Source: a bacterium
GTDB lineage: Bacteria > Patescibacteriota > Minisyncoccia > Phycocordibacterales > GCA-002787175
Length of the DNA stretch: 48,259 nucleotides
Direction: 5' to 3'
Assembly (NCBI GenBank): GCA_030699905.1
Contig: JAUYKQ010000002.1
Span: 1 to 48,259 of the forward strand
The position numbers were made by a program, and so were the translations under genes. Under the pieces are notes generated by a model. That model ran no database searches. It saw nothing but the letters and a program-made list of their open reading frames with translations, and was not told where the DNA came from. This document shows positions 1 through 48,259 of the stretch, piece after piece. How positions within the stretch are numbered: the first letter of the stretch is position 1; the number at the start of each line of letters is the position of its first letter.

Positions 1-144
1 AATCCGCGTCTTTCTTTTCAATTTCGGCTACGTCTTTGCAAAAATTATTCAACAGATACTCTGTATATGCCTCATAATTTTTGCTTCGCCTCGCTCGAAA
101 TTGAAAAGAAATCCATCGGAAGCGAGTTTCGTAACTCAAAGCGG
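1..144. repeat. Palindromic element family C, right-hand part, cut by window edge
   Basis: Positions 2-120 match 48141-48259 with two mismatches (positions 33 and 37). The element ends with the family terminus GTTTCGTAACTCAAAG at about 129-144. A third, longer copy lies at 31552-31748. Both window ends stop inside the same element, as expected when an assembly breaks at a repeat. The two mismatches argue against simple circular overlap. Confidence 0.85.
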
Positions 145-301
145 TTGAGACAAAGTCGGTTGCAAAACGAAAATACAGACCTAAAATCGCGCCGAGTGCA
201 CCTAAAAAGACAGCAAAAAACGGCCCCAAGTCAACAAAAGAACGAAAGAAAACCCCAATGATAAAGCCCGCGACCGAACAGTAAAAAACGCGAAGAAGCA
301 T
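1..301 (-). CDS. Partial membrane protein, possibly the ComEC N-terminus, cut by the window edge
   Basis: An open frame starts at ATG 301, 12 nt after the rnhA stop, and runs off the left edge without a stop (100 codons visible). Residues 1-48 hold two hydrophobic segments separated by FFRSFVDLGP, resembling the start of ComEC/DUF4131 competence channels, which carry DNA across the inner membrane. From about codon 52 the frame runs through a copy of repeat C (1-144), so the later residues are repeat-derived. A TAA lies directly upstream, so ATG 301 is the first possible start, and there is no Shine-Dalgarno. The tight spacing suggests co-transcription with rnhA. The ComEC assignment is weak; the gene may be a repeat-interrupted remnant. 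Confidence 0.4.
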   Translation of the reverse strand, partial: MLLRVFYCSVAGFIIGVFFRSFVDLGPFFAVFLGALGAILGLYFRFATDFVSTALSYETRFRWISFQFRARRSKNYEAYTEYLLNNFCKDVAEIEKKDAD

Positions 302-313
302 TTATTTATAATA

Positions 314-1087
314 CTACAAGTTTGTCCATGAATTTATTATCTCCTTTTCTTCTTTTTCGTTTAACGCTTTTTTAAATTTCGCAGGTCTGCCTTTGACGCG
401 GGATTCGCACTCTGCCCATGTTTTGTGAGTTTGAATAACGCCATGAACCTTACTGACATACGAATAGGCCTTTGCTTTTGAACGCGCTCTGTTTTGTGAT
501 TTTGACTCTTTAGCCGTACGGTCAGAGGTTATATTCAAAATATTTTTGACGGGATAATTTTCCAGATTGCCGGAATACAAAACTTCTTTCTTGCCATCGG
601 CAAAATTACTGGCAATTTCATCCGCCCTTTCGTTGCCAGCGACGCCGATATGTCCGCCGACATGTTTCCATTCAATTTCCATAGGGTTCTTAGTTCCAAG
701 GAGCTCTTTAAGTTCAGCCAAACTCTCCCACAAGTCCCTGTTTTCAACATCTTTTTTTTCTTTGGTCTTCCAGCCGTTTTTCTGCCAACCGTAAATCCAT
801 TTGGTAATACCATTTATCAAATACGACGAGTCCGTGTACAGGATGATTTTGGTGATTGATGATTGATGATTGGTTATTCCCTGCAATGCTTTGATTGCGG
901 CGGTGAGTTCCATCCTATTGTTGGTGGTATCTCCTTCCCGCCCTCCAATCTCTGTAACTTCATAATTCATACTTCCTACTTCATTATTCTTCGGCGCGAT
1001 TATTATCGCGCCGAACCCGCCCGGCCCAGGGTTTCCCCGCGAAGCGCCATCAGTAAAAACAACCGCTCTTTTAAATTTAAATTCCAT
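314..1087 (-). CDS. rnhA: Ribonuclease HI with C-terminal hybrid-binding-like domain
   Basis: RNase HI removes the RNA strand of RNA-DNA hybrids (R-loops, primers). The catalytic acidic residues are visible in order: FTDGASRGNPG near residue 13, RMELTAAI, LYTDSSYL and NERADEIA. About 50 C-terminal residues (KAYSYVSKVHGV...TWAECESRVKGRPAKFKKA) resemble the RNase H1 N-terminal hybrid-binding/caulimovirus VI domain, here placed at the C-terminus, making the protein (257 aa) longer than the roughly 155-aa bacterial enzyme. ATG 1087 is chosen; an upstream TTG adds only five residues. A near-repetitive nucleotide stretch (845-880) sits between the first acidic motifs and may be a small in-frame insertion. 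The gene lies upstream of the edge-truncated membrane ORF. Confidence 0.9.
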   Translation of the reverse strand: MEFKFKRAVVFTDGASRGNPGPGGFGAIIIAPKNNEVGSMNYEVTEIGGREGDTTNNRMELTAAIKALQGITNHQSSITKIILYTDSSYLINGITKWIYGWQKNGWKTKEKKDVENRDLWESLAELKELLGTKNPMEIEWKHVGGHIGVAGNERADEIASNFADGKKEVLYSGNLENYPVKNILNITSDRTAKESKSQNRARSKAKAYSYVSKVHGVIQTHKTWAECESRVKGRPAKFKKALNEKEEKEIINSWTNL

Positions 1088-1136
1088 TGTTGTTCGCCAC
1101 AACTAAAAACATTCTTTCGTCCTTGTATAATATTCT

Positions 1137-1190
1137 TGAATTGCGAAATACGGCAAGCGCCACCCCCCCACGAGGAAAGTCACAAAAACG
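1137..1190. repeat. Decayed half copy of palindromic element family A
   Basis: GAATTGCGAAAT followed by a C-rich block, GAGGAAAGTCACAAAAA, matches the left half of the element at 27312-27454. The right half is missing or unrecognisable. Confidence 0.55.
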
Positions 1191-1253
1191 CTCTAATTAT
1201 CTCACGAAACGCTCCGACTATTTACGACTCTATTTACACAAAATTATAACATT

Positions 1254-1296
1254 AAAAAAAACCCGAGCGCGGTAACCAACAAAAACCGCGCTCGGG
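1254..1296 (-). terminator. Rho-independent terminator of the recJ-rnhA intergenic RNA
   Basis: An 11-bp perfect stem, CCCGAGCGCGG paired with CCGCGCTCGGG (1262-1272 and 1286-1296), is followed on the minus strand by an eight-T tract (1261-1254). Confidence 0.9.
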
Positions 1297-1428
1297 CCCC
1301 AACAAACAGAAGGAGTCGTGAATTCTTTACTCCCAGTCCGAAGTCCCTAACATGCAAGGAAGCTAAAGAACTTCACCGAACAACTCTCAATCGACCGCCT
1401 TCCTTTCCCCTAAGGTCGAGAGCCATCT
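1254..1428 (-). ncRNA. Unassigned structured small RNA, about 175 nt
   Basis: A consensus promoter upstream and a strong intrinsic terminator define a discrete minus-strand transcript of about 175 nt with no convincing ORF. It can fold into a 5' hairpin (CTCTCGACC pairing with GGTC...GAGAG, about 1382-1420) and a long second hairpin (GTGAA, bulged G, TTCTTTA pairing with TAAAGAATTCAC, about 1320-1376). Every bacterium needs SRP RNA, 6S RNA, RNase P RNA and tmRNA. I do not see the SRP domain IV signature or a tRNA-like end, so I leave it unassigned; 6S-like RNA or a CPR-specific RNA are possible. It lies between recJ and rnhA. Confidence 0.65.
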
Positions 1429-1434
1429 TTCTCT

Positions 1435-1462
1435 ATAATACTGTTTTACGGTAATATGTCAA
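1435..1462 (-). promoter_or_regulatory. Sigma-70-type promoter of the intergenic RNA
   Basis: TTGACA (1457-1462, overlapping the start of the region after the recJ stop) is followed, after 16 bp, by TATTAT (1435-1440). The predicted start is near 1428. Confidence 0.8.
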
Positions 1463-3176
1463 CAACTCTAAGGCGAAGCTCTTCTCTATAGCCGAAAAAT
1501 GACTTTTCCAAAGTGGCCGAAATGTTTAAATGGTCGCCCATCTTCAAATTGGCACATATGCTTCTCTTGTCTTCCGGCGCGAAGAAAGAGATAGCGGATA
1601 CTCTATTGCCTTTTTCGCTTTCAAAGATTATTTTCAAATGCTGTTTTTCTTTGCCGAAAAATTCAACCGCCCTCACGTAAGCATCCGATATTTTAAAAAC
1701 CGGCTTTTCGTTGCCCATACCGAAAGGAGAAAGCCGTTCCAACACGGAAAACATTTCACCGGTAATTTCTTCCAAGGAAACCGCCTCAGAACTTTCGGGC
1801 AAGGAATCGGCGGAGTTTTCTGCCGTTTTGTCCGAAATGGACAGTCCGTCCGCGGCCGAGTAAAGTTTTTCTTCAAGTTTGTAGACCGCCTCATCGGAGA
1901 CGGTAAACCCGCCGGAAGCGCGATGCCCGCCATATTCCGTAAAAGTTCCGTCTTCCGCGGCCCCAAGAATTTCAAGTACATTTATTCCCGCGGGAGCTCT
2001 ACAAGAGCCCTTTAATGTTTCGTCGCCATTTCTGCCCCAGAGAAAAACCGGCCTCCCATAGTCCTCCATAAGTTTATTGCAGGCCAAACCCAAAAGAGAT
2101 GGTCTCCACTTCGGATTTCCCATGACAATAACCGGCATTTTTTCTTTTTCTTTAACCCGTTTTTCCAAACGCAGGCGCATTTCTTTCACCATCGCGGCCA
2201 CGGTGCCTTTTCTTTCGTCGTTTATTTCGTTTAAATGGTCTATGTGCGCTTGCGCTTCTTCTTCCGTCTCGGCCACAAGCAAAGAAAAAGCATCCATTGG
2301 CACCCCCATTCTTGAGGCGGCATTTATTCTCGGGCCTATGGAAAAGCCGATATCGTCTTCTGTCAGTTGGCGTTGGTTTATGCGCAAAGAACTGCAGAGT
2401 CGCATGAGACCGATTCTAGGCGACTTACGCAAAACCTTAATCCCGTAGTACGAAAGGGCTCGATTCTCACCCGTTAAAGGAACCATGTCGGATAGAGTGG
2501 CGACACCCACCATATCAAGCAGCCATTTCTCCCACCCCGGAAACGTCGCTTTCAACGGCGATTTTATGTCTTTTAGTGAAGCACAGAGGGCCTGAACCAA
2601 TTTGAAAGCCACGCCCGCGCCACAAATGTCTTTATTGGGATAACCACACCCTGGCTGTTTGGGGTTTAAAACGGCAAATGCTTTAGGCAGTCCCCGCGGA
2701 GACGCTTCGTGATGGTCAGTTACTATTACGTCCATTCCGAGCTCGTTGGCTTTTTCAACTTCTTTTAAGTCGGCAATTCCGCAATCAACGGTTATGAGGA
2801 GTTTTCCCCCTTCATTTGCCAACTTTTCTATGGCTTGTAAATGCAGTCCGAACCCTTCGTTATGACGGCTGGGGATATAGTTTTCAAAATTGTTGTAGCC
2901 GATTTTTTTAAAAAAATCATGAAGTATGACCGCTCCGGGTATGCCGTCAGTGTCATAGTCGCTGTAAATTATTATTTTTTCATTATTTTCCACGGCCATC
3001 TTTACCCGAGAAACGGCCTTGTCCATGTCTTTAAGAAGAAACGGATCGTGAGTGTGTTTTTCGTAATCGGGATTTAAAAACGCTTCGGCTTCTTTAGCTG
3101 TTTTCAATCCTCGTTTAATCAAAAGCCGCTCCAAAAGCGGCGGATAAACTTTAAGCTCATCCAAAGATTCATTCAT
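1446..3176 (-). CDS. recJ: Single-strand DNA-specific 5'-3' exonuclease RecJ
   Basis: RecJ degrades single-stranded DNA 5' to 3' in recombination, mismatch and base-excision repair. The DHH phosphoesterase metal motifs are visible: YSDYDTDG near residue 70, TVDCGI near 130 and TDHHEAS near 155, followed by DHHA1 (PVIVMGNPKWRPSLLGLACNKL, then GGHRASGGF) and a C-terminal OB-like domain. At 576 aa it has normal length. ATG 3176 is preferred over GTG 3179 because an extended -10 ends 6 nt before it, predicting a leaderless mRNA. Its 3' end is next to the promoter of the downstream ncRNA. Confidence 0.95.
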   Translation of the reverse strand: MNESLDELKVYPPLLERLLIKRGLKTAKEAEAFLNPDYEKHTHDPFLLKDMDKAVSRVKMAVENNEKIIIYSDYDTDGIPGAVILHDFFKKIGYNNFENYIPSRHNEGFGLHLQAIEKLANEGGKLLITVDCGIADLKEVEKANELGMDVIVTDHHEASPRGLPKAFAVLNPKQPGCGYPNKDICGAGVAFKLVQALCASLKDIKSPLKATFPGWEKWLLDMVGVATLSDMVPLTGENRALSYYGIKVLRKSPRIGLMRLCSSLRINQRQLTEDDIGFSIGPRINAASRMGVPMDAFSLLVAETEEEAQAHIDHLNEINDERKGTVAAMVKEMRLRLEKRVKEKEKMPVIVMGNPKWRPSLLGLACNKLMEDYGRPVFLWGRNGDETLKGSCRAPAGINVLEILGAAEDGTFTEYGGHRASGGFTVSDEAVYKLEEKLYSAADGLSISDKTAENSADSLPESSEAVSLEEITGEMFSVLERLSPFGMGNEKPVFKISDAYVRAVEFFGKEKQHLKIIFESEKGNRVSAISFFAPEDKRSICANLKMGDHLNISATLEKSFFGYREELRLRVVDILP

Positions 3177-3182
3177 CACGAG

Positions 3183-3191
3183 ATTATATCA
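3183..3191 (-). promoter_or_regulatory. Extended -10 of recJ, leaderless spacing
   Basis: TGaTATAAT ends 6 nt before ATG 3176. No clear -35 or Shine-Dalgarno is seen. Confidence 0.7.
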
Positions 3192-3233
3192 TGACCTTAA
3201 AATGCCTGTTTTTGACCCGCAATAACTTTATAA

Positions 3234-4322
3234 CTAAAAAGCCGGCTGGTAGTGTTCGTTGAGTTTTACCTTCCGCAAATTTACGTTTGCAATCTCACCG
3301 TTCCATACAATCGCCTCTAAAAATCCTCCTTCCATTGTCTCTTCCGAAAAATACTGGTCAAAGATAAAGTTTCCCAAACTGTAAGCAATCCATCCATCGC
3401 CGTATCTTTCAACCGGCTGTATGACGTGAGGATGATGACCCACCACCAGGTCAGCCCCTTCGTCTATGGCCAATCGGCTGATTTTTTTTTGAAAATCGTT
3501 CGGAAGTTTCGCGTATTCGTCGCCATAATGGAAAGATGCTATCACGATATCAGCCATCTCTTTTGCCTTCTTTATCGACCGAGAGACGTTTTCTGAAGAA
3601 AGCATGGCTATGCCGGCTTTTTTTTCATTAGCTTCAAAATATCCGTGAAATTGACTGAAAGACACAAATGCCACAGATGTACCGTCTGCAAGAATTGCTA
3701 CAGCCGGGTCATAGGCATCTTCGTCGTAAAATCCTCCGCCAGAATACAATATACCCTGGCCTTTCAGCCGGTACAAAGTGTCTTCAAGAGCCGCTTTGCC
3801 CCAATCGCTCATATGATTATTCGCAAGCGAAAGAACTGAAAAGCCAGCCTCTTTGAGAGCCGGCGCGGCTTTGACATCCATATGGAAAGAATACAAAGAA
3901 CCCGTGTCAGTACCTCTGTCTGAAATGGTTCCTTCAAGGTTTCCAAAAAGCAGGTCGTAATTTTTAAGCTCATCTCTAATAAGTTCAAATGGAAAACCGA
4001 AATCTCCTCCTCCATGCTTTATGATTTTGGCCTCAACTCCTCTGTCCAACATTATATCCCCCACAAAACCCAAAACGAAACCTCGCGCCTCTTCATGAAG
4101 GTCTTTCCATTGTTTTTGCTCCTCCAAGAAAGAGACCGCCTCGGTTCTGTCGGTTTGAAAATTTTGGCTGTCGGTGTTATAAACCGCCACTGCCGCTCTC
4201 GTGTTTGCTCCTTCAAAATAAAAACCAGTCCACCACACGCCGGCGGTTAAAAAAACAACCATCATAAAGAACTTTACAACAAAAAAGAAACCGTGCTCAT
4301 CAATTTGATGACCGTAAGACAT
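3234..4322 (-). CDS. CapA-family (PGA_cap) metallophosphoesterase, membrane anchored
   Basis: This resembles the poly-gamma-glutamate capsule protein CapA, a calcineurin-like phosphoesterase fold acting outside the membrane; its substrate here is unknown. A hydrophobic N-terminal segment (about residues 12-32, FFFVVKFFMMVVFLTAGVWW) anchors it. Metal and active-site motifs follow: GFVGDIMLDRGVE, LLFGNLEGTI, SLANNHMSDWG, ASFHYGDEY, DLVVGHHPHVIQ and AYSLGNFIFDQ. At 362 aa it has typical length. The start is ATG 4322, not the upstream TTG 4328, because TGaTAATAT ends 6 nt before it. It is divergent from the HIT gene. No capsule biosynthesis genes are adjacent, so the name describes the family only. 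Confidence 0.88.
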   Translation of the reverse strand: MSYGHQIDEHGFFFVVKFFMMVVFLTAGVWWTGFYFEGANTRAAVAVYNTDSQNFQTDRTEAVSFLEEQKQWKDLHEEARGFVLGFVGDIMLDRGVEAKIIKHGGGDFGFPFELIRDELKNYDLLFGNLEGTISDRGTDTGSLYSFHMDVKAAPALKEAGFSVLSLANNHMSDWGKAALEDTLYRLKGQGILYSGGGFYDEDAYDPAVAILADGTSVAFVSFSQFHGYFEANEKKAGIAMLSSENVSRSIKKAKEMADIVIASFHYGDEYAKLPNDFQKKISRLAIDEGADLVVGHHPHVIQPVERYGDGWIAYSLGNFIFDQYFSEETMEGGFLEAIVWNGEIANVNLRKVKLNEHYQPAF

Positions 4323-4328
4323 ATACAA

Positions 4329-4337
4329 ATATTATCA
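4329..4337 (-). promoter_or_regulatory. Extended -10 of capA-like gene, leaderless spacing
   Basis: TGaTAATAT is followed by six bases and ATG 4322. Confidence 0.7.
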
Positions 4338-4426
4338 CGCGATAAACGAGAAGTAACGGGATAAAATTTTACAAAAACATTGTTCAGAATTTTCGCGCGT
4401 TTGAATGCCCTGTAAACTTACGGCTG

Positions 4427-4435
4427 TGATATACT
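4427..4435 (+). promoter_or_regulatory. Extended -10 of the HIT gene, leaderless spacing
   Basis: TGaTATACT is followed by six bases and ATG 4442. It faces the promoter of the divergent capA-like gene about 90 bp away. Confidence 0.75.
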
Positions 4436-4441
4436 GACTTT

Positions 4442-4822
4442 ATGAAAGAAACGGAAACGAAAAATTGCGTATTTTGTAAAATCGCTAAAAGAGAAATCCC
4501 CGCCGAAATCGTTTATGAAGACGAAAAGTTTTTGGCTTTTTTGGATATTCACCCGCAATCTCCGGGGCACACCCAAGTAATTCCCAAAAAACATTACAGA
4601 TGGGTATGGGATATGCCTGCCGAGGAAATCGGAAAATATTTTGAAGTCGCTCAAAAAATAGCTTTGGCTCAAAGAAAGGCCTTCAGCACCGAGTGGATTT
4701 TAAGCAAAACCATCGGAGACGAAGTCCCTCATGCCCACATATGGGTATTTCCAAACGACAAAGTAGAGGGCGACAAAATGAACTTCAAAGAAAACGCGGA
4801 GAAGATCAGAAATAGTTTGTAA
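4442..4822 (+). CDS. HIT-family nucleotide hydrolase/transferase
   Basis: HIT proteins hydrolyse or transfer nucleotides through a histidine-AMP intermediate. [13 protein letters not shown] near the start gives the zinc-type CxxC, followed by ESP-loop-like [17 protein letters not shown]. The catalytic triad reads PHAHIWVF: the first and the nucleophilic second histidine are present, but the third histidine of HxHxH is tryptophan. At 126 aa it has normal HINT length. It ends at a bidirectional terminator shared with the convergent pgk gene. The substrate cannot be read from sequence. Confidence 0.9.
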
Positions 4823-4862
4823 CTTGAAACATGTAGCGTGTAACATGTAACATTTTCCAAAC

Positions 4863-4893
4863 AAACGGCTCACACTACCAGTGTGAGCCGTTT
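4863..4893. terminator. Bidirectional terminator between the HIT gene and pgk
   Basis: A 13-bp perfect stem AAACGGCTCACAC/GTGTGAGCCGTTT with loop TACCA is flanked by A and T runs, between two convergent genes. The same stem recurs, with the reverse-complement loop TGGTA, at 31428-31462. Confidence 0.85.
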
Positions 4894-4939
4894 TGGTTAG
4901 CGTAACATGAGTGTGCGTTGCGCCAGTTTCAGCCAGTTC

Positions 4940-6094
4940 TCAAAAGTTTCCATTAATTTCAAGCGCCTTAATGCCGGGAAGCGTTTCATCTGATAAAAAT
5001 TTAAGCATCGCTCCGCCTCCCGTAGAAACAAAAGAAAATTTGTCGTGAATCCCGAGAGATGAAACAGCGGCTAAAGTGTCTCCTCCTCCGACCATCACAT
5101 CTCCCGCCACTCGGCCTAAAATTCCGGCTAATTTTTCCGTGCCTCCCGAAAATCCCTTCTCATAAAATCCCAAAGGGCCGTTCCATATTATAAAAGAGGC
5201 CTTCTCGCATAGAGTTCTCAAGAAGACCAGAGTTTCCGGCCCGACATCGCGGACGGTTTCGTCCTTGGAAATATTTTCGCTTTTTTTTACCGATATTCGC
5301 CCTTCCAAGTTTTCCACCAAAACATCCTTTGGAACCAATACCTTTGAACTTTTCACAACATTTGCAAGATCCACCTTTTCCTTGGCAAGAGGCGAAAGGC
5401 CGACTTCCATGCCTTTAGCCGAGAAAATGTCGTTCGCTAAAGCGCCTCCCACAAAAACGGTATCGGCCGTTTGCATGAATTTTTCAACCAAATGCAATTT
5501 CGTCTTAAACTTGGCTCCTCCCATCAGAAAAAGGAAGGGACGAGTCGGTTTAAAAGCCCTTGAAAGATTTTCAACCTCTTCCAAAAAAAGAGGTCCGGCG
5601 TAAGACGGCATAAGTCGCGCCACGCCGACAACGGAACAATGTTCTCTGTGCGAAACGGAAAATGCCTCATTTACGAACACATGGCCGAGCTCGGCTATTT
5701 TTTTGGACAAATCGGCGCTGTTCTCCTTTTCTCCTTTTTCTCTGCGGATGTTTTCAACCAAAATAAACTGTCCGTTGCGCAAATCGCGAATTTTATCTTT
5801 GGCCTCTGAAAGCGACTTGGCGAAAGAAATTTTAAACTCGGTCTGGTTTTTAAGATACTCAAAAACCGGCAACAGCGAGGATGTGTCGTCCTTCTTTTCG
5901 TCTCTGCGATGGGAGAGAAGGATACTGCGCGCGCCGGAGCGCGCCAAGAATTCCATCGCCGGAAATGTTTTCTTTATCCTAAAATCGTTCAGAACTCGGC
6001 CCGCGCCGACTGGCACGTCAAAACCGACCCGTACAACCGTTTTCTTGCCGGCCAAATCGGAAAGATCTTCAAGTTTTTTCAAATTGAAACTCAT
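4940..6094 (-). CDS. pgk: Phosphoglycerate kinase
   Basis: PGK transfers phosphate between 1,3-bisphosphoglycerate and ADP, making ATP in lower glycolysis. At 384 aa it is close to full length. Family blocks are visible: LLSH near residue 60, VNEAFSVSHREHCS near 140, LMGGAKFKTKLHLVEKF near 190, WNGPLGFYE near 310 and VGGGDTLAAV near 350. The usually invariant substrate block RxDFNVP reads RVGFDVP, and the usual SHLGRP region is SHRRDEK, so the sugar-phosphate pocket appears altered. The ATG lies 1 nt beyond the tpiA stop, so the two glycolytic genes form one transcription unit with tpiA first. Confidence 0.93.
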   Translation of the reverse strand: MSFNLKKLEDLSDLAGKKTVVRVGFDVPVGAGRVLNDFRIKKTFPAMEFLARSGARSILLSHRRDEKKDDTSSLLPVFEYLKNQTEFKISFAKSLSEAKDKIRDLRNGQFILVENIRREKGEKENSADLSKKIAELGHVFVNEAFSVSHREHCSVVGVARLMPSYAGPLFLEEVENLSRAFKPTRPFLFLMGGAKFKTKLHLVEKFMQTADTVFVGGALANDIFSAKGMEVGLSPLAKEKVDLANVVKSSKVLVPKDVLVENLEGRISVKKSENISKDETVRDVGPETLVFLRTLCEKASFIIWNGPLGFYEKGFSGGTEKLAGILGRVAGDVMVGGGDTLAAVSSLGIHDKFSFVSTGGGAMLKFLSDETLPGIKALEINGNF

Positions 6095-6095
6095 T

Positions 6096-6890
6096 TCAGG
6101 ACTTTTCTACGATTTCTACAATTTCACCGAAATGGGTCGGAGACACGCTTTCTCTGCCCACGAGAAAACCGTCCGCCTTTCCCTCTTTTAACAACTCGCC
6201 GGCGTTTATGGAAGAAACCGAACCTCCGTAGAGAACAGGAACGGAAAGGACGTCCTCGTTTTTGTACAGATCTGACAATATTTTTCTTATAAAAAGAGCC
6301 GTTTCTTCAAATTCTGCGGGTTTCATGGCATCTTTAAAAGGCCTGCCGATAGTCCAGACCGGCTCATAAGCGATAATCAGTTTGCCCAAAAACCGGCCCG
6401 ATACTTTTGAAAGAGATTCTCTTATCTGCGTCTCAAGAAAAGAAAGATACTTGCCCGCGTCGTCTCTTTCTTTTTCTCCGACACAAATGACAGGGGTAAG
6501 ATCAAAAGACAAAGCGACAGCTATTTTTCGGGATACCACCTCATCGCTATCACCTCGGGCGCGTCTCTCGGAGTGTCCGATTATGACAAAAGAGGCACCC
6601 GCGCTTTTTACCATTTCCGGTCCGTTTTCTCCGACAAAAGAACCTTGGTTTTCAAAAAAAACATCCTGACTGCCCAAAAAAAGGTTGCCTTTCGCGGCAA
6701 GCGATAAAGAACCGAGAAACGAGACGGGTGGACATATAACCGTCTTGACCATTTCCACCTTCAACATTTTCCTCTTTATTTTTCCGAAAATCTCTTTGGC
6801 TTGCCGTTTGTCGGTTATGTACATTTTCCAGTTGCCCACTATGATTTTTTTCCGCGTTTTGCCTGATGAAAGTTTTCCTTTTTTTACCAT
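6096..6890 (-). CDS. tpiA: Triosephosphate isomerase
   Basis: TIM interconverts dihydroxyacetone phosphate and glyceraldehyde-3-phosphate. The catalytic residues are present: lysine in VGNWKM, histidine in IIGHSERR and glutamate in IAYEPVWTIG. The phosphate-binding VLYGGSVSS and GFLVGRES close the barrel. At 264 aa it is slightly long, with about 14 extra basic residues in front. I start at ATG 6890 rather than the nine-codon-longer frame because TGgTATACT ends 6 nt upstream of it, the same geometry as at recJ, capA and hit. The TGA stop is followed 1 nt later by the pgk start. Use of TGA as stop rules out the Gly-TGA code. Confidence 0.94.
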   Translation of the reverse strand: MVKKGKLSSGKTRKKIIVGNWKMYITDKRQAKEIFGKIKRKMLKVEMVKTVICPPVSFLGSLSLAAKGNLFLGSQDVFFENQGSFVGENGPEMVKSAGASFVIIGHSERRARGDSDEVVSRKIAVALSFDLTPVICVGEKERDDAGKYLSFLETQIRESLSKVSGRFLGKLIIAYEPVWTIGRPFKDAMKPAEFEETALFIRKILSDLYKNEDVLSVPVLYGGSVSSINAGELLKEGKADGFLVGRESVSPTHFGEIVEIVEKS

Positions 6891-6896
6891 GATTAA

Positions 6897-6905
6897 AGTA
6901 TACCA
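6897..6905 (-). promoter_or_regulatory. Extended -10 of tpiA-pgk, leaderless spacing
   Basis: TGgTATACT is followed by six bases and ATG 6890. Confidence 0.75.
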
Positions 6906-6965
6906 AAAAGCGGTCAATCAAGTAACATGCTTTAAGCCCCTCATTTTAAACGTGTCGTCTGAGGG

Positions 6966-8285
6966 TTACTCCACCTCTTTCCACTTTCCGACAGTATACC
7001 CCCCACCGGGACCGGAGCTAAAAAGAAGGTTAACAAGCCCTGTTTCGTATATTATCTCGGCGTTATTTTTAGCGGTTATTTTGTAAGCGCTCGCTTCTTT
7101 TATTTCCAAGTTGTTTTGAACCATGATTTCTCCGTGACCGGCATAAAGAAGAATGTCGCCTACCACGTTGTTTTGAGCATTTATCGCGATTTCACTTCCG
7201 CTGTTTTCGGCGCTTTGATTTTGAGAAATAAACATTATGTACGAACCCGCCTCTCCGGTACCTGAAAACACGGCATTGTTTGAAAGGTCAATTTTACTGC
7301 TTGTAAGACGGTTTGATTCTTTGTCCGCTATAAAGGCCACCACTTCCCCCCCAAGAGAAGGTGATACTACAACTTCTGAATTGCCCTTTATGTAGATATT
7401 TCCGGAAACCCATATATTGCCCGTGAGGGTGACCGTGCCGTTTGTATCTATTTCAAGGTCGCAATTTATTTTTTTTGGACCGATGGTCTGGCTACTTGTG
7501 ATTGTGTAAGGGCAGGGAGAAGATATGGTTCCTCCGGTTAAAGCGTCTGCCTTCAAGTCCTCAATAAGCGAATCCGGTATGGGTAAATCGGCTGTTTCCT
7601 GGTCGGCGCTTCCCGGGTTTAAACTTCCGCCAACGCCGGTATTGGATATCACATTGTAAAAAGCGTCTCCGCCAACATTGGAGTCGGTAATCGTATGAGC
7701 GTAAGCGTCTCCCGAAAGGTCTATACCGTCTATAATACCCGTGGAACCGGAGGAAATTACGTCCCCGAATATCTCATTGTTGTTTTCTCCCGTTACAGAC
7801 CCGTTTGAAAAAACATTTCCTGAAACGAAAGAGTTGTTGAGAAGATTAACACCTCCGGTGCTAACCTGAAGTCCGTAATGAAAAGACGCTCCGCTTCCAA
7901 AAGACAATACGGCTTTGATTCTTCTAAACGACCGGTTCGCCTCACCCTCTGAAATCACTTCCTTTCCGCCGGAAATGTCAGAGATAGTAGTAGTGGCAGT
8001 GTACCCGCCCAAAGTTACGACCAGTGTGTCCTGTGTTTCCATGTCTTTTATCACCCTGTACAAAGCGTCTTCCACTCCGGCCTGGGTCGTGAAAAAACTC
8101 TGCCGTGACAAGTCAAAATGAGTGGCATTTCTCACCGATTTGGCCGCGGGCAAAAGCACGCCGAAAACTATCGTGGACGAAATAAACAGAAAGAAAATAA
8201 CAACGGAAATAAGCGCCTGACCCGAACTTCTTTCGCGCTTAGGTCTGTTTTTCTTGTTTTTTTTGGCGTTAAATTGCATAAACAT
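6966..8285 (-). CDS. PilX-like type IV pilus assembly protein with polymer-forming-like C-terminus
   Basis: An N-terminal basic stretch is followed by a prepilin-like hydrophobic helix (GQALISVVIFFLFISS, about residues 22-42) and, after LLPAAKSV and an alanine-rich helix, a PilX-type start. The remaining 300 residues are rich in G, N, S, I and V with short regular beta-strand-like repeats (SGNVFSNGSVTG, WVSGNIYIKGNSEVVV), resembling bactofilin or solenoid domains. It is the last gene of the pilus operon and probably a minor pilin or tip protein. The exact start is uncertain: ATG 8285 or 8279 are better than TTG 8309. No Shine-Dalgarno is visible. 439 aa. Confidence 0.7.
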   Translation of the reverse strand: MFMQFNAKKNKKNRPKRERSSGQALISVVIFFLFISSTIVFGVLLPAAKSVRNATHFDLSRQSFFTTQAGVEDALYRVIKDMETQDTLVVTLGGYTATTTISDISGGKEVISEGEANRSFRRIKAVLSFGSGASFHYGLQVSTGGVNLLNNSFVSGNVFSNGSVTGENNNEIFGDVISSGSTGIIDGIDLSGDAYAHTITDSNVGGDAFYNVISNTGVGGSLNPGSADQETADLPIPDSLIEDLKADALTGGTISSPCPYTITSSQTIGPKKINCDLEIDTNGTVTLTGNIWVSGNIYIKGNSEVVVSPSLGGEVVAFIADKESNRLTSSKIDLSNNAVFSGTGEAGSYIMFISQNQSAENSGSEIAINAQNNVVGDILLYAGHGEIMVQNNLEIKEASAYKITAKNNAEIIYETGLVNLLFSSGPGGGYTVGKWKEVE

Positions 8286-8342
8286 GGAAATAATTGTCGC
8301 AAACCGCAAATTTTAAAAAGTTAAAAAGATAAACGCATGATT

Positions 8343-8921
8343 TTAGTAGGACTCTTTCAAAATAGCCGTTCCGTAGAAATTGTCCGTTCTAACTCTGTCA
8401 CCTTGAGACGCGTGAACCGTCATTTCTATTTTAACGCCTTTTGAAATTCCCGTATCCACTTCTCTGAATATCAAGTTCGTAACGCTTGCCGAAGCCACGG
8501 TCAAAGGCCCTTTGTCCACGCCGTCTTCCTTTAAACGAAGAACATTGTCCTGAATAAAAAATTCAACTGTCTGGTCTCCACCGGTTTCATCGGTAGTTAA
8601 AATGACAAGTTTGCCCGGATGAGAACCGAGTATTGAATTTGCTCCGTCTATGCTTTTCGCATCGCGAATTTCTCTCACCATTCGCTCCATTGAAGAACTG
8701 GCCGACTGCTCTATTATTCTTACAAGTTTTACGACTCTGTAACTTTGCAGTATGGACGCGAGCATGCTGACCACAACACCGAGAAGTATCGCCAGTACCG
8801 CTATATATATTATACCCTCCACAAGACCTATTCCTCGTTTAAAAGTCAAAGCCCGCGAAGTTCGGCCGGATTTTTCAGGCGAAAAAGATGTCGCGTTTTT
8901 AATTAATCTTTTTAAAAACAT
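8343..8921 (-). CDS. Type IV prepilin-like protein, PilW-like
   Basis: After about 30 basic residues comes a class III signal: cleavage after G in KRG/IGLVEGIIYIAVLAIL, with glutamate at +5, followed by a long hydrophobic helix. The rest (192 aa in total) is a short globular domain without recognised motifs. Position after the PilV-like gene and before the PilX-like gene matches the minor pilin clusters of type IV pili. Such proteins are cleaved by a prepilin peptidase (not in this window) and prime pilus assembly. Confidence 0.75.
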   Translation of the reverse strand: MFLKRLIKNATSFSPEKSGRTSRALTFKRGIGLVEGIIYIAVLAILLGVVVSMLASILQSYRVVKLVRIIEQSASSSMERMVREIRDAKSIDGANSILGSHPGKLVILTTDETGGDQTVEFFIQDNVLRLKEDGVDKGPLTVASASVTNLIFREVDTGISKGVKIEMTVHASQGDRVRTDNFYGTAILKESY

Positions 8922-8928
8922 GTATGTT

Positions 8929-8956
8929 TACTTTGAATTACGAAACTCAAAGTTAT
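8929..8956. repeat. Minimal copy of the ACTTTGAATTACGAAA palindrome family
   Basis: ACTTTGAATTACGAAACTC is immediately followed by AAAGT, with no internal segment. It overlaps the stop of the PilV-like gene. It may be a core site or an internally deleted element. Confidence 0.6.
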
Positions 8957-9510
8957 TCAAATAAATTCGTGATATAAGTTGTCATTGACTTGGTCTTAAC
9001 CTCCGAAGCTTCGTTCCAAGAAACGATTACAGTGATTTTTTTTGTGCCGTTATCCAAAGTGCCACTTACCGCTATGTCATCGGAACCGTCCCTATATACA
9101 TCTTCCACTATAAAATGTCGCGTGAAGGAACCGTCTATCACTTCTTCCGTTGACGTGGAAACAAAACGATTGCCGTCCCAGTCGAGATAGTATGTTGCGC
9201 CACTCGTCAAAGAAGCGATTTCGCTGTCCCAGCCAATATCACGCAGAGAAGTTACCGCCTCCAAACCCTCTTCCGCCAAAAAGACCGCCTGTACGGAAGA
9301 AGTGGTGCCAAGCGCCGATTTCACAGCCACGTGGTACGAAGCAATAAGGCCCGTAAGAATCACAAGCATGATGGCGGTACCTACGACAACTTCTATCAAA
9401 CTGATGCCTCTTAAATCCCGCCGTTTGAAACAAGGGAAATTTTCCGAGCCGGCGCGGGGACAAAACTTCTCTTTCTTCGGGAAATATTTTTTGTTATCTT
9501 TATTTTTCAT
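8953..9510 (-). CDS. Type IV prepilin-like protein, PilV-like
   Basis: The prepilin site is LRG/ISLIEVVVGTAIMLVILTG, with glutamate at +5, about 34 residues from the start. It is followed by AVFLAEEGLEAVTSLRD, typical of PilV/GspI pseudopilins. The C-terminal domain is beta-rich, with no cysteine pair. At 185 aa it lies between the FimT-like and PilW-like genes with short gaps, so it is one operon. It is probably a minor pilin. Confidence 0.78.
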   Translation of the reverse strand: MKNKDNKKYFPKKEKFCPRAGSENFPCFKRRDLRGISLIEVVVGTAIMLVILTGLIASYHVAVKSALGTTSSVQAVFLAEEGLEAVTSLRDIGWDSEIASLTSGATYYLDWDGNRFVSTSTEEVIDGSFTRHFIVEDVYRDGSDDIAVSGTLDNGTKKITVIVSWNEASEVKTKSMTTYITNLFE

Positions 9511-9540
9511 GTTACAAATCGCTTGTTCTGCGTTTAATTT

Positions 9541-9984
9541 TTATTCAACAACTCCGCTCGCGTGCACCGTCACGGTTTTGCTTTCTCCTTGAGGCGTGGA
9601 GAATGTAATCGTTCCGTAGTTATCGGTCTCGCCGGAGAGACGCTTAAAAACGACTTCACTGCCACCGCCGGAAAGAGAGATGTCGGAGATGGAGACCGTC
9701 GGACCGACAGAGGTAGCGTGATTGGAACTGTCGTCAGGGTCGTAGGTCTCTCCTTTAAATCTTACCATGAGTTCCTCTTCAAAATGAATACCATAAACTG
9801 TGTTTTCGCGAGAAGACAGCGTCAAGGTTTTTGCTTCCGTCAAAAAAGAAATCGCTGTGGCAGTTTTCTGCTCAAGCGATTGTCTTCTGTTAAAACCGCC
9901 AAACACAAAAAAAGAAATGGTTACCAAAATGGCAAGCACCGCCACAGTTATGATCAATTCTACGAGAGTTGAGCCCTTTTTCAT
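9541..9984 (-). CDS. GspH/FimT-like pseudopilin
   Basis: A very short leader MKKG is cleaved before STLVELIITVAVLAIL (glutamate +5), the canonical pseudopilin start. The downstream 120 residues fit a GspH/FimT beta domain (GIHFEEELMVRFKG, ITFSTPQGESKTVTVHASG). At 147 aa it has family length. It sits between pilC and the PilV-like gene. It is expected in the inner-membrane-anchored minor pilin complex. Confidence 0.8.
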   Translation of the reverse strand: MKKGSTLVELIITVAVLAILVTISFFVFGGFNRRQSLEQKTATAISFLTEAKTLTLSSRENTVYGIHFEEELMVRFKGETYDPDDSSNHATSVGPTVSISDISLSGGGSEVVFKRLSGETDNYGTITFSTPQGESKTVTVHASGVVE

Positions 9985-10069
9985 GTAATGTTCGGATTGA
10001 CGCGGAACACCCTGTTTCGCTTATCAATATATTTATAAAAATCATCCATCTGAATGTTTCTGTCCCCAA

Positions 10070-11284
10070 CTACAGGGCGTTTACCAAGGAAAGCGTCGGG
10101 CTAAGCATTGAAATGGCGAAAAATCCGACGCCAACACCTATGGCTATCATGAGAAACGGCTCTATAAGAGCGGAAAAGTTTTTGGTTTTCTGATCAACGT
10201 TGTTTTCATAAAAAATCGCCACTTCCGAAAACATTTCCGAAAGTTTGCCGGTCTCTTCCCCGACGCTTGCCATTTCCCCGACAAAAGGCGGGTAAAGGTC
10301 CTCGTGAGCGGCAAAAGCGGTGGAGAGAGGCGAACCTTTTTTTATCTCTTGCGATGCTTCCTCCAAAACAGCTTTGTAGTGGACGTTTTGCACCACCTCC
10401 CCGGCAATGGATATGGCGGACATTACGTCAACTCCGGAGTACAAAAGGGAAGACAGTGTGCGCGCCGTTCTGGCGGAGTTTACCTCTTTGACAAGCTCGC
10501 CTATTAACGGGACTTTGACGTAAAAAAGATGCAGAAAAAATTTTCCCTTTTTGGTCCTCGCCAGATAAACAACCGACGTAAGAAACAGAAGAATGGCTCC
10601 TAAGACCATAATTCCCTGGTTTTGGACCAAGTCACTAAGAGAAATTATAAATCTGGTGCTTAGTGGCAAATCCACTTCCAAGTCCGCAAAGGTTTCAGTA
10701 AGATTCGGAACAACATATATAAGCATCACGACAGTGATGACTATCATAAGGCATATGATAATTACCGGATATATGAGAGCCCCTCTCACTTTTCTCTGCA
10801 GAGAATATATTTTATCCATCTGGTCGGCAACAATGGCAAGCGACTCCGCCAATGAACCGCTCTCCTCTCCCGCTTTGACCATTGAAACAAAAAGCGCGGG
10901 GAAAACCGTCTGATGTTTGGCCAACGCTTCATGCAATGTTTCCCCTCTGCGGACATCGTCGCTTAGCCGACCCACGACCGCCTTTAATTTTTTGTTTCTG
11001 GAATCCCTTATTATGACATCAAGAGCCCGAGAGAGAGAAAGGCCGGCTTTAAGCATGGAGCCCAAGTTTTTGGCAAAAAGAATTTTCTCCCTCAAAGCGA
11101 TATTGCCAAAAAATCCCAAAATGAAGCCGAGGTTGAATTTGCTCTTTTTACCCTCTTCCACGGCAGAAATCACGATGTCACCCTCTTTTTTCAACTCCCT
11201 ATACAGGGCAAACTTGTCAGGTGATTCCCTTCGTTCTTCATATACACTGCCGTCAGGTTTTTGAGCTTTGAATTTGAAAATCAT
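10070..11284 (-). CDS. pilC: Type IV pilus inner-membrane platform protein PilC
   Basis: PilC/GspF is the polytopic platform that couples the PilB motor to pilin polymerisation. Two T2SSF domains are visible, at about residues 70-190 (FAKNLGSMLKAGLSLSRALD) and 270-390 (ARTLSSLLYSGVDVMSAI, VGEETGKLSEMF). Three membrane segments follow near 170-195, 215-240 and 380-404. At 404 aa it has normal length. ATG 11284 is chosen because upstream codons fall in an ACATGTAGTATGTAACATG word-repeat tract. It follows pilB in one operon. Confidence 0.93.
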   Translation of the reverse strand: MIFKFKAQKPDGSVYEERRESPDKFALYRELKKEGDIVISAVEEGKKSKFNLGFILGFFGNIALREKILFAKNLGSMLKAGLSLSRALDVIIRDSRNKKLKAVVGRLSDDVRRGETLHEALAKHQTVFPALFVSMVKAGEESGSLAESLAIVADQMDKIYSLQRKVRGALIYPVIIICLMIVITVVMLIYVVPNLTETFADLEVDLPLSTRFIISLSDLVQNQGIMVLGAILLFLTSVVYLARTKKGKFFLHLFYVKVPLIGELVKEVNSARTARTLSSLLYSGVDVMSAISIAGEVVQNVHYKAVLEEASQEIKKGSPLSTAFAAHEDLYPPFVGEMASVGEETGKLSEMFSEVAIFYENNVDQKTKNFSALIEPFLMIAIGVGVGFFAISMLSPTLSLVNAL

Positions 11285-11365
11285 GGAACATGTAGTATGT
11301 AACATGCAGCATCGGAAATAAGGACTTTATCTTATTGTTCCGTGTCGCATGTTACATGTTTCGTA

Positions 11366-13120
11366 TTATTCCGACACCACTCTCAACACTTCCTCAACCG
11401 AAGTCAGTCCCTGCACCGCCTTGAAGATGCCGTCCTCTATCATCGTAAGCATTCCGGCTTTTCTTGCCGTATCTTCCACTTCGTCAGATGTTTTTCCCTG
11501 TATTATCATGTCTTTAATGGCCGGAGCGACTTCCAAGACCTCGTGGATTCCAAGTCGCCCTCCATAACCGTCTTTGCTTTCTTCCGATGGTTGCGGTTTG
11601 TAAAAAGGAATTTTTTCCCATTTGGCATCCGCCCCGACTATTTTCTCCTCTTTTAGCGCTACAAGAACCCTGTCTAAGTTCACGGTTTTTGCCAATGCCT
11701 CTATTCCGGCCTTGTTTAAGAAATATTTCTCCTTTGAGTCGCAGAGTTTTCTGACTAAACGCTGGGCTATGACGCAGTTGACCGTAGACACGATAAGAAA
11801 CGGTTCCACTTTCATGTCTATAAGACGGGGGAATGCTCCGGCGGCGGAGTTGGTGTGCAAGGTTGAAAGAACCAAATGACCAGTCAAGGCGGCATTGACG
11901 GCCAAAGAGGCCGTTTCGTTATCTCTGATTTCTCCGACCATTATTATATCGGGGTCCTGACGGACAAGCGACCTGATACCGGAACTGAAAGTAAAACCGA
12001 TTTCCGGCTTGACCTGCGTCTGGTTGACTCTTTCCATTTGATATTCAATCGGGTCTTCCACTGTTGAAATATTTACGTCAGGCGTGTTTAATATATCCAA
12101 AACAGTGTACAGAGTGGTTGTCTTTCCGGAACCGGTAGGACCCGTTGTCAGTATCATTCCGGTTTTTGCCCTCATGGCTTTATGTATTTTTTCCAAACCA
12201 CCGCCATGGAAACCCAGCCCCTCAAGGGTAAACCCTGAAACATTTTCACGAAGCAGACGCATGACCGTCTTTTCGCCAAAATGTGTAGGAAGAACAGAAA
12301 CACGAAAAGAAACCTTTTCGCTATTCATTTCAACCTTAAACCTGCCGTCCTGTGGCAGACGTTTTTCGTCCAGCTTTAAGTTAGCCAACACTTTCACTCT
12401 GGCTGTAATACTGCCTGAAACATTTCTGGGCAAAACCATCGTGTCGTGCAAAATACCGTCAATTCGGTAGCGGACCAAAAGTTCGGTTTCGTGTGGCTCT
12501 ATATGGATGTCGGAAGCATCCTGAATTATCGCGTGCTTTAAAAGAGTGTCCACTATTTTAACCACAGGGACGTCTTCAGCCATTTTTTTAAGCTCCTCTC
12601 CGGTCTTTTCTTCTTCTCCCGTTTTATCTATAACGCTTTTCAAGCTTTCGGATTCTTTTTTTATAATGTCGCCGAATTCGGCTTTTAACGACTTCTGATA
12701 CTGCAAAAGAGCCGTTTTCATGGAGGCACTGTCGGTCAGGCGCGGCAAAATTTTCAAATGGGTTTTCTTTTTTATAAACCCTATGGCGGCCAAGTCGTCC
12801 GTATCAAGCATGGCCACTTCCAGTGAGTCGCCGGTTTTTTTAAAAGCCACGATGTTGTGGGTGCGCGCCACTGGCTCCGGTATTATAGACAGAACTTCAA
12901 AGTCAACTTTTTGACCCTTTAAGTCAACAAACGGAATACCTAAAATGTACGCCTGAACTTTGCGGAGGTCGTCGTCGTTTATTTTGCCTTGACTTACAAG
13001 AATCGTCCCGACACTTTCGCCTTTTTTGTCCGCCTCTTCTTTGGTCGCGTCAAAATCCTTGCGGGAAACCAGTCCCGAGTCGCGAATGAATTCTCTTAGT
13101 TGTTTTTCTTGAATAAACAT
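11366..13120 (-). CDS. pilB: Type IV pilus assembly ATPase PilB
   Basis: PilB/GspE powers pilus extension. An N-terminal MshEN-like domain (residues 1-150) precedes the ATPase with Walker A GPTGSGKTTT near 330, the Asp box, Walker B DPDIIMVGEIRD near 395 and the histidine box ALTGHLVLSTLHTN. The C-terminal zinc module usually has four cysteines in two CxxC pairs; here only the KLC of RLVRKLCDSKEKYF remains, so zinc binding is probably lost. At 584 aa it is otherwise complete. It is the first gene of the six-gene pilus operon. A TATAAT lies 18 nt upstream of the ATG. Confidence 0.93.
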   Translation of the reverse strand: MFIQEKQLREFIRDSGLVSRKDFDATKEEADKKGESVGTILVSQGKINDDDLRKVQAYILGIPFVDLKGQKVDFEVLSIIPEPVARTHNIVAFKKTGDSLEVAMLDTDDLAAIGFIKKKTHLKILPRLTDSASMKTALLQYQKSLKAEFGDIIKKESESLKSVIDKTGEEEKTGEELKKMAEDVPVVKIVDTLLKHAIIQDASDIHIEPHETELLVRYRIDGILHDTMVLPRNVSGSITARVKVLANLKLDEKRLPQDGRFKVEMNSEKVSFRVSVLPTHFGEKTVMRLLRENVSGFTLEGLGFHGGGLEKIHKAMRAKTGMILTTGPTGSGKTTTLYTVLDILNTPDVNISTVEDPIEYQMERVNQTQVKPEIGFTFSSGIRSLVRQDPDIIMVGEIRDNETASLAVNAALTGHLVLSTLHTNSAAGAFPRLIDMKVEPFLIVSTVNCVIAQRLVRKLCDSKEKYFLNKAGIEALAKTVNLDRVLVALKEEKIVGADAKWEKIPFYKPQPSEESKDGYGGRLGIHEVLEVAPAIKDMIIQGKTSDEVEDTARKAGMLTMIEDGIFKAVQGLTSVEEVLRVVSE

Positions 13121-13226
13121 GGGTGAGTTTTCATTCTAATTATACAACACTCAAAAAAAACCACTTAAGAAAAGTGTGAATAGCCCATTTGTTCTACACG
13201 GCTACTAAAAATCTTTGGAGACGCTT

Positions 13227-13568
13227 TTATTGAGAAGTGGCTGTTCTGTTTAGCGCTTCAAAAATCAGTTTTCTTTCCTGGTCTGAAAAGTTAAAAACTT
13301 CAGATTCATCTGAAATTATGTCTACTATTCTCTGTCTTTCATCATAGGACAGTGGCTCTGTTCCGCGCGCTTTTTCCAAAATAACGGTCTTTTCTTCGGC
13401 AACCGACGCGCTCTGGTTGTTACCGGACGATTCTCTTTGTTGATTTTCCCCCTTAGCCGCGCCACTAAACAAACTTCCATTGCTACCGCCCAGCAAATAC
13501 AGCATAGTCGCGCCTAAAACAAAAACAGCTACAAGTCCCGAAATAATTGTTTTTTTGTCGTGGGACAT
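13227..13568 (-). CDS. Small membrane-anchored protein, paralogue of the gene at 21548-21928
   Basis: The function is not recognised. ATG 13568 gives 113 aa: a short cytoplasmic start, one membrane helix (about residues 8-27, IISGLVAVFVLGATMLYLL), a polar linker and a C-terminal block, PLSYDERQRIVDII...FNFSDQERKLIFEALNRTATSQ. The same block occurs as PLSADESQRISGIM...YNFSSEEREEIFSALTNSASQ in the protein at 21548-21928. The C-terminal part is probably extracytoplasmic and helical. The two paralogues flank the giant surface protein. It might be an accessory or anchoring factor for that locus, which is inference from position alone. Confidence 0.75.
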   Translation of the reverse strand: MSHDKKTIISGLVAVFVLGATMLYLLGGSNGSLFSGAAKGENQQRESSGNNQSASVAEEKTVILEKARGTEPLSYDERQRIVDIISDESEVFNFSDQERKLIFEALNRTATSQ

Positions 13569-13662
13569 CTTAATTAAATTCAAAAGCTCTTTTACCGACT
13601 TTGATTTACTAATAATACAATACAAAAACAGGTCTTGAAAGGGTTTTGTGTTGATAAGATTT

Positions 13663-13854
13663 AGAACCTATCTCCAATCTCACATCCGAATAAAACGGCG
13701 CAATTTTGAGGTAAAAAACAAGCTGGAGTCCGAGGCATATCAGGATATGTAGAGGACGAAGCGAAGTTTTTTAACCAAAATTGCGGCGTTTTAGCGGATG
13801 AGTTTTTATTTATTTATGACCGCATATTTAGCGCTGAGATTGGAGATAGGTTCT
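13663..13854. repeat. MITE-like palindromic element family D, copy 1 (192 bp)
   Basis: Perfect 20-bp terminal inverted repeats (AGAACCTATCTCCAATCTCA and its complement) bound an AT-rich interior that is itself nearly palindromic (AAAACGGCGCAATTTT against AAAATTGCGGCGTTTT). A second copy lies inverted at 45755-45940 and a solo end at 44844-44862. There is no ORF. Confidence 0.85.
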
Positions 13855-13866
13855 AAGAGCAACAAA

Positions 13867-13892
13867 AAACCAGCGAAGAGCGTCGCTGGTTT
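13867..13892 (-). terminator. Probable intrinsic terminator downstream of the GC-rich secreted protein gene
   Basis: AAACCAGCGA pairs with TCGCTGGTTT around a 6-nt loop, and the minus strand continues into a T run. Confidence 0.7.
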
Positions 13893-13952
13893 TGCGTTTT
13901 TTACGATCCGCACAAGAAGGCGGAACGGTGGTGGGGAATCCTCCACCTAAGT

Positions 13953-14999
13953 TCATTTCCCCGCAGAAGGCGGGGATGCGATTCTGTAGAATCGGGCGCT
14001 GTCGCCACCGGATTCTATTTCCACCAGGTGCTGGGCATTGCCCCTTAGCGCCTGAAGCGGGGAACCCGGAACTGACTTCCAGGGACCGCTTATTGAAGTG
14101 GAGTGTTCCAAGAACACCGACTGTCCTTGAACATTCTCCACCCGAACCGAGAGGATCGAACCGGCGCGCTTTATTGAAAGCAACGCGGAGCGCCGTCTCT
14201 CTCCCGTCATGAGATCGTATGTTACGGTAGAACCGTCTTCCACGGTAACGACGACTTCGCCGGGAAACCCTGATAGGCAGGGCTCCACGGGCAGGGAGAA
14301 AGCGTCTTTGTCCCAAGTTATCATAGGCCACTTGGCCCATGAGTCCGACCACCCCTCCTTCTCATAGAGCGGATTGTACAATCTTACCACCCGATCTAAG
14401 TAGTCAGGAAAGGCATCTGAATCCCACTCTTCCAAGAGGGTGCCAGCTGTATCTCGCACAAGAACTTGCACGCGCGCTACCCCGATGGCAGGGACCAATA
14501 CACGGTCGTATGTCTCCCACGACAGTTCAAGCGAAGGGCTGTAGGCCTCATCCGGATTTAGAATCCGAAAGTCGCCGTCAGCACCCCTGTCCAACCGAAG
14601 AGGAGTGCCGTAGGCAAGGACAAGATTTTCTCTTGAAGGCAAATCTGCCCAGATCCCACCCGAGACGTAAAAATATGGCGACCATTCTTCAAAAATCTCC
14701 GATGTGATTTTCTCGGAGACCGCCTCCTCTAAAACCCTACGGTGAAGCTCGGCCACTTGCTCGCGAATGTCGCGAGAACGGTCGGCTGGGACCTGCCGTC
14801 TGGTGCCGGCAATTGTTGTCCAGCTGTAATAGTCGTGAATCGCACGGACATCAATCTCGATGGTCCTTGCGACACTGCTTATGTGTTGCCACCACGCCTC
14901 TTCGCTTCCGATGGGAAGCGACTCGGGTAAATTCTGGGCGGAAACAATTCCGCCCAAAAGAAACCGGAGTATTACTACTGCTAAAAGGACTTTTTTCAT
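13953..14999 (-). CDS. Secreted protein of unknown function, GC-rich, probably transferred
   Basis: ATG 14999 follows a strong Shine-Dalgarno (AAAGGAGAAGG) and starts a signal peptide (MKKVLLAVVILRFLLGGIVSAQ), giving 348 aa. An upstream in-frame start would be unneeded. The mature region has no motif I recognise, and is rich in W, E and R. The last 60 residues (LEHSTSISGPWKSVPGS...ARFYRIASP) resemble the C-terminal tail common in exported proteins of Verrucomicrobia/Planctomycetes, which end in FFRL- or FYRI-type motifs. GC content and codon choice are clearly higher than in neighbours, and the Shine-Dalgarno start differs from the leaderless genes around it. Transfer from another phylum is a reasonable inference. 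Confidence 0.7.
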   Translation of the reverse strand: MKKVLLAVVILRFLLGGIVSAQNLPESLPIGSEEAWWQHISSVARTIEIDVRAIHDYYSWTTIAGTRRQVPADRSRDIREQVAELHRRVLEEAVSEKITSEIFEEWSPYFYVSGGIWADLPSRENLVLAYGTPLRLDRGADGDFRILNPDEAYSPSLELSWETYDRVLVPAIGVARVQVLVRDTAGTLLEEWDSDAFPDYLDRVVRLYNPLYEKEGWSDSWAKWPMITWDKDAFSLPVEPCLSGFPGEVVVTVEDGSTVTYDLMTGERRRSALLSIKRAGSILSVRVENVQGQSVFLEHSTSISGPWKSVPGSPLQALRGNAQHLVEIESGGDSARFYRIASPPSAGK

Positions 15000-15157
15000 T
15001 CCTTCTCCTTTCTTTTTCGGTTGTTTCCTATCGTTGCCATCAAGCAACGAATATGCTAAATTGTCAAAACTATTTTGAGTATACACTATTCTCCTGAAAA
15101 ATCAATGGATTTATGCACATATAGAAGTTTTTTCCTGAATTTAGGCCGAAAACACGG

Positions 15158-15185
15158 ATAAAACGGCTCCGCAGAGCCGTTTTAT
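15158..15185 (-). terminator. Terminator of the giant surface protein gene
   Basis: ATAAAACGGCTC pairs perfectly with GAGCCGTTTTAT around a 4-nt loop, 40 bp past the stop. Confidence 0.75.
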
Positions 15186-15221
15186 GATTTAGAGAATATA
15201 AGTTGATTCGTCTCTTGGTAT

Positions 15222-18200
15222 TTAGAATTCTTCAAACGTCGGCGGGGCAGAAGATGATGCTCTTAAATTGACGTTAACAGTGTCTCTGAATATTCTCTCT
15301 GGGTCATTGGATAATCTATTTTCGTCGGTGCATTCTATTTCAAACACTTTATTGCTTTCCATGACTTCTCCTTCTACGGCGGTTTCATTCGGTCTAAGGT
15401 CCTCTCCCACAAAGCCCGGCTCAGATGGAGTTTTGGCTTCACAACGGGTATTCGGACTGTAATCCCCCCGTGAGAACCATTCAAATTGAACACTCATGCC
15501 TGCCGGCACTTCCGCGGGGTCGCTGTAGTTTGCGGCCGAACCCATAGCGCGAGCGCGCAGGTCAACGGACGGCGGTTCGGGTCCCACAAGAACCGTTACG
15601 GTATCTTCGGCTCTTTGACGATTGGACTCTTGGTTGGGGCCGTTCGGGTCTATCAGGTTGTAACAACTTATTTTATAAGTGGTATCTCTTGATAGGTTGT
15701 TGCCGGTGTGATAGTGCGGTTCAACGCTTAAAGACGGACGAATGACAAAAGTTGACCAGCTGGTATCAACCCCTTCCGTTATGGACGACTGGCAGGTATT
15801 GGTAGTAGAGCCACCAGTACTGTCAGTGGTGATGCCGGTTGTCGTCCATTGAAGCTCCGCTTGGTCGCCCCAGTCAACACTTGTTGAATTTAAATAAGAA
15901 CCGCCAACGCTTTTATTTCTGACTTTTAAGTCAACAGTAGGTGGCCCCGCCACGGTAAATTCACACGCCTTCCAGTTGTTTGATTCGTTACTCTCCGCTA
16001 TGTTATTTGAAAACGGGTTTGAATCGGCAAAAAGAACTACGGTGTGAACCTTGCCCGGCTCGTTTGCCACAACGGTCCATTTGTCACGAGAGGTCACTGT
16101 CTCTTCTTGGCCGGGGAGCATGCCTCTTATGTCCGGACTGGCGCCCAGAGATTTTCTGGGCACTCCCGGCGTTTCACACTCGGCATAATGACGCTGGATG
16201 AAGGTATCATTTTCGCAGATTACAAAATTGTTGGAAAACACTTTGGACGCCTCTATCTCTTTGCCCAAGTTCTTTATTTTACCAATAAAGTCAACCTGCT
16301 CACCCACCACCAAACTTCCGGAATTTATTTGAGGACAGGTGAAGGCGGTTATGTCGTAGTCGTTGCTCGAAACCGTTACATTCCCGCAGTCCGCTTGACC
16401 TGCCAAACTTATCGCGTGTCCTTGAGAATTTTTATTATAAACCCTTAAGCTTAGAGAGTACTCTCCCGGGTCGGCGACGACATTAGTGGCGAAGTGATAA
16501 TATCCCTCCGGTCCTCCCCAAACATATGACTTTTCGCCGGTACTTTTCATAAGCAACCATGAATAAAAGTATTCATGCGGAGGGTCATTGGCAGAGTCGG
16601 TTTCTTCTTCTTCGTAATAACCGTCAAAGGTAACGTGACTTCCGGTAAAGATACTGGAATTTGAAGCGGAAGATGCGCAACTTATTCCTGAACCTTCTTC
16701 CGTTATGAGCTCTTCTTCAGGGTCTTCTTCATAGATATCCAGTGGCATAGCCGAACAGTTGTTGTTTTCATTTGACTCCGAAACTTCTTCAAGTCGCATA
16801 TCGGCGCAAAGCATAATAGACCAGAGGCCCGCACCACCCGGATTTTGAGTGGGAGAAACAGCTCTGCCTTCCCCCGGGCTAAACGGCAAAGCCGTATCTG
16901 TAAGAGGAACTTCGTACAGGAAAGGCAGATATCCTGACTTGTCATTTAGAGGTTCTGGGTTGCTTCTGTTTTCCAAACGATAGTAGAAAGTGTTTTTGGA
17001 AATAGGCGAGGCATCCGCTTCACCGAAATTTGAAATCCGGCCACCGTAAGTAAATGTACCCTCTATAAACTGCCCCGCGGAATTTTTAGGCCCGCTTATT
17101 GAAATGGAGGACTGCAAATCAGACAATTTGACTTCCGGTGGCACGACACTAACGCTACCGCATGAAAACAACCTGCTTTGATTTCCGCTTACTACCGTTA
17201 CTGAAGCCGTTTTTGTGCCGGAGTTATTGTACGTTTTATTGTAACTCGTACCCGAAGGGGCGGGGTTTGTCGGAATTTCCGTACCCGACCAGCTAAATCC
17301 ATAGGTTGAATTGTTGCCTCCCGAATAACTCGTAACGCGCCACGTTACGGACCCCCCTAAAGGCACGGATGCTTGGCTTGGAGAACATACTGCCTGAATG
17401 GGATTCAGTACAAAATATGCTACTGCAAATTTACTGTCGCTCATGTTTACACTACAATTCGGATTCGTTCCGGAACACGCGCCGTTTGGTCCCCAACCAT
17501 AAAATATTGATTCGTTATTGGCCGTGGCGGATAGATTGACGGTTGAATTAAAGTTGAATTCTGAACTGCAAGTGCCGGTATTTGCGCTTTGAATGGAATT
17601 CTTGGAGCAGTTTATGCTTCCGGAACTGGCGGAGCCCGTTACCGAGCCCCCTCCTTCTCCTTGTAAAATTACAGTCAATAATTTTTTGTCACCTGAAAGA
17701 GCATCGGAAAATGTTACGGAAACATTTTTATGCGCGCTCATGGATACGCTGCAATTTTTACGGTCAAAGGAAAGCGACTCACATCCGACCCATGTCATGA
17801 CATCAGTGGCCGTGGTCGGACTGGCGGTCAGAGTTACGGTCGGATATTCCGCTACATTATCATTGTTTGTATCCGTCGGAGCATATTCCGCGCTACATGT
17901 GGAACCGCATTGAATTCCGGAAGGGTTGCTCGTAACGGTGCCGGGATTGCCGTTTTTTGAAACAGTCAGTTTTGGATTTACGATTTTCACGGACGAAGGG
18001 AGCGAGCAGTTGTTGCTTTCGTTTGACTCGGAAACACCGCTTCCGGTATCGGCGCACAACATGAAATACCACTCTGTACTACCGCTTGAACCGGCTATCC
18101 AGCCCCTATTCGGGTCTTGTGGGTATTGAACTACAGACCTGAAACCGCCGGCAGAAAGAGTGGCAGAACTCGTAAGAGGAGCGGATACCCAGTTGCCACT

Positions 18201-21200
18201 ATAGGCGCCTCCACCTAAACTGTATCTGTAATGGTTGCTGAAATTCCCGGGAGCTGAACCGTTTCCCCTGTTGTCAATTCTGCCGTTTATGGCAAAATTG
18301 CCGGCGTAATATTCATTGGCATTGCCGGTGCCTCTACCTGTAAAACCCGTGACTGTGGCGGTCAAGTCGGGACTCACGGCCGTTTCGGTCGTACAAGTTA
18401 CGGAAACATAAGGAGTCGCGCTGGAGTTGGAACCATTCCTCAAATAGTATGTGTAAGAAGTGCCCGATGCTCTTCCCGTATCGGTAACCTGACCGGAGCC
18501 GTTTGTTCCTCCAAAGGTCTGAAACAAATCATTACCCCTAAACAGAGAAACATTGGTACCGTTTGAAAAACTATAGCCCAAGTAAACCGAATTGGTGGTT
18601 ACGGCGCCACATGTCAAGGTAAGCCCTACGGTTCCGGCATCATCCACTGTTACATATACGACATCCGCGGCTTCCGACCCTCCAGTGCCTGAACAACTGA
18701 TGTTATATGGATACGTGCCGGCCACTTGAGGCGCGTAAACAACGTCGCCACTTAGATTTTGCGCCGAAGTTCTGCCACTCCATGTATTTACAGGACAAGA
18801 ACTGACTTCAGAGGATGCCCATGAGAAAGTTATCGGGTCTCCTTTTTTTACTAAAATGCTTTTATTACCATTGACCCGCAAGTCCACTGTCGGAGTTACG
18901 AAATTCGCAGTGACATTCTGGATTTCTCCATCAGAAACTGACACATTGCAGTTTAAACCGAGTGAACTGTCGCATCCCGACCAAGCTTTAAAGCCCGCGG
19001 CTTTGTTATTTATCGGTGTTGTTACGGAAAGGGTTTCTGACACACCGACCGGTAAGTTGAAATTGTAAGACGTGTTGCCTCCGTATTGAGAAGACAGAGC
19101 GGATACGGGAATTCCGATGTAACCCGCGCCATCAAGAACAGAAGAAACGTTCACTCTGCCTGTCTGTTTGTGGAACGTGGCGGAAACATCAGTGTTTGAA
19201 TTTATGGTAAGAGTGCAAGAGCTTGACGACACGCCAAGACAAGCTCCTGCCCATATTACAGAGCGCGAACCGGCATCGGCGCTTGCCGTAAGCGTAACTT
19301 GAGCGCCTTCAGTAAAACTTTTTACGCAGACCCCTCCGGTTTTACCGCAGTTTATGCCGGAAGAAGATGTTACCGAACCGGAACCTGTACCCAAAACCGA
19401 AATGGACAAAGAATACTCGTTCTGTCTGACAAAGCTTACGGAGACCGTTCTATCAACATCCATCACTATGTTGCTACAGGTATTTCCGGAGGCGTTACCC
19501 GGACAATTTAGCCAAACCGTATTGTATCCGCCGTTTGGATTGGCTGTTAAATTTACGGTCTTGGCAGAACCGTCGCTGTTTGGCGCGAATTCGTCAACAC
19601 ATTGAGTTCCGCAGTTTATCGGCGTTCCGTTATCGGCAGAAACAGAGCCACCATCACTTCTCTGGACTGAAAGGACAGGATTTCTGACTCTGACAGATAC
19701 GAAATTTTTACAGTTACTTGTCTCGGAAGCGTCTTTTTCGGAAATAGTGCTCCCCCTCCCCTCCAGCGCCCTGTTGGCGCAAAGGCGGAAATCCCATGTG
19801 CCGGGTCCCATCGGTGTACCACCACCTAAAGCGCCGAGGTATGGCGAAACGTCCCGAGAGCCGTTTTCGGCTATTTCTCCGGATGAAACAAGAGAGCTAT
19901 TTACAAGGTCTCTCCAAATAGAACTGCTGGACAATTTGTATTGATAGTTGTTGGTAAAAGTGCCGGCCGCCGGAGCGTTTCCTGTATTCTTAACATAACC
20001 GGAAACTACCATGTTGCCGGAATACACATAACCGTCTCCGGTATCACGCCCGCCGCTTATTGGATTTATATAACCCTCAAGGTCAGGTTTGGGATTTTCA
20101 CTCGGCGAACAGTTTATGGAAGAAAGCAAAGTAGAGTTGGCGGAAGTGCCGTTTCTTAAATAAAAAGTGTAAGGTGTAAGCTCCAAAAGACCGTTTTGAG
20201 TGAAACTTCCGGAACCGCTTCCGGAACCGATGTTTAGGAGTAAACTGCCTCCGTTCCACAAAGTAACATCGGAGCCGTTTTCATAGTTGTACAGGAGAGT
20301 AACGCTGTTTGGTGATGGGATTCCGCAAGTTAAAGCCCCGGACACAGGGTTGTTTTCAGTGGTCTTGAAGAATTTCACCACTACAGTTTTGTCGCTGTCC
20401 ACAACCACTCGGCACTTGTTTGGAGAATTTGGCACGGGGGTACAGTTGCTTGACCAGCTAAAAAAGTTTGAGTCGGAATTTGGAGTGGCCGTAAGTTCAA
20501 TTTCCAAGCCATTTGTAAAGGTCTCTTCACAGTCGTTTTCGCAAGAGATTCCCGGAGGGTTGCTTCTCACAACCCCGGTTCCGTTGCCATCTATTACGAC
20601 AGAGAGTCGTCTGGCCACGGGTGCCGTACCAATAATAAGCGTAGGAGTGGGAACTGACTCGTTTGGGCAGGAGATAGAGCCATATGTCTGGTCGTATGAT
20701 TTATCTGAACAAAACGACTCAAAGTAATTGTCAGAACCGGCTGAAGCAAAAAAGTTTGAAGGTAAGGAAAAACATTTTCGTGTCTGTACGACCATGGTTA
20801 TTGACCCGTTTTCTCCGTTTTGGCATTGATAATTCGCTTTAGCGGAACTTTCAGTCCACAAGCTATAATTACCGAAATAGTTAAGCATGTTGGCTTTTAT
20901 CAAAGTGTTAGAACCTCCTCCACTTGAAAGTTGAAGTCCGGTATATTTCCTACCTCCGGTCAGGTCGGTCTCAGGCATAGATATGGCGTTACTGTTTCTA
21001 CCCACCGAAGAATCCGGCTCTACCGTTAAATCCACTTGCAGACGAATATCAGAATTTTCTTGGCTTGTAAGACCCCTGACACTCCACGAACTAACATCGG
21101 GAAACTCTACTCCGTAGTCGGACTCCGGTCTTTCTCGGATACTCGTTGGCGCCACAAAAAAAGCGTCCGTTTGGAAATTCGCGCTCCAATTTCCGCCACA

Positions 21201-21410
21201 ACCCACCGACTCCGCGTCCGTGAACACTTCATACTGGTTATCGCTATTGAGTACCGGCCTGTGATTTATATATATATCACAACCGGCGGCATCTGCTTTT
21301 TGAGCGTTCAAGAATGAAAAAACAGCCAAAAACAAAAAAGCTGATATGAACAGCCCTCCAATCAGTATTTTGGGTAAAAAAAGCAGTTTCCTGTTTAGAA
21401 AAAAGGACAT
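15222..21410 (-). CDS. Giant exported multidomain surface protein (CARDB, InlB-type repeats, Ig-like domains)
   Basis: At 2,062 aa it is the largest gene here. ATG 21410 opens a signal/anchor segment (ILIGGLFISAFLFLAVFSFL, then QKADA/A). After a unique 220-residue region come alternating beta domains. Six InlB-B-like repeats have the pattern LSV..G.G.V.S...I.C...C...F..G..V.LTA...FWS..C......C.V.......V.V.F (near residues 270, 600, 690, 775, 1190 and 1290). Four CARDB-like domains end in SESNESNNCS-type motifs. PKD/Ig-like domains lie between them. Many paired cysteines suggest disulfides outside the cell. No LPXTG, S-layer or beta-lactamase-type anchor is seen at the C-terminus (PPTFEEF). 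It is probably a cell-surface adhesin or stalk; the ligand is unknown. Confidence 0.85.
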   Translation of the reverse strand: MSFFLNRKLLFLPKILIGGLFISAFLFLAVFSFLNAQKADAAGCDIYINHRPVLNSDNQYEVFTDAESVGCGGNWSANFQTDAFFVAPTSIRERPESDYGVEFPDVSSWSVRGLTSQENSDIRLQVDLTVEPDSSVGRNSNAISMPETDLTGGRKYTGLQLSSGGGSNTLIKANMLNYFGNYSLWTESSAKANYQCQNGENGSITMVVQTRKCFSLPSNFFASAGSDNYFESFCSDKSYDQTYGSISCPNESVPTPTLIIGTAPVARRLSVVIDGNGTGVVRSNPPGISCENDCEETFTNGLEIELTATPNSDSNFFSWSSNCTPVPNSPNKCRVVVDSDKTVVVKFFKTTENNPVSGALTCGIPSPNSVTLLYNYENGSDVTLWNGGSLLLNIGSGSGSGSFTQNGLLELTPYTFYLRNGTSANSTLLSSINCSPSENPKPDLEGYINPISGGRDTGDGYVYSGNMVVSGYVKNTGNAPAAGTFTNNYQYKLSSSSIWRDLVNSSLVSSGEIAENGSRDVSPYLGALGGGTPMGPGTWDFRLCANRALEGRGSTISEKDASETSNCKNFVSVRVRNPVLSVQRSDGGSVSADNGTPINCGTQCVDEFAPNSDGSAKTVNLTANPNGGYNTVWLNCPGNASGNTCSNIVMDVDRTVSVSFVRQNEYSLSISVLGTGSGSVTSSSGINCGKTGGVCVKSFTEGAQVTLTASADAGSRSVIWAGACLGVSSSSCTLTINSNTDVSATFHKQTGRVNVSSVLDGAGYIGIPVSALSSQYGGNTSYNFNLPVGVSETLSVTTPINNKAAGFKAWSGCDSSLGLNCNVSVSDGEIQNVTANFVTPTVDLRVNGNKSILVKKGDPITFSWASSEVSSCPVNTWSGRTSAQNLSGDVVYAPQVAGTYPYNISCSGTGGSEAADVVYVTVDDAGTVGLTLTCGAVTTNSVYLGYSFSNGTNVSLFRGNDLFQTFGGTNGSGQVTDTGRASGTSYTYYLRNGSNSSATPYVSVTCTTETAVSPDLTATVTGFTGRGTGNANEYYAGNFAINGRIDNRGNGSAPGNFSNHYRYSLGGGAYSGNWVSAPLTSSATLSAGGFRSVVQYPQDPNRGWIAGSSGSTEWYFMLCADTGSGVSESNESNNCSLPSSVKIVNPKLTVSKNGNPGTVTSNPSGIQCGSTCSAEYAPTDTNNDNVAEYPTVTLTASPTTATDVMTWVGCESLSFDRKNCSVSMSAHKNVSVTFSDALSGDKKLLTVILQGEGGGSVTGSASSGSINCSKNSIQSANTGTCSSEFNFNSTVNLSATANNESIFYGWGPNGACSGTNPNCSVNMSDSKFAVAYFVLNPIQAVCSPSQASVPLGGSVTWRVTSYSGGNNSTYGFSWSGTEIPTNPAPSGTSYNKTYNNSGTKTASVTVVSGNQSRLFSCGSVSVVPPEVKLSDLQSSISISGPKNSAGQFIEGTFTYGGRISNFGEADASPISKNTFYYRLENRSNPEPLNDKSGYLPFLYEVPLTDTALPFSPGEGRAVSPTQNPGGAGLWSIMLCADMRLEEVSESNENNNCSAMPLDIYEEDPEEELITEEGSGISCASSASNSSIFTGSHVTFDGYYEEEETDSANDPPHEYFYSWLLMKSTGEKSYVWGGPEGYYHFATNVVADPGEYSLSLRVYNKNSQGHAISLAGQADCGNVTVSSNDYDITAFTCPQINSGSLVVGEQVDFIGKIKNLGKEIEASKVFSNNFVICENDTFIQRHYAECETPGVPRKSLGASPDIRGMLPGQEETVTSRDKWTVVANEPGKVHTVVLFADSNPFSNNIAESNESNNWKACEFTVAGPPTVDLKVRNKSVGGSYLNSTSVDWGDQAELQWTTTGITTDSTGGSTTNTCQSSITEGVDTSWSTFVIRPSLSVEPHYHTGNNLSRDTTYKISCYNLIDPNGPNQESNRQRAEDTVTVLVGPEPPSVDLRARAMGSAANYSDPAEVPAGMSVQFEWFSRGDYSPNTRCEAKTPSEPGFVGEDLRPNETAVEGEVMESNKVFEIECTDENRLSNDPERIFRDTVNVNLRASSSAPPTFEEF

Positions 21411-21547
21411 ATATTGAAATTTCAATCGGAAGCGAGCTTGAGGAGCTTTTAGTAAAATTCTGCGAAACTCGTGAGGCCTTGCCGAAACAAGACAACGAAG
21501 ATTTTACAAGAAATTAACGAAAATCATCAAGCGTAGCGAGAAAGTAT

Positions 21548-21928
21548 CTACTGGGACGCGCTGTTAGTCAAGGCGGAGAAAATCTCTTCTCTTTCTTCCG
21601 AAGAAAAATTGTATATGTGGGCCTTAGCGAACATTATTCCGGAAATTCTCTGACTTTCATCTGCTGAAAGAGGTCTGCCTGAACGGACAATCGCCAATAT
21701 CTCCGCTTTGTCGCTCGCCACATCACCGCTCTTTTCCTCTTCTGTCAGACGAAGTTCGGGAGCAAGTCTGTCTTCATCGGCCATTTCAGCGTCCTGAGAA
21801 GGTCTGTAGTAATAAAAGAATGCCGCCACCGCTACTGCTAAAATTATTACGACAACAAGCCACAAAAGACCTCTCCCCGGTTTTTTGCTTCCCATATTCA
21901 TGGATTCGTTATTTATAGATTCATTCAT
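21548..21928 (-). CDS. Small membrane-anchored protein, paralogue of the gene at 13227-13568
   Basis: The function is not recognised. The 126-aa protein has a polar start, one membrane helix (about residues 20-41, GLLWLVVVIILAVAVAAFFYYY), an acidic linker and the C-terminal block PLSADESQRISGIM...YNFSSEEREEIFSALTNSASQ. That block is shared with the protein encoded at 13227-13568. TATAAT lies 9 nt before the ATG, so any leader is only about 3 nt. It is directly upstream of the giant surface protein gene on the same strand and may be co-transcribed with it. A role with that protein is inference. Confidence 0.75.
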   Translation of the reverse strand: MNESINNESMNMGSKKPGRGLLWLVVVIILAVAVAAFFYYYRPSQDAEMADEDRLAPELRLTEEEKSGDVASDKAEILAIVRSGRPLSADESQRISGIMFAKAHIYNFSSEEREEIFSALTNSASQ

Positions 21929-22031
21929 ATGAAACTGATTATACGGATAATTACAGTAATGAACAAGAAAAAAATGTTGATAACTTAATGGATTCTATTG
22001 CTGAACGAGCCCCAAATAAGAGGAAAATGAC

Positions 22032-22213
22032 GTAACCCCTCACACCTATCAGAAAGTGGCTTTATTCCTCCTTTTCTACCGCGTGTCGCCTTAGCTTTAG
22101 CGGTGGCGCAAAGGAGGGTGGTCATTCTGATGACGGAGGATTTATAAATCCCTCGGCTCATCGGAATGAGCCCCTCCCTTTAGAAAAGGGAGAATAAGAG
22201 TGTGAGGGGTTAC
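22032..22213. repeat. Palindromic element family E, copy 1 (182 bp)
   Basis: Perfect 14-bp terminal inverted repeats (GTAACCCCTCACAC) enclose nested hairpins such as CCTCCTTTT/AAAGGAGG and CTCCCTTTAGAAAAGGGAG. An inverted second copy lies at 28971-29131. Similar hairpin-forming blocks occur inside the glycosyltransferase gene at 33960-34017 and 34150-34207. Confidence 0.85.
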
Positions 22214-22224
22214 AAAATGGCATG

Positions 22225-22284
22225 TTGACAAATTTTGCAGGTCTTGCTATGCTTTTTATATGAACGTTCGCCTCCTGGGCGGAC
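22225..22284 (+). promoter_or_regulatory. nusA promoter with an early leader hairpin
   Basis: TTGACA (22225-22230), a 17-bp spacer and TATGCT (22248-22253) give a good promoter. A few bases past the expected start, GTTCGCC/GGCGGAC (22266-22272 and 22278-22284) forms a hairpin followed by ATTTTTATT, which could act as an attenuator. Confidence 0.65.
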
Positions 22285-22295
22285 ATTTTTATTAA

Positions 22296-22460
22296 AAATT
22301 AAAATATGTAACATGTAGCTTGTACCATGTAACGCCATATCGCAAAACGCAAAACTTGTAACGTGTAACGCCGGAAAAGAAATACTCTGACGCTACACAC
22401 TACACGCTTCTCGCTACACGATTTTGACGCTATACGCTACACGCTATACGCTACACGAAT
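22296..22460. repeat. Degenerate word-repeat tract upstream of nusA
   Basis: The 165 bp before nusA is built of short variants of TAACATGTAGC, TAACGTGTAACGCC and ACGCTACACGCTATACG. Two longer blocks (GCCATATCGCAAAACGCAAAAC and CGGAAAAGAAATACTCTGACG-like) recur at 23670-23905 before ppa. Shorter pieces occur near 4830, 11290, 28340, 36065, 36140 and 44880. Confidence 0.75.
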
Positions 22461-23657
22461 ATGTTATTCGACCTAAAAGTAATAAATTCGGTTCTTGACC
22501 AACTTGAAGACGAGCGAGGGATACCGAGAGAAAAGGTCACCGAGGCCATTGAGGCCTCTCTGGCGAGCGCCTACAAAAAAGAGTACGGAAAAAAGGGACA
22601 GATAGTAAGGGCCAAATTTGACCCTGAAACAGGAAAAACGGAGTTTTTCCAAGTAAAAATTGTCGTGGACGAAACACGTGTTATTTTGCCTGACGAAAAC
22701 GGGGAATTCCCCGATAGGGCGGATGACGATGAGCGTCTTTTCTTTAACGCGGAACACCACATAATGATAAATGACGCCTCTCTTATCAAAAAAGACGCTC
22801 AAATAGACGACGAAGTCATATTCCCACTTGAGGAAAAACAGGACTTCGGACGCATAGCGGCCCAAACAGCCAAACAGATAATAATTCAGAAAATTCGGGA
22901 AGCTGAAAAGGTGTCCGTAATGGGCGAATTCGGAGAAAGAGAAGGTGAAATCATATCCGGTACGGTTCAGAGAATAGAAAGAGGCAACTTGTTTATAGAC
23001 CTGGGCAGAGCTACGGGACTTCTTTCTTACGAAGAACAAATCCCGGGGGAGCGTTATAAACAAGGCGAACGTATCCGCGCGTATCTATATCGCGTGGAAG
23101 AAACTCCAAGAGGGATAATGTTGCGTCTTTCTCGTTCTCACCCGAAATTTCTTTATGAGCTTTTCAAAATAGAAGCGCCTGAAATAGCTTCTGGGGCAGT
23201 GGAAGTGAAAGCTATCGCCCGCGAAGCGGGATCTCGTTCCAAAATAGCCGTAACCGCCACAGACCAGCACGTTGACCCTGTAGGTTCTCTTGTGGGACAA
23301 CGCGGAGTCAGAGTAACAACAGTCATGTCCGAGCTTGGCGGAGAAAAAATAGATATTATTGAGTGGTCGGAAAATCCGGCAAAATTTGTTGAGGAAGCCC
23401 TCTCGCCCGCTAAAATACTTAATGTTAAAATAAAGGAGGAAGAAAATAGCGCTTACGTGGAAGTGTCCGAAGACCAGCAATCTCTTGCCATAGGCAAAGG
23501 TGGCCAAAATGTGCGTCTTGCGGCCAAGCTTACCGGCTGGAAAATAGACATAAAATCAGCCAAAGGAGATACTTTAGCCGAGGTGGCGGAAAACGGCGAA
23601 ACAGAAGCAAAAGAGCCCGTAGAAGATGGTGGCGAAAAGAAGGAAAAGGAATTATAA
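22461..23657 (+). CDS. nusA: Transcription termination/antitermination factor NusA
   Basis: NusA binds RNA polymerase and nascent RNA, controlling pausing, termination and antitermination. Domain order is normal: N-terminal RNAP-binding domain (residues 1-140, EAIEASLASAYKKEYG), S1 (about 150-225, GEIISGTVQRIERGNLFIDLGRATGLL), then KH1 (DPVGSLVGQRGVRVTTVMSELGGEKIDII) and KH2 (DQQSLAIGKGGQNVRLAAKLTGWKIDI). A short acidic-lysine tail ends the 398-aa protein; the E. coli AR repeats are absent, as in most bacteria. ATG 22461 follows the word-repeat tract directly and has no Shine-Dalgarno. The usual rimP and infB neighbours are missing. Confidence 0.97.
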   Translation: MLFDLKVINSVLDQLEDERGIPREKVTEAIEASLASAYKKEYGKKGQIVRAKFDPETGKTEFFQVKIVVDETRVILPDENGEFPDRADDDERLFFNAEHHIMINDASLIKKDAQIDDEVIFPLEEKQDFGRIAAQTAKQIIIQKIREAEKVSVMGEFGEREGEIISGTVQRIERGNLFIDLGRATGLLSYEEQIPGERYKQGERIRAYLYRVEETPRGIMLRLSRSHPKFLYELFKIEAPEIASGAVEVKAIAREAGSRSKIAVTATDQHVDPVGSLVGQRGVRVTTVMSELGGEKIDIIEWSENPAKFVEEALSPAKILNVKIKEEENSAYVEVSEDQQSLAIGKGGQNVRLAAKLTGWKIDIKSAKGDTLAEVAENGETEAKEPVEDGGEKKEKEL

Positions 23658-23669
23658 TAATTAAGCAAA

Positions 23670-23905
23670 TCGTGTAACTTGTAACTTGTAACGCCATATC
23701 GCAAAACGCAAAACATGTAACGTGTAACGCCATAATATACAACGTGTAACTTGTAACGTGTAACGCCGGAAAAGAAATACTCTGACGCTATACGTTATAC
23801 GCTTCACGCTAAACGATTTTGACACTACACGTTATACGCTTCGCGCTACACATTATACGCTTCGCGCTACACGATTTTGACGCTACACGCTACACGCTAC
23901 ACACT
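23670..23905. repeat. Degenerate word-repeat tract upstream of ppa
   Basis: The whole nusA-ppa intergenic space consists of the same word families as 22296-22460, in the same order: GTAAC-type words, the CATATCGCAAAACGCAAAAC block, more GTAACGCC words, then ACGCTACACG-type words up to the ATG. This suggests duplication of the whole tract followed by slippage. Confidence 0.75.
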
Positions 23906-24430
23906 ATGAATCTACTCCATGACATTTCTTCGGGAGAAAAAGACAAAATCAATGTAATCATTGAAATCCCGAAAGGTTCCAAAAACAAATACGAGATAGA
24001 CAAGGAAACGGGAATTATTGCTTTGGACAGAGTGGCCCATACGGCCCAGGATTTTCCTTTTGACTATGGTTTTATTCCACAGACACTTTGGGACGACGGC
24101 GATGCCATTGATGTAGTCCTTCTTACCACATACCCTCTTTTGCCGGGGATTTTGGTACGAGCCAGACCCGTGGCTCTTTTGGAAATGATAGACGGTGGCG
24201 ACTCAGACGACAAAGTCATAGCGGTACCGAAAGACGATCCTCGTTTTGACGACACGCGGGACTTGAAAGACCTGAACAAACACACACTCAAAGAAATAGA
24301 ACATTTCTATTCAACCTACAAAAAACTTCAGAACAAAGAAGTTGAAGTCCGCGGATTTAAAGAAAGATCGGCAGCTGAAGAGGCATTTACCAGAGGACGA
24401 GCCCTTTACCAAGAAAAATCAGGAAAATAA
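23906..24430 (+). CDS. ppa: Inorganic pyrophosphatase, family I
   Basis: It hydrolyses pyrophosphate, pulling nucleic acid and protein synthesis forward. The family I metal site is visible: EIPKGSKNKYEID near residue 20, DYGFIPQTL near 50, the signature DDGDAIDVVLL near 62-72 and VPKDDPRFDD near 110. At 174 aa it has normal length. The start is ATG 23906; the longer frame (from 23819) only translates the word-repeat tract upstream and is rejected. A strong terminator follows. Confidence 0.96.
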   Translation: MNLLHDISSGEKDKINVIIEIPKGSKNKYEIDKETGIIALDRVAHTAQDFPFDYGFIPQTLWDDGDAIDVVLLTTYPLLPGILVRARPVALLEMIDGGDSDDKVIAVPKDDPRFDDTRDLKDLNKHTLKEIEHFYSTYKKLQNKEVEVRGFKERSAAEEAFTRGRALYQEKSGK

Positions 24431-24455
24431 AAGCGTTAACAGCAAATTAGTTATT

Positions 24456-24489
24456 AACAACAAAACCCCTTGAAAAGGGTTTTGTTGTT
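24456..24489 (+). terminator. ppa terminator
   Basis: AACAACAAAACCC pairs perfectly with GGGTTTTGTTGTT around an 8-nt loop, with a T-rich tail. Confidence 0.9.
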
Positions 24490-24546
24490 ATATAATAACT
24501 ATCATAATGAGAACGCATACATCTTGTTTTCTTGTTGGACTTTATT

Positions 24547-24575
24547 AAGATACTTTGAATCACGAAACTCAAAGT
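24547..24575. repeat. Minimal copy of the ACTTTGAATTACGAAA palindrome family
   Basis: ACTTTGAATCACGAAACTC is followed directly by AAAGTA. It is the same short form as at 8929-8956 and lies in the leader of the coiled-coil protein gene. Confidence 0.6.
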
Positions 24576-24600
24576 AAAGTATTAATTAATCAAACACACA

Positions 24601-25494
24601 ATGATACTAAGTCAAAAAATAGTCGGGGTGGTAGTTTTGGCGGGACTTTTAGCGCCGACGGCATTCATTTCCGCTCAATTGCGGGCTGATGTTGACGTAA
24701 ACACACAGGCGGAAACAAGAGTCAATGCTGACCGCCAAATACAAATTTTGGAAACGGTTCGCCAAAGGCAAGAAATGACGAAAGAGGAGATTTTGGAGAA
24801 GAGAAAAGCGATAGAAGCGCAAAGATTGGCAGACCAGAAACGAGTTATGGAAAAACGAGAGGCGAACAGAACCGACAAAATGACAGTTGACGGCAGAGCA
24901 GTAACTTCTGTTGACACTATGGAAATAAGGGCGGAACAAAAAGAACGGCTTCAAACCCGCCACGAAGAACTGGCCGAGAATCGACAGACGGTGCGTTCAG
25001 AAATGGAAGAGAAGAGACGAGAACTTATTGAGGAACGCGAAAGCAGGATCGAGGAAAGACAAGAACAAAGAGACGAACGGCGTCAAGAGCTTGAAGAAAG
25101 AGCGAAGGAAAGAATTGAAGCTCATATAGAAAAATTGGTTGCACGTTTTGAAGCGGCAATAGAGAGATTGGTCGGACTGTCTATACGAATAGAGTCAAGA
25201 ATTGAGAAGTTTTCCGAAAATGGAGCTGATACGTCAAGAGCGGAGACCAGTTTGGAAATGGCCAAGGCGAAGATAAGAGAGGCGCAAAACAGCTTGGCTT
25301 CCGCCGCCGTTTTGAGCATTGAAATTCTTGAAGGTGAAACTCCCGGGGAGGCGCTTACCAGAGCGAGAAGAGAATTTGAGAACGCAAAACAGGCCGTGAA
25401 AGACGCTCACTCGGCGCTTATAAACGCGGTGGAAGCTCTGAAAATTTCAGCTGACGCTCGGGTTGAAGTGAACACGGAAAGTGACGAAAATTAA
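24601..25494 (+). CDS. Exported coiled-coil protein of unknown function
   Basis: A signal peptide (MILSQKIVGVVVLAGLLAPTAFISAQ) is followed by about 170 residues rich in E, R and Q with heptad character (ELIEERESRIEERQEQRDERRQ), then a helical, alanine-rich region (ETSLEMAKAKIREAQNSLASA). Total 297 aa. No catalytic motif is seen. It is expected to form a long alpha-helical rod outside the membrane. The next gene encodes a single-pass membrane protein 44 bp downstream, so they may function together in the envelope. No Shine-Dalgarno is visible. Confidence 0.7.
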   Translation: MILSQKIVGVVVLAGLLAPTAFISAQLRADVDVNTQAETRVNADRQIQILETVRQRQEMTKEEILEKRKAIEAQRLADQKRVMEKREANRTDKMTVDGRAVTSVDTMEIRAEQKERLQTRHEELAENRQTVRSEMEEKRRELIEERESRIEERQEQRDERRQELEERAKERIEAHIEKLVARFEAAIERLVGLSIRIESRIEKFSENGADTSRAETSLEMAKAKIREAQNSLASAAVLSIEILEGETPGEALTRARREFENAKQAVKDAHSALINAVEALKISADARVEVNTESDEN

Positions 25495-25512
25495 TCTTTT
25501 CACAGACGGGAT

Positions 25513-25518
25513 TATAAT
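25513..25518 (+). promoter_or_regulatory. -10 element upstream of the small membrane protein gene
   Basis: TATAAT lies 20 bp before ATG 25539. No convincing -35 was found. Confidence 0.4.
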
Positions 25519-25538
25519 TAATTAAAACAATCTAAATC

Positions 25539-25922
25539 ATGACAGAAGAAAATCAAAACCAAAGTCAAGACCAAAATGTCACGCCCTCCTCCCCTGTTTC
25601 AAACAACCAAACCCCTCCCGTTCCGGAAACAACCGACGGTGGGACGGAAAAAACCGGCGCCGGACCGATTTTGGGCGCCGTAATTATTGTGATTCTTTTG
25701 GCTATAGGCGGATATTATTTTTGGACAACCTATTTGGAAGAGACCACTTTTACTGACACGACAAACGAACAGATAATGGAAGAGGAGCCACCGACAGCGG
25801 AAGAGCTGCAAGTTCAAAGTTCTTCGGATGCCATAGACGACATAGAAATGGACTTGGATGCTTCAGAATTTAACAACTTGGACGCCGAGCTAAACGACAT
25901 AGAGGGCGAACTGACCTTCTAA
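25539..25922 (+). CDS. Small single-pass membrane protein, acidic outer domain
   Basis: The function is not recognised. The 127-aa protein has a disordered N/Q/P/S-rich start (residues 1-40), one membrane helix (about 43-62, GAVIIVILLAIGGYYFW) and a strongly acidic C-terminal region (DDIEMDLDASEFNNLDAELNDIEGEL). It resembles the small membrane proteins at 13227 and 21548 in layout but not in sequence. A strong terminator follows the stop. Confidence 0.6.
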   Translation: MTEENQNQSQDQNVTPSSPVSNNQTPPVPETTDGGTEKTGAGPILGAVIIVILLAIGGYYFWTTYLEETTFTDTTNEQIMEEEPPTAEELQVQSSSDAIDDIEMDLDASEFNNLDAELNDIEGELTF

Positions 25923-25932
25923 CTAAGCCCGT

Positions 25933-25971
25933 AAAAAACCCGCGCGCCACCAAAAGGCCTGCGGGTTTTTT
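25933..25971 (+). terminator. Terminator after the small membrane protein gene
   Basis: AAAAAACCCGC pairs with GCGGGTTTTTT around a 17-nt loop, followed by TCG. Confidence 0.85.
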
Positions 25972-26030
25972 CGTGGAAGGTGAGTCACGGAGGCATGGTT
26001 TTGACTCCGCCCCGCGGTGAAATTCAATGC

Positions 26031-26165
26031 GAATTACGAAATGTCTTTTTCGGCGAGGTCTTCGTGGCGCACGAAGATTTTTTACTAAAAATCTTCTCTC
26101 TCCGGCGCCAGCCGCGCCTCCGAAGGCGCCTCTCAAACCTCGCCTCAACACCATTTCGTAATTCA
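26031..26165. repeat. Palindromic element family B, copy 1
   Basis: Termini GAATTACGAAATG and CATTTCGTAATTC enclose GGCGAGGTCTTCGTGGCGC and a GATTTTTTACTAAAAATC hairpin. The copy at 46891-47028 is its near-exact reverse complement. Confidence 0.85.
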
Positions 26166-26216
26166 AGATACTTTACGGTTGCGAAACACGAACAGACGGG
26201 TTAGTATGGGCAGAAT

Positions 26217-27275
26217 ATGAATAAAAATTTATATTCTATCAAAGGCAGAAAAGACCTTCCGGACTCACGTGCGGAATTTGAATTGGAAATATCGCCTGAA
26301 ACCGTAGCTATTCACCGAAAAGAAGTTTTGCAGGAATTGAACAGCAAAACAGAAATGGCCGGTTTCAGACGAGGCCATATTCCTGAAAAAATTCTTACTC
26401 AGCGATTCGGGGAATTCAGAATATGGGAAGAGCAAGCGCGCCAAGCGTTGTCTTTCGCGATTACCTCTCTTTTTGAAAATGAGAACATCTCCTCCTTGGG
26501 ACATCCCGATATCATCATTACGAAAATAGCTCCAAAAGAAATTTTGGAAGCCAAGGTGACAATAACCGTTCTTCCTAAAATTGATTTGCCCGATTACAAG
26601 GCGCTCTCCAGAGAAGTCAACGCCACAAAAGAAAAAACTGAAAACGTTACGGAAAAAGAAGTTGACGAAACCATAGAAAACATAAGAAAACAGCTATCCG
26701 CCAAAGACGCTCCTGACTCGGAGAAAAACTCCGCTTCGGAGATTGCGAAACAGGATTTGCCGGAGTTAAACGACGCTTTCGTCCAAACGCTCGGCAACTT
26801 TAAAAATGTTGAAGAATTTAAAGCGAGAGTTAAGGAAAATTTGATGAAGGAAAAAGAACATCGCTCTTTTGAAAAACATCGGATAAAACTGGCCGAAAAA
26901 ATTTCCACCTCAGTTGACTTCCCCATTCCCGACATTCTGATAGACAGCGAACTGCACCGCATGGAGGCAAGATTCCGCGGGGACGTAGAAAGAATGGGAA
27001 TAAAATACGACGACTATTTGGCGCACATAAAGAAGAGCGCTGATCAAGTTCGGGTTGACTGGAGACCGGACGCCATAAAAAGAGTAAAGATTGAGCTTAT
27101 CCTCAATAAAATTGCCGAAAAAGAAAAACTTTTTCCTGACGCGGAAAAAGTGGAAGCCGAAGTAAACCATATAATGGAGCACAATAAAAACGCCGACCGG
27201 TCGCGAGTAAAATCATACGTTGAATCGGCGCTTGAAAACGACAAGGTTTTTGAATTTTTGGAAAAACAACAGTAA
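26217..27275 (+). CDS. tig: Trigger factor lacking the PPIase domain
   Basis: Trigger factor is the ribosome-bound chaperone for nascent chains. The N-terminal ribosome-binding domain is clear (residues 1-115, including MAGFRRGHIPEKILTQRFG, the loop that contacts ribosomal protein L23). After TVLPKIDLPDYKAL and a helix, the sequence goes directly to LPELNDAFVQTLGNFKNVEEFKARVKENL, the C-terminal chaperone domain. The roughly 90-residue FKBP-type PPIase domain is missing, which explains 352 aa instead of about 430. The C-terminal arms look complete (FEFLEKQQ). No Shine-Dalgarno is seen. Confidence 0.93.
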   Translation: MNKNLYSIKGRKDLPDSRAEFELEISPETVAIHRKEVLQELNSKTEMAGFRRGHIPEKILTQRFGEFRIWEEQARQALSFAITSLFENENISSLGHPDIIITKIAPKEILEAKVTITVLPKIDLPDYKALSREVNATKEKTENVTEKEVDETIENIRKQLSAKDAPDSEKNSASEIAKQDLPELNDAFVQTLGNFKNVEEFKARVKENLMKEKEHRSFEKHRIKLAEKISTSVDFPIPDILIDSELHRMEARFRGDVERMGIKYDDYLAHIKKSADQVRVDWRPDAIKRVKIELILNKIAEKEKLFPDAEKVEAEVNHIMEHNKNADRSRVKSYVESALENDKVFEFLEKQQ

Positions 27276-27311
27276 AACTTTGAAGTGTTAAATCCGCTTT
27301 TCTGTTTTACT

Positions 27312-27454
27312 GTGAATTACGAAATGTAGCAGGCGCTCCCCCACTAGGAAAGTCACAAAAAAGTGACCTGAGCCCTGGGCAAGCGCCCTTGGAGCGGTCA
27401 CTTTTTTGGGAGCTTTCCGAGTGGGGGGGGTAAAACAGGTGTTTAGTAATTCGC
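27312..27454. repeat. Palindromic element family A, copy 1
   Basis: GAATTACGAAATG and TTTAGTAATTC termini enclose a hairpin whose arms contain AAAAAAGTGAC/GTCACTTTTTT and a C/G-rich block. The copy at 47771-47918 is the closest relative. Confidence 0.85.
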
Positions 27455-27456
27455 AG

Positions 27457-28155
27457 TTATAAAAGTAGCAGTGCCGCCGCCGCCACGGCGGCTGTTTCGG
27501 CTCTAAGCGTCTGGCTACCCAAAGATACAACGGCAATTTTCCTTTCCTTAAAAAACGAAATCTCTTTTTCACTCCACCCCCCTTCCGGACCCACAAACAA
27601 AGCAACCTCCCCAAAGTGGGGAATTTTTGATTTTTGGAGTTTTTCTCCGCCCATATCCAAAGCAAAAGACGGCATTTCAAATTTTTCCTTAAACAAATCC
27701 CGCAAGTTTTTCACGCCATGAAACTCGGGTACCGTCCCTCTGCCCGACTGTTCTGACGCCTCTTTTATTATCTTTTTTACCCTGTCATCGTTCAATCCTT
27801 TTTTCTCGCTTCTTTCAGATAAAACGGCCGTAAAATCGGCAACTCCTATCTCCGTGCATTTTTCCGCCACCCACTCAAACTTGTCTTTCTTTATTACCGA
27901 CTGAAACAAAAAAACCCTCAAAGCCGGACTTTTTGCGGGAGAATCGGTCGTCTCCGCCACCGACAGGAGCGCGTTATTTTTTGCGATTTCCTTGATTTCA
28001 CAGACAAAATCGGTGCCACTACCGTCAAACAAGATGACTTTATTACCCCTCTTCAGGCGAAAAACCTTCAGCCACTGATGAAGGATTTCTTTATCGCGGA
28101 CTTCCACTTCCCCACTTTCAATTTTTTCATTTATATAAAAACGATGTAAGCGCAT
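27457..28155 (-). CDS. rsmE: 16S rRNA m3U1498 methyltransferase RsmE
   Basis: RsmE methylates U1498 of 16S rRNA using SAM. The start MRLHRFYI matches the family N-terminus exactly, so ATG 28155 is used rather than the 25-codon-longer frame. A PUA-like domain (HQWLKVFRLKRGNKVILFDGSG) precedes the SPOUT knot with FLFQSVIKKDKFEWVAEKCTEIGV near 90, EASEQSGRGTVPE near 140, LFVGPEGGWSEKEI near 190 and SLGSQTLRAETAAVAA near 215. At 232 aa it is complete. It is the only minus-strand gene in the 22-31 kb block. A weak -10 (TATGCT) lies 6 nt before the ATG. Confidence 0.95.
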   Translation of the reverse strand: MRLHRFYINEKIESGEVEVRDKEILHQWLKVFRLKRGNKVILFDGSGTDFVCEIKEIAKNNALLSVAETTDSPAKSPALRVFLFQSVIKKDKFEWVAEKCTEIGVADFTAVLSERSEKKGLNDDRVKKIIKEASEQSGRGTVPEFHGVKNLRDLFKEKFEMPSFALDMGGEKLQKSKIPHFGEVALFVGPEGGWSEKEISFFKERKIAVVSLGSQTLRAETAAVAAAALLLL

Positions 28156-28370
28156 ATAAAGAGCATAAAGTGAAAAGTAAAAAGTGTAAAGATAGCCCCA
28201 TGAAACTGCTATTATGCCGTATTCTCGCAATTCAAGGCAAAAATGGAAAAAGCGACAACGACAATTTTGTTGTAAAATCGCCCAAATTTGGTAGTATTAT
28301 TATCACTGGCAATAGAACATGCTGTATTTGTAGCCATTGTTACATGTTACAAGTTTAATGTTACAAGATT

Positions 28371-28952
28371 ATGCTTATCCCCACCGTTATAGAAAAATCG
28401 CAATTCGGCGAACGCGCGTATGACATTTACTCGCGTCTTTTACGAGAAAACATAATTTTCTTGGGCGGACCGATAGATGATCATAGCGCAAACATAATAA
28501 TAGCCCAAATGCTTTTTCTCCAAGCAGAAGACCCGAAAAAAGACGTCTGGCTTTACGTCAACTCCCCCGGTGGTTCCGTTACTTCCACTTTGGCTATAAT
28601 AGACACCATGAATCATATAAAAAACGACGTGGCTACGGTTTGTATCGGCATTGCCGCCTCGGGCGGTGCCATCGTTCTTTCAGCCGGCAAGAAGGGCAAA
28701 CGCTACGCCTTGCCTAACGCGGAAGTCATGATACACCAGCCCCTCGGAGGCGTAGAAGGCCAAGCCACGGATATTGCCATTACGGCAAAACATATTTTGA
28801 AGACAAGAGAAAATCTGAACAAAATTTTGGCTGTAAATACCGGACAATCTGTTGAAAAAATAGAAAAAGACGTGGAACGCGACTTCTTTATGGATGCTAA
28901 AGAAGCGGTAAACTATGGAATTATTGACAAAGTATTGCCAAAAAATAAATAG
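28371..28952 (+). CDS. clpP: ATP-dependent Clp protease proteolytic subunit
   Basis: ClpP forms the tetradecameric serine protease chamber fed by ClpX/ClpA/ClpC. The catalytic triad is visible: serine in [15 protein letters not shown] near residue 97, histidine in VMIHQPLGG near 122 and aspartate in [11 protein letters not shown] near 171. The usual ASMGA is ASGGA here, so the residue after the nucleophile is glycine. VNSPGGSV near 65 forms the oxyanion strand. At 193 aa it has normal length, with almost no propeptide. The partner clpX is not in this window. Confidence 0.96.
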
Positions 28953-28970
28953 AGGTGCGGAAGATAATTT

Positions 28971-29131
28971 GCAACCCCTCACACTCTTATTCTCCCTTTT
29001 CTAAAGGGAGTACCGCCTTCTTAGGCGGGGAGGGATTTATTCTCCTTTCAAAAATCCTCCGTCATCAGAATGACCACCCTCCTTTAGAAAAGGAGGAATA
29101 AAGCCACTTTCTGATAGGTGTGAGAGGTTAC
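28971..29131. repeat. Palindromic element family E, copy 2 (161 bp, inverted relative to copy 1)
   Basis: Starts GCAACCCCTCACACTC and ends GGTGTGAGAGGTTAC. The interior matches copy 1 in reverse complement. The rest of the clpP-rny gap (29132-29352) shows no gene or clear promoter. Confidence 0.82.
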
Positions 29132-29352
29132 GATAATTTTTATTGCCACTACCGAGAGTAAATTGGACAGTTTGGAACAACTCCTGTATGATGAAAATGT
29201 TACCATAATATTTTCGACTCTGTCTTAGCTTAAGCCAAACTGCAATGTTTAAGAAACCCATAATTTGTAAGGTTTTTCCAACGAAAACGAAACTTTTCTC
29301 TTAATATTTTGTAGTCAAAAAATGGTGCGGAAAGCCAGAGTCGCGTCGTACC

Positions 29353-30882
29353 ATGTCATTAAAATTAGTAGTCGTGCTCGCGGGACTTTCGGGTCTTGTG
29401 GGTATTGCGCTTGGCTACTATCTGCGTCTTATCATTTCTCTTGGTAAAAAGGGCTCCATGGAGCTTAGAATCAAAGAAATGGAGCTCGCGGGTAAAGAAA
29501 AGGCCAAGCAAATCATAGTCAAAGCGGAAGAGGAAGCGGTTGATGTTTTGAAAGAAGCGCGCGTTGAGATGAAAGAAAGAGACGAGAAACTTAAAAAAAC
29601 AGAAGAGCGTCTCATAAAAAAAGAGGATTTTTTGGACAGAAGACAGACCGATATTGATAAAGAAATAGAAGGATTGAAGTTAAAAATCGTTGACATTAAA
29701 AAAGTCAAAGAGCGGGTTGATAAATTGTCCGAAGAAAAGCAGGCGGAACTTGAGAAAATCGCTTCTCTTAGCGAAGCTGAAGCCAAACAAGAACTTTTGA
29801 CTCTGGCCGAGAAAAGATATGAGGCCGACATATTGTCCAGAATGCAAAAAATGGAACAGTATGGCGAAGAAAAGCTTGAAAAAAGAGCCCAAGAAATACT
29901 TTCCACGGCCATACAACGTCTTGGAAATTCCGTGGCTTCCGATGTTTTGACGACCACCGTTACCATCCCTTCCGACGAGTTGAAGGGCAAGATAATAGGA
30001 AAAGAAGGTAGAAATATCAAGGCCTTTGAACGAGCGACCGGTGTTGAAATTATTGTTGACGACACTCCGGGAGCCATAACTATTTCTTCTTTTGATCCGG
30101 TACGCAGGCAAGTGGCGCGAGTAGCCCTTGAGAACTTGATACTGGACGGCCGAATACAGCCGGCCAAAATAGAATCCGCGGTGGAAAAGGCCGGCGCTGA
30201 AATAAACAAAGTAATAAAGGAAAAAGGAAGCCAGGCGGCATACGAAACCGGCGTCATAAACATGGACCCGAGAATAATCGCTATTTTAGGCCGTCTTCAC
30301 TTTCGCACAAGTTACGGCCAAAATGTCCTGCAACACTCTATTGAGATGGCCCATATCGCGGCTATGATCGCCGAAGAATTGGGCGCCAATGTAGCCATAG
30401 CAAAAGCCGGAGCGTTGCTTCATGACATAGGCAAAGCCGTAGACCACGAAGTCCAAGGCACCCATGTGGAAATCGGACGCAGGATTTTGCAAAAATTCGG
30501 CGCGCCGGAAGAAGTCATAAAGGCCATGCAGGCCCATCACGGAGAATATCCTTACGAAACAATAGAATCTGTTATAGTGCAGGTTGCTGACGCCATCTCA
30601 GGAGCTCGCCCGGGCGCGAGACGGGACACTGTGGAAAATTATCTGAAGCGCCTTGAAGAGCTGGAGACCATTGCCTCTTCTTTTGTTGGAGTTGAAAAGG
30701 CCTACGCTTTGCAAGCAGGACGCGAAATAAGGGTCTTTGTCACACCAACCGAAGTGTCCGACTTGGATGCCAAAAAAATGGCTCAAAATATGGCTGAACG
30801 GATAGAACAGGAGCTTAAATATCCCGGGGAAATCAAGGTTACAATCATCAGAGAGACGCGAATAGTGGAATACGCCCGATAG
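29353..30882 (+). CDS. rny: Ribonuclease Y
   Basis: RNase Y is the membrane-bound endoribonuclease that initiates mRNA decay in many bacteria without RNase E. Domain order is canonical: membrane helix (residues 3-27), long coiled coil (about 35-195), KH domain with GKIIGKEGRNIKAFE near 213, and HD domain with LLHDIGKAVDHE near 356. The C-terminus is complete (ETRIVEYAR). At 509 aa it has normal length. No Shine-Dalgarno is visible at ATG 29353. Confidence 0.97.
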   Translation: MSLKLVVVLAGLSGLVGIALGYYLRLIISLGKKGSMELRIKEMELAGKEKAKQIIVKAEEEAVDVLKEARVEMKERDEKLKKTEERLIKKEDFLDRRQTDIDKEIEGLKLKIVDIKKVKERVDKLSEEKQAELEKIASLSEAEAKQELLTLAEKRYEADILSRMQKMEQYGEEKLEKRAQEILSTAIQRLGNSVASDVLTTTVTIPSDELKGKIIGKEGRNIKAFERATGVEIIVDDTPGAITISSFDPVRRQVARVALENLILDGRIQPAKIESAVEKAGAEINKVIKEKGSQAAYETGVINMDPRIIAILGRLHFRTSYGQNVLQHSIEMAHIAAMIAEELGANVAIAKAGALLHDIGKAVDHEVQGTHVEIGRRILQKFGAPEEVIKAMQAHHGEYPYETIESVIVQVADAISGARPGARRDTVENYLKRLEELETIASSFVGVEKAYALQAGREIRVFVTPTEVSDLDAKKMAQNMAERIEQELKYPGEIKVTIIRETRIVEYAR

Positions 30883-30956
30883 TAATAAGGGCTTTTGGTT
30901 TTCGTTTGTTAAAAACAGAAAACAATATAATCATTTTGTCAATGTTTACTGTGCTA

Positions 30957-31110
30957 TTGCGTCAATATTGGCTTGGTATATAATGTTTTCAGGCATCACT
31001 GCCAGACAAAATAAGCGTTGGTGTTGAAGGGAAACATTTACAAGTGTTATTAGGTCGCTTAATAGTAAAAAAACTCGGAAGGTATGATTTCGCCACGGCG
31101 GATTCGTACC
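30957..31110 (+). promoter_or_regulatory. HU gene promoter and structured leader
   Basis: TTGCGT (30957-30962), a 16-bp spacer and TATAAT (30979-30984) predict a start near 30991 and a 140-nt leader, unusual here. The leader ends with an imperfect hairpin, GGTATGATTTCGCC/GGCGGATTCGTACC (31081-31110), 19 nt before the ATG, which could control translation. Confidence 0.6.
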
Positions 31111-31129
31111 GTTCGCAGTTAGTAGCGTT

Positions 31130-31402
31130 ATGAATAAACAAGCAATAGTAGAAGCGGTGCATGCAAAACTCGGCGGCACCAAAGTACAGGCGGAAGAAGC
31201 GGTGGACACGGTAGTTGATTCTATAATAAACTCCCTTAAGAAAGGAGATGAGGTTTCAATAGCCGGTTTGGGTATCTTTACGGTCAAGCAACGCGCGGCT
31301 CGTCAAGCCCGCAATCCTCGCACAGGTGAGACCATCCAAGTTCCGGCAATGAAAGTGCCGAAATTTAGAGCGGCCAAAGCCCTCAAGGAAGCAGTGAAAT
31401 AA
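31130..31402 (+). CDS. HU-family DNA-binding protein
   Basis: HU compacts and bends DNA. The family pattern is complete in 90 aa: MNKQAIVEAVHAKLG at the start, GDEVSIAGLGIFTVKQRAARQARNPRTGE across the arm, and VPAMKVPKFRAAKALKEAVK at the end. The DNA-binding arm contains GETIQVPA where many HUs have GEEIKIPA. It is preceded by a long structured leader and followed by a terminator shared with a convergent tRNA. Confidence 0.96.
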   Translation: MNKQAIVEAVHAKLGGTKVQAEEAVDTVVDSIINSLKKGDEVSIAGLGIFTVKQRAARQARNPRTGETIQVPAMKVPKFRAAKALKEAVK

Positions 31403-31427
31403 TCCTTCAAATTTCGTGATTAAAAAC

Positions 31428-31462
31428 AAAAACGGCTCACACTGGTAGTGTGAGCCGTTTTT
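31428..31462. terminator. Bidirectional terminator between the HU gene and tRNA-Gly
   Basis: AAAAACGGCTCACAC/GTGTGAGCCGTTTTT with loop TGGTA. It serves the HU gene (plus) and tRNA-Gly (minus, 4 nt after the CCA). It shares its stem with 4863-4893. Confidence 0.85.
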
Positions 31463-31466
31463 GGTT

Positions 31467-31540
31467 TGGTGCGGGATACCGGAATCGGACCGGTGCCAAG
31501 AGTTTGGAAAACTCCTATTCTACCATTAAACTAATCCCGC
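31467..31540 (-). tRNA. tRNA-Gly (TCC), CCA encoded
   Basis: The cloverleaf is complete: acceptor GCGGGAT/ATCCCGC, anticodon stem GGAGT/ACTCT with loop TTTCCAA, T arm ACCGG/CCGGT with loop TCCGATT. CCA is genome-encoded at 31467-31469. Confidence 0.95.
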
Positions 31541-31551
31541 TTTACTACGAC

Positions 31552-31748
31552 ACTTTGAATTACGAAACTCCTAATCCCTCGTCTTTCTTTTCAATTTCGG
31601 CAAGGGCTTGTCAAAAATTATTCAACAGAACTCTCTCATATGCCTCATAATTTTTGCTTCGCCTCGCCCCGTTAGAAGCAGGGTTTCTAACAGGGCTCGC
31701 TCGAAATTGAAAAGAAATCCATCGGAAGCGAGTTTCGTAACTCAAAGT
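31552..31748. repeat. Palindromic element family C, complete copy
   Basis: Begins ACTTTGAATTACGAAACTC and ends GTTTCGTAACTCAAAGT. The interior carries TTTCTTTTCAATTTCGGC and GCTCGAAATTGAAAAGAAA as inner arms. It has an extra palindromic insertion (CCGTTAGAAGCAGGGTTTCTAACAGGG) compared with the two copies at the window ends. Confidence 0.85.
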
Positions 31749-31772
31749 ACGACAATCAAAAAAACTATAACA

Positions 31773-31809
31773 AACTCCGCCCCGTTTCGCAATGAAACGG
31801 GGCGGAGTT
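31773..31809 (-). terminator. Strong intrinsic terminator of the small-ORF transcript
   Basis: AACTCCGCCCCGTTTC pairs perfectly with GAAACGGGGCGGAGTT around a 5-nt loop. On the minus strand it is followed by TTGTTATAGTTTTTTT. Confidence 0.8.
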
Positions 31810-31817
31810 GTGACTTA

Positions 31818-31990
31818 CTACTTTGTCTGCTCTCCTCCTGTCTTCTTTTCTTCTGTCTTCTCTTCTTCGTTTTTAAACAACATTTTTATGTGGCGGAACT
31901 CGTTTTTATCTGGGCGACTCTATCTTTCCCAGACGAAGCTCCATTAACAATTATACCACTGAAAACAGCTTGATTTTTTACTCGTAACAT
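31818..31990 (-). other. Candidate small-protein or small-RNA transcript
   Basis: Between C copy 31552-31748 and the RNHCP gene. Two short frames follow each other on the minus strand: 31990-31886 (34 aa, MLRVKNQAVFSGIIVNGASS then GKDRVAQIKTSSAT) and 31883-31818 (21 aa, MLFKNEEEKTEEKKTGGEQTK, in the -1 frame). An extended -10, TGgTATAAT, is at 31950-31958, and the strong terminator lies just downstream. The first frame looks protein-like and the second is a charged tail, so a single frameshifted small protein is possible. An RNA with hairpin TCTGGG/CCCAGA is the alternative. 31991-32231 shows nothing further except a GCAAGG/CCTTGC hairpin at 32099-32117. Confidence 0.35.
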
Positions 31991-32231
31991 TCATTGACAC
32001 GACGTCAAAAACCGCAATCCAGTTTATCTCTGTTTATCAACGCTTTTGACATTATGTTTTTTGAGTCGTCAAACTTAAAACACAATACTGGACTTGTAGC
32101 AAGGTTTACCACCCTTGCCTTACTCTGAAGCAGACCTTTGCTTCAAAATATCTCGGCAAAAGTTTGGAACAGATTTTGCGGTCATCATTCGTCTGAACTT
32201 CAGAAGCGAGGACGAACCACGGCAAAAAAAC

Positions 32232-32720
32232 TTAACCTATTCCAAGACCCCCGCTTCTTTCCGCCACTTTGATAACTGCCTCAAACGAATCTTCGTCTTG
32301 CATTCGGTTTCTTTTTTCTGTTCGACACTCACTGCACCGGTGTATTATTACATGCTCGCCATTTTTTGTCTCCACTCGTACCGGCTCCATCAAAGCCCCG
32401 CAGTCGGCCTGCCTGTCTCCCGGATTTATATCCACGTGTTTGCTCCAGAGGCACTTGGGACAGTGGTTGGTGTAGCCCGTGCCGTCAGTGTTTTTTCCAC
32501 AGTAACCGCATCGGAAGTTTTCTTTCCTGCGCTGAAATTTTTTTGTTTCCGAAAATTTACCGCCTGCGGAATTATTTTTCCGCGTGGATACCGATGTCGC
32601 TTTCACCGAAATTTTTTTCTTTCCTCTTGTGACGCTTGATTTTTTATTAGTCAAGGAGCGTTTGCCGGAATTTGCTTTTTTCTTTTTTGACTTTACTTTT
32701 TTATTTTTTGTTTTTGCCAT
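32232..32720 (-). CDS. RNHCP-domain zinc-binding protein with basic N-terminal tail
   Basis: Residues 1-65 are lysine/serine-rich (KKVKSKKKKANSGK) and probably disordered and nucleic-acid binding. Residues 68-160 match the RNHCP domain: FRCGYCGKNTDGTGYTNHCPKCLWSKHVDINPGDR, then CGALMEP and HRCSECRTEKRNRMQDED. The name-giving motif reads TNHCP instead of RNHCP. Six cysteines and histidines in CxxC and HCPxC pairs suggest two zinc sites. The family function is unknown; it may act on RNA or ribosomes. 162 aa. A -10 (TACAAT) lies 8 nt before the ATG. Confidence 0.88.
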   Translation of the reverse strand: MAKTKNKKVKSKKKKANSGKRSLTNKKSSVTRGKKKISVKATSVSTRKNNSAGGKFSETKKFQRRKENFRCGYCGKNTDGTGYTNHCPKCLWSKHVDINPGDRQADCGALMEPVRVETKNGEHVIIHRCSECRTEKRNRMQDEDSFEAVIKVAERSGGLGIG

Positions 32721-32996
32721 TGTATTGAATTGTATCTAATATTAACACGAGAAAAAAAGTTCCTTAACGTTGTCCAAAAAAGAAAAAAGGCAGAGTCAAC
32801 TTAACCTCAAGGGTAAACTGAAATTTGTGAAACGGTGTTTATGGCTAAAACAAAGGGTTTCACTCGGTAGCAAAGTTTCTTCCCGTGACTCTGGGCTCTG
32901 GTCTGTTTCACGTCCTGAAAACAGGCAAAAGGACGATGAACCTCACAGGAGTCAAAAAAAACGCCTGAATCGCTTCGGATTTTTAACCGAAATTTT

Positions 32997-34349
32997 TTAT
33001 TCACTCCTGCCGAGTGTCGCGCCCACGTCTTCAAACATTTTTCTCATGGCACTTGCCACGATGTCCCAGTCGTATTTTTCTTTCACAAGATTCCTTCCGT
33101 TTTCTGAAAGTCGTAAATGTAAATTCTTATCCGTTAAAATTATTTTTATTTTTTCCGCCAAGTCGTCCGCGTCTTCCATTTTACAAAAAAGTCCTGTTTG
33201 GCCGTCTTTTAAAAAATCAGGTATGCCTCCAACGGGCGTACCGATAATCGGAAGCCCCACCGCCATCGCCTCAAGAAACGAGTTGCCCAAACCTTCCGAA
33301 CGCGAGACGCGAACAAAAACATCGGCAACAGAAAGGTACTCCGGAATTTTTTCATGTGGCAGAAACGGAACGAAAATAGTTCTCTCGGCAATCCCTTCCT
33401 TCTCGGCAAGTTCCTTAAGCTCTTTTTCTTCTGATCCGGAACCGACTATAAGCAAGCGGAGTTTTGCCTCCAGTTTCCCATTCTGCAAATTGGAAATTGG
33501 AAATTTGAAATTTGAAATTTCCCCCATCGCTTTTATCAAAACATCCACCGCGTTTTTTTTCTCCAACCTTGAAGTCGTAATCACAACTTTCTCCCCTTCC
33601 CCAATCCCCAACTCTTTTCTCAATTCTTGTCTCCTTGATTGAAAATTGAAAATTGAAAATTGAAAATTATTTACATCCACTCCATTCGGTATCACCCGCA
33701 CATTCATATCACCGCCTTTGAATCCGAACTTTTTCCACTCGGCGAGATATGAACTGATAGCTTGAATTCCGTCCGCCCTTTCAAAAATTTTATAAAAAAG
33801 TTTTTTGAAAATTCCAAGGCGTTTAAAAATATGCTCAAGCGAATCCCCTTCTTGAAGCGTCAAAAGAAACGGAACGTCGGGATTTTTCTTTTTAAAAAAA
33901 CTTGCCGCAAACCCGCCATAAGACGCCATCACAGCCCACACCAAATCATATCCGCATGATTCTATTCCTCCTTTACTAAAGGAGGTGGCGAGTCCGCGAG
34001 CCGGAGGATTTTGCAATGCCCTCTTTTTCATTCCATTGTGAATTTTCCCCGCCACCCTCGCCCCAAACATCGACAACAAATATTTATCCAAAAAACAACC
34101 GAAGCCGATTCTTCGGATCGTAACATTTCCAATCGTTTCCTCTTTCGGTATTCTCCCTTTGTTAAAGGGAGCACTTGCTGTCTTCAGCAAGGAGGGATTT
34201 TTTCTCCTCAACCTCGCCACATACAAATCAAAATGCACATCCGGCATTCTCTGCGTAATTTCTTTTATAGCCAATTCCGCCCCGCCGACATAAGGAGGCA
34301 AAAAATCCTCCGTCGTAAATATAGCAATTCTTTTTATTTCGTTTTTCAT
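32997..34349 (-). CDS. GT4-family glycosyltransferase with repeat-derived inserts
   Basis: The GT-B fold is clear: N-terminal PPYVGGAELAIKEI near residue 18, nucleotide-binding half with VVITTSRLEKKNAVDVLIKAM and LLIVGSGSEEKELKELA, and the catalytic SRSEGLGNSFLEAMAVGLPIIGTPVGG (EX7E) near 365. It transfers a sugar from a nucleotide donor, likely in cell-surface glycan synthesis. It has 450 aa, longer than usual, because four low-complexity inserts break the alignment: RKNPSLLKTASAPFNKGR, NPPARGLATSFSKGGIES, NNFQFSIFNFQS and ISNFKFPISNLQNGKLE. At DNA level these are a hairpin repeat (34150-34207 and 33960-34017) and two A/T word repeats (33630-33672 and 33478-33528), all kept in frame. Confidence 0.9.
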   Translation of the reverse strand: MKNEIKRIAIFTTEDFLPPYVGGAELAIKEITQRMPDVHFDLYVARLRRKNPSLLKTASAPFNKGRIPKEETIGNVTIRRIGFGCFLDKYLLSMFGARVAGKIHNGMKKRALQNPPARGLATSFSKGGIESCGYDLVWAVMASYGGFAASFFKKKNPDVPFLLTLQEGDSLEHIFKRLGIFKKLFYKIFERADGIQAISSYLAEWKKFGFKGGDMNVRVIPNGVDVNNFQFSIFNFQSRRQELRKELGIGEGEKVVITTSRLEKKNAVDVLIKAMGEISNFKFPISNLQNGKLEAKLRLLIVGSGSEEKELKELAEKEGIAERTIFVPFLPHEKIPEYLSVADVFVRVSRSEGLGNSFLEAMAVGLPIIGTPVGGIPDFLKDGQTGLFCKMEDADDLAEKIKIILTDKNLHLRLSENGRNLVKEKYDWDIVASAMRKMFEDVGATLGRSE

Positions 34350-34541
34350 AACTCAAAGCAAATTTCACATCTCAAATGTTACGATATATCGTAACATTTT
34401 TTTCTTTATCAATTTCTACCGATTTTAATACCACCACTCTAATCTTTTTCTATCCTCTCCGCAAGTTTCCACATTGTCTCATATATCACCCTCATATTCT
34501 CCGGCAACTTTCTACAGAAACAGGGTTCCAGAAGAAATTCC

Positions 34542-34937
34542 TTACAACTTCCTTTTATGCGCCAAATCATAAACATCTTTTCTGTGCGCGATAATCAGTA
34601 CGTAAACATCGTTCCCTTTTATAAGCGACGTAGAGCGAGCGAAACGAAAATGGCTTTGCATTTTCATTTCTGAGCCGAGGAGCTTATATACGCCCTGTTT
34701 AACACTCTGCGCTTGCGCAGGGGTGTATATTTCATAAACCACTCGCCAGTCGCCTACCCGCAGTTTCCAGTATTTTTTTAGCGTACCACGCAAAGGCAAG
34801 CCGTATATTTCCGGTCTTGCTCCAAGTTTTGCCTCAATCACGCGCCGAATGTTTTTTACAGAGAATCTGTCAAGACGAGGTATGTCCTTTTTTACCACAA
34901 GCGGATGATAGAAAATATTACTTCCAGGCCGATCCAT
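34542..34937 (-). CDS. RelE/ParE-type toxin with a 37-residue in-frame insertion
   Basis: This is probably an mRNA interferase or gyrase-type toxin of a type II toxin-antitoxin pair. The RelE fold is readable: LKKYWKLRVGDWRVVYEI (residues 53-70) and VYVLIIAHRKDVYDLAHKRK at the end, with conserved R and Y/H. These two strands are normally adjacent, but here residues 72-108 (TPAQAQSVKQGVYKLLGSEM onwards) separate them. The inserted DNA (about 34616-34724) contains CTGCGCTTGCGCAG, also present at 39888-39908. Toxin activity may be lost or modified. It overlaps the antitoxin by 20 bp. Confidence 0.8.
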   Translation of the reverse strand: MDRPGSNIFYHPLVVKKDIPRLDRFSVKNIRRVIEAKLGARPEIYGLPLRGTLKKYWKLRVGDWRVVYEIYTPAQAQSVKQGVYKLLGSEMKMQSHFRFARSTSLIKGNDVYVLIIAHRKDVYDLAHKRKL

Positions 34938-35139
34938 GTTTTATATATTTCACTTTTTTGGAAGAACGACTGTCGGCAATGGCGGAAAGTGCCATATCTT
35001 CCTCAAGTTCCAATCCGATAACGACAAACTCGGCCGCTTTGGTCGCAACCGGTACCCCCTCCCTTTTGGCGATTCTTTTAAGAGCCGCTTCGGTATTCGG
35101 GTCGGTTGTGATATTTATTCTTTGTTTTGCTGTTGGCAT
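34918..35139 (-). CDS. Ribbon-helix-helix-type antitoxin
   Basis: The 73-aa protein has an N-terminal beta-strand (QRINITTDPNTEAALKRIAKREG) typical of RHH repressors, followed by a helix and a basic tail (SKKVKYIKHGSAWK). It precedes and overlaps the RelE-type toxin gene, as antitoxins do. Direct repeats of TGATACACTT (35147-35169) lie over its promoter and are a likely operator. TGaTACACT ends 7 nt before the ATG, so the mRNA is almost leaderless. Confidence 0.75.
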   Translation of the reverse strand: MPTAKQRINITTDPNTEAALKRIAKREGVPVATKAAEFVVIGLELEEDMALSAIADSRSSKKVKYIKHGSAWK

Positions 35140-35146
35140 ATATTTA

Positions 35147-35169
35147 AGTGTATCAAAAGTGTATCACTT
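35147..35169 (-). promoter_or_regulatory. Antitoxin promoter with tandem operator-like repeats
   Basis: Two direct copies of TGATACACTT lie one turn apart. The proximal copy also forms the extended -10 TGaTACACT. Confidence 0.6.
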
Positions 35170-35257
35170 CCGCAATGAGGAAAAAGTGAATTATTCCTTA
35201 ACCATCCTAGGCTCCCCCGAGAGTTCAAATATGAGCCGCATCATTTTTTGAATCTTC

Positions 35258-35289
35258 TCATTCCAACATTCTGCAGAATGTTGGAATGA
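35258..35289. repeat. Perfect 32-bp palindrome
   Basis: TCATTCCAACATTCTG and its reverse complement CAGAATGTTGGAATGA are adjacent with no loop, followed by TGGTTTTTT. No plus-strand gene ends here, so it is not obviously a terminator. Confidence 0.7.
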
Positions 35290-35310
35290 TGGTTTTTTAA
35301 AATGCTGAGA

Positions 35311-35330
35311 TTTTTGTCGGGGCGCCGAGA
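35311..35330. repeat. Partial duplicate of the tRNA-Pro 3' end
   Basis: The 20 nt TTTTTGTCGGGGCGCCGAGA match 35547-35566, the 3' end of tRNA-Pro plus flank, with one mismatch. CGCTTCGCTA flanks both copies. The 230 bp between contains no gene, only scrambled tRNA-like pieces and a GCAAGTGAA/TTCACTTGC hairpin (about 35500-35521). Confidence 0.6.
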
Positions 35331-35552
35331 CGCTTCGCTATCTCACTCGTCGCAAGCTCCTCTTTGAGAACCCACGGTTCGGAGTGCCGAGACCGCGAGT
35401 ACACTTATCGGTCATTACATGACCAGTACAGGTTTCCCGTTTTTTCACTTTAAGAAAAGTTCAAAAACATGGGAGAACCTCTTCGATTCTCGACGCAAGT
35501 GAAGCAGTTCACTTGCTGCACCCCGCCAAAAAACCGCTTCGCTATTTTTTTG

Positions 35553-35623
35553 TCGGGGTGCCGAGAATCGAACTCGGACCGTACGCTCCCAAAGCGTATA
35601 TACTACCACTATACTACACCCCG
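35553..35623 (-). tRNA. tRNA-Pro (TGG), CCA not encoded
   Basis: Acceptor CGGGGTG/CACCCCG, anticodon stem TACGC/GCGTA with loop TTTGGGA, T loop TTCGATT. The 3' end reads ACAAA, so CCA must be added enzymatically. Confidence 0.95.
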
Positions 35624-35653
35624 TAGAGACCTATCCTATCACAAGAAGACAAA

Positions 35654-36052
35654 TTAAAGAATCACATTGTCATGCAAAAAAACTCGAGCTAAACGTTTTT
35701 TTTCATCAACCATAACGGTGACGACATCAAATTGCCAATCGGGGTCGTTTTTCTGATTTGCAAGATAGGTCTGAATAACACGGCGCAGACGTTTTACCTT
35801 CCACGCGTGTATGTTATCTTCCGGTTTATATCCATCAACTATCCCCTTCTTCCGCGCTATTTCCAATGACTCCAAATCTCTTGAAACGGTTTTCACTTCC
35901 ACAAAATGCAACTTCCCTCTTTTGACCGCCACTATGTCCAATTCCCCCCATTTTCGGCTGTAATTTCTATCCAAAACCCGAAATCCTTCTCCGGTCATGA
36001 ATTTACAAGCAATATCCTCTCCCAACCGGCCTGTTTCGTTATGTTTAGCCAT
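35654..36052 (-). CDS. yraN: YraN family (UPF0102) endonuclease-like protein
   Basis: Small nuclease-fold protein of unconfirmed role, linked to Holliday junction or DNA maintenance. The family motifs are intact: NETGRLGEDIACKFM near residue 5, GELDIVAVKRGKLHFVEVKT near 37-56 (the restriction-endonuclease-like acidic/EVK site) and KVKRLRRVIQTYL. At 132 aa it has normal length. ATG 36052 is chosen over an upstream start that lies in a CATGGAACATG word repeat. Confidence 0.92.
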   Translation of the reverse strand: MAKHNETGRLGEDIACKFMTGEGFRVLDRNYSRKWGELDIVAVKRGKLHFVEVKTVSRDLESLEIARKKGIVDGYKPEDNIHAWKVKRLRRVIQTYLANQKNDPDWQFDVVTVMVDEKKRLARVFLHDNVIL

Positions 36053-36141
36053 ATTAATCCATGGAACATGCAACACGAAACACTCAACATAAGAAAAATA
36101 CAGGAAATCTCATTCTTTGTCTTTATGTTCTATGTTCCATG

Positions 36142-36546
36142 TTACAAGCTACATGTTACATGCGCGAGCGCCTCCCGCGTATATTCGTCCAGTCCGTCAA
36201 ATCCCATCATTTCATCAAGTGTCAGCCACCGAAAGTCCTCCTCTTCATCTGATAACCGCGGCTCTCCCTCCCCTTCCCCCGTATAGGTCAAACGGACAAT
36301 ATGTTTGTCCGGACGCAAAATGTCCTGCGCGGTAATCAAGACAGGAACGGAGTCAAGTTCAATACCGGTTTCCTCCCTGACTTCCCTCTTCAAGTTTTCC
36401 AAAAGAGAAGAGCCGGGATTTATCCTACCGCCCGGAATGTCCCAGAGATTTTTAAGTCCTGGATATCTCTTGGCAGAACGCTTGAGAATTAAGTATTTAT
36501 TCTCCTTATTTCGGAGAAATATTTTTACGCCTACTTGTAAAGTCAT
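36142..36546 (-). CDS. Nudix hydrolase
   Basis: Nudix enzymes cleave nucleoside diphosphates linked to another moiety. The Nudix box is complete: GGRINPGSSLLENLKREVREETGIEL (GX5EX7REUXEEXGU pattern) near residue 40. DIPGG precedes it, and FRWLTLDEM follows near 100. The protein has 134 aa. Its C-terminus reads into a GTTACAAGCTACATG word repeat. The parS site begins 4 bp upstream of ATG 36546, so ParB binding could affect its transcription. The substrate is not predictable. Confidence 0.92.
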   Translation of the reverse strand: MTLQVGVKIFLRNKENKYLILKRSAKRYPGLKNLWDIPGGRINPGSSLLENLKREVREETGIELDSVPVLITAQDILRPDKHIVRLTYTGEGEGEPRLSDEEEDFRWLTLDEMMGFDGLDEYTREALAHVTCSL

Positions 36547-36549
36547 ATT

Positions 36550-36565
36550 TGTTTCACGTGAAACA
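36550..36565. promoter_or_regulatory. parS centromere-like site (ParB binding)
   Basis: TGTTTCACGTGAAACA is a perfect match to the bacterial parS consensus. It sits just upstream of the Nudix ATG at the edge of a gene-free stretch. No parA or parB is in the window. Confidence 0.85.
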
Positions 36566-36812
36566 CTCTATTAGTCAAGGACTTTCTTCATCTGTCCTTC
36601 ATGTCTACTTAACGCCTATTCATAGCCGTTTTATCGTGTTAAAGGGACAAACTTCATTCTTTTTTCAGACAAAATAAAGTGTCTTTTATACACATATCCC
36701 CAGAGTTATCCACATTTAATGCGGATAAGACGCAGATTTACGCAGATGAAACGCGGAAAGTAATGACTGTGAGGCACCCACAACTTTCGTTTTATTGCAT
36801 ACTTTCAAATAT
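36566..36812. other. Gene-free stretch with two DnaA-box-like sequences
   Basis: TTATACACA (36686-36694) and TTATCCACA (36706-36714) are direct repeats 20 bp apart in an AT-rich segment. A repetitive GCGGATAAGACGCAGATTTACGC-type word tract follows (36719-36760). No ORF is supported. With the adjacent parS and the change of gene direction at about 37.6 kb, it is a candidate origin region. dnaA and dnaN are not nearby. Confidence 0.5.
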
Positions 36813-36813
36813 C

Positions 36814-36887
36814 TGGTGCGGGTAGGGAGAATCGAACTCCCGCCAACTGATTGGCAACCAGTTGTTCTACCACTAAACCATACCCGC
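36814..36887 (-). tRNA. tRNA-Gly (GCC), CCA encoded
   Basis: Acceptor GCGGGTA/TACCCGC, anticodon stem closed by a G-T pair with loop TTGCCAA, T loop TTCGATT. CCA is encoded at 36814-36816. It is the second glycine isoacceptor in the window. Confidence 0.93.
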
Positions 36888-36892
36888 TCATT

Positions 36893-37546
36893 TTACACCA
36901 AATCCTTGGCTACCAATTGAAACCATATTAACATTTTTTCTTTAAAATATCTATTGTGAAAACCCACATTACAAACACCATAATGTAGGCGTTTAATGGT
37001 ACTTTTTCCTTTAATAATTATGCTTTTAGTAAAACGAATATTATCCAGACCGGCTTCCTTAACCCAAAAATTTCGGCAAACACTCGCATCTAAATCAGGA
37101 TATAGCAGTATCCACCCGACAATCCGATCATATTTAACGCCACACAATACCAGAAATTTAACAAATATTCTTATCATCTTAGGTTCTGTATTGGCTACAG
37201 AACACCTATATTTCGAAAGCTTATCTCCTTCTCCCCAATATATCATTAAACCGGCTATAAACAATGGATTCTCTCGAAATTTTTTGTATTCATCTTTAGC
37301 TTCTCTTCTTGCTTTTTCGTATAAATTCTTCAACTGCGTAGACCTTGCTTTATGCATCAATTCTAATTTGCAGGCATTCTTTGCTGAAGCTTTCGAAGCT
37401 AATCTCGATTTAATTTCATTTGACCACGGCTCATTTTTAAACCAGTCAGAAAGAGTAGACAAAGACATGCCCAACAATTGGCTAATTTCCTTATAACTTT
37501 TACCCTGCTTTCTTAATTCAAAAGCTCTAACTTTATCAAACCGCAT
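36893..37546 (-). CDS. HTH protein with LAGLIDADG-like C-terminal region, function unknown
   Basis: Residues 1-45 form a helix-turn-helix (AFELRKQGKSYKEISQLLGMSLSTLSDWFKN). A charged helix follows, then GLMIYWGEGDKLS, NTEPKMIRIFVKFL and WVKEAGLDNIRF, a pattern seen in degenerate LAGLIDADG/WhiA-like domains. There is no clear pair of catalytic aspartates, so it is more likely a DNA-binding protein than an active homing nuclease. 217 aa. It is very AT-rich compared with neighbours and may be acquired. TATAAG lies 6 nt upstream of the ATG. Confidence 0.6.
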   Translation of the reverse strand: MRFDKVRAFELRKQGKSYKEISQLLGMSLSTLSDWFKNEPWSNEIKSRLASKASAKNACKLELMHKARSTQLKNLYEKARREAKDEYKKFRENPLFIAGLMIYWGEGDKLSKYRCSVANTEPKMIRIFVKFLVLCGVKYDRIVGWILLYPDLDASVCRNFWVKEAGLDNIRFTKSIIIKGKSTIKRLHYGVCNVGFHNRYFKEKMLIWFQLVAKDLV

Positions 37547-37615
37547 ATTATACTTATATTATCATAAATCTTACAGTTGCATTATGGGGAACTAACATTT
37601 TTAAGTAAAATGGCA

Positions 37616-37621
37616 TATAAT
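37616..37621 (+). promoter_or_regulatory. -10 of the tRNA-Arg/cca unit
   Basis: TATAAT lies 9 nt before the first base of tRNA-Arg. No strong -35 is seen. Confidence 0.55.
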
Positions 37622-37630
37622 TACCATGAT

Positions 37631-37703
37631 GCGCCCGTAGCTCAATGGATAGAGCACTTGGCTTCGGACCAAGGGGTTGTGGGTTCGAGTCCTGCCGGGC
37701 GCA
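37631..37703 (+). tRNA. tRNA-Arg (TCG), CCA not encoded
   Basis: Acceptor GCGCCCG/CGGGCGC, D arm GCTC/GAGC, anticodon stem CTTGG/CCAAG with loop CTTCGGA, T loop TTCGAGT. The 3' end is GCATAAA, so CCA is added afterwards. The CCA-adding enzyme gene starts 9 nt downstream. Confidence 0.96.
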
Positions 37704-37711
37704 TAAATTCA

Positions 37712-39220
37712 ATGGATAGGGAGACATTTAACATTCCAAAGGAGGTTGCAAACGTGGCAAAAACCCTTGAAAACAAGGGTTTTGAGGCGTATTTGATAGG
37801 TGGTTGCGTACGAGACACCCTTCTTGGGAAGAAGCCGAAGGACTGGGACATAACAACAAATGCCAAACCGGAAGAAATACAAAAGCTGTTTACAAACACT
37901 TTTTACGAAAATGAATACGGTACGGTGGGAATAGTGAACGAAAACGTTTCAGATGAAACATTAAAAGTCGTAGAGGCCACTCCATACAGAGAGGAAACAT
38001 CCTATTCGGATAATCGCAGGCCCGATTCGGTCAAGTTCAGCACAAAACTGGAGGACGATTTAAAACGACGGGACTTTACAATAAACGCCATAGCTTTGAA
38101 ATTGGAGACGACGGAAGGCAAGGACGGACAGGGAGAATATAAAGGACAGCTTGTTGACCTGTATAAAGGACAGCAAGATTTAAAAGACAGGGTCATACGA
38201 GCCGTAGGCAACGCAGACGAGCGTTTCAAAGAAGACGCCTTGCGAATGCTAAGGGCAGTACGTTTGGCGGCAGAACTTGGCTTTATTATTGAAGAAAATA
38301 CAGAAAAGGCCATTTTAGAAGACGGACACCTCCTCAAGAAAATATCAGCCGAGCGTATAAGAGACGAGTTTTCACGTGTAACAATGTCAGAAAGGCCGAT
38401 GGAGGGTATAAAATTGGCTCAAAAGTTGGGTCTTCTTAAGCATTTCCTTCCGGAACTTGAGGCGGGGGTTGGGATTGAACAGAATCAAGCGCACTCTTTT
38501 GATGTCTGGGAGCATATTTTGCGCACTGTTCAACACTCCGCAAAGAAGGGTTTTCCTTTAGAAGTACGGCTGGCAACACTATTTCATGACATAGCAAAGC
38601 CAAACACAAGGGTCTGGTCTAAAGAAAAAAAGGACTGGACATTTTATGGGCACGACGTAGTCGGTTCACGTGTAACCGAAAAAGCTCTGAAGCGACTGAA
38701 GTTTCCCGTGAAACTCATTGAAAAGGTGTCAAAATTAGTTAGATGGCATATGTTTTTCTCTGATACGGAAAAAATAACCTTATCTGCCGTTAGGCGACTT
38801 ATTTCAAAAGTTGGTACGGAAAACGTCTGGGACCTTATGGATGTGAGAACATGCGACCGCATAGGAACAGGAAGACCCAAAGAGAGCCCTTACCGCCTAC
38901 GCAAATACCATTCCATGATAGAGGAGGCCAGTCGCGACCCGGTGTCTGTTGGAATGTTGAAAATAAACGGGGGAAGGGTAATTGAGGTTACACATGAAAC
39001 ACCCGGGCCACGAATAGGGTACATACTCCACGCGCTATTGGAAGAAGTATTAGACGATCCCAAAAAGAACACTGTTCAATATATGGAAGAAAGAGCTTTA
39101 GAGTTGGCTAAACTTCCGGATAGTGAACTTACAACTTTAGGGGAGGCCGGGAAAAAGGTCAGAAAAGAAGAGGACTCTAAAAAAGTGGCTGAAATACGGA
39201 AAAAATACTGGGTGAAATAG
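37712..39220 (+). CDS. cca: CCA tRNA nucleotidyltransferase with HD domain
   Basis: It adds or repairs the 3' CCA of tRNAs, needed here by tRNA-Pro and tRNA-Arg. The class II nucleotidyltransferase site is GFEAYLIGGCVRDTLLGKKPKDWDITTNA near residue 20, followed by RRDFTINAIAL near 115 and DALRMLRAVRLAAELGF near 165. An HD domain (LATLFHDIAKPNTR near 275) suggests phosphatase or phosphodiesterase activity. 502 aa. ATG 37712 is chosen: the longer frame from 37577 translates tRNA-Arg and is an artefact. Confidence 0.95.
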   Translation: MDRETFNIPKEVANVAKTLENKGFEAYLIGGCVRDTLLGKKPKDWDITTNAKPEEIQKLFTNTFYENEYGTVGIVNENVSDETLKVVEATPYREETSYSDNRRPDSVKFSTKLEDDLKRRDFTINAIALKLETTEGKDGQGEYKGQLVDLYKGQQDLKDRVIRAVGNADERFKEDALRMLRAVRLAAELGFIIEENTEKAILEDGHLLKKISAERIRDEFSRVTMSERPMEGIKLAQKLGLLKHFLPELEAGVGIEQNQAHSFDVWEHILRTVQHSAKKGFPLEVRLATLFHDIAKPNTRVWSKEKKDWTFYGHDVVGSRVTEKALKRLKFPVKLIEKVSKLVRWHMFFSDTEKITLSAVRRLISKVGTENVWDLMDVRTCDRIGTGRPKESPYRLRKYHSMIEEASRDPVSVGMLKINGGRVIEVTHETPGPRIGYILHALLEEVLDDPKKNTVQYMEERALELAKLPDSELTTLGEAGKKVRKEEDSKKVAEIRKKYWVK

Positions 39221-39976
39221 TGGACGACTCAAGACCAAAGTCGGAAATCAAACGTTACACGTGTAACGTTTCAAATACCTGAAATTAAAAAGATAGGGAC
39301 GCGTATTACACAACAAAAAGCCGCTTGCGCACGAGTTTTTGAAAAAATGTGCCACCAAGCGGCTTGTAGGAGAGTTGAAAAGCTTCAGAGCTTTTGAGGA
39401 AATTATGCTCATGAAGGGAATTTTGGGAGCGCATTTCCGGCAAAATATTATAGAACTGGAGCTTTTCCACAAAGGAGAGAGTGCCTTTGTATGTTTAGAA
39501 TCAGCCACCAAGGCAAATTCTATTTGTTAAAAAGAACAATTTGGTTCCCAGAGGAGATTTTTGTCCACATAATGATAGATGTCTTTTATGAACAAAAATC
39601 TCCTCTGAAAATGTCTGATAAGATTTTACCAAGCATAAAGGACATCGTAAAGGACATAGGTGTGGATAACTGTTTATCAAATACGTTCCTGTGGGTTACA
39701 TTCTTGTGGTGGTTGTCGGACTTTTGCTTTCAGATTTCGCCACCCGGAGCACCACCCTCGTGACTTTTTGGCGAGATTTCTCTCCTCTTATCTTGGAGAA
39801 AGTCGGCTTCGGATGAACAGGGTAGCGCGCAGGGAAAGCTTTTGTAAGTAGATACGCTTACGAACAGCGCATGCGAATGGGGGACACCCTGCGCTTGCGC
39901 AGGGTAAGTTTGGGGCGACCCGCGGGGTTAACCCCCGCAGTGTCGCTCTTAACTTTGTAGTAAGGTTTAGAAAACT
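39221..39976. other. Gene-poor stretch with palindromes and a DnaA-box-like site
   Basis: A perfect 22-bp palindrome with core GTTACACGTGTAAC is at 39250-39271. A 15-bp inverted repeat AGAGGAGATTTTTGT/ACAAAAATCTCCTCT (39550-39564 and 39592-39606) surrounds a 27-bp loop. TGTGGATAA, a reverse DnaA-box match, is at 39661-39669. CCCTGCGC/GCGCAGGG hairpin is at about 39888-39908. A short frame at 39339-39530 (KSFRAFEEIMLMKGILGAHF) could be a gene remnant, but nothing is convincing. Confidence 0.4.
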
Positions 39977-40237
39977 ATGAAAAAAATTAACAAAAACTTG
40001 CCGAAAAACGAAGACGAAGAAAGAGAATTCTGGGCCGGTTTTGACTTAAGCGAAAATTTCAGTCCAAAAGATTTTAAAGATGTCTCATTTCCAAACCTAA
40101 AACCGACCACGCGCTCTATTTCTATCCGTGTTCCGGAATACCTACTTGCGAGAGTGAAAGAGCGCGCAAACAAACTCAATATTCCGTATCAGTCTCTCAT
40201 CAAAGAATATATCGCGGATGGGACTAAAAGGAGATAG
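39977..40237 (+). CDS. CopG/BrnA-like ribbon-helix-helix protein, probable solitary antitoxin
   Basis: The 86-aa protein has an acidic N-terminal half (KNEDEEREFWAGFDLSENFSPKDFKDVSFPNL) and a C-terminal RHH (TTRSISIRVPEYLLARVKERANKLNIPYQSLIKEYIADG). This layout matches BrnA/CopG-like antitoxins, in which the N-terminal part neutralises the toxin. No adjacent toxin gene is recognisable; upstream sequence is gene-poor. An AACCCCGTC/GACGAGGTT hairpin with a later T run (about 40246-40282) may terminate it. Confidence 0.75.
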   Translation: MKKINKNLPKNEDEEREFWAGFDLSENFSPKDFKDVSFPNLKPTTRSISIRVPEYLLARVKERANKLNIPYQSLIKEYIADGTKRR

Positions 40238-40316
40238 CTAAAGAAAACCCCGTCCGAAGACGAGGTTGTGCGAAGCTTTTTTAACCATGGGTAGCTTCAA
40301 ACCAAACCCGTGAGGT

Positions 40317-40398
40317 GATGCTCCGCTGAAGCATCGTCCGGTTTCGCGTAGAGGTAGCGGCGCGAGATTGGGTTTTGACGGTTGACCCGGGACCGAGT
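40317..40398 (-). repeat. Cassette 3' element, copy 1
   Basis: On the plus strand, a hairpin GATGCT-CCGCTGA-AGCATC (40317-40335) is followed by the conserved core, starting CGCGTAGAGGTAGCGGCGCG at 40345 and ending near GACCGAG at 40396. It lies immediately 3' of the minus-strand gene 40408-40902. Matching copies are at 41055-41142 and 41672-41760. Confidence 0.8.
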
Positions 40399-40407
40399 GC
40401 CCGAGGA

Positions 40408-40902
40408 CTACTTGCGACGCAGGAAAACCCAGCTCGGATTATCACGCCGCATTAGGTCAAGACGGGCACTGTAGCCGTCGAGAATCCGCTCGCCGTCATT
40501 GAGTCGCCCAACGTTGAAGACGCGGCTACCGTTGAATGAGTCGGTAATAGGTTCCATCGCAACGAGGAGCCATTCACCTTTCGGCTGGTCCTTATACTGC
40601 AAGCGTAGTTGCGGACCGACTTCGTTCGGGCAGAGCTCAAGTCCGAACTCCTTGGCGCGGGAGTAGGTCTCTTTGACAGTCGCACCGTTCTCGAAACCGA
40701 GTTCAGCATTAGAGACAATGACCAGATCCACTTCCGTTTTCTTATCAGCCACCTTAAAGGTAGGCTTACCGAGAATGTCGTAACCCCAGACGTTGATGTT
40801 GCATTTGAGGTTACAATCGGCTTTCATCAGGGCTTCGCAGAAGTCATCGGCGGTCTTGAGACCTGTGCCAAGCATAATCGTCAACAATTTCTCATAATTC
40901 AT
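40408..40902 (-). CDS. Cassette gene 1: Patescibacteria-type hypothetical protein
   Basis: The function is not recognised. ATG 40902 (MNYEKLLT...) follows a Shine-Dalgarno-like AGAGGAAA, giving 164 aa; a longer frame adds ten unlikely residues. LCPNEVGPQLRLQYKDQPKGEWLLVAMEPITDS is followed by repeating W/F-G-R/D-rich strands and ends WVFLRRK. From memory, this pattern (VGPQLRLQYxDQPxGEWLxIAMxPI...FVFxRRK) is shared by a large set of hypothetical proteins in Patescibacteria genomes; I could not check this. GC content is higher than the surrounding chromosome. It is the last of three same-strand genes, each with the same 3' element. Confidence 0.8.
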   Translation of the reverse strand: MNYEKLLTIMLGTGLKTADDFCEALMKADCNLKCNINVWGYDILGKPTFKVADKKTEVDLVIVSNAELGFENGATVKETYSRAKEFGLELCPNEVGPQLRLQYKDQPKGEWLLVAMEPITDSFNGSRVFNVGRLNDGERILDGYSARLDLMRRDNPSWVFLRRK

Positions 40903-41054
40903 AGCTTTTCCTCTTCTGGTGTTCGACGGCACATTTACCCGTTAACTTGCTCTTCCAAGAGCTAGTGATTTCGGGCCTACTTGAAGCCGTTTGGTTGTGA
41001 AAGAACTACTAACTCTATGGATTCACCAGCCCAAGCTGACGAATCCAATGAAGT

Positions 41055-41142
41055 GGGGAATATTCCGCTGAAATATTCCCCGAGTTTCGCGTAGAGGTAG
41101 CGGCGCGAGATTGGGTTTTGACGGTTGACCCGGAACCGAGTG
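41055..41142 (-). repeat. Cassette 3' element, copy 2
   Basis: Hairpin GGGGAATATT-CCGCTGA-AATATTCCCC (41055-41081) plus the conserved core (41088-41142), directly 3' of the gene 41152-41478. The loop is the same as in copies 1 and 3, but the stem sequence differs with full compensation. Confidence 0.85.
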
Positions 41143-41151
41143 GAGGGACCA

Positions 41152-41478
41152 CTAATCGTGTGACACGAATACTGCCACCTTGAGTTTGGCGTTTTTATGA
41201 CAAACCCCTTCAACCCATCCCGGATTAGATGCGGCGTGATGTGAACGCACCCCGAAAAATTCGAGGGAATCATCGCCAGGATCACATCCATTCGGAACCC
41301 AGTAGTCGCCGACGGGCAGCATACCTTCGGCGATAAGATTCTTAAGCTCTCTCCCGTCACCCCGATGCCAAACCAACATGTCAGAATGAAAGTTCCTATT
41401 CCTCAGTAATTCCAAAGCCTCGTAGTAGCTATGCTCACCGGGAAAAATATAGACTTCCGTTCGCTCGTTAGCATTCAT
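41152..41478 (-). CDS. Cassette gene 2: hypothetical protein
   Basis: The function is not recognised. ATG 41478 begins MNANERTEVYIFPGEHSYYE and gives 108 aa; a GAGG is 8 nt upstream. The sequence is rich in aromatic residues, glycine and histidine (WHRGDGRELKNLIAEGMLPVGDYWVPNGCDPG; FFGVRSHHAASNPGW), without a known motif. The start MNAN is shared with cassette gene 3, as is the whole 118-bp leader, so the leader plus first codons behave as one unit. GC-rich relative to the chromosome. It could be an enzyme or an antitoxin-like small protein; nothing in the sequence decides. Confidence 0.65.
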   Translation of the reverse strand: MNANERTEVYIFPGEHSYYEALELLRNRNFHSDMLVWHRGDGRELKNLIAEGMLPVGDYWVPNGCDPGDDSLEFFGVRSHHAASNPGWVEGVCHKNAKLKVAVFVSHD

Positions 41479-41501
41479 GTAATTATCCTCACGAAGGCGT
41501 T

Positions 41502-41619
41502 CTGTGTACCCCAAAACGGGACCTTATCAGCGCGCGTTCGTTGCGGGAATCGGGGAAGTGAATGAGGGCGACCGCCCCGGTTCCCGCAACGATTTTGCTA
41601 CCTGAATTTCAAAGAACTT
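41502..41619 (-). repeat. Cassette 5' leader repeat, copy 1 (118 bp)
   Basis: Identical over 118 bp to 42236-42353. On the minus strand it contains a 17-bp near-perfect stem, CGTTGCGGGAACCGGGG with CCCCGATTCCCGCAACG (one mismatch), around a 19-nt loop, and ends shortly before the Shine-Dalgarno of cassette gene 2. Confidence 0.9.
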
Positions 41620-41671
41620 TTCTGTTTCGCTCTTTTGAGCTCATCAGCTCCGACACACATCGGAGGACAGT

Positions 41672-41760
41672 GGGCAATGTTCCGCTGAAACATTGCCCGG
41701 ATATCGCGTTCAGGTAGCGGCGCGAGATTGGGTTTTGACGGTTGACCCGGAACCGAGGGG
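41672..41760 (-). repeat. Cassette 3' element, copy 3
   Basis: Hairpin GGGCAATGTT-CCGCTGA-AACATTGCCC (41672-41698) plus the conserved core (41705-41760), directly 3' of the gene 41769-42212. A separate CTCCGA/TCGGAG hairpin lies at about 41649-41666. Confidence 0.85.
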
Positions 41761-41768
41761 AGGGACCA

Positions 41769-42212
41769 CTACGTACCAATTACACTTGGAAGACCTCTCA
41801 ACTCCTCTTCCAGTGACGCCCGTTGTGCCTCAAGCTGACGAATACTTGAGTGAATCTCACAGCGCCTTTTCTCGTCACGCGCGGACTGCCGTGCATCTTT
41901 CGCAGCCCTCATCACCTCCTGTGGCACATCCTGATCCTGCGTTAAGACAAACTCCTTCCGTTTCACCGGAAAATATTTGTCTATATCGCACTCGTCAAGA
42001 TGGTTATGCCCGCCGGTTACCCAATGAATGGGCCGGCTCACCTCATTTGCCGCGGTTGCCAACGCAGGATACATTTCTTCCGAAATGCACGACCCGCACG
42101 GACATGCCGCACCACCGCGCGCCATGATGTAACCCTTACCTTCTGAGGTAGTCACCATAAAGATTCCATGGCCTTCACCGAGACAAATCACTTTGCAATT
42201 GTTCGCGTTCAT
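41769..42212 (-). CDS. Cassette gene 3: hypothetical protein with Cys cluster and C-terminal coiled coil
   Basis: The function is not recognised. ATG 42212 (MNANNCKVICLGEGHGIFMV) follows a strong GGAGGG Shine-Dalgarno, giving 147 aa. The motif CPCGSC near residue 40, plus HWVTGGHNHLDECD near 70, could bind a metal. The C-terminal 50 residues (SARDEKRRCEIHSSIRQLEA) predict a short coiled coil. It is preceded by the 118-bp leader repeat and followed by the 3' structured element. GC-rich. The opposite-strand frame at 41693-42127 is a shadow: it lacks a leader and crosses the repeats. Confidence 0.65.
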   Translation of the reverse strand: MNANNCKVICLGEGHGIFMVTTSEGKGYIMARGGAACPCGSCISEEMYPALATAANEVSRPIHWVTGGHNHLDECDIDKYFPVKRKEFVLTQDQDVPQEVMRAAKDARQSARDEKRRCEIHSSIRQLEAQRASLEEELRGLPSVIGT

Positions 42213-42235
42213 AGTAATTCCCTCCCGTTCGCTTG

Positions 42236-42353
42236 CTGTGTACCCCAAAACGGGACCTTATCAGCGCGCGTTCGTTGCGGGAATCGGGGAAGTGAATGAG
42301 GGCGACCGCCCCGGTTCCCGCAACGATTTTGCTACCTGAATTTCAAAGAACTT
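42236..42353 (-). repeat. Cassette 5' leader repeat, copy 2 (118 bp)
   Basis: Identical to 41502-41619; lies 5' of cassette gene 3. 100% identity over 118 bp between copies in non-coding DNA implies recent duplication or gene conversion. Confidence 0.9.
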
Positions 42354-42464
42354 ATCTTCTGGCATAATTATATCAAGCAACATTTGCGTAGTCATGTAAA
42401 GCGATTTAATGTCACGAAAATTGCCGATTTGTCGCTTAATAAAGCCACCGTACGCAATTCATAT

Positions 42465-42493
42465 TTGACTAATTTTTAGTCATTTGATAAGAT
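42465..42493 (+). promoter_or_regulatory. Leaderless promoter with operator palindrome
   Basis: TTGACT (42465-42470), a 17-bp spacer and TAAGAT (42488-42493) end 6 nt before ATG 42500. The perfect palindrome TGACTAATTTTTAGTCA (42466-42482) overlaps the -35 and spacer, a likely autoregulatory operator of the encoded HTH protein. Confidence 0.75.
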
Positions 42494-42499
42494 TTGCGT

Positions 42500-43357
42500 A
42501 TGAAATGGGACGATGAATCACTCGCCGTCTTCGGTTTGAACAAGACGGAAACGAAGATACTGGGGGTGTTGAAAACGGCCAAAAGCATCCAAGAAGTCGC
42601 CAAAGAGGCCCGTATATCAAGAACGGGCGTTGCGTATAGCCTTTCTCTCCTCACAGAGCGGGGTCTTGTGGAGCGCCATAAGCGGGGAAAGCGTCACGTG
42701 TATGTGGGTATAGGGATGTCGGGTCTGGCTCGCAAGCTTGAGCGGGTAAGCCAAGGGGTGCACATTGCGGAGGGAGGTGTGCGGGGAGCTCGTATCAGAA
42801 CGTCCAAGAAAAACGAATTCATTATTCATGTCGGCGCCAAAGAAATCATACCGGCGTATTCGCGTATCGCTTCCGTCAATAAGAATGAACGGGTGCGCGG
42901 GCTCCAACATCACCGCTCGTATAAAGAGATTGTAGAGAAGGCATCGTCAAAACTCTTGGCGGAGTTCAACGGGGCGATTATCAAGAACGACATCATTTTG
43001 GACGGTATTCTGAACGAAAGCGCCTACAAGGCCTATGCGGAGGAATTGAAAGCCGACCCGAAAAAATTCAAGAGCGCTGTGGAAAGTTTGGAAGGTAGAA
43101 TGGCCGATTACACTGTGTTCCCGGACAATTTTTTTGATTATGATGCCGAGATTTGGATATTCAAAACAACGACGCTCATCATCAACTGGCAAGAAGAGGT
43201 GGCGATTGAGATAACAAACACCAATATGACGGGCTTTCTGAAAGACATGTTTGAGTTCGTGAAGATGGGCGGGAGGAAGATTGACCACAATCAAATGATG
43301 CGCGAGGTACTTGCGGAAGTAGAGAAGGGCACTACGAGTGGTACAGATGGTGAATAG
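42500..43357 (+). CDS. Winged-helix transcriptional regulator, TrmB/ArsR-like
   Basis: Residues 8-75 form a winged helix (LNKTETKILGVLKTAKSIQEVAKEARISRTGVAYSLSLLTERGLVERHKRGKRHVY). The rest (residues 100-270) resembles the effector domain seen in TrmB-like regulators (EIIPAYSRI..., YTVFPDNFFDYDAEIWIFKTTTLIINWQEEVAIEITN). 285 aa. ATG 42500 is preferred over TTG 42494 because it follows the -10 by 6 nt. No sugar-transport gene is adjacent, so the effector is unknown. Its own palindromic operator suggests autoregulation. It ends just before an AbiEii toxin pseudogene in the same frame. Confidence 0.75.
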   Translation: MKWDDESLAVFGLNKTETKILGVLKTAKSIQEVAKEARISRTGVAYSLSLLTERGLVERHKRGKRHVYVGIGMSGLARKLERVSQGVHIAEGGVRGARIRTSKKNEFIIHVGAKEIIPAYSRIASVNKNERVRGLQHHRSYKEIVEKASSKLLAEFNGAIIKNDIILDGILNESAYKAYAEELKADPKKFKSAVESLEGRMADYTVFPDNFFDYDAEIWIFKTTTLIINWQEEVAIEITNTNMTGFLKDMFEFVKMGGRKIDHNQMMREVLAEVEKGTTSGTDGE

Positions 43358-43719
43358 GAAAGGAACATCCCGATATTTAACCTGTCTCAAAGCAAAGAGA
43401 CAATGTTCGCTCACAAACTATCTGCGTTGACCGACCGCTTCAAAAAACAGGGAAGATCGCAGGGCGCGATGTTTATGATATCCATCACTTTTTTATGAGC
43501 GGTTTTGAATATGACAAGGCGATTGTGGAAGAGCGCGCAGGAGTTCCTGTAAAGCAGTATCTTTTTGATACGGCTGATTTCATTGAAAAAAATGTTACGG
43601 AAAAAATCATAGACGAGGACTTAAACGCTCTTTTGTCGCCAGATAAATTTCAGCGATTGCGTAAAGTATTGAAAAGGGAGACGATTACTCTCTTAAATGA
43701 TGAAGCGGCGAGGAAATAG
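43358..43719 (+). pseudogene. AbiEii/AbiGii-type nucleotidyltransferase toxin, C-terminal remnant with frameshift
   Basis: The frame after the regulator stop continues as NIPIFNLSQSKETMFAHKLSALTDRFKKQG. It then shifts by one base near 43455 to IAGRDVYDIHHFFMSGFEYDKAIVEERAGVP, ending at EAARK. Together these match the C-terminal half of AbiEii toxins, which nucleotidylate tRNA in type IV toxin-antitoxin systems. The N-terminal nucleotidyltransferase motifs (GG...DLDF) are absent. It is therefore a decayed fragment without predicted activity. The antitoxin gene is also absent. Confidence 0.8.
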
Positions 43720-43855
43720 GACTTTGCCATATTCCAAGCAGATGCTATATTAAGAATAACAGATTATGCGACAGGCAATGAACATGACCAAAAAGACCAT
43801 TAAACAGCGCTCGCGTTGAGGGTTTCTTTTTGGCATTTTAACGAAGATATTAAAG

Positions 43856-43881
43856 AAAAGCCCTCAATGACGAGGGCTTTT
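43856..43881 (+). terminator. Intrinsic terminator
   Basis: AAAAGCCCTC pairs with GAGGGCTTTT around a 6-nt loop. Confidence 0.75.
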
Positions 43882-43936
43882 CGTTTGGCATAGCGCCGGA
43901 CAATGAAATAGATCTTTGCAAAACCATCTCCTAACC

Positions 43937-44182
43937 ATGACAACCCGCCTAATCGTTTTCCGCAGTCCCGGGTCCGACAAACTTTTCGCTCATATTACGA
44001 GAGGTGAGACCCCGGATATGAGTACGGCTCCGGTATGCGACGCGGTCGTTGTCTACGTGGCATTTGTTCCGACAGATGCGAGCGACGAAACTTCCGTCCG
44101 CCGTCTGGCCGAATCCGACCTCAAACGTCCCCATACTACAAGGATTGAGTGGTTTGAAAGCGGTGTGATTTGGAAGTTTTAA
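43937..44182 (+). CDS. Hypothetical protein, 81 aa
   Basis: The function is not recognised. ATG 43937 (MTTRLIVFRSPGSDKLFAHI) is preferred over the in-frame start at 43916. It reads as a small alpha-beta protein (VVVYVAFVP; RRLAESDLKRP; RIEWFESGVIWKF). It is isolated between two terminators (43856-43881 and 44212-44242), which supports it being a real independent gene. GC-rich relative to the chromosome. Confidence 0.5.
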   Translation: MTTRLIVFRSPGSDKLFAHITRGETPDMSTAPVCDAVVVYVAFVPTDASDETSVRRLAESDLKRPHTTRIEWFESGVIWKF

Positions 44183-44211
44183 AATTTCAGAAACTTGGTT
44201 TATGTAAATTA

Positions 44212-44242
44212 AAAACCGCCGAGATGTTTATCCGGCGGTTTT
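44212..44242 (+). terminator. Intrinsic terminator after the 81-aa gene
   Basis: AAAACCGCCG pairs with CGGCGGTTTT around an 11-nt loop. Confidence 0.8.
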
Positions 44243-44303
44243 ATGAATATTCGTAAATACCCAACCATAAACTCAAATTTAGCGGGAACACAGGGCTTCT
44301 TCA

Positions 44304-44358
44304 TTGACTTTTTAGGTGGTTTGTATATGATAATATAATATTAGAATATCATACAAAC
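44304..44358 (+). promoter_or_regulatory. Promoter/operator of the parD-relE-type pair
   Basis: TTGACT (44304-44309), a 16-bp spacer and TATGAT (44326-44331). An imperfect inverted repeat, TTGTATATGATA against TATCATACAA (about 44321-44358), covers the -10 and start site and is a likely antitoxin-binding operator. Confidence 0.65.
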
Positions 44359-44361
44359 ATT

Positions 44362-44571
44362 ATGACAACTTTATCTACTCCGGTTCCTTCCCATATGGAG
44401 GAATTTATAAAAAAGCAGATCAAGGAAGGGAAAGCGGCAAACAAGGCCGATGTTGTTAGGCGCGCTCTGAAAATGCTTGAGGAAGAGGAAGCGGTGCAAG
44501 CTATATTAAAAGCCCATAGAGAACCAACTCTTAGGGGCGATTTGCGTGATCTCTCCAAAAAAATAAAATGA
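44362..44571 (+). CDS. ParD-like antitoxin
   Basis: The 69-aa protein resembles ParD/CC2985 antitoxins: STPVPSHMEEFIKKQIKEGKAANKADVVRRALKMLEEEEA (RHH and dimerisation helices). A C-terminal tail (RGDLRDLSKKIK) would bind the toxin. The stop overlaps the toxin start by 4 bp (ATGA), giving translational coupling. It should repress its own promoter. Confidence 0.82.
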   Translation: MTTLSTPVPSHMEEFIKKQIKEGKAANKADVVRRALKMLEEEEAVQAILKAHREPTLRGDLRDLSKKIK

Positions 44572-44828
44572 TAAAAATCGGCTACAAACCGTCTTTTGTA
44601 AGACAGTTCAAACGGCTTGAATCAGACCTGCAGGAGGAGATTATAACAAAAATTGAATTGTTCAAAGATCGCGCCAACCATAAAATACTGAAGGTCCACA
44701 AATTAAAGGGCGCGCTCAAGGATTTCCACAGCTTTTCAGTAAACTATAAATTCAGAATCGTTTTTGAATTTGAAACAAAAAACGAGGCGGTTTTACTTTC
44801 TGTAGGGGATCACGATATTTACAAGTAG
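44568..44828 (+). CDS. RelE/ParE-superfamily toxin (YafQ-like)
   Basis: The 86-aa protein has the RelE fold order: YKPSFVRQFKRLESDLQEEIITKIELF, LKVHKLKGALKDFHSFSVNYKFRIVFEF and VLLSVGDHDIYK. The final GDHDIYK matches YafQ/RelE-type mRNA interferases, where a C-terminal H and Y are catalytic. It is cotranscribed with the ParD-like antitoxin; 16 bp after its stop lies a solo end of element D. Confidence 0.85.
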   Translation: MIKIGYKPSFVRQFKRLESDLQEEIITKIELFKDRANHKILKVHKLKGALKDFHSFSVNYKFRIVFEFETKNEAVLLSVGDHDIYK

Positions 44829-44843
44829 ATGAAAACAGGGTTT

Positions 44844-44862
44844 TAACCTATCTCCAATCTCA
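44844..44862. repeat. Solo terminus of element family D
   Basis: AACCTATCTCCAATCTCA matches the terminal repeat of the copies at 13663-13854 and 45755-45940; the remainder of the element is absent. Confidence 0.65.
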
Positions 44863-44894
44863 CTTCAGGCGGTTTTACCACTATACGCTTAACG

Positions 44895-45692
44895 CTACAC
44901 GCTAACCACTAACTCAACCGGACAATGGTCGGAGCCAAAAACTTCGGGAAGTATCTCGGCTTTTTTTACTTTAGATTTGAGAGTGGGGGAGATGAGAATG
45001 TAATCTATACGCCAGCCGACGTTTCGGGCGCGGGCGTTGGCAAAATGCGACCACCATGAATAGTGACCGGAACCTTTGTGAAATATCCGGAAAGTATCAA
45101 TAAATCCGGCGTCTATAAAGGACTGAAACCCTTCACGCTCTTCTTTCGTAAATCCCTTAAGTCCCTCATTGGCCTTTGGGCGAGCCAAGTCATCGGGAGT
45201 GTGGGCAACATTTAAGTCCCCGCAAAAGATCACGGGCTTCATCTTTTCAAGCTCTTTGCAATGCGCTAAAAAAGCCGGATCCCATTGTTTATGGCGAAGG
45301 GGAATGCGGGAAAGGTCGTCTTTGGCGTTCGGCGTATAAACAGTAACTACAAAAAACTTTTCATACTCGGCAGATATAACACGGCCTTCAGAAAGGGGGT
45401 TGCCATATTTATCCGCGCAAAGTCCGTATTTCTTCACAATATTTTCCGGCAGGCCGTTTATTACCGCCAAAGGTTTTGTTTTTGTAAAAATAGCCGTCCC
45501 CGAGTAGCCCTTTTTATCGGCCGAATTCCAGTATTCTTCGTATTGAGGCAAGTCAATCACCACTTGACCCTTTTCGGCTTTTGTCTCCTGAAGACAAAGA
45601 ATATCTGGGTCGTGTTTTTCAATAAACGGTAAAAAAAGGCCTTTTTTCATAACGGCCCGAATGCCATTTACGTTCCAAGAAATTATTCTCAT
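44895..45692 (-). CDS. xth: Exodeoxyribonuclease III / AP endonuclease
   Basis: It incises abasic sites in base-excision repair. The EEP nuclease motifs are complete: SWNVNGIRAV near residue 4, LCLQETKAE near 33, VVTVYTPNA near 115, FCGDLNVAHTPDDLARP near 155, WRIDYILIS near 230 and GSDHCPVEL at the end. At 265 aa it has normal length. TGtTAATAT ends 6 nt before ATG 45692, so the mRNA should be leaderless. It is convergent with the parD-relE-type pair. Confidence 0.96.
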   Translation of the reverse strand: MRIISWNVNGIRAVMKKGLFLPFIEKHDPDILCLQETKAEKGQVVIDLPQYEEYWNSADKKGYSGTAIFTKTKPLAVINGLPENIVKKYGLCADKYGNPLSEGRVISAEYEKFFVVTVYTPNAKDDLSRIPLRHKQWDPAFLAHCKELEKMKPVIFCGDLNVAHTPDDLARPKANEGLKGFTKEEREGFQSFIDAGFIDTFRIFHKGSGHYSWWSHFANARARNVGWRIDYILISPTLKSKVKKAEILPEVFGSDHCPVELVVSV

Positions 45693-45698
45693 AGGTAC

Positions 45699-45707
45699 AT
45701 ATTAACA
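45699..45707 (-). promoter_or_regulatory. Extended -10 of xth, leaderless spacing
   Basis: TGtTAATAT is followed by six bases and ATG 45692. Confidence 0.75.
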
Positions 45708-45754
45708 CAATTCGCTTCCCCGCAATTGACGTGGCAATGGACAAATTATGCCTA

Positions 45755-45940
45755 AGAGCATATCTCCAATCTCAACGCTAAAATAAGGATCAGATTAAAG
45801 CTCATCCGCTAAAATGCCAAAATTTCCGCCAAAAGCCGTCGCTTCACCCGAGCCATATCTTGATATGGCTCGGGCTCCAGCTATGCTTTTGCCTGGAAAT
45901 TATGCCATTTTATTCGGATGTGAGATTGGAGATATGCTCT
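45755..45940. repeat. MITE-like palindromic element family D, copy 2 (186 bp, inverted)
   Basis: Perfect 20-bp terminal repeats (AGAGCATATCTCCAATCTCA and its complement). The interior is homologous in reverse complement to 13663-13854 and has its own central palindrome CCGAGCCATATC/GATATGGCTCGG. Confidence 0.87.
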
Positions 45941-45977
45941 AAAATAGGCCGTTTTTAGAGAAAATCGGCCTAAAACA

Positions 45978-46007
45978 TTGACAAGTGGCAGTTGTCTGTG
46001 TTATACT
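45978..46007 (+). promoter_or_regulatory. Promoter of the pilin-like gene
   Basis: TTGACA (45978-45983), an 18-bp spacer and TATACT (46002-46007). A palindrome ATACTT/AAGTAT overlaps the start. The leader to ATG 46093 is about 80 nt. Confidence 0.65.
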
Positions 46008-46092
46008 TAAAGTATAAAGTTCGTTTTAAATACGGACAATAAACACGACATTTTGACTATAAAACGTTCAAAGTGCCGGTTAAAGTAAAAAC

Positions 46093-46413
46093 ATGACAAC
46101 ACAACTTCTTCAACTTATAATTTCTTCAATTATTGGAACGACTTTCATAGTAAACGGCGTGGTTTTGAAAACTGACGATATTTTGGCTGCCGCTACCGAA
46201 TCGGTAAACGGAGCAAACATTCATCAAATAGCCACAGTGCTTGAAATGTACTACATGGATAATGGCGAGTATCCGGCCGTTTCCGGCGGGGAAGAGCTTA
46301 TAGACCTTTTTGAAAAGGAGAGCCGAATAAGAAACAGGCCTCTTGACCCGAACGTTTTCTCTTATCACATAACAGAGAACGGACAAGATTACAAACTGGA
46401 AATCACAAAATAG
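46093..46413 (+). CDS. Pilin-like protein without a canonical prepilin site
   Basis: The 106-aa protein has a hydrophobic N-terminal segment (LLQLIISSIIGTTFIVNGVVL) but no G/F-x-x-x-E cleavage motif. The globular part, ANIHQIATVLEMYYMDNGEYPAVSGGEELIDLF and RNRPLDPNVFSYHITENGQDYKLEITK, matches the GspG/type IVa pilin signature (alpha1-C then DNGxYP and a proline-rich end). It may be an unprocessed or degenerate pseudopilin, or a secretion-associated relative. It is about 33 kb away from the pilus operon. Confidence 0.6.
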   Translation: MTTQLLQLIISSIIGTTFIVNGVVLKTDDILAAATESVNGANIHQIATVLEMYYMDNGEYPAVSGGEELIDLFEKESRIRNRPLDPNVFSYHITENGQDYKLEITK

Positions 46414-46491
46414 CCCCTCGAAACAAGCCCTGTGGTAAAAGCAGTGCTGTCGTCTGATACTTATAACCGACTTTTTACTGAATTTCAGTCC

Positions 46492-46520
46492 TTGCTTTTT
46501 TCATTGTTTCGTGCTACTCT
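46492..46520 (+). promoter_or_regulatory. rpsO promoter, leaderless spacing
   Basis: TTGCTT (46492-46497), a 17-bp spacer ending in TGc, and TACTCT (46515-46520), 6 nt before ATG 46527. Confidence 0.7.
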
Positions 46521-46526
46521 ACAAAA

Positions 46527-46793
46527 ATGTTAACCAAAATTAGGAAACAGCGAGTCATGAAGGAGACAGCCGTTCACGATAAAGATACGGGTTCTGCTGA
46601 CGTTCAGGTGGCCATTTTAACTAAAAGAATCACTGAATTGTCCCGTCATTTGAAGAAAAACCCGAAAGACAAGCACTCCAGAAGGGGACTTCTCGGTATG
46701 GTGGCCGACAGACAAGCTCATTTAAGATACCTTCAAAAGAAAAATCCGCGCAGATACGGTACACTGATTAAAAAGTTGGAATTAAAAAAGTGA
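46527..46793 (+). CDS. rpsO: 30S ribosomal protein S15
   Basis: S15 binds the 16S rRNA central domain and starts assembly of the platform. The family pattern is complete in 88 aa: HDKDTGSADVQVAILTKRITELSRHLKKNPKDKHSRRGLLGMVADRQAHLRYLQKKN. The pnp gene usually downstream is absent. An extended -10 6 nt before the ATG predicts a leaderless transcript, so the S15-binding autoregulatory leader known in other bacteria is absent. Confidence 0.97.
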   Translation: MLTKIRKQRVMKETAVHDKDTGSADVQVAILTKRITELSRHLKKNPKDKHSRRGLLGMVADRQAHLRYLQKKNPRRYGTLIKKLELKK

Positions 46794-46836
46794 ACAAAAT
46801 CGGAATTTCTTCTTTTCACCCGCTCTGTGTCGCCAA

Positions 46837-46866
46837 CAAAACCTCGCGTGCGAGGTTTTGTTTTTT
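46837..46866 (+). terminator. rpsO terminator
   Basis: CAAAACCTCGC pairs perfectly with GCGAGGTTTTG around a 2-nt loop, followed by TTTTTT. Confidence 0.9.
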
Positions 46867-46890
46867 CTGATAAAATTTAGTTAGATTACC

Positions 46891-47028
46891 TTGAATTACG
46901 AAATGGTGTTGAGGCGAGGTTTGAGAGGCGCCTTCGGAGGCGCGGCCGGCGCCGGAGAGAGAAGATTTTTAGTAAAAAATCTTCGTGGCGCAAAAAGACC
47001 TCGCCGAAAAAGACATTTCGTAATTCAC
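46891..47028. repeat. Palindromic element family B, copy 2 (inverted)
   Basis: Near-exact reverse complement of 26031-26165, with termini GAATTACGAAATG and CATTTCGTAATTC. Confidence 0.85.
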
Positions 47029-47070
47029 AGTAGATTAGCATTTTAAAAAATTATTTTTAATAAGGAACGT

Positions 47071-47619
47071 ATGCCAATAATAAAACACAAAGAACAGAGA
47101 GTTGGAATTTTTATAGACACGCAAAACATGTACCATAGCGCCAAAAACCTATACAGAGCGCACTTGAATTTTGGCCATGTGGTAAAAGACGCGCTTGCGG
47201 GTCGGGCCCTTATACGTGCCATTGCGTATGTCATAACCACGGAAGACGGGGCGGAAAGAGGGTTTTTTGACGCTTTAACAAAGGCCGGTATAGAAACAAA
47301 AACAAAAGACCTGCAAGTTTTCGCGGGAGGAGCCAAAAAGGCGGATTGGGACGTAGGGCTCGCGGTAGACGCCATTACAATGGCCCCCAAATTAGACACA
47401 GCCATAATAATATCAGGAGATGGCGATTTTGTTCCTCTTGTACAATATCTGCAAAAAACCGAAGGATGCCAAGTGGAAGTGGTGTCTTTTGGCAAATCCA
47501 CGTCAGCCAAATTAAGAGAAGAGGCGGATGATTTCTTTGATTTGGACAAAGCGTCAAGAAAATACCTCATGTCTTCATATTCGGGCGTCAGGAATAAACG
47601 AAACAACCCAAGCGAATAG
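47071..47619 (+). CDS. NYN-domain (LabA/DUF88) protein, putative RNase
   Basis: NYN proteins have a PIN-like RNase fold, with acidic residues coordinating metal. GIFIDTQNMYHSAKNLY near residue 12, KKADWDVGLAVDAITMAPKLDTAIIISGDGDFVPLVQYL near 90-128 and GCQVEVVSFGKSTSAKLREEADDFFDL near 132 carry the conserved aspartates. 182 aa. A possible Shine-Dalgarno (AAGGA) lies 4 nt before the ATG. A terminator-like hairpin overlaps the last codons. The substrate is unknown. Confidence 0.88.
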   Translation: MPIIKHKEQRVGIFIDTQNMYHSAKNLYRAHLNFGHVVKDALAGRALIRAIAYVITTEDGAERGFFDALTKAGIETKTKDLQVFAGGAKKADWDVGLAVDAITMAPKLDTAIIISGDGDFVPLVQYLQKTEGCQVEVVSFGKSTSAKLREEADDFFDLDKASRKYLMSSYSGVRNKRNNPSE

Positions 47620-47633
47620 CTGGGGTTGTTTCG
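47599..47633 (+). terminator. Intrinsic terminator overlapping the NYN gene end
   Basis: CGAAACAACCC pairs with GGGTTGTTTCG and is followed by TTTCTTG. Confidence 0.75.
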
Positions 47634-47770
47634 TTTCTTGTAGATTTCGTTCGGAACGGACGACTTTAAAAAGTCACCGTTTTCCACGAACTTAAAGATC
47701 TCTGGTAAAAGATTACTTTTCTTTAGTGAATTTTCTGTGAAAGGTTCCGGGTGAGGACAAGGTGATTAAC

Positions 47771-47918
47771 TTTGAATTACGAAATATTTGCTTTTTACCC
47801 CCCCCACCAGGGAAAGCTCCCAAAAAAGTGACCGCTCCAAGGGCGCTTGCCTAGGGCTCAGTCACTTTTTTGGGAGCTTTCCCTCGTGGGGGGTAAAGCA
47901 GGTGTTTCGTAATTCAAA
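47771..47918. repeat. Palindromic element family A, copy 2
   Basis: The core hairpin has a 23-bp perfect stem (GGGAAAGCTCCCAAAAAAGT onwards). Termini GAATTACGAAAT and GTTTCGTAATTC. 47634-47770 and 47919-48118 hold no recognisable gene; a short hairpin GGTTTGAAGG/CCTTTCAAAC lies at about 48047-48070. Confidence 0.85.
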
Positions 47919-48117
47919 ACAAATAACATAACAGAGTGCTTGTTAATTGACGGGGACTCAAACTGACGAGGAGTGGCAGGCCGTTGCCGTTTTGCAAAAA
48001 CCGTAGTAAAGTACAAGGATTATAAGATAGTTGGCCCTTGGATATAGGTTTGAAGGATAACCTTTCAAACTTGAGTTCCAAAGACCAACATAACGGAAAA
48101 CCGGATTCGCTCTATTT

Positions 48118-48259
48118 GACTTTGAATTACGAAACTCCAGATCCGCGTCTTTCTTTTCAATTTCGGCTACGGCTTCGCAAAAATTATTCAACAGATACTC
48201 TGTATATGCCTCATAATTTTTGCTTCGCCTCGCTCGAAATTGAAAAGAAATCCATCGGA
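48118..48259. repeat. Palindromic element family C, left part, cut by window edge
   Basis: Begins GACTTTGAATTACGAAACTC. Positions 48141-48259 match 2-120 with two mismatches. Only the left arm and interior are visible. Confidence 0.85.

Follow-up and report, generated by a model that had tools for sequence, protein, structure and literature searches.

Hammerhead ribozyme motifs, structured 3' elements and boxA-like sites between small genes beside a TrmB-family regulator gene in Patescibacteria

Introduction

Clusters of several hammerhead ribozymes (HHRs) have been described in prophages, where they flank single genes or short blocks of genes whose identities are not constant, and where processing of long transcripts into gene-length mRNAs has been proposed (Perreault et al. 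2011, PMC3088659). Tandem prophage HHRs cleave in vitro, and one set also cleaves in E. coli (PMC3088659). The job of prokaryotic HHRs is a recognised open question (review, PMC6155905).

The locus described here lies in a 48,259-nucleotide stretch of a Patescibacteria genome (contig JAUYKQ010000002.1 of assembly GCA_030699905.1), referred to as the window. An initial annotation had described an array of three genes in it as cassette-like and had suggested a capture/expression system. We assign a probability of roughly 0.7 to the reading of the region as a short operon, punctuated at the RNA level, that adjoins a divergently oriented TrmB-family regulator gene. The HHR, the divergent TrmB gene and the replacement of a block relative to a congener, all reported below, were not part of the initial annotation.

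Array layout and repeated elements

The direct repeat family D1 has three copies in the window, all on the minus strand and each about 100 bp long (40309-40411, 41052-41154 and 41669-41771), the conserved part being 90-91% identical (E 3e-35 and 3e-25). Every copy starts where a minus-strand ORF has its stop codon (40408-40902, 41152-41478 and 41769-42212; genes 1, 2 and 3, respectively), which upholds the original description of three same-strand genes each followed by the same element. With genes and elements all on the minus strand, each element is 3' to its gene and each 118-bp block is a 5' leader; the identical leader reported for two genes was recovered as an exact run common to both (41502-41619 and 42236-42353). 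Unit spacing is 743 and 617 bp, within the reported period of 0.6-0.75 kb, and the reported GC richness was also borne out, the GC fraction being 0.523 in the array against 0.442 in the rest of the window outside the surrounding island (0.498 for the whole island). In the direction of the minus strand, the features of the array are:

42367-42395, minus strand: candidate array promoter ATGACT-17-TATAAT with extended -10, just upstream of the shared leader
42236-42353, minus strand: gene 3 leader, 118 bp, with boxA-like GTTCTTTGA at 42343-42351
41769-42212, minus strand: gene 3, 147 aa, no relatives found
41672-41771, minus strand: gene 3 3' element, with terminal hairpin at 41672-41698, 1 nt before HHR stem III
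41622-41670, minus strand: type III HHR, predicted cleavage between 41666 and 41665
41609-41617, minus strand: boxA-like GTTCTTTGA, 4 nt past the HHR
41502-41619, minus strand: gene 2 leader, 118 bp, starting at the HHR end
41152-41478, minus strand: gene 2, 108 aa, one detected relative (in genome G099)
41055-41154, minus strand: gene 2 3' element, D1 repeat
41017-41049, minus strand: HHR slot between genes 2 and 1, occupied by a plain hairpin GGATTC..GAATCC
40999-41007, minus strand: boxA-like AGTTCTTTC, after the slot hairpin
40408-40902, minus strand: gene 1, 164 aa, of a diversity-generating retroelement (DGR) variable protein family
40317-40410, minus strand: gene 1 3' element of the last unit, D1 repeat
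40246-40267, minus strand: intrinsic terminator-like hairpin in the sequence at the array end

Each 3' element carries a terminal hairpin whose loop is constant and whose stem differs in each copy with full compensation (GATGC/GCATC, GGGAATAT/ATATTCCC and GGCAATGT/ACATTGCC). A further complementarity with a loop, CCGCU/AGCGG, is conserved in 3/3 copies and, being invariant, is only suggestive. The candidate array promoter has 10/12 consensus matches and is weak by itself, promoter-like matches in the region being no more frequent than in shuffles.

Two other ideas on the repeats were dropped. Pairing between leader and 3' element within a unit was suggested by a 10-nt complement in the gene 3 unit (shuffle fraction 0.008) and was abandoned because 34 other units stood at chance (6.38 vs 6.24). 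As a rule, modules within an array are not copies of each other either: flank identity within arrays is about that between arrays, a few pairs excepted, so that the near-identical modules of the window are a local feature.

A hammerhead ribozyme at the gene 3/gene 2 boundary

A type III HHR lies between the gene 3 element and the gene 2 leader (cmscan, RF00008, 41619-41673, 33.5 bits, E 9e-5). It was missed by a scan at the Rfam gathering threshold (33.5 vs 48.5 bits), which is a curator's cut-off and not a structural feature; that score was exceeded in 4 of the 61 genomes with RF00008 matches, and most relatives of the window HHR fall below it. A strict structural scan, whose false rate was 1 match per 1.93 Mb of shuffled window sequence, returned the HHR at 41622-41670 as its sole match in the window. 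Read on the minus strand from the gene 3 element into the gene 2 leader, the sequence is ...GGGCAATGTTTCAGCGGAACATTGCCC-A-CTGTC^CTCCGATGTGTGTCGGAGCTGATGAGCTCAAAAGAGCGAAACAG-AAAA-GTTCTTTGA. The core is complete, with CTGATGA, GAAA and TC present together with three helices (core tested as C3 U4 G5 A6 N7 G8 A9, G12 A13 A14, the A15.1-U16.1 pair, and U16 H17), and stems I, II and III are all present in the minimum free energy fold of the 172-nt context. As in RF00008, the core is CUGAUGA..GAAA..NUH, stems I and II are closed by loops and stem III is open; the HHRs reported here differ from that family in a short stem III (3 bp in the window), a 4-bp stem II with an AAAA-type loop, a near-constant UGUGU-type stem I loop and scores mostly below the gathering score.

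At the gene 2/gene 1 boundary, the strict scan found no hammerhead core (41017-41049), and the 3' hairpin and boxA-like site are present. The window array holds one HHR, at one of its two internal boundaries, rather than several in a row. Since the shared leader starts at the HHR end in one unit and, in the gene 3 unit, roughly where transcription from a promoter-like site would begin, the ribozyme stands in the promoter's place.

Recurrence of the ribozyme in arrays of small genes

Of 397 genomes of the order, 61 gave RF00008 matches; of 14 controls, none did. The strict scan yielded 111 distinct HHRs in 71 loci, against the 1 match that shuffled window sequence gave in 1.93 Mb. In several genomes, 2-6 HHRs follow one another on the same strand, mostly at intervals of 0.3-1.7 kb that hold small ORFs, the median distance being 60 nt from stop codon to HHR and 55 nt from HHR to start codon. 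Seventy-two HHRs share one 49-nt layout and can be aligned gap-free, and several compensated pair types occur at nearly all helix positions (at position 8/21, for example, CG 14, GC 26, AT 27 and TA 2). Because these HHRs were gathered with a structural filter that demanded minimum helix lengths, the percentage of paired positions is partly given by construction and is no evidence; the diversity of pair types is.

In a pattern scan of GTDB genomes, the motif turned up most often in Patescibacteria records, including Paceibacterota, Nomura-, Kaiser-, Taylor- and Saccharibacteria and others, and HHR arrays with abutting hairpins exist in genomes of the wider phylum. Two congeners that were examined had no HHR match and no relative of the window TrmB. 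Outside the order, five closely similar HHRs (CCCTCAACA..CGACGAAAGGG) occur on three contigs of one genome (L357 on contig C32 of G568, L358 and L359), with no TrmB gene near them.

Ribozymes spaced in this way could also serve to make circular RNAs of the retrozyme or viroid kind, the arrays then being DNA copies of RNA replicons. A unit between two HHRs would give an RNA of 0.4-1 kb with a 5'-OH and a 2',3'-cyclic phosphate, a substrate for RtcB-type ligation, and the units contain an ORF. Yet RtcB is absent from the window's genome and from 58 of 60 genomes of the order, the window's genome has no reverse transcriptase, array genes differ between units, and a promoter-like site, not an HHR, opens the first unit of the window, all of which makes this origin highly improbable.

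A composite boundary module

In 90 of the 111 distinct HHRs, stem III is preceded at a distance of 0-2 nt by a hairpin with 5 bp or more. In 36 of these 90, the hairpin loop pairs with the 5' flank through 4 or more Watson-Crick pairs as an H-type pseudoknot; shuffling predicts 10.3 such cases, and the share at control hairpins is 8%. The pseudoknots that abut HHRs often have an A-rich last loop and end next to the cleavage site. Downstream, GTTCTTT occurs within 30 nt of the HHR in 40/111 cases, in the next 30 nt in 5/110 and in the following 30 nt in none; we take this motif to resemble the boxA antitermination signal. The usual order at a boundary is a hairpin, often pseudoknotted, an abutting HHR and, often, a boxA-like site. 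The 3' element of the window is larger than the simple H-type pseudoknots of other loci and differs from them in fold and sequence.

The exact sequence of the 3' element is confined to this genome. None of 148 genomes of the order gave a convincing match (a single 23-nt match in G129, E 0.006, was near chance), and no exact 29-mer was present in about 85,000 GTDB genomes and no 23-mer in IMG/VR. With the element absent from these, the cassette proposal would fail for the sequence, since it had been framed such that an element found in no other genome would speak against it; it survives for the architecture, which recurs in many genomes with different genes. The capture/expression system is supported in its expression part, as a cassette-like array in which recurring RNA modules bracket each of several unrelated small ORFs, on an island absent from a congener; the capture part, in an integron-like form, is not supported.

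The same evidence bears on any DNA-level cassette system, integron-like or other, in which the 3' element would be a recombination site for gene capture. Such a system would accommodate units made of an unrelated ORF and a constant 3' site, diverse stems under a constant loop, and an island missing from a congener. Against it, the attC core GTTRRRY/RYYYAAC is absent from all copies on both strands, as had been stated from the outset; the exact element occurs in no other genome; no recombinase and no integrase candidate is found among the island's predicted ORFs; and the recurring part reads as a ribozyme that has compensated helices and is transcribed in the direction of the genes. We consider gene capture at the element very unlikely. 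Judged by its sequence, the part that recurs between genomes is a self-cleaving-type ribozyme with a flanking hairpin or pseudoknot, a signal predicted to act on RNA.

The divergent TrmB-family regulator gene

Two features lie on the 5' side of the array:

42466-42482, no strand assigned: palindrome TGACTAATTTTTAGTCA, overlapping the -35 of the trmB promoter-like site
42494-43357, plus strand: TrmB-family winged-helix regulator gene, divergent from the array (PF01978, E 2.8e-6)

The window trmB is the genome's sole TrmB match (PF01978, 27.5 bits vs cut-off 25.6), and its start lies about 280 bp away from gene 3, on the array's 5' side and inside the 3.5-kb limit applied below. The position of the palindrome makes it a candidate operator. 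Known TrmB proteins control sugar uptake genes. The window protein shares with known members of the family the PF01978 winged helix, a length of about 285 aa and divergence from its putative target genes; it differs in that its neighbours are small orphan genes separated by ribozymes.

All 15 multi-HHR arrays whose 5' flank was long enough, and 20 of 42 single HHRs, have a TrmB gene no more than 3.5 kb away on their 5' side. At loci with 3.5 kb on both sides, it is found 5' in 28/48 and 3' in 1/48; the TrmB HMM was trained on loci of the same set, and both Pfam and the 3'-side control agree with it. TrmB density near HHRs is 0.111/kb within 2 kb, against about 0.005-0.02/kb at 4-10 kb and about 0.003/kb genome-wide, and a TrmB neighbour was seen in 0 of 92 viral HHR loci. 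Outside the order, TrmB accompanies HHR arrays in 1 of 10 genomes of the wider phylum, with further single cases in Saccharibacteria (L104 and L120), so that the link is weak there and is mainly a feature of the window's order.

TrmB clusters without HHRs (G008 and G010) were set aside as a different arrangement. These gene islands (L334-L337 in G008, L338-L340 in G010) contain many TrmB genes and no hammerheads, and in G008 every TrmB gene adjoins a gene for an exported, binding-protein-like product of about 370 aa.

Genes of the arrays

Gene 3 has no relatives in 397 genomes of the order, and neither gene 2 nor gene 3 belongs to a family above cut-off in Pfam, NCBIfam, PADLOC or PHROGs. The one relative of gene 2 (G099, L356:1501-1845; E 7.5e-4, 30% identity over 54 aa) is followed 3' by a pseudoknot-capable hairpin, a CTGTA-type HHR, GATCTTTGA and then a receiver-like gene. 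This HHR array is of another family, and because G099 was not among the HHR matches listed, it constitutes an independent test of the idea.

Most of the 122 array proteins lack any family. Those that recur include receiver domains, Csx3 ring-nuclease-like proteins (PF09620, PADLOC Csx3) and, weakly, STIV B116-like proteins, and the ring-nuclease-like members hint at cyclic-nucleotide signalling. Ring-nuclease-like array genes are found at L307:9517-9876, L266:3449-3754 and L313 (Csx3) and at L293:5623-5967 and L333 (STIV B116-like). Families are shared between arrays in varying combinations (C0 with C16 in G016, C16 with C15 in G335, C15 with C6 in G065); G016 and G335 have three families in common in one array and differ in its middle unit.

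Gene 1 had been said to fit a protein pattern of many Patescibacteria, and its family indeed occurs in 52 of 297 genomes of the order. Its whole length can be aligned with DGR targets of the order; the nearest described system is that of the DGR variable proteins of Patescibacteria (Roux et al. 2021, PMC8144416). Among its relatives, mismatches between variable and template repeats fall at adenines at 108 of 113 positions in six loci, and reverse transcriptase genes adjoin the relatives in both loci checked. The AF2 model of gene 1 (pLDDT 94) best matches C-type lectin domains, weakly (E 0.05), and a search against PDB sequences gave no match. The DGR target protein family of the order is represented at L036-L055, where the two target genes of L036 appear to share one template repeat, and the gene 1-type target domain also occurs within ORFs of 610-660 aa (for example in L014, L018 and L021).

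This kinship raises the reading of the array as an orphaned DGR module, with the 3' element a relic following the variable region and genes 2 and 3 other DGR relics. Unlike described DGR systems (PMC8144416), the window's genome has neither a reverse transcriptase nor a template repeat, and gene 1 is single-copy; genes 2 and 3 fall outside the gene 1 family, the element follows all three genes, and relatives that bear a DGR lack a strict HHR. The one relative inside an HHR array (G296, L270) is, like the window, without DGR repeats. The reading is disfavoured, and we hold the chance that it is right to be remote.

The island and its flanks

The array is part of an island that is absent from the congener G078 (locus L348):

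39845-43375, no strand assigned: island with CopG antitoxin gene, array and trmB (blastn/tblastn against L348)

At this site, G078 reads cca, ATPase, AbiEi, AbiEii, xth, and the island's counterpart there comprises the inner part of the ATPase gene, AbiEi and the greater part of AbiEii. In the window, remnants of the ends of the ATPase gene, intact in G078, are found at 39580-39671 and 39700-39844, and the last third of AbiEii, also intact in G078, remains at 43376-43770; flank identity to L348 is 90-94% at 43376-43770 and 43776-44220. By these alignments, the AbiE system is replaced by the island in the window, and since AbiEii is truncated there, the window state is probably derived. Most simply, the block of CopG gene, array and trmB would have arrived as a unit.

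The CopG-type antitoxin gene (39977-40237) has no adjacent toxin gene, and a RelE/HigB-like toxin gene (44568-44828) lies outside the island. Within 37577-47619, the array is flanked by cca on one side and by xth/rpsO/NYN on the other. In other genomes, TrmB genes or HHR arrays occur near the same housekeeping genes (L271, L338, L343, L260 and L262), so the site may be an integration hot spot.

These flanks bear on whether the array is the decaying remnant of a prophage HHR cluster. Clusters flanking single genes are known from prophages (PMC3088659) and HHRs occur on many IMG/VR contigs, but the window flanks are housekeeping genes (cca, xth, rpsO, NYN) and not phage genes, few of the 122 array proteins match PHROG, no structural phage family is among the 25 listed, and TrmB accompanies none of the 92 viral HHR loci. 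A prophage remnant is therefore improbable.

Discussion

In the preferred reading, an RNA-punctuated operon beside trmB, transcription would begin near 42360 and yield a single RNA that covers genes 3, 2 and 1 up to a terminator near 40246, with each gene bringing its own leader, boxA-like site and structured 3' element. The HHR at the gene 3/gene 2 boundary would cut this RNA a few nucleotides past the 3' hairpin, so that the gene 3 mRNA would end close to the hairpin with a 2',3'-cyclic phosphate and the RNA downstream would carry the folded ribozyme and boxA at its 5' end; between genes 2 and 1, the ribozyme would be missing or decayed. TrmB would control a transcript that ribozymes cut into small mRNAs, with the 3' elements acting as end protection. 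The array would be one case of a pattern widespread in Patescibacteria, a TrmB regulator followed by small ORFs separated by hairpin-HHR-boxA modules, with the small, often orphan array genes turning over as units. It is conceivable, at somewhat under even odds, that these loci form a general Patescibacteria platform, in which a TrmB-type regulator is joined to tandem expression cassettes that have a 3' hairpin or pseudoknot and ribozyme and boxA separators, and swappable small genes are made as individual mRNAs from one regulated promoter. If true, genomes with few regulators could exchange rapidly changing genes and still express each one individually.

A recurrent non-phage setting with a fixed anatomy of regulator, 3' hairpin or pseudoknot, ribozyme and boxA makes an HHR role testable: cleavage sites in the TrmB-linked arrays are predicted to the nucleotide, and the ribozymes are tied to a regulator and an orphan gene pool. 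The arrays also offer a way into the accessory biology of ultra-small bacteria, in which regulators and uncharacterised genes are little understood. In the literature searched, no paper joined HHRs with Patescibacteria, and HHR and TrmB were found together only in a general review.

Compared with integron gene cassettes, the arrays are alike in having promoterless small ORFs in a row, a structured 3' site for each and high turnover, and they differ in that there is no attC core and no integrase among the island ORFs, 5' leaders are shared too and the signals would act on RNA. With the prophage HHR clusters (PMC3088659), they share clustered HHRs flanking variable genes and the same proposed role. 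They differ from these in being chromosomal, in Patescibacteria, among housekeeping genes and 3' of a TrmB-family regulator gene, and in that the boundary is a composite hairpin/pseudoknot-HHR-boxA module. By the literature searched, the chromosomal TrmB-linked HHR arrays, their composite boundary module and their gene pool appear to be new.
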